Below are positions 1 through 64,000 of a stretch of 64,000 bases of DNA, in pieces. The translations under genes and the position numbers were made by a program. The notes under the pieces are model-generated. The model saw only the letters and a list, made by a program, of their open reading frames with translations. It did no database searches and was not told the DNA's origin. Position 1 is the first letter of the stretch. Each line of letters starts with the position of its first letter. Origin of the DNA: Arctopsyche grandis (lineage: Eukaryota; Arthropoda; Insecta; Trichoptera; Hydropsychidae); NCBI RefSeq assembly GCF_051622035.1, contig NC_135367.1:29218001-29282000 (forward strand), given 5' to 3'.

Positions 1-1070
1 AAACGGATTTTAGTTAGACCTTAAAATGGTACCCGACGAAAATTAATCGCCTTGAACTTTTCGACTTGCCTTGATAATTGTTATTCTTCTATTCCAGCCA
101 TTTTCAAACGACTTTAATTCACATGCTAATAAATTTCGACAAAACTGAGTCACATGTATTTTTTTTGTTAAATTTTCTTTTTTCTTTTGTACCCTCTATT
201 GAAGGTTAGATTATGCATAGTTCTAGCGTCACTAACATTTGCCGAAACTGGAATCCTTGTCTTAAAAAATAATATTTCATACTAGTGGTTTTACCCGGCT
301 TCGCTCGGTATTTGTAAAATAAACCGCTTAAACATGTCTAACCTAATAGTAAACATTCATTTGTTTTTTTATTAAATTTATTTCAATCGAAAAAAATAAT
401 ATTTAACGACAGCCAATCAGAAACGAATGATTTTTTTTTTATATATATAAGGGAATCGTAATTGGAATTGAAACAGGAATCCAGAACTGAAAAAGTAATC
501 TGGATCCAGAACTAAAACAGGGATCCGGAACTGAAAAAGGAATTTTTTTTCGATAATGTCACGGATTCTACAAACCAAAACTTACATATATACATATTTA
601 TTTATTTAATATACAGAGAGAAACTTACAGCTAAAATAAAGATAATAAAATAAATAGTTGAACATAAGCCAATTAAAAGTTTCTTCAGATAGCATGGAAA
701 ATGAAAAATGGAATTTGCTATGAAGGATTAGCCAATCAAAAAAAGAAATAAATATAAACATACATACAAAGTCTCTTTCGAAATTATATATTACAAAATG
801 AATATTTGTCTTTTTTTTTTCGATGTTTAAAAACGCTTCTCACAAATATAAGACAAGTTTTTTAAAAGCTATTTTACCTTTAGAAAACAATAAAAAAATT
901 TACAGAGTATTTCGTTTCAACATGGTAAACACAGATTCTGCTCTTGATTTTTTAAAACCATAAATGAGAACACATTCATTCTATATTAAATATTAAAAGC
1001 GTTCATTTATGCAATAAAATATGTCTTTCGTTATATCTCATTTAATTTCATCATATAAGTTAGCTAAAAT
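1..1070. repeat. AT-rich spacer with a degraded terminal-repeat element from 283
   Basis: No gene is visible. At 283 the motif TAGTGGTTTTACCCGGCTTC begins a sequence related to the element at 61770-62297: both share the phrases GTCACGGATTCTAC (around 550 here, 61830 there) and AAGTCTCTTTCGAAATTATA (around 770 here, 61880 and 62040 there). The right end of this copy is not recognisable, so it looks like an old, decayed copy. The ATG2 first exon was looked for here and not found. Confidence 0.5.
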
Positions 1071-1078
1071 GTTTCGAC

Positions 1079-2045
1079 TAGAGGTTGTGATCGAGAAATC
1101 TTGTCTCGAGAATTCTCGTTTCTCGAGGATATTTTATTGTGAAATTTCGAGATTCTCATTTCTCGAGAATATTTTATTATGAAAATTCGAAATTCTCGTA
1201 TCTCGAGAAATCGTTTGTTAGAATCTCTAAAATATCGAGAAAATTTTAAATTTATCACTACATGTTTTTGTTCAATAAACTGACTGATTTGTATACTTGT
1301 TAACTCGTAAATAATTTTGTGAAGTATTGTAATATGTATAGCTAGTCAGTATTTTTATTATTTGTCCAGTAAGTAAGTATTCGGTTATGATACCACTAAA
1401 ACGCTAGTGAAAATATATGTTCCCTGACAATATGACCCCACTGTAACACACATAAAACAAAGATTTTTGATTTATTATTTATTTATTCGTTTATTTGCTC
1501 CTTACATATTAATCAATTTATAGTCGGTATTTTAATATGCATAGATGGTCAGTATTTTTATTATTTGTCCGGTCACAAAAACACGGGTAAAGCCGGGTAG
1601 TGACACTGGGAATTTTATAAAATTCTTTGTTACATATTGTTATTTTTACTATTATAAATAACTTTTATATATTTTTATTTTCTTTTCATGCCTTCATTTA
1701 TAATTTTTTTTTTTATATAATTTTACTATTTTTTTCTATTGAATGTTCTATTGTATATCTCAATATCTTTCTTTCATCATGTCTTTAATACATTTATAAA
1801 CCCCTGATATAATATATATACATATGTAGTCTTTGTGTCCTTTTGATTTTTGTATGTTGTCGATTTTATATGCTAAAAAAATCAATTCTCGAGAATCTCG
1901 AGAAACAAAAAAAGAAAATCTCGAATTCTCGAGATTCAAATATTTCGAGAAAATAAGATTCTCAAATCTCGAGATTCAAATATTCCGAGAAAATGAGATT
2001 CTCGAATCTCGAGAATCAAAAAAAGTCGAGAAATCACAACCTCTA
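1079..2045. mobile_element. Non-autonomous hAT-type DNA transposon, 967 bp
   Basis: The ends are inverted repeats TAGAGGTTGTGAT and ATCACAACCTCTA, flanked by a perfect 8-bp direct repeat GTTTCGAC at 1071-1078 and 2046-2053. Eight-bp target duplications and a terminus of the form YARNG are the hallmarks of hAT transposons. Both subterminal regions (about 1085-1260 and 1885-2035) are packed with TCTCGAGA palindromes in opposite orientation. The AT-rich middle has no transposase. The short open frames across the palindromes are repeat artefacts. Confidence 0.85.
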
Positions 2046-2118
2046 GTTTCGACTGATAAGAATTGATATGATATTGAAAACAAAATGTCTGAAATGAAAT
2101 TTTATTTATTCGTTTCAG

Positions 2119-5100
2119 GCGTTAAACGAGCTAGGAGAAGCTCAAGGATGGCCATGGGAATTCGTCGATGGGTTTGTGCAGCAGATGAACGTCTCCATAC
2201 CCTGGGGGACCATACTGAAAGACGACTCTTTTGTTCAAGTCAACGGTTTGTCGATAACCGTACAACCGAAACAGAGATCAGAGAATGGTACACAAATTTG
2301 ATAAATTTATTTATTTAGAATATTCTACGAATTTTTTAGTAATTTTTATTATATTAGTATCTATGTACATATGTACATATAACTAAAAAAAAAGCTCAGA
2401 TTCCATTTTCTGCTTGATTACCCGCAGCTATAGCTGCTCCGACCCAGTTTCAGCTTTAGTTCATTCATCAACGAAACGATCCAACTCCGAATATTGTCAA
2501 AATTTTTGATTTCATATTACAGTCACATCGATGTTCGAATCTATGTGGTCTTCTATGACCTCCTCAATGCAACTCGCTGCCGAATGCCTGAAGCAGGAAA
2601 ATGAAAATATCGCAATGCCCCAACCGGTAGAGGGGATTGAGTTGTTCGCCCAGACTATTGACTCGAGTAAATTTTGCCATTTTTAATTCAAGTTTTTTTT
2701 TTATTCATTTCATTAAATTAATATATTTTTTAATTTTCAGTTTTGTGCCGAGTCAAGGTCAGGTTTTCCAATACGACCATTAGGTTGGAACACGTACCAG
2801 TTGATAGTAAAACAGGAGTAGCACTAGAGATTCACGTAAAAAAGTATTATTGTCTTTTCTTCTTTGTTGCTTTTATTATTACTCTTTTTTTTTAATGACA
2901 TTTTATTCTCTTACAGTATAGAGTATCTGGATGAGGCTGGAAATGATCCTCCTACAGAAATTTCCGAATCAGAATTGAATAAAACCTATGTAGTATCAAC
3001 ATTCAGCACAAAGAAAATATGTTTTGAAGGTGTTACTTTTCACACAGATGAATTCCCGTCGAAGGCTAGAACGTTTGCACGTTCCATTATATTAGAATCT
3101 AATCAAAATTCAAGTATGGACAAGGTAAGCTGCACAAAAAAATTTTTGTAATTGAATGATTGAAATTTTTGGTGATTTTTTTAAACATATTTTTAGTCTG
3201 ATTGTTATGACGATGACGCTAAGAAAAATAAATGTGAATCTGAATATCCAAACACACCTGAAAGTTTATCTGAAGATCCTTCGAATAGTAATACATTATC
3301 TGATCCCATTTTATTCGCCAAACTTGCCGGCCGGCAAGAGATGAGGGTGCAAATAAAGCAATCGGAAGAAGCCGTAGGTCCAAAAGTCGACTTTCAACTT
3401 ACACTGGGATCATTAACCTTATTCCTCAGTCCTAGGCAGTTCCATGTACTGCTAGAATTGGCCAACGGCTTATCTTCACCACACCTCGAAGACAATAGGT
3501 GAATTTAATATTTTTCCTAATATGCTATGTGCCATCGTTTGATAAGTTTATACGGAAATAAATAAAAAAAAAATCACTTGTTTTATCATAATGACTTTTC
3601 GTTTACATTCTAGTAATGTCCCGTTACGAAACAATGCCTGTATGGAATCGAAACCCATGCAAAAGCATGATTACGATCGAGTCGAAGCCCAATTGACGGG
3701 AGAATTGATGGCTGAACGTGGATTGCCTTCCATGATTAAAAAGCATGGATGGAGTGCAGCTAACATAGGTTATTTTTATTATAGATTTTGTTTTTATTAT
3801 ATTTATGGATCTTTTCATATTTACGATTCTTTTTAATTTAGACGATAGTGATCAAGAGGATGAAAAGTTTCTTCCTCTAGCTTCAAGGCATGATAGTAGT
3901 GTGATGGCCGATAGCTTCGCATCCACCGGATCTCTGAGCAGCAGTGTAACGTCCAACACTAGCAGTTTAGGTTCAGTGATTCCTTCGAGTAACAAAGGAG
4001 GTAGTCCTTACAATACTCGAAGAAAAAAAGGTAATACTTTTATAAATATATTATACAGAAACGTTGATTTACGATTCAGTAATACATATGTACATGCATA
4101 AGTTTTAAACCTGTACCTATCTGACCCGTGATCCGAGACAGAATGTCAAAATAAATGAGTTGATGTAAAATTTTGTATACCCTCTTAACTAAGTGATGTT
4201 CGGTCTTCCATATGTTATATTTATAAATTGAATGTATGTGAAATTCATTTCAGGAATTCCTCACGTCGAAGGCGACCCTAGTGCAGAAGTCTCTCAGATT
4301 CATATTAGAATTGCATCCCTAGCTTGCGTACTCCTCCACGAAGTTAGTCTAATTGCTTTCATCATAGTTTTCTTTTATGTTTCATATATAATATGTACAT
4401 ATGTTTAAAACTGATTTATATTTTAAGGACATCCTAACTTTATCAGCGTCCCTAGGCGAGGATTGTCTTTCCACATTGAGCGTGAATCAAATGAAACTCG
4501 CCGCCGAAAATTTCTTTTCAGAATTAGGAATGATTGCTATGTCTGGCTACGGAACCAACGACTTGGATAACGCTAGCAAGACCTTCGATCGTGCCGTCAC
4601 CCACAACCATTTAAGGTGATTCGATATTGTTTTGTGAATACTGTACTCGTTTAAATATAATATTAACAAGTGCTTTGTTTATCGTTTGCAGGTGTATCAT
4701 TGCACCTTTGATTTTAGAAGGCAACGAGAAGACAAACTCTCAAGGAGTGAGCGTCACCGGTCATCTAACGATGGCTCGTGTCGACGTCAGAGAATGCTTG
4801 TATAGTCCGGATCCGTGTGATCCCGCGAAAATAAAAGTGGAGATTGTGAATCTGCTCAATTTTAAAAGTAAAACTTTCATTTAGACGATTTTTTTGTTCA
4901 TTTAATTGCTTTTTGCAATTAAATTAACAAAAAAGTGCTTTATTCAAGATTTTAAAAATGGTTTTTTACAATTTTTTTTTAGATAACAAAAACGTTCAAT
5001 CTGACTCGGATAAACATAGTTCCAACTTTGGAAACCAACTTCTGAAAACGCCAAATATTAAATTGACTTTTAGTAGAACGCAAAGATCTGTGCGAATATC

Positions 5101-8100
5101 TGGAGAGAAAAGCTATGCATATCCCAGAACAGAAATCAGGTCAATATTATCATTTTATACTAATATGTATGTACATACAGGGCTGACGAGAGGGGGGGGG
5201 GAGTTAGGGTAAAGTTCCAGGGCCCTGAATATTCGAGGGGCCCCGTGTCGGAAATCATACTTTCTTATTCAATTATTTAAAAAAAATAGCAACCAACATA
5301 TAGGTATTTTTCTAATAATTCTGATAGATATTTTAATTTATACCAGAAAGGCCTAAAAGGTAACGCAAATGCGCCTTCCTGGCCAGAAAGTATTATACAA
5401 AGTACATAAATACATATCAATTAATATCCACAGAGACATCTATGGCTAAATTTGTAAATTTGCAGCATTTTAAACAATTCAGCGAAATTCGGGATTGTCG
5501 AAAACTCGAGATTTTGCAAGAAAATGGGTATGGTTGCCAATTTTGTGGAACCATTTCAATGAAAATCACCTAAATATCGACCTGGAGTCACAAATCCAAA
5601 GTCTGGCCAGCAAAAACCAGTAGGATTTGAACCCGTGAAAAATATTATAAAAATATTATTGAACGTATTAAAAATATATGTATCCAAAAGATCTATTTTT
5701 TAGTTATTTATAGGGCTCGGAATTATTTTTCCCAGGGTCCGGGATTCCTCTTGGCCTATGTATGTGTTATTATAGACAGAATGTATCTCTTATCGAACGT
5801 AGCTTGATCTTCCAAATGCATATTAGTAATTGAATTGTGTTTGTATTAATAATATTAAGACAATATTTTTATTTTGTTTTAGTACACATTTTGAACCTTG
5901 TACTGCCGAAGTCGACATCTCCATCGTAGATAGGATGTGTGCAATACTAAATTGCCAACCCGTGTGCCGCAGAAATAATAGTTCATCGCTGCATTCAAAA
6001 CAAGTATTAGAAAAGAATATGTCATTGTCGGACTATTTTTCCGATATTAAATTCACATGCCCAATGTTGAGCATTAAATTGAGGTATGTCATATTGTATG
6101 TATAATCTTTGGTAAATTTTTCTCATATGTAACAAATCATTTTAACGATTTTATGTCATTTCAGATTTCCAGTGGTAGATCTCAGACCGGTGCATGATAT
6201 GTCAAGACTCCCATGGTGGCAAAGAGCAGTCAGACAAGACTTTTTACTAGCGACACTTCAAGAAGCGATCATAACTAACGTTTCTTCTCATACGCAAGCT
6301 TCTACAGATATCAAAATACAATGCAAACAAATGGATGTATATTATTCGGTAAATTTTTTATTTTTATTTTTTTCATACTATCATATGTATGTATACATAT
6401 CTTCAATAAAATAAGCAATTATCTCTATAGGAAGGCGAGGGTGATTCTGAAATACACATTGGAAGAGCTTGCGCCGAAGAAATGGCCCTAAATATAAATC
6501 CAAATTTACCCGACGTCAACTGGCCAACGTAATATTTGTCATTTATGATTACTAAGTATAATTTTATTTCAACATGAAGTTAAGCATGCTATGCGTTCAG
6601 GCTTTCAGTCAGCATACTGCCCTCGCACCAATCTAAGAGTGGTTTGTTGGATTCGTCAAGTGACGGAGAATCCAGTGAACCGTTTGGGCAATCGCTGGGC
6701 TCATCTTCGATGAGAGGTGAAGGAGCGCGTCGAAATACTCGCAAGTTTCCCATGGGACAGTCGTCGGCCATGTTAATGGATAAATTGAGTACAAAAAATT
6801 CCAATAACAGCGACAGGCCAGGACCGTTCAGCTCCAAAAAAATGGTACACGAAAGTGACACGCCTCATAGTAAAGAAAGCGAAGGTATTTTAAATTTTCC
6901 CATTTTGAATAATTTATTAGCATAATTTTATAATATTATATTATTTTTTTATATTGTCTGTTCTTAGAAGATCCTGAAGAATTAGTGATACCGGGAGACG
7001 CTGCCGAGTTGGCTGATTTTGCCAACTATTCCATGAAAAATTCTTACGTGCAAATAAAATGTGATCTTCCGATTGTTAGTCTTCAACTCAAGTATGATTA
7101 TTTCATCAATTATTCGAATATTTAATACATATACGTATGTATGTATGTACATATGTATATACACATATACATATTTTTGAAGTAATTTTTTATTTTCAGT
7201 TCAAAACATTTGTATGAAGTACTTTATAACAGAATAAATTCAGATTTATTTCTTTGGGAACCATCAGCTCCTAAAATGCACTATCACCAAAAAACGGTTT
7301 CAGGATCTTTAGATTCGAATTTACTTGCCGGAGCAAACATGCAAGATTCCATCTATCCAGCATTTTCAATGTGCAAAAGCGGAATTAACTATAGTAAAAA
7401 AAATTGCACTTTTTGTCAAATGATCGTATTCATTCGGATTAATCGAATAATAGTGAATATTAATTTTAGATTCTGATACAGAGAGCTCGACATCCTCAAC
7501 CGAAAGTAACGTATACTATTCCTTGTACGATCAGAAATCTAGGCATTCGAATAAAATGAAATCGTTGCAGAAGTCATCGAGTAGATCTGATAAAAATAGT
7601 GACATGAACAACATATGCTTTAGTTTAAAGATCGGCAAAGGGCAGTTGACGACGTACACACCTGTTAGAGTAAGTTTTCATCTAGAAATTTATACGATAC
7701 TATATACATATACTGTGTACTTATTACGGTTGTTAATATATGTAAATAGTTGTTCATATAGGATGTAAATCACGCCATGTATTATTTATTTTAGGACACG
7801 GCGAATCATGTGTTACCCGTTCAGCAAGGTGAATTAGTCATTAAAGCAAAGGAGGTGTCGCTTTGTCACGTTGGGGGAGTTGGATGCAACTCTCGTAGTG
7901 CTCTGCTATCTCTCCAAGCTGCTGATGTGCAGTTACATCACTGTGGTAACTTCAAACTTACATCCTCAAATGAGAAATATTATGTGAAAGCGGATTTGTT
8001 TATTTTTTATTGTTTGATAACAGGTCTTATTCCTATACCTACGGAGAGGATGCCACTGCGAATGTACGGCTGTTCTCTTCCGTCTCACCTTAAGTGTGTA

Positions 8101-11100
8101 ATTTATTCTTCGGATGAAGGATTGATCGTCAAACCTCATGGCCACAATGGTAGAAGGGATTTATTGAGTGTTGCCGTTAGCATCAAACCCAATAAAGATT
8201 ATTTAGGGTACAAGGTTAGTACAATTTATGTTTCTATGGAATTAAATTTTATTTCTTAATTACTCGGTGTTACGTGCATTATTTCTGTAGATATCTGTGA
8301 TAGCATTATTATAAGTACATATGCATATGTATTTTTGTTTTATCATATATTTTTTTCAGACTATAAAGGTCGCAGCAGGAATTTCAAACGCGACTCTCCA
8401 TCATATAATTTCTGTATCACAACACAGCTGGTTGCATCAAATGATGGACATGTTTGATGTTTTGGATTATCCCATTCCGGGATACGAGCCTAGTACAGTT
8501 ATAACAGAATTACACGTTCACCTTTGGGATTGTGCTATCGATTACAGGTGCGTGCTGTCGATTACAGATCGTACTTAACATGTCATTTATTGTCTTAGTT
8601 TATAATATAGTGTACAATATTGGATGTATGTTGCAGACCCATTCACTTGCCAATATCGACCGTTATTACGCTCGGCAGTTTCAGCATATCAAGCAATGTG
8701 GTAGCTAAAACGAATGCATCCAATCTTCGTTTCATTGCCGAAGAGTGTGCGTTGTTCCTCTCGGAGGATTTAAAGACGAATAGTATAGATTTGAAGAAAG
8801 ATTTTGTTTGCGTCATTGACTTGGGATTATTCGAACTGTCACTGAGGCTCAATGAAAAGGTTCGTTTTCAGGTTGAATATTTGTTTATATGCAAAATGTT
8901 CGTTATTTGTGATATTTTATTTTACTTTTATTCAGAATATAACGACGGTGCCAAGGGTCGACTTGCGAGCTTCCAATAATGTCGTTCATATTAGGACGTG
9001 TTCGGATTCGTTCAAAGCTTTGTGCCGATTAATTAATTATGTGGCGAGCGATGGAGATTTTAATGATCCAGAGAATGTTGATTCTACTGGAAGTGAAAGC
9101 GGATCCGTATCTCACAGTCATCTCACCGATAGAGATAGCTCTAGTCCATCCAGAGAAAATGTTTTAATTGGTTTGTGTTCTATTCTGTATTATGTACTAC
9201 GTTTATAATTTCTAAAAGACATTTCAAATAATATTTCGTGTTATTCTATAGGTGTTAATGAAAAGCAAGAAGACATTCGTGATCTTTCAAAAAGTCAAGT
9301 CCAGCAGGTTCATGACATGATGGCCGAAGCTATGAAAGAGAATATAGAGTTTGAAGGTATTAAAGCGATTCGTTTTTATTGAATTGTTTTATTTATCGAT
9401 ATTAATAATTGACAAATGACTTTCAGATGCCGAAAATGATGATGCCGATCGAAGTGTTGGTGAAGGTGTTGAAGTATTTTTTTTCCCCGACGAATCTAAC
9501 ATGCAAAAACCTCAGCCTGATGTATCGCCGGTACAGAGGAGTTCCAAAAATTCATCATCTACCGACCTTCCTAATATGATGCATCAAGAATGCCCCGTTG
9601 ATATCAAAGACTTAAAATTAGACGAAGCTTTGATAAGTTGTCCAAAAGGAAACGAGGATAATTTGCCACCTACTTTTGTAGTGGCCAAAGAACTTGGAGA
9701 CTTTAGTTGTCCTATTACTAATGTACCTAAAAATAATTCTTCCACAAAGGTAGATTGTCTTTGAATAAATCAATTACAATGTAGTACATTTTTCCTATAT
9801 ATATTGTTTGTAATTTAAGGGTTGTGGTAAAAATTCCGCCGACAATACCGACGATGAGTTTTGTATATTAGGTGAAGATTTCATAACCATGAAGCGAAAT
9901 ATAGTAGAACCAGAGATCAAATGGCTCATCGAAGATCCGGTACATGTGATAGATAATCACTTTTCAGTTCCCGTCGGAAAGACTGATCTCTTAAAACCAC
10001 CCAAAAACTTTCCAGTGGCTGTTTTGAGGTTTATCCATTGTTATTTCTACATATAATAATAATAAAATTTTGCATTTTTTTTTTATTTACTTTGAATTTG
10101 TTTATATCAGGTATACTCTCTGTGAGATGACTCTCATTTGGCACATGTACGGTGGGAATGATTTCAAATTGTCCACGTCGTCCGACAGTAGTGCAAATCA
10201 ATCGGACAGCCGAAGCAATTCCCTGGGTCCTGCTAAGAAGAACGTTACAATCAATGATGTTAATAATAGACAATCTCCGACGTTCGCTCATAGGTTTGTT
10301 GATTTCATTTTTTTGTGTTTATTATTACAGAATAGATAATAAAGATGATTTTTTTTTCAATATACATAGAGATCCTTATAATGTTTTACCAAAGTCACCA
10401 CCTGGTTCACAATTGTACTATACAGCTCAACGAGGAGCTCATTACCAAAGTGGAATGATGTATAATAAAGGGAATGAGTCTGTATCTCAAGTTTATTCTA
10501 AAGATCGTATGCCCGGTAGTCCAAGAGAAGTACCGTGGAGACATCGCGGAGGACCCGGCAGACGTCATGATATCCTCATGGAACTGCAGCTAAATAAAGT
10601 AAGCACAAGTTAAAAATTGTAACAATAATAAATTTTATAATTAAAATACAAATAATACTAATAAGAAATATTTTTCAAAGGATTAGTTTCAGTTTTGATT
10701 ATCATTGAATGTATCTTTTTACTTGCACAGGTTCAATTCCAGCACGAAACGTATCCAGTCGATGGAATAGAAGCTTCCCGTCAAGTGCTCATCATATCCT
10801 CCGTAGAATTTAGAGATAGACTCGCTTCTAGTCAGATCAACAAGTTTTTATATCTATATACATCTGAAAATAGACCAAAAAGAAAGAACGCCAATATGGT
10901 AAGTTGAAATCGGTTTACAACTATCATTCGTTTCTTCTTCTAAAAATAACAATAAAAACCGATTATTTAATATCATTAGGTGGTCATAAAAGCGGTTCAT
11001 CTTCGCCCCGATCCCAAACTATCAGCTCAGGAATGCTGCTTAAAAGTTTCACTATTACCTTTGCGTTTCAATATAGATCAGGATGCGTTACTTTTCCTCA

Positions 11101-14100
11101 TTGGATTCTTTGGTCAATTGGGCGAAAGCGATCAAATCAAAGGTATGAATATTAGTATCTGGTGAATGCAATATTATATATGTGATCACATACGCAGAGT
11201 ATCACATGTACGTGCACACAACTTACATGCATTAAACGTATGTAATTGATTTCGAGTACATAATTCGTTTCCAAGCAATTTTCATCGCGAATATTCTCAC
11301 TAGATTTTGAATTCATATTATTAAAACGTTTCGTTGAAATGTATTGACGCTTTTATCAACAGATAACGGTATAAGTTCTACCCATTCTGGCTCAAACCAA
11401 TCGTTACACAGCATAGGAGGGTCATCTCGGCATTCGACTCCGACTCATCAGCCGCCCATCATGACTGTTAACACTACGGGTCAAAATGTTAACAAAGGCG
11501 CTAGTCACAGTCCCAGAAGGCCTTCAAACTCGAGCAAGGCTGGTGCAGAACCCGATAATATTATGATTAGTAGCGATTGCGTTAGTGAAGACTCCATGTC
11601 AACTAAGGATGAAGGTAATTCGTACATGAGCTTTTACATAAGTTGTAGTATGTACATAAATATTGACTTTGTTTAATTTAATTTATAGAAAACGATAATG
11701 GAAATCCACTTATGGATAGTTACGAAGCTGAAAGACTCGTATCTGAAAATTTAATTCTCCTCGAGGAAGATATTAAGTTGGACGCCAGACGTAGAAGTTC
11801 TAGTTCTGGAAAGAGTGAGACGACAAGTTTCAAAGGACGCATTACGGTTCCGTCTGAAACTGTCGATGACACACCCGTATACTTTCGGTATGCGCTATAT
11901 TACATATACATATGTACATTTAATGCTACAAGTAATTTTCAACATTCGTATTCTGTTTGTAGGAGTATCGTTTTTAGTCCAGAAGTACCTATTCGCTTGG
12001 ACTATCAGGGCAAACGAGTTGATATGACGCACGGACCGCTCGCCGGTTTGCTGATGGGTCTCGGACAACTCAACTGTTCCGAACTTCGTCTGAAACCTCT
12101 CTCTTATAGGTTTTATTTTAATACACTTATATTATATTGGGTTAGGAGTATCTCGAAATAGAACACTTTAAACTATGTATGTATGTACATAGGATAGCGT
12201 TATGCCATAAAATTATTTTTAAACTAAAACTTCTTTATGGACGGTATATGTAGTGGGTTGCTTTCATGTGAAACGAAAATTTAAAAATTACACCCCACAA
12301 ACCTAACTTGTTGCCTAATCGACATGTATGTAGATTTTGCGTAAAAAAGTTTAAGAATGGCAATCGGATAAGTTCCATAAGCAAAAGTCAAAACGTTGTT
12401 AGATATAATCTGTCAATAATCATTTAATTTTCAAGATATACATATGTATGTAACTCGTATACGAGCATTGAATTAATTGTGTATTATTGACATTCAAACA
12501 GGCACGGATTATTAGGCGTGGAACGATTGATTAAATGGGCGCTACAAGAATGGCTCAGCGATATAAAACGTCGTCAGCTTCCTGGACTACTCGGAGGAGT
12601 TGGACCCATGTATTCTTTGGTGCAACTGTGTACGTATGAAAATTAAATATAAGTAAATTTCTATTTAATTTTACGTGCGGCTCATTCATTTTTATATCAC
12701 CATATGTATATATTTAGTCCAAGGGATACGAGACTTGTTCTGGCTTCCTATTGAACAGTATCAGAGAGATGGCCGCTTCGTGAGAGGTTTGCAGCGAGGC
12801 GCTTCTTCGTTCACCACTTCCACAGCCATGGCTGCTTTAGATATTACGGCTAGGATCATACACCTTATACAGGTAAATCAATATTATGTATAACTGTGTT
12901 GTGTCCTATGAAATGTCATTGCATGGGTATATTAAGCCATATATTACATGTGGCATATTAAGTTATTAAATAAATAAAAAAATTAAAAGAAATGTGTCAA
13001 TTCTGTGTTCGGTCCACATAAAATATAATTAATTTAATATTTATATTTAATTATTTAATATAAAAAAAATGGTAACATACCTGTAATATAGTGATAGACC
13101 CAGAGAAATGTTATAATAATAGAAGTGCCTTTACGAATAAATAAATTGTGTCAATAATACTCGGTACGTCTCCATAACTACACTACAACGCACGTATAAT
13201 TAGAGTATAATTAGGGTCATCACATATTCACTACAGAAATTAAAGTTTTATTTACAATTTGAGTATATGGTGATGTTGGGCGTTGGTGGCCAGTCCGTTT
13301 CTTTTCTCAGTTGGCGGATTATTTTTATCCACTTTTTTGTATTTGTTTGTCCTTGGTAACTCTTAAATTAACGTGTAATGTATAGTTTCAACAAAACATA
13401 TGTATAATATAAAATGAACAATGTTTATATTAATTAAACTTAAATAATTGGTTATTAATATAATTGAGTAAATTTTTTTACATTTATTTAAAAATAATTT
13501 TTACATTTCTCTGGTGCCACCCCTGAAATTTTATGTAGATTGCGGGCGATCGCCATGACACTTTTAAAAACTGTCAAACTAGGATGTTAATTGAATAATA
13601 TGTACGTTACGTAAATGATCAATTTATTTATAAAAATGTATCCCATGTTGTTTATTGTGTGTTTTTGAATGCATCGTGTAATTTTTAACGATGCACTTGC
13701 CCATCTTGCGAATAATATAAACTAACAGAGAAGTTTTATCGGACCAAGCATCAAATACGACTGACCTCACTTGACAACAATATAACGCCTAAAGCCACTT
13801 CTATTATTATAACATTTCTCTGGATAGGTCCGATGAAAATGTTATCGCGTGTATTATAAGTAAAAACTACTTACCTACCACATACAATATAAAACACCAA
13901 TAGAAAAATTAATTTTCAATAGATAGCGCTAAATATTTTCCTAAAGGAAACATTGGTAGCAAACAGTATACATATGTACGAGTATATAGAAGTTTTTTCT
14001 TGATCTGCTATTATATTCGTACATTTTGCTGGCAGTGTTTTAGCTATGACGTACATATGTATGTCGAATCGAAACGACTATTATAGTACGGCGAGCATTA

Positions 14101-15249
14101 TTGCATACAGATACACATAGAATAGTGCTATTATATATATATATGATATGATGATACATACATTCTATGTATGTATGAAAATACATACATGTAATTATTG
14201 AAAAATATTGTTACGTAGGGGTGGGTGGAGGATCCAAGTAAAAGGCCAACAGTCGTTTCACAGCATTTATTGATGATTAAGGAGATACACGCACTGGCAG
14301 TGCTCAGTCCAGAATGACATGATATCGCCTACGTACCGCCTTTAAAGGGGTAGATCTCTCAGGACGTCTAATCTGTTTAACTACTGTATAGTCACGTATT
14401 CGGATATGTATTCCCACGGTATGAGAAGTGCAATCATTGTTTAGCTTACTTGCACTTAGCCTGTTGCTAATCCTTGAAACCACTTATACAGGTCGCACGG
14501 TATGCACTTAGTTAATCCGTTAACAGGTAATACTCACAGTCACTGGGATTCGGAACGGTCACACAGTCTCTGGGATTCTATTCGCTTAATCCGCGGCGTA
14601 CGTAACAATATTAATAAACCATATAAATTTTTAATGTCATAAAAACAAATCGTATTTAGGCTACTGCTGAGACTGCGTACGACATGGTTTCCCCGAGTCC
14701 TGCATTGCGGGGTTCACGCGGAAGGGTTCGTCGTCGTCGTGAACGGGCTCGTCAACCTCAAGACATACGAGAAGGTGTCACGAATGCCTATCATCTTGTC
14801 AAAGAGGTAAAGTATTAGCAATACAATTTAGCACACTCGTCGCTTTGCAGCAATCTGTTAGACGAGTGTGCTTGATTAATTGATGTTTTATAAAATAAAA
14901 TAAAATATGAATTTAACTTCATTGATAAAACGAAGAATGAAATTATTAAAAATTAAATAAATTATAGGGAATCGGAGAAACGGCACAGGCATTAGCTGAT
15001 GTTGCTACGAGTGAGCATGCGGCTAGAGGATACAGCGGAGCGGTCGGAGGTTTGTTCAGAGAAATTCCGAGAACAGCCATCAGACCAGTGGTATTGGCCA
15101 GTGCTGCGGCTTCAAGAGTGCTCGGCGGCGTGAGGGCAACGTTGGCTCCGGCCGATCATCGCGACCATCGTGACAAGTGGCGGGCACCACTAGATCAGCT
15201 GGACGACAACGAGCGCTCCCTAGACGGTGATAATTATAGTGATGGTTGA
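2119..15249 (+). CDS. Atg2: Autophagy-related protein 2 (lipid transfer protein), 5' partial
   Basis: ATG2 is a rod-shaped bridge-like protein that moves phospholipid from ER to the growing phagophore with ATG9 and WIPI/ATG18 (family knowledge). I assemble 37 coding exons: 2119-2287, 2523-2666, 2741-2835, 2917-3124, 3197-3498, 3614-3768, 3842-4030, 4254-4342, 4438-4615, 4692-4867, 4983-5139, 5883-6083, 6165-6348, 6431-6528, 6601-6884, 6968-7091, 7201-7393, 7470-7669, 7795-7945, 8024-8214, 8360-8547, 8637-8859, 8936-9170, 9252-9356, 9427-9749, 9820-10028, 10111-10294, 10370-10598, 10731-10898, 10980-11142, 11363-11614, 11689-11887, 11963-12109, 12502-12629, 12718-12872, 14660-14806, 14968-15249. 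They total 6825 nt (2274 residues plus stop). Diagnostic stretches include the chorein-region VSIPWGTILKDD, ELHVHLWDCAIDYR, MELQLNKVQFQHETYP, GPLAGLLMGLGQLNCSELRL and LLGGVGP. The N-terminal chorein start (roughly 50 residues) lies left of the window. Ser-rich loops make it longer than the about 1900-2080 residues of fly and human proteins. Confidence 0.93.
5181..5757. mobile_element. Old hAT-type MITE in an ATG2 intron, with a SINE nested inside
   Basis: The left part (GGGCTGACGAGAGGGGGG, AAAGTTCCAGGGCCCTGA, GAGGGGCCCCGTGT) and the right part (GGGTCCGGGATTCCTCTTGGCC) match the better preserved element at 55883-56190 in the same order. The two halves are separated by a SINE-like insert at about 5334-5645. 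Both sit in the intron between exons 11 and 12 of ATG2. Ends are decayed and no clear target duplication remains. Confidence 0.6.
5334..5645 (-). mobile_element. tRNA-derived SINE copy (family A), minus orientation
   Basis: It shares ordered phrases with copies at 29060-29430 and 43652-44041: ACCAGAAAGGCCTAA, GCGCCTTCCTGGCCAGAAAG, GAGACATCTATGGC, GGTATGGTTGCCAATTT, GACCTGGAGTCACAAA and TCTGGCCAGCA. Read on the minus strand it has a Pol III B-box-like GGTTCAAATCC at 5623-5633. The A box has been lost or truncated here. Confidence 0.65.
13101..13822. mobile_element. hAT-type MITE in an ATG2 intron, 722 bp
   Basis: Inverted termini starting CAGAGAAATGTTATAATA at 13101 are matched by the reverse complement ending at 13822, with similarity continuing for about 34 bases. 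Flanking octamers GATAGACC (13093-13100) and GATAGGTC (13823-13830) agree at 6 of 8 positions, as expected of a decayed hAT target duplication. No coding capacity is seen. It lies in the 1787-nt intron between ATG2 exons 35 and 36. Confidence 0.7.
14209..14607. mobile_element. Solo LTR of a retrotransposon (family G), 399 bp
   Basis: The unit begins TGTTACGTAGGGG and ends GCGGCGTACGTAACA, so it has canonical TG...CA ends and short inverted termini. A 4-bp direct repeat ATAT flanks it (14205-14208 and 14608-14611). A second, interrupted copy lies at 19908-22025. It sits in the ATG2 intron that ends at 14659, with no internal retroviral-like region, so it is a recombinant solo LTR. Confidence 0.85.
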
Positions 15250-16475
15250 ATTGTATTTTTTTTAACTATGTATGTAGGTATTTTTACCATCCACAGGTAT
15301 ATATCATTTATGTTTTTAAGTTTTCGACTCACATCAGCCATGATAGTAAATGTTATGTTTTGTGTATCGTTCAATTTTTTTTTTTTTTTTTTGTGTATAA
15401 TTATCCATTTATATTGTAAGTTTTCAGTGAATTAAAGTTTGCAGACGTCTTCTCGCGTGTGTGTATCTCTAATTTAATACTATTATATTAATAATGAAGA
15501 CTGAAGCTTATAAAACGGCATGTAAACATGATATCTATGTATTTCTTTTTCAAAAATATTACGCTCAAATATCATTTATTTTTTATTTTTACTTATAGGC
15601 AAATGCATTTGCTAAGAGTCACAACATGCATTTTCATAATGTTTTATTTTAATTTCTATTCCTATTATTATACATATGTTTATTATTCTCTTTTATAGCA
15701 TGTAGAATTGTGATATAATTTTGTTTGTAATTCTCTGATAATCTATAGAATACATTATGTACGTATTCATTTTCTTATTTAGTCTAATCTCATTTAATTT
15801 CTGTTTTAAAACTGAATGTGTAATTGCAATTAAATACTATACACTGATGTAAATCGAATAATTTTATCAAATTTGGTAGTATCGTTGAAATGCCGCTATA
15901 GGATTTAATAATTTTATTTTTAATGACAAGCTTAAAGAAAAGCTATTTTTCGTTACCATTTTGTATTTTTATTCTTAGTAAGTTGAATTTATTTTGTTAT
16001 TGTGTGATGTTTTTCAAGACACGCATGATTTATAGTGAAATCTGGAATTTATATGTAATAATATACAATATTATAGTTTCAATCTTCAGGTGACGGTGCT
16101 TCAAAAGAATATTCTTGAATCGAAGTTTTTTATCTCAAAACGCAGCTAAAGAATGCTTGGTGCTATAAAATCCTTAAACTACATATTGACATAGGTATTG
16201 TTCCGTTTTATGTCAGTCATACTGCGAGTAGCCTATTTTAATACTAATACTATCGGCATATTAAGTCCGAAAATAATAATTTTTTTTATTTATATTTATA
16301 AATAATCACTCTTTTTAACCATGTATTAGTTCATGAAATTGAGCAAAATTAAGAGTGTTGTGATTGTACGGGCTCACAGAGTGGCTAACATAAAACGGAA
16401 GATTGCCATCATATGTAATGATTGAATTATTTTTAACTTTTATATAACAAATATGTAGTATGTGCAAAATTGCGG

Positions 16476-16481
16476 AATAAA
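16476..16481 (+). promoter_or_regulatory. Candidate distal poly(A) signal of ATG2
   Basis: AATAAA is the last plus-strand hexamer before the convergent gene. Several nearer hexamers exist, so usage is uncertain. Confidence 0.35.
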
Positions 16482-16603
16482 TTTTACTGCATTATAAAGT
16501 GATACCATTTACGATGGCTGGTTTTTTTTTCCATCATCCCCAGTGTAATAAGTTAAATTAATTTTAAGTCTGATAAATGAATGTATTTTAAAACTAATAA
16601 ATA

Positions 16604-16609
16604 TTTATT
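16604..16609 (-). promoter_or_regulatory. Candidate poly(A) signal of MRPS5
   Basis: TTTATT on the plus strand is AATAAA on the minus strand, about 40 nt past the MRPS5 stop at 16651-16653. Confidence 0.5.
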
Positions 16610-16650
16610 TTGCATACAAAAAACAACGTTACAAGATAATTATGTGTATT

Positions 16651-18452
16651 TTAATCTGCTACTTTTTCTACTTTGGGATATTTATCATTGAGAAAACTTT
16701 TCAACTCTCCGCGCTCAATCAGCAAGTCCATTCTGATTTTTTCATGGTTGCGTCTTTTCTCGAATTTCTTCAGACTTATTACCCAGTGAGGTAATTTTGT
16801 ATAGAATGGAGGATATTTTTTCCGTTTTAATACCACCCTGTTGTCTAAAACGTATTGTGTGAAGTTGAGCACTTCGTTGGAATCGGTCTTCTCTCTGACG
16901 ACACTGGGTGAACCGACTACTTTGGGGAAATATTCCTTCTCCTTCCGAAACTCTACAAGATGCAGCTTCTTTTCTTCGGCCAGTTGCTGATGTGTTTTCT
17001 ACAAAGCGATATACACACATTGAAATACATAAATGCTCTTACGTTTATACTTAATATTCACATAAATATTATCTTCACCTGTTTCAAGAGACCGATGAAA
17101 AATGCTTTTGTCAAATGTTGCGTATTAGTCGACCCTTCCACTTTGCAATGAAGATCTTTAATACCCAAGACTTCACATATGGTTTTTATAACGCGATGGC
17201 ATTTTAACCCATGCCCTTCGGGCTTTTTTGTGACGAATATTTTTGACTTGCCAAACTGCGTGAAGAAGTCATGATATACTGAATAAAAATCAGAATTGAC
17301 ATTTATTTATTAATTTATGCGGAAACATTGTGTAAGATTTGAAATATTATGCAATTCTGACCAGTGTGACCATTGAACAAGTTGAAATACATCAGTTTTT
17401 GTCCAGCACGATTTCGAGCCTTCCTAAGTGCTGCAACTCCGTCGCGGGATTTTCCGACGGAAAATCCAGCAAGTCCTTGGTTGTTTCCCGTCACGACCTA
17501 TCAACATCCATTCCATTCCATTATTAAGATTTTAGATCATAGCAAAATGATGATGAATAAAGATTATTACCATTGCAGAAACTCGTCTAACACGACCTAA
17601 CGGACCTCTCATTGTCAACAACGATTTAAATTCCAAGCATTTTGTTTCGAAGCCTTCAAATACATCTGGAAACAATTATATAACACGGAAAGATTTAAAA
17701 AAGACAACTCTTTTTTTTTGCATATCTACTACATACGATGTACATTTAGATAGACGACATACTTTCTCCGATTGGATCTGGTGGACCTAATTTGCGACCT
17801 GGCATCTTAGTTCCGCTCCATCCTCGTTCGAGAGAGGACAATTTTAAAAATCTGAACCCGATGACGGAGTCCCTCATTTTTAAAATGTTCGCATGTCTGT
17901 TTCGAATTGAATTTCATTAAACTGAATGTATGTATATGTTGTAACATGAGTCAATAAATGCAAGTTTGTTTACCTATCCGGATCTGGTGGTAGTTTTTGT
18001 TGTCTGACTAATTCGTTTCCTTGAATAACCGGAGCGGAGAGTCCTGGCCATACCATATTAGCTCTACCGAGGCCGATAACTTGCCCTTTGTTTAAATCTT
18101 TTACTTTTTTTCTGCCCGCTCCCCTCCCACGACCTTTTTTGGCGCCGGCGTTACTGACGGAAGTGACACCTTTCCATATGTGCTCGGCCGGTACTATAAT
18201 TCAATAAATGGTTACATATCATGTTCGACAATAGTTACGTATCGACACATACGAGGTTTACTGACATTTGTTGAAGAAACTGACTGGTCTCACTAGATTG
18301 AGGTTGGGCTGTGAGAAGTGTTTGTCGTAGAGGGCGAGTGCGGGGGCGGCGGAGACGGGGGGCGTCAGAAGACGGCAGCAGGAGCCCCAGATGGGGGCCG
18401 CCGGCCGCACCAACCGCAATACGGCGCTCGCATACATCGCACCGCACCGCAA
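16651..18452 (-). CDS. mRpS5: Mitochondrial small ribosomal subunit protein uS5m
   Basis: This is a structural protein of the mitochondrial 28S ribosomal subunit, in the bacterial S5 family. Seven exons on the minus strand: 18266-18452, 17974-18193, 17763-17896, 17571-17665, 17362-17497, 17079-17278, 16651-16998. They sum to 1320 nt, 439 residues; the human protein is about 430. Recognisable stretches are GRGAGRKKVKDLNKGQVIG, MVWPGL, LERGWSGTKMPGRKLGPPD, GLAGFSVGKSRDG with ARNRAGQKLMY, YHDFFTQFGKSKIFV and QKTHQQLAEEKKLHLVEF. The N-terminus is Arg/Ala-rich without acidic residues, consistent with a mitochondrial presequence. The ATG at 18450-18452 is chosen because it alone keeps frame across exon 1 (donor GTCAGT at 18265) into NKLPAEHIWKG. 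It converges on ATG2. Confidence 0.93.
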
Positions 18453-19039
18453 AAATACTGCGCTTATAGGTTATCTGTCAAATCAACATTGGCCTAAATA
18501 TCAACTCAAACATGACCAGCCGCTATATTTTGTATCATTTATATTATATTGTACATTATTTTCTGTTTCCGTATCAATTAAAACTGACATATTAGAAACT
18601 CTTTCATTCGTAAACGATTGATTTTGTTAAGCCTCTGCTCAGTCGTTCTTGAAATTCTGGCTTCATTTTTCTTTATTCTGAATATAGTCACTTCATAAAT
18701 CTTTAGCAAGTTTCAGCGATTTAACCTTGCTATTTTCCAAACTCCATTTACTCATTTTATAATTAGTGAAAGTATGCGTATTTTAGAAAAGATTTTATGC
18801 CACAAAATACGGATAAAGATAAGAAAAGTCGTTTAAAATATGGTACCGGAGACGAATATTGAGAAATCTCTAAATGGCAAAGAGGATCAACAAGGGTATT
18901 GTGGCAGAATTTATGTAAGGACATCAATATTCCAGTCGCAAGAAGGAAGAAGATTGGTAAAGTTTCGGTGTTTTTATTTTTATGATTTACAATAATTAAT
19001 TTTTATTTTCATTTTTCAATTAATCATGCATGTTCGGAC

Positions 19040-19275
19040 GGTTCGGTGATTACTAGTCAAATGTGAACCGGTCACAGGACAACCGGTCGCTCTAGATCGG
19101 TCACACGTGATCACCCGTCACACTAAAACTGGTCACGAGAAAACTGGTTAACCGATTTTAGGGTGTGACCAGTTTTCTCGTGACCAGTTTTAGTGTGACA
19201 GGTGATCACGTGTGACCAATCTAGAGCGACCGGTTGTCCTGTGACTGGTTCACATATGACTAGTAGTCCGTTTAC
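19040..19275. mobile_element. Foldback element (family F), copy 1
   Basis: The unit is nearly one long palindrome: the left arm reads GGTCACAGGACAACCGGTCG, GTCACACTAAAACTGGTCAC, and the right arm repeats it inverted around the centre AACCGATTTTAGGGTG. Left end GGTTCGGTGATTACTAGTCA, right end TGACTAGTAGTCCGTTTACC. A near-identical copy in the opposite orientation lies at 52644-52882. Flanking octamers GTTCGGAC and TTTCAGAC agree at 6 of 8. Confidence 0.75.
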
Positions 19276-19907
19276 CTTTCAGACGCCAGGCGTTCTCAGT
19301 GTGATGTAGGGAGAATGAAAATGGCGGGAGATTATACACAATGAAACAGGTTGTAACTCTGTAAGCAACTGTATTTTAGATTAATGATACAGAAAGGGGA
19401 TGAAAGAAGGGGAGGGGGGGGGGGTTTGTGGGAGTTTGTGTATCAACAAACTTGTGGCGTGATTCTATTTCTAAGTCACGATATAAAGAAGGAGAATATT
19501 GTCGCAAGGCAGCCCCCATTCAACGACACTTGCGTCACGTCGCGAAAGACACCTTGCGTCAAAATTGGTCGAAAAGTCAACTTTGACTAAAGGTGTCGTT
19601 GAACGTCATGCGACTGTCGCACAGTACGTTATTTCATACAAACAATATTTAATCGCGTACTGTTGTAAAGAGTCACATCGTTCTGTTGTCACATAGTGCG
19701 GTCAGACCTTTAGGCAGATCAAATCAGTCGGCTACATGTCGTTATCTAGCAATATTTGCGAAATTTATATCGCAAGAGGACTGATAATTATGAGATATAT
19801 AACGACCGGTAATTGGACTATTCGTCACATTGGGGTGGTCACAAAGACAATTTTTGCCATGAAAATCGCGAATACACAATATTTGGCACTCGAGTTATCG
19901 TTAGTAT
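19276..19907. other. Spacer between transposons, no recognised gene
   Basis: Short open frames have no recognisable domain. The region holds a loose inverted pair (CAACGACACTTGCGTC near 19520 and AAGGTGTCGTTGAACGTC near 19590), probably a decayed terminal-repeat element. I see no other structure. Confidence 0.3.
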
Positions 19908-20269
19908 TTTTGCGTAGGGGTGGGTGGAGGATTCAAGTAAAAGGCCAACAGTCGTTTCACAGCATTTATTGATGATTAAGGAGATACACGCACTGTCACT
20001 GCTCAGTCCAGAATGACATGATATCGCCTACGTACCGCCTTATAAAGGGTAGATCTCTCAGGACGCCTAATCTGTTTACCTGTTGTATAGTCACGTATTC
20101 GGATATGTATTTCCCCGACATTGGGTCTCCCCGTACCGATTCTGAGAAATAACTTATAGAACAGGTGGTCGAGTGAAAGGTTTCGACCGTTTCCCGGCCT
20201 ATGGAAATTCAGTTGAGTTTGAAAGAGGATCGTTTATTTTTGTTCAATTTGGTACAATGGTTATTGTAT

Positions 20270-20430
20270 TGTGGCGGGTCGCTTATACGACATGGTCGAG
20301 TTTGGTTGCCTTCCTGCGAGTGGGAACCAACTCGGCTGGGTTCGGAGAGCCACTTCTCACTCTGCCTTTAGCTGTCATATAATAAACACGTGCATTAACA
20401 TGCCAGTCGTCTCATTCGTTCATCCTCCAT
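20270..20430 (+). mobile_element. Lone LTR of the small family-T element, opposite orientation
   Basis: TGTGGCGGGTCGCTTATACG through CATTCGTTCATCCTCCA is homologous to the LTRs at 20788-20948 and 21721-21881 but runs on the plus strand. No primer-binding motif follows it, so it is a fragment. The 355 bp to the next LTR contain no recognised domain. Confidence 0.7.
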
Positions 20431-20787
20431 AGTATGTACGAAGAGGTTTCTTCGGAGATGTGATCTAGTTGAACTCTAGAGGCTCACTCTGCCGGCGAAA
20501 GTTGCTGCGTTGCTTTATAAACGTTTTGGGTTGAAGTGTGTTGTGTGCACATCTTTTGTTCTTGGTACTCGCGCTGCCCTAGTTATGCTGCAAGCGTGGT
20601 TTTATGGGTTCATACGCCTGGACGTAGTTCGTGGTTTTTATGGGTTCAGTGTGTTCTTCCTTTGTTTCCCAGACACGTGTCGACCTTTTGACGAGGCGAG
20701 CGTGTGCCATGCGTTAATGACTTTCCTGGATATGTGTCGCAGTGACCTGATGAGATCATTTCAGTTGTACTATATGCCTACAAACTA

Positions 20788-21881
20788 TGGAGAGATGAAC
20801 GAATGAGACGACTGGCATGTTAATGCACGTGTTTATTATATGACAGCTGAAGACAGAGTGAGTAGTAGCTCTCCGAACCCAGCCGGGTTGGTCCCCACTC
20901 GCAGGAAGGCAACCAAACTCGACCATGTCGTATAAGCGAGCCGCCACATCACTCCCCCCCCCAGCATCAGCGATACCAAAATTACAAAGAAACAAATTTT
21001 ACAAAAGAAAAAAAAATATTGTTACACAAAGAGAAAAAATTATTACGTGGGGAGAAAAAAAATGTTGACGTGGGTCATCCGCTGTGTACATAGGTGTACC
21101 GCCCTGAATGGTCGGTAGATTCGAGGGCGGTGACGTCGCGAGCAGGACGGTGGGTGGTCCGATGGTCGCGCGATGCGATGCTGCGGCGGCGCCGCTCTTC
21201 CGAGGCTGATGTCGGTTGGTGGGGCGGCAGGGGCATCGATGTGGTTGATGATACTCCGAGCTGGACTGTGAGTCGTTGTGGCTCGTGGAGGTGTTGTAGC
21301 GCTACCGCCCGTCTCGGCGTGACGACGCTCGTGGGGACGGACGGGGCCTTGATGATGATGATGATGATGATGGTGCTGAGGTGGTGTATGTCTTGTGGTG
21401 CTGGATGACCGTTCTATGTGTAGTGGATCGCGCATGACTCCACATCCAGCTGTCAAGATCGTCGTCTCATTCGCTCCCCCATTTTTTAAAAGCACCTGTT
21501 GTCGACGTTGTGGCTGGACGTCGGTAGGTAGGTAGGTAGGTAGGTAGCCGTGTCTGCTCGTTTATTGTCACCCGCGGGCCGCGACGCGTGTTGATGGCGA
21601 TGGGGGCGCGGCGGGTAGCTTCTCCCGCCTGACTCGGCGAGGCAGGGATGAGCGGCATGGGATGAGCGGCATGTTGAAATTGATCGAGGCTGCGTGGCTC
21701 GATGTCGGGGGTCACCAGTATGGAGAGATGAACGAATGAGACGACTGGCATGTTAATGCACGTGTTTATTATATGACAGCTGAAGACAGAGTGAGTAGTA
21801 GCTCTCCGAACCCAGCCGGGTTGGTCCCCACTCGCAGGAAGGCAACCAAACTCGACCATGTCGTATAAGCGAGCCGCCACA
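20788..21881 (-). mobile_element. Small non-autonomous LTR retrotransposon (TRIM-like, family T)
   Basis: Two 161-bp LTRs in the same (minus) orientation, 21721-21881 (5') and 20788-20948 (3'), flank a 772-bp internal region. On the minus strand the 5' LTR is followed by CTGGTGACCCCCGAC (primer-binding-like, 21704-21718) and the 3' LTR is preceded by a G-run plus AGTGA, a polypurine tract (20949-20965). The flanks carry AAACTA directly on both sides. No gag, protease or reverse transcriptase is encoded; a GC-rich internal open frame is low complexity. Such short LTR elements depend on another element for mobility. Confidence 0.75.
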
Positions 21882-22395
21882 AAACTAATAACGGTCATTG
21901 TTTAGCCTAAATGCACTTAGAGTCCAGATATAATCCTTGGAAGTAAGTGCATGCACTTAGTTTATCCGATAACAGATATCCGTTGGTCTAAGTGCAATTC
22001 GCTCAATCCGCGGCGTACGTAACAGTATGATGGACTTTTCGGCTGCCAGATGTTCCGTTATAGAGATTTTAGTGACTTTGTGACGAGTAATTTGTGACCA
22101 GTAATCACCGAACCATAACGACCCGCATTGAATATTTTAACCCAAACTATAATCAAGTTGACAGCATTGCAATTGGCTGTCAGTGAGCCGAGCGGCAGTT
22201 GGCAGCAGTGTGTCGACGTGCCGGCCGTCTACTGTCTGCTCTCTACACACTCTCTAGTGTAGTCTGCTATCTGCTATTTGCTATCTGGTGTTTGGCGTTT
22301 GGCGTTTTCGTTTGAGGTTGAACGCACGTCCACAACACACGATTCGCGACAGCATTTGAGAGCAACGAACTCCGCGAGACGGTTCGCAGTTCGCG

Positions 22396-25300
22396 ATGGG
22401 TCTTTGCAAATGTCCGAAGAGGCGTGTCACCAACCAGTTCTGCTTCGAGCACCGAGTCAACGTCTGCGAGCATTGCATCGTCACCAACCACGCCAAGGTT
22501 CAAAACACGCACCCCTCCCTCACTCCCGCACTCCCGCACTCCCTGTCTTTCTCTTTCTCTTTTCCGCACATGCATGTGTGTACTCTTCGCTCGATGACGT
22601 GGCTGTCAAAGTCATACATTTGACATGTATGCCACTTTTTATAAAAACAACAAACAATTCTTTTTGCACCAAACTCTCTTATCAATTTTCGATATCTTAA
22701 ATAGTGAGTCATACTCGATGTGAACAGTGATTGTTGTTTATACATGTGTGAATTTTTTACTATTTATTCAACACAGTTGTCTTTTGATACATAAAGCTCG
22801 CTACTACGAAACATGCAGCTTATGATTACAGATAGACTGGTTTGAGCTGGAATTTTTTTTCTTACATTTTAGTAATAACCTGCCAAATTTTGTTTGTATA
22901 CATTTGACTTTCCATAAATATAATTATTTATATTTAGGTCAAATAATTGACATGTCTGGTAGTAAAAATGAAGAGATAAAGAGACGTATGAAATTAGGAT
23001 GGAGTGCATTTGGACGGATGAATGCTGTTTTTAAATCAAAAATGCCACTCTGCCTGAAGAAAAGGATCTTTGATCAATGCGTTTTGCCAGTGATGACGTA
23101 TGGATGTGAAACTTGGACATTGAACGCCAAGATGCTAAATAAAATCCAATGCACTCAAAGATGTATGGAACGCTGTATGCTTGGCATAACGAGGAAAGAC
23201 AGAAAGCGGAACACGTGGGTGAGAAATATGACAAGGGTAGTGGACATAATGGATTGAAATGGCAATGGGTGGGTCACGTAGCTAGGAGGATGGACGAAAG
23301 GTGGACAAAAGAAGTGCTTGAATGGTACCCGAGAGAAGGCAAAAGAGTAAAAGGTAGACCGCAAGGAAGATGGGTGAACGAAATTAGGAAAATGTGCGGA
23401 ATGAGATGGATGAGTGTTGCGCAAAACAGAGACGAGTGGAAGCGTGTTGGGGAGGCCTTCATCCAGCAGTGGATGGCGAATGGCTGTAAATGATGATGAT
23501 GATGATGATGAAATCAATGTTAAAAATAATTTTCTACAATATATGTATGTATAAAACGAGAAATACGTGCTGATACAATTAATAGTATGCTATATAACTT
23601 TTAAATTTCAATTTGTTTAATAATTTATGCAATAATGTACAAATTGTAATTCAAACATTACTAAGTATCCGCTTATACTAACACGATTATAGTGTGATTA
23701 TGAAACCAAAAAAATATTACTTTGTATTTTAAATAAAATTGTCCGGACAAGTCAGTATTTTCAGTACAAAAAAAAAACGCTTAACCCTTTGAATGCTGAC
23801 TTACGCCGATCGGCGTTTTGTTGACAAGTCCATAGACTTGCAAAACGATTGTATATTGAGCACTTATAAAGTAAACAAGAATACTACCTGCTAAGCCTTT
23901 AGAGTTAGCATTGAACATGGATAGTATAATCGTGTCATTCATTTTTCAACGTTTATAAAGGCTTGTTTACACTGGAATTTCTCAATTTATAACCATAGCA
24001 GAATTACCCGATGGAAATCCCTAACTGCTGAGTATTTTACATTGTGGCTTGGAATTTAAATTGTGAGCATTATATTTTAACAACAATGAAGAAGATTGAA
24101 CTAGTTTTGGAAAAATACAGTCATTAATAGACTTGTTTTGTTTATTTTATATTGTTGCAAGATATATTAGAGAGTGTAATCACACCTTTACAAAACTCGA
24201 AATCCTCTGCGGTAATTATCTAGGGTTTGTTTGGATTAGCTACAATTTTTATACCTACTTTCTAAATAATTCTTGTTGAAAATGCTGGCGAAATTTTCAA
24301 TATGGCGGGCATTCAACAGAAAAGACGTCAGCACTCAAAGGGTTAAATTTGTAAAGAGAATAATAATTTTTTATTATTGAGTAATTCTCTCTGATTGCCG
24401 TCAGAAATAATCCAAACTCATTATTAGAGTTGCGAAACGAATTCCTTAATACAAATAAGTTTTATATAGCATTTCACATACATATTTACATATATTCATA
24501 CTTTCTTTAATGATTTTTCAGTGCATAGTACAGTCATATCTACAATGGTTACAAGATAGCGACTACAATCCAATATGTGAAATCTGCACAAAAACGCTTG
24601 GAGATGAGGAATGCATCAGACTCACATGCTATCGTAAGGTTTTTCAAAACATTACGATACAAAATCATATGAAAAATGGAAAAAGATTAATATAACATTT
24701 GGTCCTTGCAACTTTCAGATGTATATCATTGGTCATGTTTGGAGTCGACGTTCCGATCGTTGCCGAGAACGACCGCACCGGCCGGCTATCAGTGTCCGTC
24801 GTGTCGCACTTCACTTTTCCCCCCTTCGAATTTAGTTTCACCAGTGGCTGATGTGCTTCGCGAAAAACTTGCCGGGGTTAATTGGGCACGAGCCGGCTTA
24901 GGTTTACCTCTCGTATGTATACCTATAATATGTATATATTGTGTACATGTTTACTTTTCCGATGTACACTTCATGAAGAGTGTGTTCGTTCCAGCTAGGT
25001 GAAGACATCGACGCAAAGTCGAGTACAATATCCCGTAGCAGTTTCTCCGGTCTAGACAACTCTGGAAATCAGTACGGATCTAACGGCTATTCTCTCAGTA
25101 GTAATTCGAGCATCGGTGGCTATTCGAATCATGGAGATTCAATGGGGATGTCGACACCGCATAGGGCGACTCCCGTCGGAGCCAGTGACGATGAAAGCAA
25201 TCCGAGAATAGCGAACGGTCCCCCGTATTCCGTAGTCCAGGTGCAAGATGACAGCTCCATGTCTATGTTTGGAAATAGGGCCGAAAATTATCAAGGTATT

Positions 25301-27641
25301 ATTTGTGATAGAATGCGTGGTTATATTTATGTATTGTATTTTATTTTTACAAACCTCCTTTACGTTTCACTTACGATTACAATTCAGAGGACAATTTACC
25401 TCTTATCCGATCGTTTTCATACTTTGCCATATTGCTAAATAAATGGATCTTCTGCCATTACGATAGAGATAAAATATCGTTTAAGACGCGTTTGAAGTTC
25501 GAAGATTTTAAATCTGGGTAACGTTTATGTAGTCTTTAATTTTATACATAGATGGCGGTAGTAAAATAAAATTATTGGTATTTTTATTCAAAATAATAAT
25601 TTATATATCTTAATATTATTCAATGTTACATTTGTTATGTAGGTGGTCAAGTGTCTAGGAAAGTGTTCGAGTCGCTGAATCAAAATCGTCACACTAGTTC
25701 GAGGTTCGATTACGACGAAGATAAATATAAAAGAAAATCAGCACTCGAGAGAATCGTCAGGTGGTGGAAGTGAGTACAACTTTTCAGGCGAATAACACAT
25801 CGGTAGAATCACTAAAACTACTGTCGTCTTGGATGTTATTCCTCTTAACTGAGTTGTAAATCGCTTAAACCAGCGGTTCTTAACCTTTCCACCGCGTACG
25901 ACTATACATGTCCTAGCGAACATGCCCTCAGCGCGCGAGACACGCATAGATGTCTTGGAAGTTCCAACCTGTATAAGAGCCGTCTATAGTGTTAAAATTT
26001 TATAACTTGGTTGAAAATATTACTAAATGTATACTTTACCAAATTCAATAGATGGCAGTAGTCCAAAAAAATAAATATAGGTTGTAAAATTAAAAAAAAA
26101 AATTACAACCTATATTTATAGTCGAAAACGCGATAGCAAAATCCGCAAAAAAGCAGCCGCGTACAGGGCATGTTCGCTAAATTTGGTGACGCGGGCAAAG
26201 GGCTAAACTTATGTATGAACCCCTCTTGAACAACGGTTTTTTGCAGACCCATTACCAGGCTCAGCTCGGCAGATTGGATTTAGCGCCCCCCCCCCCCTTA
26301 AATTTTTAAACAATAAATTTTATGTTGAAGAAAAATATATTAAGACAAAAACAAAAAAAATTATTAAAAATTTTATTCCACATAGGCACGTTTTATATAT
26401 AAAAATGAATAAAACAAAATTAAATACCTATAACTATGAATAAATTCGGTAATGAAGACATTAATTTATATTCAACAATGAATTGAATAATTTTATCTCC
26501 GATATATTGTATGTTTCATATATACATATGTTTCAGCGGTATTTTGTGTAAAATATAATTACAAATTACCATTTGTACTGACGACAGTTGCTGTTTTACA
26601 AGTTTTATTCGTGATTCGTTGATATTTGACGGTCAGCTTCCTGCGTTCCTCGTAAATTATAATATTTTACAATCAGTATTGTTACTTTGAGTAGAAAAAT
26701 TAAGTTGAATATAGAATGTTTTATAAGTTCAAATAAAATCAAATTATTATTGTATCAATTTAATAATCAAAAAAAGAAAAATGGGGGTGCCTCACAGCGC
26801 CCCTTGTTTATGGCGCCCTAGGCACGTGCCTACACCTGCTACACCTTTGAGCCGGCCCTGCCCATCACCTCAACCCTTACCATTTCACCTCGTTCTTGAG
26901 ACTTAATTTGTGGCTAAATAATCTCACTTCGTTTTATTAAATACTAGTAAAAATGTATCGTTGGTTATTTAAATAAATAGTCTTGTATGGACCCAGTTTA
27001 AAAAATGCTCGCTTATACAATATCGAGCCGGAATCTTTCATGAAAAACCACCCCAAAGGGTTGTTTTTCACACAAAAGTCGTGTCTTAAAGTTTTTTCGT
27101 ATATGACTTATTGAACTAAATTACAAAAAAAAAATTCTACATCAGGCGACATTAGTGCTAGTGATTATCTAGATAAATAGAATATACCTATCGATGAACT
27201 GTCTTTTAATGCAATAAATGTACAATGGGTAGTCAAAATATAGAATATCAATATTTCGAATGTAAAAAAAATCAGCGTTTACTTGTATTGTTCGAATATG
27301 TAGCAAGAGGTGGATCACTCATTGGCTAGAATGATGTTTTCGGTACTTTAATTAAAATTGAATATTTTGCGTTTGTACAATTCGAAATATTGATACACCC
27401 AAATGTACCTACATATATTTATTTTGTAATAATATTCGATTTTTTTATTCATAGGAATACTTTGTCACCCGTTATGAAGAGAAGATCTATGGGAAGGAGG
27501 AATACGATGGCCATCATACTCGTTCTATTCGTTGTGGTTACGATATTAGTTATAATGGCAAAAATCGGCAGAGCTTCCATAGAAAATGACCCCGCTCTAG
27601 ATCCCAAAAACAACCTCAATATTATCGTGCACGACGGATGA
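22396..27641 (+). CDS. ZFPL1: Zinc finger protein-like 1, Golgi membrane protein
   Basis: ZFPL1 is a cis-Golgi integral membrane protein with B-box-like and RING-like zinc domains, needed for Golgi integrity through GM130 binding (family knowledge). Six exons: 22396-22497, 24522-24633, 24719-24912, 24995-25295, 25643-25769, 27455-27641; 1023 nt, 340 residues (human 310). The N-terminus [20 protein letters not shown] starts with the conserved Cys/His module; the second module reads [18 protein letters not shown] then [13 protein letters not shown] and [16 protein letters not shown] Ser-rich linker precedes a C-terminal hydrophobic helix ([18 protein letters not shown]) giving a tail anchor. 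Intron 1 (2 kb) holds a LINE fragment and a piggyBac MITE. The donor of exon 1 (AAG|GTTCAA) is weak. Confidence 0.93.
22904..23510 (+). mobile_element. RTE-type LINE fragment, 3' end of reverse transcriptase
   Basis: Translation gives [48 protein letters not shown] and then, after a frameshift near 23200-23250, [20 protein letters not shown] and [10 protein letters not shown], ending in a stop at 23491-23493 region and a GATGAT microsatellite tail. This order is the C-terminal end of RTE-clade non-LTR retrotransposons common in insects. It is 5'-truncated and frameshifted, so dead. It lies in ZFPL1 intron 1. Confidence 0.85.
23785..24342. mobile_element. piggyBac-type MITE (family P1), copy 1, 558 bp
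   Basis: Termini CCCTTTGAATGCTGAC and GTCAGCACTCAAAGGG form an inverted repeat, and TTAA stands immediately on both sides (23781-23784 and 24343-24346). TTAA targets with CCCTTT-like ends define piggyBac elements. It has no transposase. A homologous copy lies at 45985-46545. Located in ZFPL1 intron 1. Confidence 0.9.
25386..25620. repeat. Dispersed repeat (family D), copy 1
   Basis: Phrases TCCGATCGTTTTCATACTTTG, CCATATTGC, AGACGCGTTTGAA and ATAGATGGCGGTAGTAAAAT recur in reverse complement at about 30390-30610. The unit sits in the intron after ZFPL1 exon 4. Its class is unknown. Confidence 0.5.
25871..26240. mobile_element. hAT-type (Charlie-like ends) MITE
   Basis: The left end CAGCGGTTCTTAACCTTTCC is the typical terminus of a widespread hAT group. 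The right end near 26215-26236 (AACCCCTCTTGAACAACGG) reads as its decayed inverse. The target duplication is not recoverable. It lies in ZFPL1 intron 5. Confidence 0.55.
26256..26860. mobile_element. hAT-type MITE, 605 bp
   Basis: Termini CAGGCTCAGCTC and GAGCCGGCCCTG are imperfect inverted repeats. Flanking octamers CCCATTAC (26248-26255) and CCCATCAC (26861-26868) match at 7 of 8. It carries a C-run at the left (TTTAGCGCCCCCC) and no coding sequence. It directly follows another hAT-like element in ZFPL1 intron 5. Confidence 0.7.
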
Positions 27642-28312
27642 TTTAGATTTCTCGTAAGCCATGCATTATATGTAGCGATCTCTGGGTAGTTAGTATAATA
27701 TATATATATATTCGTTTCTATTATTTAAATATTATACATACACATATACGTTGCGCACATGTGATCAACTCTTCGTACATTCCAGCACCGGTTTAAATCA
27801 ACGCAGTTGTGAATTAAAATCGAAACTATTTTGTATTTGTGTCTGTATACTTTGTACCCAGAGATGTAAATTGTTAATAAAATATCTGTTTTGATCAATC
27901 AATTAAACACTAGGGTGTAAATATGTGACCAATAATTTTATACTAGGTTTTTTTTTTTCCTATTAAACTTGACCGTTTAATTGAATGCGTTTTTCATTCC
28001 ACATAACATCCTGTAATGCTGTAATGTTGGCAAATATTTGAATAATTACAATACGCATCTAAAATGCATTTATTTATATAGTATTAGGTTATAAATTGTT
28101 ATATATTCAATATAATATTTTATTTGCAATTTATATACATACTTATAATGTTTGAAGCTTATTTTTAAAGATTATTTATTTGTCATTGAATGTTTTTATA
28201 TATATATACACACACATACATGCGTATAAAGTATAATAAAATAACGATGTATACTCAAAAAAAAAAATAAAAACAAACACTTTATTTTCATTAAACTTAT
28301 AACATTCTATGT
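27642..28312. other. ZFPL1 3' UTR and spacer between convergent genes
   Basis: AT-rich; AATAAA at 27876-27881 is a likely ZFPL1 poly(A) signal and TTTATT at 28281-28286 (minus AATAAA) the likely signal of the downstream protease. Microsatellite TATATATACACACACA lies near 28200. No other feature is seen. Confidence 0.5.
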
Positions 28313-31300
28313 TTACGGCTGAATTCTGTCGAGGATCCACTTCAGGTAGTGATCGACTTTTGTATATATTGCAGGTGCGTTTCCTCCGCACATCGTTGTA
28401 CCAAACGAAACTATTCCGTACAGGTAATACTTTGGAATGCCGCTCTCAGCATCAACCTTGAATGACATTCGAAATTGTACGTTTTATTTGCCAACTTTTT
28501 GTATTCATCACATGTGTACGTACTTTCATGAGAGGTCCTCCGGAGTCTCCGCCACACGAGTCTTCGCCGAAGATTCCTCCGGCGCACGATTGACGCTGGC
28601 TGAGTTCTGCGCTTTTGTAAAATGCGGCACAAACGCTCAACGGGACCAGAGGGATCTTGAGTGTCTGCAGTACCGGGGCCAGCGCCTGTGTTGACATGTT
28701 TGTTATGCCCCATCCGGCCACCTCCATGATTTCTTTGTCAGTGGTGTTGAAAAGACCATGCGGGAGACATATCGGAGACACCCAACCTTGACGGTGGAAA
28801 GTGTGAATTAATTGAATATGTTCAACAAGTAAACGAATTAAATTCAACAAAATTACCATTGTAATTAGGTGCATGCTCGAGACGGAGGAGAGAAATGTCG
28901 TGTGATAGCTTAGGTTGGTTGTACTCTTCGTGTACGATCATTTTTATTATTTTTATGTCTTGGACTTCTTCTGCACACACTCCGTTGACGCAGTCGATTA
29001 ATTTGGATTGATCGTACTCTCCGAGTCTGACGATTTTTCTGGAATATTTTATTTTTTATTTTAATTTATACCAACAGGTACTCCCAATGCGCCATCCTGG
29101 CCAGAAACATTGTACATTTGATACAAATATTATTAGTATTATATACATACATATCAATTAATATCCAAAGAGACATCTATGGTCGAATTTGTAAATTTGC
29201 AGCATTTTATACAATTCGAGATTGCTGAAAACTCGAGATTTTGCGAGAAAATGGGTATGGTTGCCAATTTGTTGGAACCGTTTCAATGAAAATCAGATAA
29301 ATTGGCAAACTCTGATAGGAAACGATCGACCTGGAGTCACAAATCTGAGGTCTGGCCAGCAGAAGCCAGTGGGATTTGAACCAGTGACCACTCCGTTCAC
29401 AGCATTACATACTAACCACTGGTCTATTCTGCTAGTTTGTAAAATATTTATGTTTATATATGTTACAGTGAAAGCATATTTCAAGTGAAAATATACATAT
29501 TTTCACCAATTCCTATCCTAACCCTTAAATAATACCAACCCTAACAATCTAATCTTAAATGAATAAAACCAACCCTGAAAATGTTACCTAACCTAACCAC
29601 TGGTCCATTCTGCTAGTTTGTAAAATATTTATGTTTATATATGTGGTAGAGAATCCTGACAGGTGACGCTGTTCAGGACCACGGTTAGGATGAGGCGGTT
29701 GAGGTGAAGACCAAACACATGCGTTTTCAGGTTGTTTATTAAGATGATACGTGCAGAGGTTTAGCGACCAACCGCGCGGAGCACAGGTCCAACTGCGACT
29801 AACCATTACATCCCTGCCTCTTCTCACAATCAGTCGTAACATACCCTTTCTCAGCCTTAGCCCATACATCAGCCTTCGTTAATTCCCTACATATACATAT
29901 GTTACAGTGAAAGCATGTTTCAAGTGAAAATATATTTCCACCAATTCCTATCCTAACCCTTAAATAATACTGTGGCGGCTCGCTTATACGACATGGTCGA
30001 GTTTGGTTGCCTTCCTGCGAGTGGGAACCAACTCGGCTGGGTTCGGAGAGCCACTACTCACTCTGCCTTTAGCTGTCATATAATAAACACGTGCATTAAC
30101 ATGCCAGTCGTCTCATTCGTTCATCCCCCATAACTGGTGACCCCGACCCCGAAGCGAGCCGCCACAATACCAACCCTAACAATCTAATCTTAAATGAATA
30201 AAACCATCCCTGAAAGTGTAACTGGTTATGATTTCACTGAAACGTCAGTGAAAATATATTTTCACTTGAAATATAATTTCACGGTGACATATACACATGT
30301 ATGTATTCAAAGCGTCATCGACATGTCTACAAATAAATAAAAGAAGATCAAGAAATTGAGATGGAGTGCACTATTCCAAAAAACCTCTTCTATAATTTGT
30401 ATATAAAATTATTATTTTGAAGAATAATTTTATTTTACTACCGCCATCTATGTTTAAAACTAAAAACTGGATAAACGTCAGGCACTTTTCAGAAATTCAA
30501 ATTTCAAACGCGTCTAAAACGATATTTTTTCTCCATCGTAATGGCGGAGGATACTTAAGCTTATATTGATGACCAAAATGAGCAATATGGCAAAGTATGA
30601 AAACGATTGGATACGAGGCAAATTTTGAAGCTAAAAGGAGGTATGTAATATGTAAAAAGGAATACACAGATCACTGTGCGAAGAAGATAATTTGGGATTA
30701 ATATGTCATTATGGATGTATAATGAGGAGAGACAGAAAGTGAAATGACTATAATAATGGACATGGGATGTGTTTGGCACCCATGAGAGTGTAAAACGTTA
30801 CAATTCAGGTAAATTTGGTAAACTTACAAACTTGTTTCTTGCTCTTTGACGCAATGTGCTGCAGTCAATACGTATAGTTTACTGATGAGAGATCCTCCAC
30901 ATTGAAAATTGAAATCATCATCATCGGCTGTAATTTGATATGTGTATTATTTGACTGCAAGTTATTTACAAGCAATATGTGATTATGTATAAATTAGAGT
31001 TTCCAATTCGAATATATTCAGCCTATTTTGAACTATTCGTTATTTGAGCAATTATTCGTGAAATTCTAATTAAATATTTTACAAATATAGAATTTTTTTA
31101 ACATAATACAATTTTATTTTTAAATCGAAATGTTACTTTTTCTCTTTAATATATGTGGACTCCACTCATTTTAATTATTTTGAATTAATATTTCACACTG
31201 TTTTCTATTGTTTAAAATTAATTGAATATATTCGAATAGTTGGAAACTCTTGTTTAAATAGGCATTGAAATCTTAAAATAAATATAAGCATTCCCTTTTT

Positions 31301-32048
31301 TATGGAAAGAAATAATTTTAAGAATTTTGCATCCTGGAAACTTATTTATTTTAAAACGACGCTCACCATAACCGAGCAAAGCTATCCAAGGATACTGGCC
31401 GAGGGCTGCGTTTTTGCCCCCAATAATTCTGTCAGCCGTGCTCTCTCCGCATCCTTCCTCCGGGTCTTCAATGAGTTGCCAAGCCGGATGGTTGGCGATA
31501 TTGGGATTCGTATATTCCAGACTATCATCGTCTTGGGCGTTTTTGCTTTCAATGGTTTTGTTTTTTTTGTTTTCAACCGTCTCGGGTAGGCCAGTTTTAT
31601 CTACAGTAGTTTTGTTTTTATGGATCGTGTTAGTATCATTAGTAATCGTTATAGTGACTTGGATTTGATCGATTTTCTCTTTTGAATTTATAAACGATCG
31701 TGATAATTTTTTAATACTGATCGTCTCTTCCTCGTGATGTGCATCATTTGTTCCCTCGTAACCCTCCGTGTACGTCGGCAGCTTTGCGTGATAATCCCAA
31801 TACATTTTGGCTTCTTGGGGAGTCATGGGTTTTAGGTCGTCGACTGGTATGGTTTCATTGTTATTGCTGTACATTTCTTCATTCAAAATATCTATTTATA
31901 AGTAATGAAGCATAAGGATTACTAATTTTAACGCGATTGATACACACACACATATGTGTAATATAAAAATATGCTATTTACCAATATAATTGCTCGCATT
32001 GAAACCTATGCACGTAGCGACTAATATAATTAGTGATATTTTGTTCAT
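28313..32048 (-). CDS. Secreted trypsin-like serine protease, no clip domain (SP1)
   Basis: An S1-family extracellular zymogen. Six minus-strand exons: 31982-32048, 31367-31891, 30828-30927, 28857-29038, 28524-28786, 28313-28456; 1281 nt, 426 residues. Residues 1-18 form a signal peptide (MNKISLIILVATCIGFNA). A long hydrophilic, Asn/Thr/Lys-rich pro-region carries a single Cys (EEGCGES) just before the activation site ADR|IIGG. The triad is present: LTAAHC, SHDISLL and GGDSGGPL; Asp six residues before the active Ser (EDSCGGDS) predicts cleavage after Arg/Lys. The catalytic part resembles insect clip-domain proteases, yet the pro-region has no six-Cys clip domain. It lies in tandem with the protease at 32978-38313, same strand, suggesting duplication. 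Substrate unknown; immune or coagulation cascades are possible. Confidence 0.9.
29060..29430 (-). mobile_element. tRNA-derived SINE (family A), best preserved copy
   Basis: Read on the minus strand: an A-box-like TAGACCAGTGG (29416-29426), a B-box GGTTCAAATCC (29372-29382) about 35 nt downstream, a body shared with 5334-5645 and 43652-44041, and an A/T-rich tail at 29040-29060. The box spacing fits a Pol III tRNA-type promoter. It sits in the intron of SP1. The region 29430-29600 just beyond is repeated at 29600-30220, indicating a local duplication. Confidence 0.75.
29971..30166 (+). mobile_element. Family-T LTR insertion with inverted right end
   Basis: It starts TGTGGCGGCTCGCTT, runs through the 161-bp LTR, continues into ACTGGTGACCCCGAC, and ends AAGCGAGCCGCCACA, the exact inverse of its own start. 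A 4-bp target duplication ATAC flanks it (29967-29970, 30167-30170). The unoccupied site is visible in a nearby duplicate at about 29520-29545 (TTAAATAATACCAACCCTAA). Lies in the SP1 intron. Confidence 0.85.
30300..30790. repeat. Relics of an RTE LINE and of dispersed repeat D
   Basis: Bases 30315-30362 (GACATGTCTACAAATAAATA, GAGATGGAGTGCA) and 30705-30750 (AATGAGGAGAGACAGAAAGT) are decayed matches to the RTE fragment at 22930-23210. Between them, 30390-30610 is a reverse-complement copy of the repeat at 25386-25620. It appears that repeat D inserted into an old RTE copy. SP1 intron. Confidence 0.5.
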
Positions 32049-32977
32049 TTTGTTTCCAACTACTCTCCAGAAACCACTCAGTTTCACTTCTGAAGAAAAT
32101 AATTTAATGTTAACTCTGCAGATTTGATTTTGAATTACCAATTGCTTTATATGTATATATACAGTGAGTTTTTTTTATATTCCATTTAATTTTTATCACG
32201 TGAAAGATACAGATTATATATTTGTTCGTTTATATAGAGACGCAATATTTGTATTTTAGATATTAACAAAAGTTACTTCAGTATAATTGTTTATAAGTGA
32301 CTTTGAAGTTGGAACATTCTTTGATTTATTATGTCGAAATTAAAAATCAGTACAGCCTGTGTAAGTCTAATTTTTAATCCATGAAACGACCCATAAAATT
32401 ATTTTCATTCGCTATAAATTTTGCAATTTCTTGATTTGTTATGGGTAAGGTTTTACATCTGATCTACATACACTCTTAAATACTAAAACTCTTTCATAAT
32501 ATTTATATTTCAGTATATAAAATATTAATCGAATTGCCCAGTGTTTATGATATGAATGAAAAAATTCATAACAAATTTGATGGTTCAAAATTAGACAACC
32601 AACCATTAATTTTTATATACATACATGTTTGTAGAAAGTAAAAGAGAAAAATAGTCAAAATAAATACGTACATACATATATAATTCGCACACACATTTAT
32701 TATAAAAAAACTTATATAAAATCATAAAAATTGAGCAAATTCAATGCGATAATTACACTATCACATTTATACACTTAATAAGTTATATTATATATTACAC
32801 AAATTCGTATTCTATTTAATGAAAAGTTCACCACACAGTGGCACTTTGGTCTTCACTTAACATCACCTTAAGCATTACAATATACATATCTACGGTCAAG
32901 TCGACCGTTCCGCACCGAAGATCAGGTCTTTTAATCCTTGTTGATATAAAAACTCGGCATTCAAACACCGATCATTA
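32049..32977. other. Spacer between the two protease genes
   Basis: AT-rich, without open frames or recognised repeats. It would hold the SP1 promoter (32050-32300) and the 3' UTR of the upstream protease. A TATA-like TATATGTATATATACAG lies near 32150. Confidence 0.35.
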
Positions 32978-35900
32978 TTATAACTGTATCGTATCCAGTA
33001 TCCAGTCTAGGAAAGATTCCACTCTGGTGTAGACTCCTGGCAGTGCTGCCGTACCGCAGCGCCGAGGACCAAAAGATACTATTCCAATTAACGAGGCTCT
33101 ACGACCAGTCTCGGCTTCAAAGAACAGAGGTCCGCCGCTATCACCTAAAAGCAATGAAAAATATATTTGAAGCATATTATTAACGGCGTTACCGATCAAT
33201 TATATTATGATTCGATCGGCTACAATGCAATTCCGAGAGGCGATAATTTGCAAAGTCATGCCGAATACGGTGTGAAGCTCGTGACTGAATTTTTTTGTGA
33301 GCTGTGCATGGAGGATTAAATTTAGATTATAATACCTTCGCAAGCGTCCATGTTTTCGATACCTCCAGTGCAAACTTGACTCGTTGAAACTGTTATGTTG
33401 AATCTTGTTCTATAAGTTTGTATGCATTGTGTTGTGGAGATGATGGAGAGCCTCACCCATTTTAGTGTTGCAGATCCGGCCATTATACCTTAATGTAAAG
33501 GGGGAAATACTTTTAGCAACAAAAATAAGTATAGTGAGGACAAAAAACACTGTATAATAATTTTTCAATGATGCTCTTAACACATTGTATGCGGGAAACG
33601 GAGATTACAGTCTTTAGCGTTTTGTTGCTTGACAGCGAGAGACTGTAATCTCCGTTTTTTTACCCATGCTCTCCGACTGTAATTTCCGTTGAAAGAAATA
33701 GACAACTAAACTAACCTTTATTCTATACAACAAAATTTTTGAAGTGAGAAAAATATTTCCACCGTCTTAATTCTAAAAATTATAGCACAATTTAAACCAA
33801 AATAAAATTTTTACTAGGGTTACCAATCTTTTTTATACAAAAAAATTTTGAAGTGGAAAAAAAATTCCATCATTTTTAGGCTATAAATGATAAATGATAT
33901 AAATCAGCCTTCTTATACAACAATTTTTAAAATGTAATATTTTAAATTTTGCAATTATTTATATCAATGGTGATGGGAATTTTTTTAGATTTTTTTTGTA
34001 TAAAAATGGTTGGTTTCCCCTTTTTAAAATACTAATCGATTAATTAGAAGGCTTTAAAGCCTTGTTTAAACAGTCATTAGAACTTCCATTTTAATTTTAT
34101 TTGATTCAGTCGATAGTTTTGTTCAATTTACAAACATTTATAAAAGATTTCATAATTTTTTGAAATTTTCCATTTTTTGAAAATTTTTATGATTTGTGCC
34201 CGCTACACGGCAAGGGACAGTTACGATTTCGCCCGCAAGCAAAGTGTTAAATTATTAAAAAAGCAATTCTTGTAATGTTTGTGAATATTGGCTTGAAAAA
34301 TATGCTAAATATTTTGATGAAATTAAAAGGTTGATATAAAATTTGAGTAAACAACATAAATTACTATGAGTTTTAAAATAAATAAATTATTTTAAGATAT
34401 TAACATAAAAAATTTTTCTAACTCAGTCATTGTTAGTCATTGTTAGATCCAAAAATATGTCATCAATCGAACTTACTGCCTGCAAATTTACCTGTATTAG
34501 TTGAACCCCATCCCGCAACGATAACTTGTCTGCCTGTCAAATTTTGTACTCTTTCAAGAGTGTCTGCAAAAGGTAAACACAGTGGACTCACAAACCCTAA
34601 AACAAAATACATATGAAATTTGTTGTTCATTTATCCAAACTCTATTCTATTTTTTTCTATTCTTATATATAAAATATTACTCACTGGTCACGGTGACCGG
34701 AGTTGTGAGTCTCACTAGAGCAATATCGTTGCTCAATCTGGGATTGTTGTAAGTGGGATGAACGAGCACCTGTTCAGGTGAGAAATCTTGCGGTGGGTCA
34801 CCACAATCAGTCCCGCTACAATCCGTATCGTTCCTGTCATCTAACTCTCCTAATCTGACGGTGGTTCTGAAAATATATTGTACAATGGTTAGACATATTG
34901 ATACAGTTATGCCAAGACGGCTGAAATTTCAATGAACTACTTACAATTCTAAACTCGTGGGTAAATTGGACACGCAATGGGCCGCTGTGAGAACATATCT
35001 GCGGCTTATCAACGTGCCTCCACATCTGTACAACGGGTTTGGGCTGCCGCTCCCTGAAACGAAACGATGCTAATTGAAAATTTGCAACAGTTGGTCGATG
35101 AATGACAGATGGTCGATGGGGTTTTCTTTCCTTTTGATTTCGTGTGTGTCGAATTTGGGTTTTAGCCTCAGTTCTCATTTTCAAAATGATTTCGTACAAT
35201 TATATGATTTCATGAATATTCTTCCAATTTAACGAAATTGAATGAAATCAATGAAAAGTTTTTGTTCATTAACTGTATTTTTTAAGCTATAAATACACGC
35301 ATAAATATATGCTATCCACACACAAACATGCTTTAAAAAGTTTTGCAAAATAGTGCATCTGAAGCGTTTATTTCAGAAAACCATTTAAAAATAAATGCTT
35401 TTAATTGGTACAATTATTTCAAAAAACCTTCTATTAGGAAAAAGCATTGTTCTAAATTATAAAATTACGAAAAATTATTGAATATTGAAAACGGAAGTTA
35501 GGAGATGATTCGTAATTTTCTTGGCATGTGGAGATTTTTTGTGCATATATTAAATAAAATCATCTTTTGTGTATTTGGGCTCAATAAGGTTCACCACTGC
35601 TGGTCTACATAATACAGATAGAAGTATGGAATCGTTTTAATGACACATTTAGAAAGTTGCAGATATCAAAAAAGTACTCATGATGGTTAGGTCCATCATG
35701 AGTACATGAGAGAATTTCGAAATATTAATTTAAAAAAATTTAAAATATCATTAAAAATCAACTGAAAAACAGTTATTAAACATGAAACAGATTTCAAAAA
35801 ATTCTGACTTGGCGAATTTGCAATATTAACATGGAGAAGTTCATAAAATGTCTTTAAAAGACCTGATTGCAAAATTTTCAAAATAAAATATAGGCTAAGA

Positions 35901-38313
35901 AGGACATTTAAAATTCGCAAGCTTATTAATTAATTGAAAAAAAAATCTTTTTACATTAAATAAATTTAATTGAAAAAAAAGGGGTAACTTTTGCATGGGG
36001 CCAAATTTTTCTAGTTACGCCACTGAATTGTATAGGTATATAAATATATTGTGTAGTAGTAGAAAATATGTAACTGGAAGTAGACATATTTTCACACAAA
36101 AACTTGCTTCAATTTTTTTTCACATTTCTAATTTCCTTGAAACAAAAACTGTTAAAACTCGTTCACTGACCGACTGCCGCTCTAAAATTTACTAAAAATT
36201 TAATAACTAATTAGATGCAACGTTTTGGCGAATATAAAAACAGTTCACGCTAGCGTAAAAAAAACTATAATTCAACTGGTTTTTGAGTGAGGGGTGAATA
36301 AAATCACTTTATATACATATGTAAGTATCATTACAAAAAACAAGTTTCGATCGTACGGTGAGTATTCTAATATACATATAGGTACCCAAAACATATTTTA
36401 ACTGACCTTGAAATGGATACAAATGATTCTCACATTCTTTTCGCAAAAAGGATTGCATTTAAATCGCAATGACTGCAAGTGAACTTACTTCTGTAGCCGA
36501 GTCTGGCCATCCAGGGATAGTCTCCAAGCTTGGCATCCTCGCCTCCGACTATTCTATTAACCACGGTGGTGCCACAAGTTTGAGTGTTCAGAGCAGTCCT
36601 CTTCGTGTCTCTGTTTTCGTTCGGGTTCGGAATGACTACTTCGGGTTCAACTACTGGCGCTGGGATAGCCTCTGTAGTGGTTGTGGTTGTGGTTGTGGCT
36701 GGAACTGTCGTCGTTTCTGGCACCGGAGGAGGAGTTTCCAGAGGAACAGTTGTTTCGACAGGTGGTGGTTGCGATGGAGGTCTATAAGTTGAACGTCTTG
36801 GGTAAGTGGGATAGTTGGGATAGTGATTGTAGACGCTCGGTTCACAATCATGGCCATTGTTCCAGGTGGTCGGAGCTTCGGTAGGCGCGTGACTCCAGTG
36901 TGGAAAGCCATCACTATCCCAATAGAAGTGGTGCTTAGAAGTAGCACGTTCGTCTATATTGTAGGTTGGTTTCCTGTTACCGTATGCTCTCTTTTGCTTG
37001 TGTTTTTTGAACACCAGATAGTCGGTGAAGAGTTTGCAGCAGACGTACGGGGTGAATCCGCTAAAGCCGCACGTGAACTTTCTCACTAGGTTCACATCTT
37101 GTCTGGAGTAAGGTTGTTTCTTGAAAATAGAATAGGTCGCAGGACAGTAATGGTAGCCAACACAGTCACATTGCCCATAGCTTGATGACCTATAGTAAGT
37201 ATTGAACAAGCGTAAAAGTGTATTGTCGTCTGCAGACCGAACGTCGACCGAAGTTTCCTCTGAATTTTGGTCTGGAGGTGGTGTGCTATAAGTCTCCTCG
37301 GAATGTGGCAGTTCGTAGCTTTCGTACCAAGCTGAAAATTTAATTGGTTTTGATAAAATAACTAATAAAAGGATTTATTGGTGGTAAACGAGAGCATGAT
37401 TAATCGAAAATAAAGCTCCCACGACTAACATATGTATTATGTACGTATTTAGCAGAATTTTGAAAATATACCTATAAAGCATTAACTGGAATAGTTTGAA
37501 TGAATTTAAGAACTTCTGGATGCAATGGCTTTAATTAATTTTGCCTAAGGGGAAATTTGGGTGAACGTGGTCCAGGTAGACAGATATCCAAGAACCGGCA
37601 TTTTTATTACCTGCACGTTTGCAATCTACATATGCATATGTATAATAAGACGAATTTGGAGAAGAAGACTATGCTAAATTCCTAATGATAATCACCGAGT
37701 CTGTAAAGCTTGTCTATAATAAGCTATTAAATGCCGGCTTTAACAATATTGTAGAATCAACATACAATGTAGATGTATACATGAACTTATTGTTCAATGG
37801 AAAAACAAGCTTAAGTTGTTATGTAGCAGATAATTGCATGATTAATAAAGTTTTGGACAATACCTAAAATCATTCATTACATAAACCAGGATTTCAAAAT
37901 TAACTTTTAAGAAACAATTTACAGAAAATTTTTTCGATTATTTTATACCCGGGGTTTTTTTTGGCTCGTCAAACAGAAAATTAGCCTTCGTGTTTATTTT
38001 ATCTACTTATATTTTCGATAGTGTCAAAAATGGTTAAGGGTCATCTCGATTCGACTGGATGATTTTGTAATCCAATCTAACATTGAACTGGTCAGACTTT
38101 TGAACCTTTTATCTTTTTTTTTTTTAATATATGTAAACGATTGCGTTTTTATAATAGGTACATTGGGTTTTAGTGTTTTTCATGTAAGATATTATTATAC
38201 TATACGTATGTTGTTTACTTACAAGGATCAGCTGAACTGGACAGGACGTGCACAATTAGAAGAAGCACTATAATCGAAGCTTGGCGCTGAGCAAAGTCCT
38301 TTCTAAAGCCCAT
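32978..38313 (-). CDS. Clip-domain trypsin-like serine protease (SP2)
   Basis: Secreted zymogen of the insect clip protease type, which act in melanisation, Toll and clotting cascades (family knowledge). Seven minus-strand exons: 38223-38313, 36489-37331, 34945-35053, 34685-34866, 34492-34596, 33336-33488, 32978-33144; 1650 nt, 549 residues. An N-terminal hydrophobic stretch (ASIIVLLLIVHVLSSSA) is the signal peptide or signal anchor. The clip domain shows six Cys: QCDCVGYHYC, then TCGF, then YVCC. A Pro/Thr-rich linker with an eight-Thr run follows, then CGTTVVNR|IVGG as the activation site. Triad: LTAAHC, SNDIALV, GDSGGPL; Asp in MDACEGDS predicts trypsin-like specificity. The final intron splits the Gly of GDSGG. 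It is the likely paralogue of SP1 next door. Confidence 0.93.
33581..34246. mobile_element. piggyBac-type MITE (family P2), 666 bp, in a protease intron
   Basis: TTAA stands on both sides (33577-33580, 34247-34250). The ends CACATTGTATGCGGG and, inverted, CACTTTGCTTGCGGG agree at 12 of 15. A perfect 17-nt hairpin (AACGGAGATTACAGTCT and its inverse) lies at about 33597-33655. No coding capacity. Confidence 0.75.
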
Positions 38314-39765
38314 TTTTAGCACTAGTTTTTTCTTTTTTTTTTTGTTAATTTCCGAAAAACTTAATTCACATGGTTTAATCAATTGCACTTTCACTTTAAT
38401 CGATTCTAAATTTTCACTTATAACAACACAAATTTCATAATTCCTCAGGACGGAAACCACTTCAAGTCACCTGAAATAAACAATAAATTTTAGTAAAATG
38501 TTTGAACACTAAAGAGTTAAACAATGTGTTAAGCCAAGTAAGATTTCACGACTAAATTAGTTAATTTTTAAGTGCTACTTTTACATGTCATTACTGGAAT
38601 AGTGTTGCGAATATTGGTCACGTCCGATTTTCGCGGTTTCCGAGCGTTGAATGTTGCTCGGTTCGAGGTCTGGCCCCGACAAGTTCGGTCAACGGGGGAT
38701 TCCACCGTTTTGCGTAAGAAAAGGCGCGTATTTCGCTGCCGCCATTGTGAAATATGGCCGCCATGTCTCGAAAGGACGTCCGGTAAATCTTGAAATTCGT
38801 ACGTCAGGGTGAGTCAACCCGCTACACCGAATTTCAGTACGAATGATATAAAATCTTTTCAATATTAGAACTTTGGGCCCAATATGCATTCATATGTATT
38901 GTACATACATACTTATACATATATGGGCGAAAACACACAGCAAGGTACGTGGCACGTGGTTTTTTTTAGATACTTTTAAACATGGGGAAAAAATGTGGCA
39001 TGCCCAGCACAAATTCATGGCACACCCGTCCCAAAATCATCCCCTGGAGTGTTTTCGGTAAAATTGTATCCTTGTATATATCGTTGCTTGACAGTGATCG
39101 ATAACGGTATATCCCATATTTGAAGAAATGTAGAAGAACACCCACAGCCAAGCACACGACGTGCCGTTCTTACCTGTGTGATTTCGCTCTAAATGTATGT
39201 AGCTTTCAGTAAAATAAAATAAAATCTACATAGTTATGAGTGTATAATTTAATTTTCCTAACTAAAATACTTCCATTATCAATGAAAAAGCTATATAAAC
39301 TTATATCTTCAACTAACTGTTTTTGACATTTAACAATACAAAGAAAGATTAAAAAAAACATACGAAAAACTCTGTAAAACAATAAATCTATTTTTGACAA
39401 TAAAATTTTATAATTTGAGAACGGTTTTAGAAGTTCGTCATATTGGGGATTATTATAGAAAGGTTTTTAACTTTTAATAAAGTTAATGCCTAGTTATTAA
39501 GCAGCAAACAAATCAAAAGTAAAACTCGTCAATGTTTAATGTGAATGTATATGCAAAATTTATTATTCAATGGAAATGATTAGCTTTTCCATAGTATAAA
39601 AAAAATGTTAAATAATTTAATTAATAAATTTCGAAAATAGTTATCACGGTATTCATTTGTTTGCAACGATCTATTTTAGGTTATAATACATTTTGTTTTG
39701 ACATTTAATAATTCATAGACAATTTGCACTCAAATTTCTACCATAGACATTACAATTATAGAGGA
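38314..39765. other. SP2 upstream region with a terminal-repeat MITE
   Basis: Bases 38314-38470 are the probable 5' UTR/promoter; the stretch 38600-38830 is less AT-rich but has no gene I recognise. At 38923-39190 the ends GGCGAAAACACACAG and CTGTGTGATTTCGC, each continuing into GGCACGT-type sequence, form an imperfect inverted repeat of about 32 nt, so a small MITE is likely. The rest is AT-rich without features. Confidence 0.4.
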
Positions 39766-40335
39766 TTTATTTTATTTTATTTTATTTTATTTATTTAATA
39801 TACTTGGAGAGGCGGCAAAGCCGATAGGCCCAAGGGGTTTGAACAAACATATTTTTACAGATTATCATGTATGAAATAAAAATGAGAAAAATTAAAATAC
39901 ATAAAATAAAAATAAGAGAGAGAAAAAACAATATAAACAAAAAGAAAAGAAAAACAGAAATGCGATTATGGGAAATAAGAATTACAAAAATCCTTTAGTT
40001 TTAAAAAAAGTATCAAGTTTGTTCTTAACAATATTAATGTTATCAGAGGTTACTACATCATTGGGAAGACTATTCCAAACTGAAACCACTCTGTTTGAAA
40101 AGAATGAATCTCTGATCAATTTATTAAATTTTTCTTTTTGGAGTCAAGCGAGTGTCCTCTAAGGTGAGTGTTTACGTTGAATGTAATAAGATTAGACATA
40201 TGACAATTATAATGATTATTAAGTATTTTATAGACTTCGATTAAGTCACGTCTAGTTCTTCTCGTCTCCAATGTAGTGAGATTCATTCTTTTCAATCTTT
40301 CATTATTGATTTGTAAAATAATCGAAACCGGAAAA
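39766..40335 (-). mobile_element. CR1/Jockey-like LINE 3' end
   Basis: The minus strand encodes ERLKRMNLTTLETRRTRRDL, IEVYKILNNHYNCH, then after a frameshift FFSNRVVSVWNSLPNDVV and NKLDTFFKTKG, the familiar C-terminus downstream of reverse transcriptase in many insect non-LTR elements. A pentamer tail (TAAAA)n on the minus strand lies at 39766-39800. It is 5'-truncated and frameshifted. Confidence 0.8.
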
Positions 40336-41204
40336 GTAAATTTATTAGGACAAATACGTAATAGGGGTCATTGTCAATAAGATTTCGTATCTCCTCTGAA
40401 GGTCGGAAATTCAAAGTCGCTGAACGCCAGTGAAAACCCATCGTTCAGTTCGTCACCGGATTAACGAGTTTTTTCAAAGACCGGAGATTGTCTACGTCAC
40501 GGCTCTAAGTTACGCGCAACTTCAAGTCAGGAAAAACCGGGTATCTCCAATTTCGAACCTGCTTTGTAGTCGTCGAATTAATTAGACTCGATTGACACAG
40601 ATTCGAAAAAAAAGATATTGAATCATATTCATACGTATGGAAGTGCCGTTTGAATCAAAGCGCTTACGATATCTGATTGTTGTGTGATGATGAAGTGAAG
40701 TAATCGCTCGAGGGTTTGCGTTCGAAGAAAAGTGGCTGAAGAATCCGGAGCCGAATGCGTAATGTTTTATATAGAATCTTGGCGTTGTAAATTTATGAGT
40801 GAAGTTTTCTCGTTATGTTTTTAATATAAACTATTGCATGTGACTATATATATTTTTTTTACCTTTATTCAGTCTTTCTGGACATGCCGTTTCAAGCTGG
40901 GTGTACTTCTCAACGTGTTCCACTTTCTAATGCGTCCAAATTTAATTCGAGACTACTTTTAACATTTTCGTCGTCCTATTCGAGAATTTCCTCAGTGTTG
41001 CGGTTGGCGTGGTATTAATCATTAAAACGATCGCTTCTCGAAATTTTTCATTCTTGGAAATGCATATTGGAAAAAGTTTCGGCATCGTTAATGTCCCGAT
41101 GAGTATTTTTTGGTTGAATGCAAGAAGCAGAAGCTAAGATGATTAAGTTGTAATCCTTGAAGGCGAGAGAAAGGATCAATTGATGAAATATGTATGTATG
41201 TATG
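40336..41204. other. Spacer without recognised features
   Basis: No open frame with a recognisable domain and no clear repeat ends; a TATATATATTTTTTT tract lies near 40845. Confidence 0.3.
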
Positions 41205-42701
41205 CAGTGGCGGACTGGCCATACAAGCGAACATGCCCGATGGCATGTGGGCCCCACTATCTGTTAGAAAATATGGGCCCTCAGTAAAATTAAATAACTT
41301 TTTAACTATTTCACGTGTGTAAAAATGTATAGGATATTGCAACTTTAGGACCTAAAGTTTGGGTATTTCAACAAAACAAATTTCTTACGATATACACAAA
41401 TAACTAATACCTGCTTTAACAGCCCAAGGATCGGTTAACTTTTTTTATTAGGCTTGAAATGTAAGTTTCAACATTTGCTTGGGACCTTTTGCCGGGCCTA
41501 TTCCAACCTCAAGATTATGTATATACCAATACCTATGTAACAACTAACTACTGAAATAAAAATGGGAATAAACAAATTTTCGTGAATAATATAAACTGAA
41601 TTGCTTAAAACAATTTTGATAGGATGATTTAAATTTACTTCATACTTTCAAAATAACATTTGATTATACTTCGATGATATAGTAAGATTTAAATACACAA
41701 TTTTAAACAGTTTCCGTATATAAAATCTATTCCTAATCTAGACACATCCATGTAAATAGAAATATAGGATAGGGGCCCCCTCCCCAAAATCCCGATTTTC
41801 GATTAACATTAATTGAAAATATTATGCATTTTTTTCAGGGACGTAATTTGGGGGGGCCATAGGGGGGCACTCGCCTAAATTAAGGAATAGTGTGAATTTA
41901 GAAAATATTATGAACTTAATGATTAATGAGATACTATGGATCTATGAATGCTACGTGTATTTCTTATGTATGTTACTTTTGGGTAACTAATAAAATAATC
42001 ACTGCTATGTGCTTTGAAAAAAAACAAAACAAAACTTTATCTAATGTTATTACGTACATATGTACATAGATAAAGTGACAAGACAGTCGGTAGAAATTAA
42101 GTTAATTGATAGTTTTTTGGAGAATCAGTTTGATGGTCGATTAATGTTGACTATGTAAAGATTTGTGGAAAAAAATTTTCGCCTGCGGCGCTTTTTTCTC
42201 TTTTTACATAATATTTTTTTATAATTACTTTTTCAAAAATAACCTTATTTTTTTCATATTTTATAACTCAATAAGGTAAATAATATTTTCCATTTTTATT
42301 CCGATATAAAAAAGATTTTTTGAAAAAAAATTCAATTTGACCAATCTTTGCCTGCCCTGCCCCCCCCAAAGAAAAAGCTGAAATGACGTCCCTGATTGTT
42401 TTCTACCGAAAGTAAAAGCCGATTTTATGCCGCATTCTTTTATGATGCATTATATTTACCTAGGACAAGGATTAAAACGAAATATACAATATAATCTATG
42501 GATCTATTTTGCTTTTGCCATTTTTCTTGTACCTAAATTTGTTTATTCCCAATTTTGAAAAAAAAAATTTCCCTTGATTTTTAACGTGATGGAAAGAAGA
42601 AAATCTTGTTATATGGGGGGGGGGGGACAAATTATTTTAACCCTGGGTGGGGCCCCCTTTGACTCCTGGCATGCACTGATTTCAGTCCCAGTCCGCCACT
42701 G
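41205..42701. mobile_element. hAT-type element, 1497 bp, with a nested hAT inside
   Basis: Termini CAGTGGCGGACTGG and CCCAGTCCGCCACTG are inverted repeats; TATGTATG flanks both sides (41197-41204, 42702-42709), a perfect 8-bp duplication, although the host is a TATG microsatellite. A second hAT-type unit sits at 41836-42394. No transposase frame survives. Confidence 0.8.
41836..42394. mobile_element. Nested hAT-type MITE, 559 bp
   Basis: CAGGGACGTAATTT at the left and AAATGACGTCCCTG at the right are inverted; flanking octamers ATTTTTTT and ATTGTTTT agree at 7 of 8. G- and C-runs lie just inside both ends. It interrupts the element at 41205-42701 and is therefore younger. Confidence 0.75.
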
Positions 42702-43650
42702 TATGTATGTATGTACGTACACACATAGGTATTTTTGTAAACAGTTTCATTTTGTGTGATACATTAAGTATTATACATACATATGCATATAGGTATGTAT
42801 CTACATACATAAATACATATATTTAATGATTCGAATTGCCCGGCGTTGCTCGAATGAGTAAAAGTTGAAACCCAAAGCTAAAAATATACTTAGTAGTTAA
42901 CTGTCTTGGTTAAAGTACCAAGATGTTTTTTTTTATGGTGAAATAGCAACAGTAGATTTCCATATAAAAAGTATTGAGATGATGTGGTAGCGGAATGAAA
43001 AGGATTTCACCTTCGAAAATTTTAGCTATTATATGTGTGTATATCTGACATTGACCGAATTGAGGTAGCCCAACTTGAGAATCTTATAGAGCCAGTTCAA
43101 AGTCGAGGTCTGTTATTGTGCAACGATGATGCATCAGGGCGTCCCGGAAGTGCTTGCTCGGGGATCCCGGAACTTCCACGACGTTATTCATCGTGGAAGA
43201 AAACCGCATATGATTCATACTTCGGTCTATCCCGAACAAAAATATGTATGTATATATTTCTCGAGTTCCGTAGTATTTTTACTTAATTTTTATTGTTTTA
43301 TCTCAACTTATTCGTTTTCGCGAAGTGTAGTTAGTGGAAACGAACTCTGGAGGTCGAAAACTAGTCTGTTGACGTTCGAGGGCAATACATAAGAATGGTT
43401 CGGTTACCTTTTGCGGTTTATTTTTAATTACAGGTACATAAGCAGGTGCCTATACATAGTGTAATTTTTTCAATTGCTACAGCGTGTATTCGATATTTTT
43501 TCTGTTACTGCCTTAAAAAAAGTAACGAAAACATATTATTTTATAAATTGTTTCCCGGTGTTCCTCTTAATTGTCGTGAGTTATGATTATCTTTGTGAGT
43601 TCTAACACAAATTCAAAATTTTGCTCTTATTTTATTTTATTTTTTACATA
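42702..43650. other. Spacer without recognised features
   Basis: Short open frames around 43035-43390 have no recognisable domain and no supporting splice context. TATG/CATA microsatellites lie near 42710 and 42770. Confidence 0.3.
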
Positions 43651-43651
43651 T

Positions 43652-44041
43652 GTATATATACCAGGAAGGCCTAACAGGTAAACTCCAATGCGCCTTACTA
43701 GCCAGTCACAAATATCGATATACAATTTTTAGAATAATTAATAACAAATAATAATAACAAAGCATCATAGAGACATTTATTGATAATCATCAAATTTTGA
43801 GATGCTGAAATTTCCGAGACATTTGTGAATAAATTTGCAGTATTTTTATACGAATCAGCAAAATTTGACAAGCTGAAAACTCGAAAATTGCGAGAAATAG
43901 GTAAAGGTTGCCAATTTGTTAGAACCGTTTTAATGAAATTTAGATAAATTGGTAAACTCTGATGGGAAACGATCGGCCTGGAGTCACAAACCAAGGTCTG
44001 GCCAGCAGCAATCAGTGGAACTCAAACGCGTGACCACTATG
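43652..44041 (-). mobile_element. tRNA-derived SINE (family A), decayed copy
   Basis: Shares ACCAGGAAGGCCTAACAGGT, GCGCCTTACTAGCCAG, GGTAAAGGTTGCCAATTTGT, GGAAACGATCGGCCTGGAGT and GGTCTGGCCAGCAG with the other copies. The B box is mutated (inverse of GGAACTCAAACGC) and the A box is not seen. Confidence 0.65.
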
Positions 44042-45984
44042 TTCGAAAGCATATATGCTGGATAATTATGCACTTTTACTGAAAATTATCCAAACAAATG
44101 ATATCATAACGACATCAAGACTCGACTGATTTGGTTGGTTAATTACGTATATGTACATACATATTTTAAGGATATAATATCTCCCATTTGCGACAACTGA
44201 AACACAGCTTAAAATTTGTAGACAATTTTGGCAGTGCTTTGATTTGATAGATTTTGAGATTCGAAAATATGATCATGTAGTGGATATTGGACATTTTCAG
44301 ATAACAACATAAATTGCACAACACAGACCCCTAGTATTCACTAATTGGGTCTACACTCTACAGTAATGACAATGATACCTATATTTAAATATGAAATATG
44401 ATATTTTTTGTATTGGCTATTGACCTTTCAATTTCAATGTACATATAGTAGTGTTCAATGTACATAAAGTGATTATTTGCGGTTAAATAATATTTTGACG
44501 TTTTGTTGTAAAAAAAAGTGAATGTTTCATATCAATAAACAATGACGATTGTGTTAGTAGCAATAATGAACAACAAAGAATATGTACATAGGTATATAAA
44601 TACATATTATATATGTATATGTAAGAATGTAGTAACATTCGATGAATCCTGTTCTTGTACATACATGTATAATAAATACATTATCCGATACAGAATTTTA
44701 TTAATAATAATTTAATCTCTAGTGAAATCAGCAGCTACAATGTTTAACAATTACCAGTTAGAAATGTAAACATTCAAATTATGATCGATATTACATAGCA
44801 TATATGTATGTATGCGTTATTGTATAACTTATTCGTATGCTAAAGTAAAATTCAACATGATAACGAAACAGTTTAGGTTTTTTGAATATGACCTCTATGA
44901 TTGTAAATGTTTTGTTTTTTTGTGATTCAACGCGTAAAAAATCTAATTGAAATGCCAAGGATACTAAATTAAAACGAAACATGCTCATAAAACATCATTC
45001 CATCGTCGTACTAAAAACTAATGCATTCAATAATAGGTACATCGTACATTGTATGTACCTACTACCTACATATGTATATGCTTAAAAAAATTATCGTATA
45101 AGTTAAAAAAAATACAATTAAATTTTTAACGTGACCTTCTGCAAATATAACAAACTGAATAAAAGCTTTTAAAAAATGAATATATCTATAAGAACAATAT
45201 AACCAATTTTTAGTACTACATAATTCACTGTCAAATACTGCTGATTCCTTTTTAGATGTTTAATTTTTAATAAAACCATTTAATAAAAATATTTCAGCGA
45301 AAACTGTGTAGTTTTTTTACTTCCAATATTCCAACACATGTATGTAAATCATTATTTTGATTTGAAAAGAATGCAGGTACTCAATAATTACAAATCCGTT
45401 TCGTTTCTGTTCGATGAATTGATAAAATATGCGTATTTGATATGATAAATTATTCTGAAATTAATCGAATTTAGTTGCAAATAAAAATGATTTTAATCAA
45501 AATGCAATACATAACCTCAAATATCATCAGTAACGGTTAGGTTAGGTTAGGCTAGGATTTACTTTTGCTCTTATATCATCGATTTTTTTGTCAGAATTAA
45601 TTCTACGCGCATGCACAACATCCTTCTCCTTGATTTTTTACAAGTCCAACATTCAAATTTGTACAATGCCCGCTCCAACATTTTCAATTGTTATTCTTTG
45701 AGTTGTACGCTTGGTGAATATTCTGCGGACCGTGAAAAACAAACGATGAAGATACCATCAATTACTTATTATTCATTTTGTATGTATTATTTGGATGACT
45801 AATAAAATTATATTCACTTTGAAGTAAACCTATTCAGAAATTATTGTTTCTTTTATTTCATACAACATCAAATTACATATATTCATCCACTGCAAAATAC
45901 TAAGCTGAAAAAAATCTGACGGCGAACTTCTTGAGAATCTAAGAGATTATTTGTCATTTTGATTCTCTGGGCTATTTCCCTTAA
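44042..45984. other. AT-rich spacer
   Basis: No supported gene, RNA or complete mobile element. A short TTAGGTTAGG run occurs at about 45536. Microsatellites of the ACATATGTA type are scattered. Confidence 0.3.
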
Positions 45985-46545
45985 CCCTTTGAATGCTGAC
46001 CAACGCCAATCGAGGTTTTGCCAACAAGTTCATGGGCCTGCAAAACGCCCATAGGCATTGTATATTGAGCACTTATAAAGCAAACAAGAATACTACCCGC
46101 CAAGCTTTTAGAGTGAGCATTGAAAAAAAATACATTGAACATGGATCGTATAATTTTTCAACGTTTATAAAGATTCGTTTACACTGCAATTTCTGAATTT
46201 GTAACCATAGCAGAATAAAATCCCTAACTGCTGAGTATTTTACGTTGTGGCTTGGAATTTAGATTGTGAGCATTATATTTTAACAACAATGAAGAAGATG
46301 GACTAGTTTTGGAAAAATACATTCATTAATAGATTTGTTTTGTTCATTTTATATTGTTGCAAGATATATAAGAGAGTCTAAACACACCTTTACAAATCTC
46401 GAAATCCTCGGCGGTAGATATTTAGGGTTTGTTTTGATAAGCTACAATTTTTATACCTGCTATGTATTGGATATCTAAATAATTCTAGTTGGAAATGTTG
46501 GCGAAATTTTCAGCGTGGCGGGCTTTCAACAGAAAAAGAAAAGGG
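45985..46545. mobile_element. piggyBac-type MITE (family P1), copy 2
   Basis: Begins CCCTTTGAATGCTGACC after TTAA (45981-45984) and ends AAAGGG before TTAA (46546-46549). The interior is collinear with 23785-24342, for example GTATATTGAGCACTTATAAA and GCATTATATTTTAACAACAA. The right terminal repeat has lost bases compared with copy 1. Confidence 0.88.
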
Positions 46546-46549
46546 TTAA

Positions 46550-47120
46550 CTTACATATAAATACATACAAAATTAGCAATCCCTGCTCACCTTTATGTTT
46601 TGCATCCCCATAAAATTACAGTATGAATTTTTTGATCTGTTTATAATGATTCAAGAATTATTCGTAAGGTATTGTAACTTTTCGAAAATTACACAAAGTT
46701 AATTCATTTAAATACTTACAATAATGTTCTACCAATGTACATACATATGTATACCTTAATAGAAAATTTATATTAAGTGCTCTCTTCATATAATTAAAAA
46801 TGTATTTTGATGCAGAGGTGACAGATTACTTGGCTATAAAATCTAAGATATTCAATTGGAAAATTTGAATTTTATAATATACATAGATCCAAATCTTGTT
46901 AGCATTTATAAAATAATTAATATGTAAATAATAAACTTTTGATTTTAATTAGGTATTTTTCCATTTGAATATTATCCACGGTTAAATGAAAAAAAAAAAC
47001 GTTTATCAGTAATATTTTATTTGAAATAATATGTAATTGAGTATACAAAAATATACTAATAATAATCATTATCATATACATACATACATACATACACGTA
47101 TGCATGTATGTACATATATG
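46550..47120. other. AT-rich spacer before the long inverted repeat
   Basis: No supported feature beyond CATACATACATACATACA-type microsatellite at about 47078-47096. Confidence 0.3.
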
Positions 47121-47884
47121 CATATAATAAATTCACTTTTTACACATACCAATCAGTCCAAAATTCGAACGCCACTTAACAAGCTACCGGAAAGCGAAAA
47201 GCGAAACTTTGATAGAGTCAGAGCGAGTGTAAAGTTCAGAGCGAATGATTACATTGTGTATAATCTATTTGGCACATCCAGTATTCTAAGAAACAGGTTC
47301 CAATTTCCACAAACAAGTATGAAAAACACCGAAAGACAAGCAGAAGAGAAACCCAGTCAGCGTGTCCGACAAATTCAAATCGAAACGACTGGAATATAAA
47401 CTACAAGACTATGTATAAATAAAAATAATAAAAAAACTACACATATGTATGCATGTATTTTTATAAATATATACATATACAAATATTATAATATGTGAGG
47501 GAGATAATATTTGTATATGTATATATTTATAAAAATACATGATAGATATGTGTACGTTATTTTATTCACTTTCTTACTTTCTACATAGTACTTGTAGTCT
47601 ATATTCAGTCGTTTCGATTTGAATATGTCGGACACGATGACTGGGTTTCTCTTCTGCTTGTACTTTCGGCTGTATTTATACTTGTTTGTCGGAATTGGAA
47701 CCTGTTTCTTAGAATACTGGATGTGCCAAATAGATTATACACAATGTAATCATTCGCTATGAACTATAACATTCGCTCTGACTCTATACAAGCTTACGCT
47801 TTTTCGCTTTCGGTTAGCTTGTTAAGTGAGCGTTCGAATTCTTGGCTGATTGGTATGCTGTACAAGTGAGATTTATTATTATAA
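47121..47884. repeat. Long inverted repeat, arms about 370 bp, 14-nt loop
   Basis: Left arm 47121-47490 and right arm 47505-47884 are reverse complements over nearly their whole length, with scattered substitutions and small indels. Paired examples: ACAGGTTCCAATTTCC with GGAATTGGAACCTGT, ACATTGTGTATAATCTATTT with its exact inverse, ATACATATACAAATATTA with TAATATTTGTATATGTAT. The loop is ATATGTGAGGGAGA at 47491-47504. Neither end has recognisable transposon termini or a target duplication. The left arm is open for about 90 codons ending at 47399 with no recognised domain. If transcribed it would fold as an extended hairpin of the kind processed into siRNA in insects. Confidence 0.85.
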
Positions 47885-48824
47885 ACATGTAAGATGCATT
47901 GTTTGCCATAGTAAACAAAACATTATATTGTGCGCAAAACGTATTAATAAATGTATGAGATTCATTTTTAAGTTAGAATTATTTCGTCACAGATTGACCG
48001 TGTGACTCAAAATATATATATCAAAATACATAATTCCCTGTTAAGAACTCTGCAGCCTGTTTCTTGAACCAGTGAAACAGTGAGGGGCAGTTTGGTGAGC
48101 GTCGTTATTGGTTTGCAGGTGTTTTACGCTCAAAATCCTTTCATTCTAGGAAGAGAAAGTCAGATCCCGGCTGTATTGAGAATGATCCAATACATGCCAA
48201 CGACTTTTTTCGAGCAGAAAATCAATTGACGGTATTGATGATGGACATGGTGAATGAAATGCTATTGAAAATCAACACATGAAGCGCGTTTCCAACTAGG
48301 TTTAATTGCAAAACATCAACTTGCATTGTTAAATATGTACATTTATGTAAATGATTCTAACTTAAAAAATACCCTCTTATGTATACGTACATATCTTATT
48401 CGACATTTTCAATCTATAATGGTACAATATTAATATTTAATAAATGCTTTAAATTTATTGGAATGTAATATATAATATAATATAATAAGTATATTAAAAA
48501 AAGTTGTCAACCACAATTAAATTGTAGGAACCGTACGAGTTACATAGATAGACTTCTGCTTATTATAATATTAGTGATTATACATAATAAAATATAATAT
48601 TAAGTATAGAGATAGGATGCAAAAACTCTTAGTAGAAGACTGAAAAAAAAGAGATTCAAAAAATTATTCAATTAATAATACGTAACTACTAAAATATAAT
48701 ATGTATATAGCGTTGCTGCCCGTCTTAATATCAATGCAACATAAATAAATATCTTTTTGGAATGTAAAAAATTTGTATCAATTCGACATAGGAAACAATG
48801 AAATTGCTTTTTTTATTGCAATTA
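47885..48824. other. Spacer and 3' flank of the C14orf119-like gene
   Basis: No supported gene. TTTATT at about 48812-48817 (AATAAA on the minus strand) is the probable poly(A) signal of the next gene. Confidence 0.35.
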
Positions 48825-49425
48825 TTATTCAGCTATTTGGATAGGAATGTTATTATCAGTTAAGATTATTTGCGGAGAGTCGTCTTGATCGTCGATGACT
48901 TCCCTATTTTCGACTTCGACATCTTGTCCGTTGTGAGAGTTCTCCTCGACAGATATTACGTTTCCGGGTCTCGCAGTCACCAGTCCTTGTTCTTCAAATT
49001 GATCGGCGTCGATAACCTGCTTATTTCCAGACAGTTCTTCGTTTAACTTGACACCAAACGTTTCGTCTATTTCGGATAGCCTCTTGACCAGATTGTTCCG
49101 ATCTTCGCCAGTCCAATTCATAAACCAATCATTGAATAATTTAACCTGACGAGAAAGAACTCCATCAACTATTATCGAACTCAATAACAATACAATACAA
49201 AATTATGAAACAATCACTTACTCTACATTGGAAAAGATTCATAGGTTTATCTTGACAGTTGACGGAATTCAAAGCGTCGACAAGACCATTGACGTATGCA
49301 CCATTGGAGGACATTTTTTCAGCTAAAATCGGAATAAAGTCTTGCCTTTGGAAGTCACTCCACTCTTCAAACCACTGCACCATATATTGAAATTGTGCAC
49401 TATTCGTCAACATCGGAGCAGCCAT
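48825..49425 (-). CDS. C14orf119-like small protein
   Basis: Two minus-strand exons, 49222-49425 and 48825-49145, 525 nt, 174 residues, joined by a 76-nt GT-AG intron. The first exon has FQYMVQWFEEWSDFQRQDFI and ends NLFQCR; the second opens VKLFNDWFMNWTGEDRNNLV. This doubled WF-x-x-W pattern around a Cys-containing junction is that of the uncharacterised vertebrate C14orf119 family, as I recall it. The C-terminal half is acidic and Gln/Asn/Asp-rich with no motif. Molecular function is unknown. An AG at 49456 suggests a 5' UTR intron. Gene start chosen at the first Met in the exon (MAAPMLTNSAQ). Confidence 0.78.
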
Positions 49426-50950
49426 ATTTCTAAATGTTTTCTTGTATAAATATCTGAAAAACCAAAAATAAAATGATAATAAACAATACTTAAAGAAATA
49501 TGACCGATTTAGATGAGAATGTGAGTAAAATATTTACACCACTTAGCACGTTGGCGTAAACTTTCAAGCTAATGCATTTTAAATGTGTCTTTAGAAAAGC
49601 AAGGTTAACAACTATTTCACAGAACGTGTATATCTCTATTTGGACAGTACATACTACCAGATAACAAAGTTTACTTTACTACAAAGAAAGGATATTATAA
49701 TTCAAAATAAGAGCCAAATTTATGAAAATAGTTAATTGCAATAACATAATGTTTTAATAGCATGTGAAAATATTTAAAAACAATTAATTTGTTTTAGGCT
49801 ACAAAAATACAAATCTGACTTAATCTAGTATGAATATTCCGTCTCCGATAAAAAATTTTTTCAAATATAAATAACGTTAGTCATTAGTTAGTACATATTG
49901 TTATAGCAAATAACCAAGTTTTTGTTGTACGATTGTTTTTCTCAACTATTGTTCAAAAGATTTTAGTATGTACCAAAGTAGACTAAAACAACTTAATATT
50001 AACCTCTATTAAATGTTAACTTTTGACAAAAGACTCTTTCCGTTATATTGCAACTCGAATTGAATAAATTAATGACAGTTAATTGCAAAACACGTACACT
50101 TTAAAAATACGAAAATGCATGGAAAAATATTCAACAGTCAAAGCTGATTCAGAAAAATACATAATAAGTGCATTATTAGAGCGCGGTAAAAGATACGTCA
50201 CAGTATAGTGACGTACCGTTAAGTAAATGACGTTTACGCGGTAAATGTCACATAAAGATAAAAGACATTTGCGAATCAACGAAAAGTGTGATTTGTCGGC
50301 GAGTTTGTCTCAAAAATTGACGAAAAAATAAAAGTTAAAGCGTACAGTGGAATCAAACGAAAGTCAATCACAAACCTGGCAGATGCACCGATGACAGGAG
50401 CAATTAGTGTGGCAACACGACAAAATTTATTCCACATACTGACATTTTAATATAAGCACCGTCAAATATGGCCATTTAATTTATTGCTTCAAATGTTTAT
50501 GTATTAAGTTTATTTACAAAAAATACTTTACAACGCCAAAATTTACTGTGGAGCAGTATTTTGAAATATTTCGCATTTTTTTTACATCAAAATCAAATAT
50601 AAACAAAACAAATGATATTATTGGTTCAAAATAATTGGGGGACAAAATAATACATCAAATATAACATTGTTATCTTTATTAAAATTACCACTATTTAAAC
50701 TTACGATTCAAATATTAAATGCGGTTTGGTGATTACATCCCAAATGTGAATCACTACCAGGATAACCGCCGCTACGAAAAAACGCAATTGCAAGTCTCAG
50801 TTCTTAAAACGATGTTGTTAATTAAAATCAATTTTAAAAAATCCTGCCAAGAATTTCATTCTTATTTAAAAGCAAACCCAGTAATACTTAAGAAAATTTG
50901 TTCATCAGAAAAATATAAAACAACATAAATTTTTTATATTTATATTATTC
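49426..50950. other. Upstream region of the C14orf119-like gene and spacer
   Basis: AT-rich. The probable 5' UTR/promoter region is within 49426-50450. The short frames around 50079-50930 show no recognisable domain. Confidence 0.3.
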
Positions 50951-51224
50951 ATTCCTGTTCTTTTCTTTTCTCCATCAACATTCCTGTTCTTTTTATTAAT
51001 AAATAAAAACACACATAAAATACACATACTATTATAAAAAAATTGGTAGATGTACCGTTTATGTTTGCCTAATGTGACCATTTATTTTTGTCCTCAAAAC
51101 GGGACATCTACCAATTTTTACGTAATAGTATGTGTAATCAAGAAAACGCGTATTTTTTCATAGTTTTTATTTATTAATAAAAAGAACAGGAATGCTGATG
51201 GAGAAAAGAAAAGAACAGGTGAAT
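50951..51224. repeat. Inverted repeat, arms about 115 bp
   Basis: ATTCCTGTTCTTTTCTTTTC, GTTCTTTTTATTAATAAATA and AAAATTGGTAGATGT at 50951-51055 are mirrored by ACATCTACCAATTTT, TATTTATTAATAAAAAGAAC and GAAAAGAAAAGAACAG at 51105-51224. The centre carries GTGACCATTTATTTTTGTCC and AAAACGGGAC, which recur near 52950-53050. Probably a foldback or rearranged transposon. Confidence 0.65.
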
Positions 51225-51249
51225 ATTTATTAAATACTTCTGTATCTCG

Positions 51250-51360
51250 GTTACAATTAATAAATCCCTTTTAAATAAATATATCCATTACACCTTGAAT
51301 TTCTTCCCACGTAGGTAATTTGGTTAAATCCGCCCATTCAAATATTACTAATTCTTCTAT
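51250..51360 (-). pseudogene. Remnant of an LTR retrotransposon pol C-terminus
   Basis: The minus strand reads LVIFEWADLTKLPTWEEIQG followed by a stop, similar in form to the short chromo-like tail after the integrase of Gypsy-type elements. It lies directly inside the primer-binding-like tandem repeats of the element at 51362-52513, as if most of gag-pol had been deleted. Confidence 0.45.
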
Positions 51361-51361
51361 A

Positions 51362-51695
51362 GGCGGGGTACATGTGTGTTGGCAGCGCTGTTGCATGATC
51401 AGAAGGTTGCGTAGATCACGTCGGGGGTCACCAATGTAGGCGGGGTAGGTATGTTGGCAGCGCTGTGGGCTGCTGTGAAGGCTGCGTAGTTCAAATCACG
51501 TCGGGGTCACCAATGTAGGCGGGGTACATGTGTGTTGGCAGCGCTGTTGAATGATCAGAAGGTTGCGTAGATCACGTCGGGGGTCACCAATGTAGGCGGG
51601 GTAGGTATGTTGGCAGCGCTGTGGGCTGCTGTGAAGGCTGCGTAGTTCAAATCACGTCGGGGTCACCAATGTAGGCGGGGTACATGTGTGTTGAC
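51362..51695. repeat. Tandem repeat, about 78-bp units alternating A-B-A-B-A
   Basis: GGCGGGGTA starts at 51362, 51439, 51518, 51595 and 51674, spacings 77, 79, 77 and 79. Odd units contain TACATGTGTGTTGGCAGCG and GATCAGAAGGTTGCGTAG; even units contain GGTATGTTGGCAGCGCTG and GTGAAGGCTGCGTAG. Each full unit ends in CGTCGGGGTCACCAATGTA, the inverse of an LTR end plus TTGGTGACCCCGACG. The array is derived from the LTR-leader junction of a retrotransposon. Confidence 0.85.
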
Positions 51696-52513
51696 CGTAT
51701 CCCAGCCTAACGAAACACTGTTGTGCTTGTTTTATAAAGTTTTATTGTTTGCCTATGGTTGTACAAAGGTATTATATTTGGGCAAAAGTATGTCGTTCAG
51801 CGGTCTCTGGATATGGTAGAGTGTCGCTGGCTCGGCATTCGTTTATGTTCAGAAGGTCTCTGGATGCGGCAGTGTGTTGTTGGCTCGTCGTTCGGCTATG
51901 TTCAGAAGGTCTCTGGATGCGGCAGTGTGTTGCTGGCTCGTTGTTCGGCTATGTTCGGAAGGTCTCTGGATACGGCAGTGTGTTGCTGGCTCGTTCGGCT
52001 GGTTGATCTTCCAAGTCCGCGTGGTGTAGTGGTGGCAGGTCAGGAGCTGGATGTTGACTGGTCTGCTGCTGTGTGTCGACGCTTGCTGCTGTGGGTCGAC
52101 TGGCGTTGTTTGGGTTGTACCTCCTTTTATAGTGTTTCTGGAATCACCTGACCCATGGTGGTGGTTGTTGATGCGTAAGCGAGGAATTTGCTTTTGTCGA
52201 TGGGGTGGACTTTTCTGGAACGATTGGCGCCGTTCCGCTCGATGTAGTTTAATGGCGGCGGCGTGTTTCGACCGTTTTGGTTCCGCTCGACTGGTAGGGG
52301 CGTTCCGCTTGAGTTTAATATAATGGCTGCAGGTGTGTTTCGTCTGGTTTTGTTCCGCTCGAGTGTGAGGGGTGGAACATTGAAGGAACTGGCGATTGAT
52401 TCCAAGAAGTGCACGTGTTGTTTACGTGTGGTGAGTTCTGCGAGGAATGTGGTTTGTTGTTGTGGAATATTCTCGAATGTTTCGATGACGATGACGATGA
52501 CGAGATTCCTACA
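51670..52513 (-). mobile_element. LTR of a retrotransposon (family L), about 844 bp
   Basis: On the minus strand the unit starts TGTAGGAATCTCG (52513) and ends CCCCGCCTACA, followed by TTGGTGACCCCGACG as a primer-binding-like stretch. TGTAGG...CCTACA gives matching inverted ends. It contains a 53-bp minisatellite (51802-52010). The open frames within it are not recognised proteins. The internal region is almost wholly lost. Confidence 0.65.
51802..52010. repeat. 53-bp minisatellite, four copies
   Basis: GGTCTCTGGAT begins units at 51802, 51855, 51908 and 51961, exactly 53 bp apart; each continues with GGCAGTGTGTTGCTGGCTCG-like sequence. It lies within the family-L LTR, and 53 is not a multiple of three, so it does not maintain a reading frame. 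Confidence 0.9.
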
Positions 52514-52643
52514 CTTCAAAGAACAAAGTTCACTGCTCCAAATATTTTTTGCTTATCTTATAAAACTCAGTAGCTGTAGATTTTATTTGTTCTTGTGCCA
52601 TATGCACCGATACACACTGTATGCAGATACACACTGTATCAAG

Positions 52644-52882
52644 GGTAAACGGACTACTAGTCATAAGTGAATCAGTCACAGGACAACCGGTCGCTCTAGA
52701 TCGGTCACACGTGATCACCCGTCACACTAAAACTCGTCACGAGAAATCTGGTTAACCGATTTTAGGGTGTGACCAGTTTTCTCGTGACCAGTTTCAGGGT
52801 GTGACCAGTTTTAGTGTGACGGGTGATCATGTGTGACCAATATAGAGTGACCGGTTCACATTTGACTAGTAATCACCGAACC
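52644..52882. mobile_element. Foldback element (family F), copy 2, opposite orientation
   Basis: Left end GGTAAACGGACTACTAGTCA and right end TGACTAGTAATCACCGAACC are those of copy 1 (19040-19275) read in the other direction. A perfect 8-bp duplication GTATCAAG flanks it (52636-52643, 52883-52890), confirming transposition. The body is a near-palindrome with a small extra repeat (GGGTGTGACCAGTTTT) not in copy 1. Confidence 0.88.
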
Positions 52883-52944
52883 GTATCAAGCCGTAGTCGA
52901 TTTTTTGAACTTTTAATTTTAAATTGTTACCGTGTGTTGCTCTC

Positions 52945-53269
52945 TTTTTGAAAACGGGACATTTCGACGTCCCGAAGCTGGGCTTGGGGACAACGGGACA
53001 GGCTACCTAAAAACGGGACGGTCCCATTCAAAACGGGACGTATGGTCACTTTAGGTATGCCACTCTTTTAAAATACTTTTCCCTACACTAGTAATAATAT
53101 TGTACGTATAACAACACACTCGATCTTTGATTTCATGTCTCGCTCTTACATATGTAGGTGTCTCGCTCGTCACGCTGCGCTAACTATGCATTTTGAACAC
53201 TTGAGCTAAAATTACAGTCATAACATGGCGGGACTTCTCAACTATTGTTAACATCGCCTGCACTTCATC
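52945..53269. other. Repeat tail and upstream region of PARP-like copy 1
   Basis: AAAACGGGAC occurs four times at 52953-53035, ending GGACGTATGGTCACTTTAG, which looks like the end of a hAT-type element. Bases about 53100-53269 precede the first exon of the PARP-like gene and share GAGCTAAAAT followed by GGCGG with the upstream region of copy 3 (62506-62524), so they may be promoter or 5' UTR. Confidence 0.4.
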
Positions 53270-55410
53270 ATGGGGAACTGTTGCAGTGTCGAACAGTAAT
53301 TATTTCTAATTCATATTACCATCCATCCATATACATATTATACTTTATACGTACATCTGTACTTTCGTATGCAATGTCACATTCAATTTGACATGTATCA
53401 CATTATGTACAAAAGTTTACAATGAAATTAGATCCAATGAAGCATAACACATATACACACTCCTCAATTTTTTTTTATCAATATTATTTATACTCATGTA
53501 CATGTAGTTGCTTACCAATTTTAAACTTTTCCAATGTTTTCCAGTATTTTATGTGAGTCATTTCATAAGTCGCCGGCTATAATATGTTCAGGGTGGACTA
53601 AATGTCAAAGTAGGATTTGAGGAGGCACTAACTTGCTTTGTTAATGAATCAATTTTGATGATATTGCATACAATAAATATTCAATAAAGCCTCAATCATA
53701 TCCCAATATCTCAAACCAGCAACTGTACATAACATTATTTCAAATAATGGACATGTCACTTAATAATAAATACTATTTGAACTCGATTCTGCTACATGAA
53801 ATGTATATACTAAGGCTCAATTATATACATAGGTAATATACAGTTGGCCCACCGACAACACTGTCCCTAATAACACATACCCAATGTATCGAGCATGTGC
53901 CGTTTCGAATACATATGTACATATGTAAACATATCAGTAATTGGAAGATTGGATCATCGATAAAATATTTATTGACTATACTAAACCCCTACTCTGACAT
54001 TTGGCGCATTCTATAGTTGATATCGTATCTTTTTAAGTTTATAAAACAAGTAAACATATCGCAAAAATGCGATAATAAATTGCATCTGAGTGATTTCACC
54101 AGTTTTTTTTTGTAACCTTTTGTTAATTAACAATTTTATTTGTTTTCCGTAGGGAAGATGATCCAAATATTCTGCCATACATCGTGCACACTGGTACTGT
54201 TGCCAATCATCATCAACAACGAAATATTGAAAATCGTCGACCGCTTACGACTATTAATCAACAACCGAGGCCTGTATTTGTCCAACGTCTAAGTCGTATT
54301 GATGGCAACGATGTTAATAATAGAAAGAAAAATGTCATTTCTATACAAAAACAAAATAATTACAACCGTCAACCATTGACTGTTAATCATCAACAACCGA
54401 GAGTTGAATCAAATCAACGAAAAAATCGTACCGATGTCGAAAATCAACAAAATATTGGCGTATGTCGGGGAAATGGTGCTATTCCAAAAGGGCGATCAAA
54501 TATAGCTGCCTCGAGAAGACCAAATTCTACTGATAATCAACTAAAAACAACCACTAATCAAAATATACTAAACAGACCAGCAGCTATAGTGAACCAGATT
54601 CCACCGACTGTTAATCATCAACAACCGAGAGTTGAATCAAATCAACGAAAAAATCTTCGCAGTGTCGAAAATCAACAAAATATAGGCGCACGTCGTGGAA
54701 AGGGTGCTACTCCAAAAGAGTTAACAACCACTAATCAAAATATACTCAACAGACCAGCAGTTATAATGAACCAGATTCCACTGACTTTTAAAATTCTCGA
54801 GAATTTTATAAACTTTAGAAGTAATATTCCAGCAAATTACATTAAAAGTTGCAAGCAAAAATTGTTGGAAATTAGGCAAATCAAAGACTCATTCATGAGG
54901 ACAACTCAGAAACATTTTAATGTCATTAATGTACAACAAGTTTTAAATCCTTATTTAACAGCTGCATTCATGCTTCGAAAGAAGGAGTATCAAATTCGTC
55001 ATTTAAATTGTGAGGTGGAAGAAAGATTATTATTCCACGGCACTAAAAAGTGCTTTGTAAATCTTATAGCGAAAAATAATTTTAATTGGAGGTTGCACGG
55101 GAAATCCAGGGGGAACATATTTGGTCAAGGTGTGTCTTTCTCGCCAATTTCCAATTATTCAAGCAATTATTGCGATGAAAATGTTACCCGAAGATATATG
55201 TTTGTTTCATCTGTTCTCATTTGTTTGGAGTGTATCGGTAACATAAATATGAATTTCCCTCCAGCTGTCGATAAGGTGAGTCGTATCTTTTATGATACAA
55301 GTGTGAATGCAAAGAAAACTGTAGTAGTTAAATATAGAGACGACGATTTTTGTCCAAATTACATCATACATTTTGAGGGATATGCTGCGAAGAAAGATTC
55401 ACAACAATGA
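53270..55410 (+). CDS. PARP-catalytic-domain protein, copy 1, predicted N-myristoylated
   Basis: Two exons, 53270-53295 and 54153-55410, joined in phase 2 (GAACA|GTAATT ... CCGTAG|G); 1284 nt, 427 residues. Exon 1 encodes MGNCCSVE, a myristoylation signal (Gly2, Ser6) with Cys4/Cys5 for palmitoylation. Residues about 10-215 are Asn/Gln/Arg-rich with a 76-codon internal duplication. Residues about 215-420 match the PARP fold of the mono-ADP-ribosyltransferase branch: VLNPYLTAAFMLRKKEYQ, LLFHGTKK (His304), IFGQGVSFS, YSSNYC (Tyr348), FYDTSVN, FCPNYIIHFEG. Aligned by eye to human PARP1, the triad Tyr is Ser337 and the triad Glu is Val399. Poly(A) signal near 55530. Catalysis is doubtful; function is unknown. 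Confidence 0.82.
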
Positions 55411-55882
55411 AACAAGTTTTATGCGAGGAAATCAAATCTTCTATATTGAATACACTAGTAAATTAATTTTGTATGCATACATACCTATTTATATACTACA
55501 TTGTGTATCTAAAGTAACAGCTGAACATAAATAAAAAGTACATCTTCCCAAAACTATCTTGATATTCCCAAATGATATCCACTGGTAATGAATATGTTCA
55601 TTTGTAATATTGAATTTTGTATGCATGTACATACCTATTTACATACATTGTGTAAGTTAAAAAATAGAAAAATATTCTTCCAACTGTCATAAATATGTAA
55701 TATTATACAAAATTTTATAATTAATTGCCAAATTTAGCTGAAAACCAAAAAATATGTAATTGGACTTACGCCACTTTAATTTGTAATTAAACTTTAAAAA
55801 CATATGTAAATATAAATTTATATTTTAAGTTAAATGTAATTTTATAATGCGACAAATAAAAATTGAAAATAAAACTTGTGTA
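55411..55882. other. 3' flank of PARP-like copy 1
   Basis: AT-rich 3' UTR-like sequence with AATAAA at 55530-55535. No other feature seen. Confidence 0.35.
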
Positions 55883-56190
55883 TAGGGCCGCCAAGAGGGG
55901 GGGGGGGGAAGCTGGGGTTAAAGTTCCAGGGCCTGGACTACTTGAGGGGCCCCGTGTTGGGACTTTCGACTGATCGATATTGATATTTTATATATGTTTA
56001 CATAAAAATACATATTTTTTATTAAATACTAAATGTTTATTATTTTTCCGATCTATGCATTCTTTGTGTCCATGTAAAATCGTACCTGTTATATTATACT
56101 TTCTTATTCGATTATTTAAAAAAAGCACCATTTAACATATAGGTGTTTTTCTTATAATTCCAGGGCCCGGGATTCCTCTCGGCCGCCCCG
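55883..56190. mobile_element. hAT-type MITE, 308 bp, perfect target duplication
   Basis: Termini TAGGGCCGCCAAGAGG and CCTCTCGGCCGCCCCG are inverted; CTTGTGTA is duplicated on both sides (55875-55882, 56191-56198). A 14-G run follows the left end. The older homologue at 5181-5757 is interrupted by a SINE. Confidence 0.85.
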
Positions 56191-57510
56191 CTTGTGTATA
56201 AATCTTTTTCTTATTGATACTTATTTTTAAGATAGTAAATAGTCTAAACCTTTTTATATTTAAACGATTAATACTAGCTATAATATATTATTTAATCTTC
56301 ATGTCTCGTGGGCATAGGCAAGTAAGGCAGAGCTTAGGGGCGGCAAACCAAAGAAGGAAAAATATAATTGTAAATGTGAATTGAAATGATTTTTTTTCGT
56401 TTGTATCACATTTTTAGAAGACATAGATTTTTGAAGTTCGCTTAAGTTGCGGCACATAGTCCATGGACGTCAAACAATATTAATTTACACTGTTTGTATT
56501 TATATATGTATGTCCAACCAGTATAAACTGTGTTTACATATACCGTTTTATTTGAGGGTCATGTGCCGAGCTCAAACATGCCACCGTTCAGATCTTCGAA
56601 TATTCCAATTTTATCGTCTTGCTCAAACATGTAAAGACAATCTCTTTAGGGGATCACGATTTGGCCTCACATTACAATTCAATACCATTTCTATTGTCAT
56701 TGAAAGCCCATATATGATTTGTTTTGTTTTTGGTGCATAATTTAAGCTGCGACTTAAGATATAAATATGTATAAACGTGATAAACCAATACTTAATACCT
56801 ACATTTGTATTAGAGTAATTCTGTTGGAATTTTATCATATTTTTACTCGATAGTGATATTTGCGATTGCAGGACTCTCCCTCGTTTCTTTAGTATCTTCC
56901 AATCTTTGACGTGAGTTGTACTTCATTCACTTGTACAGGTGATTGTTAAGAGTAGTTATTTCATTTAGAGTATTTAACGTTTAACATTTACTGACGCATT
57001 TTCAATTTCACACACATATTTAAGTTAATGAACGTTCTTCATGTTATGTCGAATTTTGTTTACTTGACTTTTATTTATCTTCAGTTTTCGTTTTTATAAG
57101 AAATTATCTCTTTCATAGTGAGCAAGTGGTTGTGATCAAATTGAAAATGGTGGTATATGTTTGGAAACTAAAACAATCTACTGTAATTAAAAAATAATTA
57201 AAAAAATTGGCATTTCATAAAAGTTTTATATTGTTGTTTCTGGCTTTCGTTAATTTTTATTTTATTATTTATTTTTAGAAATACTATCAAACCAAAAGGA
57301 TTTTTATTTAAACATACATATGTGTATGTCTAATTCGGATTAAATCCATTTCTAGTAAAGAATTAAGAGTTGAATCCAAATAAACAACAAAATTTTGACA
57401 ATCGTTCAAGATTGTCAGTCAACAGAAGATAGACATCTATAATATATTATAGAAAAAATATGGTTTTTAAAGGCTTTTATTATAAATGGATAGTTAATTA
57501 CATGTCGTAG
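56191..57510. other. Spacer and upstream region of PARP-like copy 2
   Basis: No supported gene. Bases 57370-57430 (GTTGAATCCAAATAAACAAC, GTCAGTCAACAGAAG) resemble the Asn/Gln-rich coding region of copy 1 but contain stops, so they may be the decayed N-terminal region of copy 2. No MGN-type first exon was found here. Confidence 0.4.
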
Positions 57511-57544
57511 AAAAAAGTCTGCCGACAAGAAGCGAGGAAGAGTA

Positions 57545-58546
57545 ATGGAAAATCAAAATAGAGCACATTTGTTAAACAGACCACTGATAACAGGTCAGAT
57601 TCCACTAACTTCTAAAATTCTCGAGAATTTTAGAAGATTTAAAGGTAATGTTCCAGATAATTACATTAAAAAATGCAAAGAAAAGTTGTGGGATTTTAGG
57701 AAAATCAAAAAATTATTCATGAACACAACTCAAAAGCATTTTAAAGTGATAAATATAAAAAAGGTCGTAAATCCTTACTTACAAGCTGCATTTATGCTTC
57801 GAAAAGAAGAGTATCTAATACGTCATTTTGGTTGTAATGTGCAAGAAAGATTGCTATTTCATGGCACCAAAGAATGTTTCGCGGAACTCATAGTTAAAAA
57901 TAATTTCAATTCAAAGTGGGGTGGATTGTCCAAGAGGAAAAATCGCGGAAACGGCATATGTTTCTCAAGGATTTCCAATATTTCCAGCCATCACTGCGAT
58001 AATAATGTAACTCAAAGATGCATGTTTGTTTCATCCGTTCTGATATGTTGGAATTGTTATGGTGATAAGAAAATGGCTTTTCATCCAGCTGTTGACGCAA
58101 CGAAACAAATCTTTCATGATACCAAAGTGAATCCAAAGAAAAACCTTTTTTTCAAATACAGAGATGATGAATTTTGTCCAAAGTATATTATATATTTCAA
58201 AGGATATGCTATAAATAAGGAAAAAAAATTGAGGTACACAACAAAAGTTATAATAAATGAAAATGTAAAAAAAAGGAGTGTTAAACATGACATTGATATT
58301 AATTATGTAGATGATATTGATTATAAATGTGATATTTATGACATGCATTATAACCACAAAAGATATAAAAATTATATTTATAACCGTAAAAATTATAATG
58401 TCGATAATTATGATCATAAAACGTTTAGAGATCGTAAACAGAAACATCTTAAAAAATATGATTTTTACAATCAAAACTGTGAAGCTATGACGATAATTAG
58501 AATTATTATGATCACAATTAAAAAGCTGTTTATGCATATTACATAA
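57545..58546 (+). CDS. PARP-catalytic-domain protein, copy 2, divergent
   Basis: The open frame from the first Met gives 333 residues. The domain lies at residues about 15-225: NRPLITGQIPLTSKILENF, LLFHGTKE (His106), GNGICFSR (Cys139 at the triad Tyr position), SSHHC (His150 where copies 1 and 3 have Tyr), then FHDTKVN, Leu201 at the triad Glu position and FCPKYIIYFKGY. An extra C-terminal tail of about 105 residues is rich in Lys, Asn, Tyr and Asp and is absent from the other copies. In-frame coding continues upstream to a possible acceptor at 57510 (GTCGTAG|A) in the same phase 2 as the other copies, but no first exon is seen. It could be a degenerating gene. Confidence 0.65.
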   Translation: MENQNRAHLLNRPLITGQIPLTSKILENFRRFKGNVPDNYIKKCKEKLWDFRKIKKLFMNTTQKHFKVINIKKVVNPYLQAAFMLRKEEYLIRHFGCNVQERLLFHGTKECFAELIVKNNFNSKWGGLSKRKNRGNGICFSRISNISSHHCDNNVTQRCMFVSSVLICWNCYGDKKMAFHPAVDATKQIFHDTKVNPKKNLFFKYRDDEFCPKYIIYFKGYAINKEKKLRYTTKVIINENVKKRSVKHDIDINYVDDIDYKCDIYDMHYNHKRYKNYIYNRKNYNVDNYDHKTFRDRKQKHLKKYDFYNQNCEAMTIIRIIMITIKKLFMHIT

Positions 58547-59675
58547 AACAACTATGATTTAATAATCATTATTATGATAAAAAATATATAAGCTATTTCC
58601 GATTTATGCACACATATATGTACACATATACGTATAAAATACATAATACATACATATGTACATATGTATGTATGTATAATACAATGGCATATAAATCCCA
58701 CTTTCATGCCATTTTAGAATAATATATATACACTAGTATAAATATTTTAAATTTATAATACATATGTATTTTAAATAAAAATAGGATTTGTTATTTTTAT
58801 ATTATTATATATGAATAAATGTACACAATTATCAATTTGTTTTTTTTTTATATTACATAATCCATAGTTAATTTCATTGCCCCTCATTAACTGTATGTAA
58901 TGAAATTTTGAAAGTTGGTTTCAAAGCGGATTTTATAGAAACATGTTGTGTTGTCAACTGTAATGGTCAAAAAAAGATAACATTTAACAAAAAATTGTTC
59001 TTTATACTAACCTCTTATACGTTTCACATGGTTTTCGTGTAAGTGGTCATTTTTTATTAACAATTTTATTTATAATTGTGCCGGTTATTATTAAAGTGGA
59101 AGAAGTCATTTAATGTATCCAAAATACAATTATTTTACAAGGTAATCGTAAACTTCCACCATTACAGGAAAGATTATATTTATAAGGCTTATGTAATCAT
59201 AATGTACAGTGTTTAAATTTTTTTACATAAAACTCTAATGTATTTTTATGTAGTATCGAAAAAATTTTAAGACAAGTTTACACAAAAGCCCAATTTTCAC
59301 CTTATCTAATTTCATCCAAATAAAACTATTAAAATTTGATAGTTGATTAGTCCATAAATTCAATTATTTCTTCGATTTTTATAGCAATTCATACAATTAA
59401 AATTGAATTTATCTATTTCACCTTGCAATAAATTTCCTTTATATTCAGTTCAGATTTTATTTTGATGATTCTTCATATCTATGACTTAATATATTCGCTA
59501 ATGTATATAAATTAGTATTAGTATTTGATGAATTACTACATATAATTGGATCAGAACATATAAGACACGAAATGGAGGAAGTTCATCTGTAACACTGAGA
59601 TATTTCTTGTTTACATAAGAATATTTATTATTATGAATTGTTCATTAAATCATCATAAATATCAATATCAAGAAC

Positions 59676-59836
<161 letters not shown>

Positions 59837-60099
59837 CATAAAAATGAGAAGAATATTTATATACAATCAAATCTTTTGTCACGTAAATTTAATCATCACT
59901 AAAACTTTCTCATACATATGTATATTTGATAAACCAAAAAGACCATCGCTACTTTGATTTGAAGATGATAATCTAATAAAAGTATATATTAGAGTTTTAG
60001 GAGATAAAAGCTCATTTGAAAAATTTTAGTATTAGTTTTTGGCACCAACAAGTTGTCGTGGTTATTGGGGTTATATATAGAAATGTTATAATTAATGAT

Positions 60100-60290
60100 T
60101 TATTTTATAATTAATTTATATATTTATATTTTATATTATTTTATAATTAATTTATATATTTATATTTTATATTATTTTATAATTAATTTATATATTTATA
60201 TTTTATATTATTTTATAATTAATTTGTATATTTATATTTTATATTATTTTATAATTAATTTATAAAAATATATTTATTTTATAATTAATT
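60100..60290. repeat. 36-bp tandem repeat, about five copies
   Basis: TTTTATAATTAATTTATATA recurs at about 60103, 60139, 60175, 60211 and 60247, always 36 bp apart, followed by a degenerate end. Composed solely of A and T except for single substitutions. Confidence 0.9.
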
Positions 60291-61769
60291 ATTTATTTAT
60301 TTTTGAAATGTTATAATTATTGCTAGAGGTCGGACCGGAAGCGTGCCGTTCATTGTTAATTGTTCGCTGTGCTTTGTCCAAGGACATATAATTTTTTTTT
60401 TAATTATATCTCCTAACAAAATAAATTTAATGATATTCAATGAATTCTTCGATACGTCGCCTATGATTAATTATGATAATGTTTATTAATTAAATAAAAA
60501 ATATTTCTATTTATGATTGTAAATCATTAATTTATGCATGTCCGCCATTACTGATTTTTACTTTATCTATGTACGTAGTAACAATAGATGAAGTTTTGTG
60601 ATCATGCGAAAATTCCAACTCGAGATTTTGACTGATTCGAACTCAGAATCGATTACTGATCACGTTTTCGTGATCTAGAAAAAATGTGTGTGTGTGTGTC
60701 TGTGTATTTTGGGGATTTTTTATATACCGTTAGTAAGTTTCAGTTCAATAGAACTGAAACTTAGTATCGGTTACTGAAATTCTTATCGATACGACGTAAT
60801 TTTTTTTCAAATTTTGAAGTAGACCGGAAATGGTACCTCCCCTTATAAGTGTCCTTTTTTTTTAAAGTTTTTGAATTCAATTATCTCCCAAACCCCTAAT
60901 TAAATCGGACTAAATTTTTTTTTACATGTAATAGAAATAATAATCTTTTTAACTTTATATTTTTAAAATATTTTTATCTAGTATATATATTCATATCTAG
61001 AAGTTTAAGCGTAATACCAAGTTATGTATAAAATTTGGTAAGCATCCCTCAACCGGAAGTGGTAGTTTACTCTTGTTCGATTTTTCTTCCACTATTTTTT
61101 TCGACCCCTTATACATGTGTGATCTTCACGAAATAAATCAAGTATAATTATTCTATCAATGTGATGATAATAAAAAAAAAGTCACAAAATTTAATAAACC
61201 GGAAGTGGGATTATTATCTCTTAGAAAGGTCAAAAATGTTGTCGCCTGGATTCTGTCCACCCCCCTGAACATATTAAGCTGAAAATTTATTTTTGTATTC
61301 TTTATGTACTAACTTAGAATTGCTAACGTTTTGGTCAATTCGTAAACCGGAAGTAGTATTTTTTTTTAAAACAATATTTCATTATTTTATTTTAACCTTT
61401 TAAATTGATTTAATTTTCTTGATATTTAATGAGTATAATATAGTGATTTGATAACCTGATAGTGATTTTAAGTAATAAAAAAAATTTGAACAAAATCTGA
61501 CAACCGGAAGTAGAACTTTTGTCTTGTGCAAGTTTCCATACATTTGCGCTCAATTTGTATCGAAAATGCTGTCATAGTTATATGTAACCTTCTTATATTC
61601 CTCAAATACATAGATTAAGTCATGGGTTGGTCACACCCGAATTTTTTTTCGCGTACCACCGCTGATATACAGGTAGGTAAAAGAAAATATTTTTTAACAA
61701 CTCAAGTTCATACTTAAAAATTTTATATGTTATACATAATTATTACTATCAGAAACTTTGTTTTAACAC

Positions 61770-62297
61770 TAGTGGTTTTACCCGGCTTTTTTACCAATTT
61801 ATTTGAATAGTTTTGTTTTATTAAACTTAACGTCACGGATTCTACGAACCAACGATAGTTACATACATACAAAGTGTCTTTCGAAATTATATATTATGTA
61901 GATTATACTGGAATCCGGCGGCCCCCCCGGGCCTTCGCCCCCGACGCCCCAAGGGCGAGGGCCGGTCCCTCGTCTGCATGTCGTCATGGAAACTTTGACT
62001 TGTTTACAAAGTTCCCAACAAATGTTACATACATACAAAATCTCTTTCGAAATTATATATTAGATTTTAATGAGGCACAACACTATGCTTGTTTTAGTAT
62101 GTTTTAGAAAACAATTATAATACATGTATGCGGTCTGTATATTATTTTATAGACGCATTTAAAATGAAATTATCATTTGAAACTTGTTATTAAATTTGAT
62201 TTTATATGTAAAAATCAATATTTTCACTTTTATCAATCCAATCACTTATTAAGCGGTTTATAATACAAATGCCGAGCGAAGCCGGGTAAAACCACTA
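61770..62297. mobile_element. Terminal-inverted-repeat MITE (family C), 528 bp
   Basis: TAGTGGTTTTACCCGGC at the left and GCCGGGTAAAACCACTA at the right are perfect inverted ends. The YARNG-like start suggests hAT, but flanking octamers do not match. A GC-rich patch (61915-61975) lies inside, and AAAGTGTCTTTCGAAATTAT and AAAATCTCTTTCGAAATTAT form an internal direct repeat. A decayed relative begins at 283. Confidence 0.75.
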
Positions 62298-62594
62298 GTT
62301 TTATTATACATAAAACAAATCGTAAATACTTCTGTAATCATTATAAAATATTTAAAAGTCGGCTAAATCAAAAAAGAGAACATTTTGAGCATATTTTACA
62401 AGAGAGAGAGAGAGAGAGAGAAAGTAAAATAAAATGAGACATATTCTGTCGAAAAGGGGGCTGTTGGAAACCCTACGATATGGCCGATTGAATAGTGAAG
62501 AGTGAGCTAAAATGAGTGTGGCGGTTTAGGGATTTTCCCGTCGAAGGCTTCCCAACCGTTACTTTTGGGTGATTGACGCGAGTCGCACTTTGCA
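62298..62594. other. Upstream region of PARP-like copy 3
   Basis: Includes a GAGAGA microsatellite (62401-62424) and, at 62506-62524, GAGCTAAAATGAGTGTGGCGG, similar to the sequence before copy 1. Likely promoter and 5' UTR. Confidence 0.4.
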
Positions 62595-63737
62595 ATGGGG
62601 AATTTTTGCAGTTTATTCAAAGAAGAGTAAGTATTCACATTCGCATTGATATTAATATAGTATACAATCCCACAACGAGTCCAGCTTTTACGCGTAAGAC
62701 GATTTAAATGGTTGTGTATCACATTACAACGAGCTTGGACTGAAATTGTCCGTGTCAATGTTCAAGGCTTTTTGAATGTCATATTTTATTTTTATAAATT
62801 GTTAACAGTTTAAGCATAGATACATTCATGCATTGCAAAGATATTTTATATTTAAAATAGATTCAATTTCAATTGCTAGCGTTTACTTTTGAAATCGTTA
62901 TTATTAACGTTATAAAAATAAATTCCATGTACTATTCGACGAAGAATTCGCGTGAACGGTTTTATTAAGTTTTTAAGCTATGCCTAATTTATAATATTAT
63001 TGGGTTACAGCAGTGAAGATGACCAAGATACTTATAGAGGATACGCTGATACTGTTTCCAATCAACGTCGACGGCATACACCCAATCAACGAAAAAGTCG
63101 TAGCAATGAATATCGTCAAAACGTTGGCGTATATTATGAAAATGGTGCTAGAACAAGTCGGAATCCATTGACTTTAAAAATTCTCAAAGTCGTGAAATTT
63201 AGGGACATTCCAACAGCTAATTATATGAAAAATTGCTCGAATGCGTTGGAAATTAACAAAATCAAAGAATTATTCATGAACACAGCTCAGAAGCATTTCA
63301 GAGTTATCAATGTACAACAGGTATTAAATCCTTATTTAACAGCAGCATTTATGCTTCGAAAGAAAGAGTATCAAATGCGTCATGGTAATTGTGACGTGGA
63401 AGAAAGATTATTATTCCACGGCATTAAAAAGTATCAGGTGAATGCCATAGCAAAAAATAATTGTAATTGGAGGCTTGGCAAGATTGTGTGTTTCTCAACC
63501 ACATCAGAACACTCTAGCAATTATTGTGATGAAAATGTAACTCAAAGATGCATGCTTGTTTCATCTGTTCTTATACACTTGGAGTGTGATGGTAATAAAT
63601 ATATGGATTTTCCTCCGCTTGTTGCTACAAAGGAAAATATTCACTATGACACAAGTGTGAGTCAAAATAACAATGTTAAAGTTAAATTTAGAGATGATGA
63701 ATTTTGTCCAAAGTATATTGTACATTTTGAAGGGTAG
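62595..63737 (+). CDS. PARP-catalytic-domain protein, copy 3, predicted N-myristoylated
   Basis: Two exons, 62595-62626 and 63011-63737 (or 63014, tandem CAG acceptor), phase 2, donor GAAGA|GTAAGT; 252 residues (251 with the second acceptor). Exon 1 encodes MGNFCSLFKE, with Gly2 and Ser6 for myristoylation and Cys5 for palmitoylation. The low-complexity region of copy 1 is reduced to about 45 residues. The domain reads RDIPTANYMKNC, VINVQQVLNPYLTAAFMLRK, LLFHGIKK (His147), IVCFS (Cys171 at the triad Tyr), HSSNYC (Tyr182), Val233 at the triad Glu, FCPKYIVHFEG and stop. It is closer to copy 1 than copy 2 is. Same strand as both, so a tandem cluster. Confidence 0.82.
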
Positions 63738-64000
63738 CTATTAGTGCATTGTCCATATCTAATATTTTATTATTTGTTTATTGATTAAAATTACCAAGGA
63801 TTATGATGATCAAATATTTTTACTGTTGTCGAGTATGTATGCGTACATTGTGATATCTTATTTTTATCACTCAAATTGTTAATTTAAAATGAGATAAAAT
63901 AACTATGTATATCGGGACTGTCCCGTCAGTATTTTCCAAAGATTTCGGTGATCCGCATTGAGAACTGTTACAACTTACTGGAATAATTATTTAATTTAGT
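63738..64000. other. 3' flank of PARP-like copy 3
   Basis: AT-rich 3' UTR-like sequence to the window edge; no other feature seen. Confidence 0.3.

Follow-up and report, generated by a model that had tools for sequence, protein, structure and literature searches.

Sequence analysis of an Arctopsyche grandis locus suggests a largely overlooked insect family of PARP-like proteins, probably tethered to membranes and changed in the active site

Do the PARP-like genes of the caddisfly Arctopsyche grandis encode proteins tethered to membranes by their N-terminus, and what kind of domain would such a tether hold? The question is raised by a 64,000-nucleotide stretch of contig NC_135367.1 (positions 29,218,001 to 29,282,000; the whole stretch analysed is called the window), which contains three PARP-like copies, all on the forward (+) strand. 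These genes probably encode small lipid-tethered proteins of the PARP7/11/12/13 type, which form an insect family with a remodelled NAD pocket.

Putative signal exons in the window

Copy 1 begins with a 26-nt exon (53270..53295, ATG at 53270) encoding MGNCCSVE plus 2 nt, followed by an 857-nt phase-2 GT-AG intron (53296..54152; GT donor at 53296, AG ending at 54152) and a main exon which, including the stop codon, spans 54153..55410, as delimited by its open frame, Pfam and the match to protein P0001. Once joined, the two exons read through without a stop and in phase, encoding 427 amino acids that start MGNCCSVEQ. P0001 ('TIPARP-like'), an NCBI protein of Arctopsyche grandis, shares this start and is identical to the splice product at all 427 residues; thus, an independent (computed) gene model picked the same splice, and the 26-nt MGNCCS exon and phase-2 junction of the original prediction are borne out letter for letter. 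Judged by its sequence, exon 1 is a putative N-myristoylation/S-palmitoylation-type signal. Behind it, a disordered linker of ~220 residues (residues ~10-235) lies N-terminal to the ADP-ribosyltransferase (ART) domain (~54829-55386; Pfam PF00644), in which the triad His is His304 (55036-55038) and the usual Tyr position is occupied, according to the alignment, by Ser337 (55135-55137).

A second such exon (62595..62626, 32 nt) encodes MGNFCSLFKE plus 2 nt in copy 3. This exon and its in-frame join, also predicted originally, are borne out by homology to copy 1 exon 1 only: the exon-1 regions of the two copies align with a score of 40, and none of 200 shuffles scored above 27. The GT-AG intron has a GTAAGT donor and an NAGNAG acceptor (62627..63010 or 63013), and the main exon, identified by frame and Pfam, comprises a short linker, the ART domain and the stop (63014, or 63011, to 63737). 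Either acceptor keeps the frame, giving 252 amino acids from 63011, the position first proposed, or 251 from 63014. In the 64-kb window MGNxCS is encoded at two sites on the + strand, each followed downstream by a PARP exon, and at none on the - strand; it occurred in 0 of 300 simulated sequences (first-order Markov, 64 kb, one strand each).

The ART domain and its active site

Pfam detected only PF00644 in the main exon of each copy (copies 1, 2 and 3: 53.5, 46.8 and 31.9 bits; cut-off 26.7), with no CCCH zinc fingers and no WWE, features that are common in the PARP7/11/12/13 branch but not obligatory. The 120 relatives listed (best 120 of 354) likewise have only PF00644 or, in P0089, no domain. 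An ART fold was found; among PDB chains, PARP12 gave the top fold matches, and the top sequence matches were PARP12 and then ZC3HAV1/PARP13. The domain appears to be nearest to the PARP7/11/12/13 branch, which the match lists represented by PARP12 and PARP13 and by no PARP7 or PARP11 row.

Residues were compared in a 122-row alignment, made with a profile built from five of the seven query rows. All seven queries have Ser at the triad Tyr position and only the best matches were taken, so that the following counts overstate uniformity: the triad His is H in 118 of 122 rows, as in copies 1-3, and R in four cockroach rows; the Gly after it is kept in all 122; the triad Tyr position holds S in 109, C in 5, Y in 4, N in 2 and T in 2; the position of the Glu found in H-Y-E poly-ADP-ribosylating PARPs holds V in 114, I in 4, M in 2, L in 1 and a gap in 1; the second Tyr is kept in 112; and the Ser ahead of it is replaced by Ala in 103. 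In the window, copy 1 has Ser at the triad Tyr position, copies 2 and 3 have Cys, and the second Tyr is absent from copy 2. The original prediction had not remarked on this altered active site.

Compared with the human PARP12 catalytic domain (PDB 2pqf, 8xpx, 6v3w), which reads GKGSYF, the domain here reads GQGVSF, and the window copies, which by Pfam on their main exons are without the zinc fingers or WWE, have an N-terminal acylation-type signal instead. The triad Tyr is described in a passage of PMC1266365 as conserved across all human PARPs; as it is replaced here, the family is named PARP-like and not counted among the canonical PARP enzymes.

With the NAD-pocket His and second Tyr kept and a triad of H-S-V (Ser for Tyr, Val for Glu), the domain would probably still bind NAD+ or ADP-ribose. 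We slightly favour mono-ADP-ribosylation of a changed kind as its activity; that it acts as a non-catalytic docking domain falls a little short of an even chance. As a branch within the same explanation, NAD chemistry may have been lost completely, leaving a membrane-held scaffold for protein or RNP binding comparable to the inactive PARP domain of ZAP-L. This is a serious candidate, if not the favoured one: Tyr and Glu of the triad are both replaced, the Ser before the second Tyr has mostly given way to Ala, His has become Arg in the four cockroach rows, and ZAP-L, according to PMC8568172, requires its inactive PARP domain and a lipid group for activity. However, the near-constant His, the invariant Gly and the well-kept second Tyr argue against complete loss, as does the replacement of Tyr mostly by one residue, and R-S-E or H-H-V motifs exist in other ART families (passages of PMC1266365). 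The former is found in ART2/VIP2-type ADP-ribosyltransferases, with Ser second as in the insect family, and the latter in the tRNA 2'-phosphotransferase Tpt1, with Val third; these are separate subfamilies and have only single residues in common with the insect proteins.

Copies 2 and 3

Copy 2 (57545..58546, assigned by Pfam and alignment) is an open frame in which the ART domain is followed by a long C-terminal tail rich in charged residues. There are no MGN codons on the + strand between copies 1 and 2. A hidden exon 1 is not supported: the exon-1 regions of copies 1 and 3 both find their best alignment at ~56906-56989, but score 26 and 32 there, below the 36 reached by the best shuffle in each case. 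The upstream linker of copy 2 aligns with a score of 51 (best shuffle 64).

An explanation which concerns the window and not the family is that copies 2 and 3 are partly decaying tandem duplicates, leaving copy 1 as the one functional gene. We consider this conceivable but rather doubtful. In its favour, besides the missing exon 1 and the poorly aligned linker of copy 2, neither copy has a protein record of its own among the database matches (a copy 3 query retrieved P0001 only), copy 3 has lost part of the loop that runs from HGI to the Cys replacing the triad Tyr, and both copies deviate from the family at pocket residues. Yet all three frames are open, with pairwise dN/dS of 0.28-0.41, a value compatible with recent decay, and copy 3 retains exon 1, followed by a good donor, while its domain gives a structure model with pLDDT mostly >90.

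The N-terminal signal among insect relatives

Among the best 120 of 354 relatives, an MG start is present in 72 (a raw count), and 71 of these, copy 1 (P0001) included, fit a simple myristoylation pattern (Met-Gly start, small residue at position 6). The proteins concerned include ones from cockroaches, termites, locusts, beetles, a flea and the caddisfly. Judged by eye, copy 3 fits as well. Of the 72 MG proteins, 60 have S at residue 6; most sequence clusters contain such starts, with a variable, Gly-poor linker behind them. Such recurrence across several insect orders makes the originally proposed membrane tethering of these PARP-like proteins a much stronger inference than before. The proposed dual myristoyl/palmitoyl signal is plausible for the Arctopsyche copies and some others; since Cys occurs at residues 3-8 in only 16 of the 72, most MG members would be myristoylated only. 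Nor does a separate signal exon define the family, as environmental records P0005, P0038 and P0060 have signal and PARP domain in a single open frame.

A few relatives have a Cys-only cluster or a hydrophobic start in place of MG; at a hydropathy cut of 1.9, P0095 passes (2.73) and P0008, P0070 and P0067 fall below (1.75, 1.08 and 0.87). P0087 passes too, although its hydrophobic start is probably a gene-model fault, since in the catalytic part it does not differ from P0085, a protein starting MGGLFSS. By our rule 39 of the 120 have no anchor, some of these being fragments, and a C-terminal CaaX box as an alternative anchor was matched by regular expression in 0 of 120. In a tree of 118 rows (seven fragments left out; vertebrate rows P0009-P0011 as the sole outgroup), one clade, with cockroaches and termites as named members, accounts for 38 rows. 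A 15-row group (support 83, its 10-row part starred; named members beetles) has no MG member, showing that the anchor is not universal.

That the proteins are soluble, the MGxxxS start being inherited or coincidental and carrying no lipid, is improbable: the 15-row group indicates that the domain can do without such a start, but the prevalence of S at residue 6, the recurrence of the start in most clusters ahead of a variable, Gly-poor linker and its substitution by Cys-cluster or hydrophobic starts in a few relatives argue against it.

For the lipid-tethered family, we infer that Met1 would be removed and Gly2 N-myristoylated, and that in Arctopsyche the Cys residues next to it (Cys4 and Cys5, or Cys5) would probably be palmitoylated, anchoring the protein at the plasma membrane or on endosomes. 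The long disordered linker of copy 1 would then hold the PARP7/11/12/13-type domain in the cytosol. Lineage-specific duplication suggests a function in defence or stress signalling at membranes, perhaps in the manner of farnesylated ZAP-L. A more far-reaching reading, which we regard as unlikely, is an old insect-wide class of membrane-anchored ARTs with its own H-S-V active-site type, selected for different NAD chemistry (other targets or products than those of H-Y-E or H-Y-I PARPs), in which myristate, myristate with palmitate, palmitate alone and a transmembrane helix have replaced one another as the anchor and duplicates serve antiviral or antimicrobial membrane defence. As to a viral origin, a viral contig scan gave 17 pattern matches, and as to prokaryotic origin or transfer, a genome contig scan gave 34; neither scan, each probing only a few conserved stretches, yielded a confirmed relative.

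ZAP-L (PARP13, ZC3HAV1), whose PARP domain ranks second to PARP12 among the sequence matches, is lipid-modified and membrane-associated and has an inactive PARP domain (PMC8568172), but it is farnesylated at a C-terminal CaaX box, a feature that our pattern found in none of the 120 insect proteins. PARP16 is membrane-anchored through a C-terminal transmembrane region (a passage of PMC4245714) and thus differs from the insect family in clade, in type of anchor and in the end that carries it. A family joining an N-terminal lipid-type signal to a non-standard triad would be a new means of bringing ADP-ribosylation, or the sensing of NAD or ADP-ribose, to membranes. It might be an invertebrate counterpart of lipid-anchored ZAP-L and offers a natural test of the purpose of the triad Tyr.

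The original prediction knew of no PARP family built in this way, and no description of one was found among the matches listed from openly licensed PMC papers. In our view PARP biology has largely been read through vertebrates and Diptera; one evolutionary survey represented insects by Drosophila or Anopheles only, and according to a passage of PMC8102003 arthropods seemed to have no ZAP/PARP12 homologues. In the main text of PMC4245714 (2014) 'myrist' occurs 0 times, and its passages on PARP7/11/12/13-like proteins contain neither N-terminal signals nor the Tyr-to-Ser change. Those passages do report a few such proteins in Tribolium with the PARP domain alone, WWE being sporadic; the family described here, to which Tribolium P0083 and proteins of other darkling beetles belong, is likened to those proteins by description only.

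Three PARP-like copies in tandem

Three PARP exons are arranged in tandem on the + strand, and the main exon of each exceeds the Pfam cut-off for PF00644. Copy 1 (53270-53295^54153-55410, +), once spliced, is identical at 427/427 residues to an Arctopsyche grandis protein annotated by NCBI as 'protein mono-ADP-ribosyltransferase TIPARP-like' (P0001). The NCBI gene model, which is computed, has the same two exons, picked by its pipeline independently of the original prediction, which for this copy is confirmed at the level of a gene model. The tiny exon proposed for copy 3 (62595-62626^63011 or 63014-63737, +) is indicated by homology, frame and splice signals; neither copy 3 nor copy 2 has a protein record among the database search hits. 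The copy 3 acceptor (63004-63014) is a NAGNAG, whose two in-frame acceptors, 3 nt apart, would yield MGNFCSLFKEDSEDD or MGNFCSLFKEDEDD. Copy 2 spans 57545-58546 (+) as an open frame without an MGN exon. Copies 1 and 3 lack its long C-terminal tail (58210-58546), in which Lys, Tyr, Asn, His and Asp are abundant. No fourth copy was found in the window by tblastn with 11 proteins as queries.

Sites coding for MGNxCS occur twice in the 64 kb, each upstream of a PARP exon, and in 0 of 300 simulated strands. When exon 1 of copy 1 was aligned to that of copy 3, each together with its donor and part of the 5' flank, the score was 40 versus a maximum of 27 in 200 shuffles. Between copy pairs dN/dS was 0.28 to 0.41 (Nei-Gojobori; pS 0.47-0.51), and for copies 1 and 3 it was 0.44 when their first 60 aligned codons were taken separately. 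These values fit purifying selection, somewhat relaxed, over much of the copies' history and are compatible with recent decay of one copy.

Candidate N-terminal signals across the family

A search with a seven-row alignment recovered 354 proteins (E ≤ 0.001). The best 120 of these form the family set, with three vertebrate rows (P0009-P0011) as outgroup. Named sources among the best 120 of 354 are Blattella, Periplaneta and Diploptera (cockroaches), Cryptotermes and Zootermopsis (termites), Schistocerca (locusts), Ctenocephalides (a flea), many beetles and Arctopsyche; some environmental records carry the source label 'poly [ADP-ribose] polymerase 7/11/12/13'.

A Met-Gly (MG) start, a candidate N-myristoylation signal, is present in 72 of these 120 proteins. 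A PROSITE-type myristoylation pattern fits 71 of the 72, and in 62 of the 71 residue 6 is S or T; for scale, Gly makes up 1.6% of the linker behind the signal. MGGLFS is the most frequent start, and MGNLCC, MGNCCC, MGCCFS and MGSLFS also occur. Six more of the 120 have the pattern at an in-frame downstream Met, one (P0002, an Arctopsyche relative starting MEIFCCCF) has a Cys-only start, two pass the hydropathy cut and 39 have no anchor by these rules. The pattern occurs in 30 of 56 proteins from named species, covering 20 of 31 genera (the label 'S.' being merged with Schistocerca). Of the 39, some are fragmentary or rest on questionable gene models, and one, P0075, includes a stretch resembling the MG start of its relative P0007; in others the absence of the signal looks genuine. 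Four relatives (P0008, P0067, P0070 and P0095, of which only P0095 passes the hydropathy cut) have hydrophobic N-termini in place of MG, perhaps membrane helices substituting for the lipid.

In part, the MG count is one clade counted repeatedly: 38 of 118 tree rows belong to a single clade, in which every named member is a cockroach or a termite. As a redundancy check, catalytic parts were grouped by single-linkage clustering at 50, 60 and 70% identity. At 60% there were 34 clusters, 32 of them with an N-terminal extension of > 40 residues, and in 21 of the 32 at least half of the extension-bearing members had MG plus the pattern. The same was true of 31 of 50 clusters at 70% (54 overall) and 2 of 2 at 50% (3 overall). 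The MG state changes at least 15 times on a quick tree in which support is weak for 51 of 113 inner branches and gain is not distinguishable from loss; of the four multi-row groups at the base of this tree, three include MG members.

All six Arctopsyche proteins cluster together (99 SH-aLRT), and nested among them the window copies make up a group of three (100), so these copies arose within the Arctopsyche lineage; two of the three keep the MGN start. The members outside the window are P0002, P0003 (MGNLCS) and P0046 (MGGLFSS). P0002 and P0046 are on a contig whose length (29,525,130) matches that of the P0001 contig, and P0003 is on another. Elsewhere in the family, the triad His is replaced by Arg in four cockroach proteins from Diploptera and Blattella (P0088, P0089, P0099, P0109), each with an MG start or MG soon after; P0109 retains Tyr at the second triad place.

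Probable lipid tethering and its alternative

Judged from their N-termini, these are probably lipid-tethered PARP-like proteins. A lipid on Gly2, plus palmitate where Cys is near, would tether the protein to the inner membrane face, and the linker would give the ART domain reach away from the membrane. The domain match starts at a median residue of 121.5 in the 72 MG proteins versus 64 in 42 others, fragments included. The dual myristoyl/palmitoyl signal originally proposed would suit only a minority, since Cys is found at residues 3-8 in 16 of 72 MG proteins. A separate tiny exon carries the signal in Arctopsyche copies 1 and 3; environmental records such as P0005, P0038 and P0060 have an unbroken open frame from upstream of MG through the domain; their contigs may be genomic or transcript, which limits their bearing on intron age.

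The same proteins might instead be soluble, with no lipid on the MG start. One tree group (support 83; named members beetles), whose 10-row part is a starred clade, has MG members in 0 of 15 rows. The extent of this MG-free group, together with the removal of a circular argument against the soluble reading, slightly lowered our confidence in tethering and slightly raised that in the soluble reading, which we nevertheless consider unlikely.

For the tethered proteins, tandem, lineage-specific copies would fit a defence role. Their closest functional parallel is ZAP-L, which is reported in PMC8568172 to associate with intracellular membranes and to require both a farnesylated CaaX box and an inactive PARP domain for antiviral activity. 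In the parts of earlier studies consulted, a 2014 survey placed a few PARP-domain-only Tribolium proteins close to the PARP7/11/12/13 branch (PMC4245714), a 2021 paper described ZAP/PARP12 homologues as apparently missing from arthropods (PMC8102003), and a 2010 survey represented insects by Drosophila or Anopheles only, drawing every insect sequence from Diptera (PMC2964712). Those parts do not mention N-terminal acylation, and the main texts of all three papers, like that of PMC1266365, contain 'myrist' 0 times. No description of an anchored insect PARP-like family was found in searches of openly licensed PMC papers.

Other features of the window

Pieces of serine protease genes, with a trypsin domain and a CLIP domain, lie at 28455-28937 and 36433-37374 (-). 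At 48828-49533 (-) DUF4508 is covered jointly by a pair of overlapping open frames, which probably belong to a single gene as two of its exons. A stretch at 11682-12158 (+) that may be an exon of ATG2 matches the C-terminal model of that protein only weakly, scoring 21.9 bits, below the Pfam cut-off of 50. Upstream of copy 1 (51360-51994) are two tandem arrays, with periods of 156 (2.1 copies, 99% match) and 53 (3.8 copies). Between copies 2 and 3 are a perfect (AT)77 run (59680-59833) and 5.7 copies of a 36-bp repeat (60100-60302).
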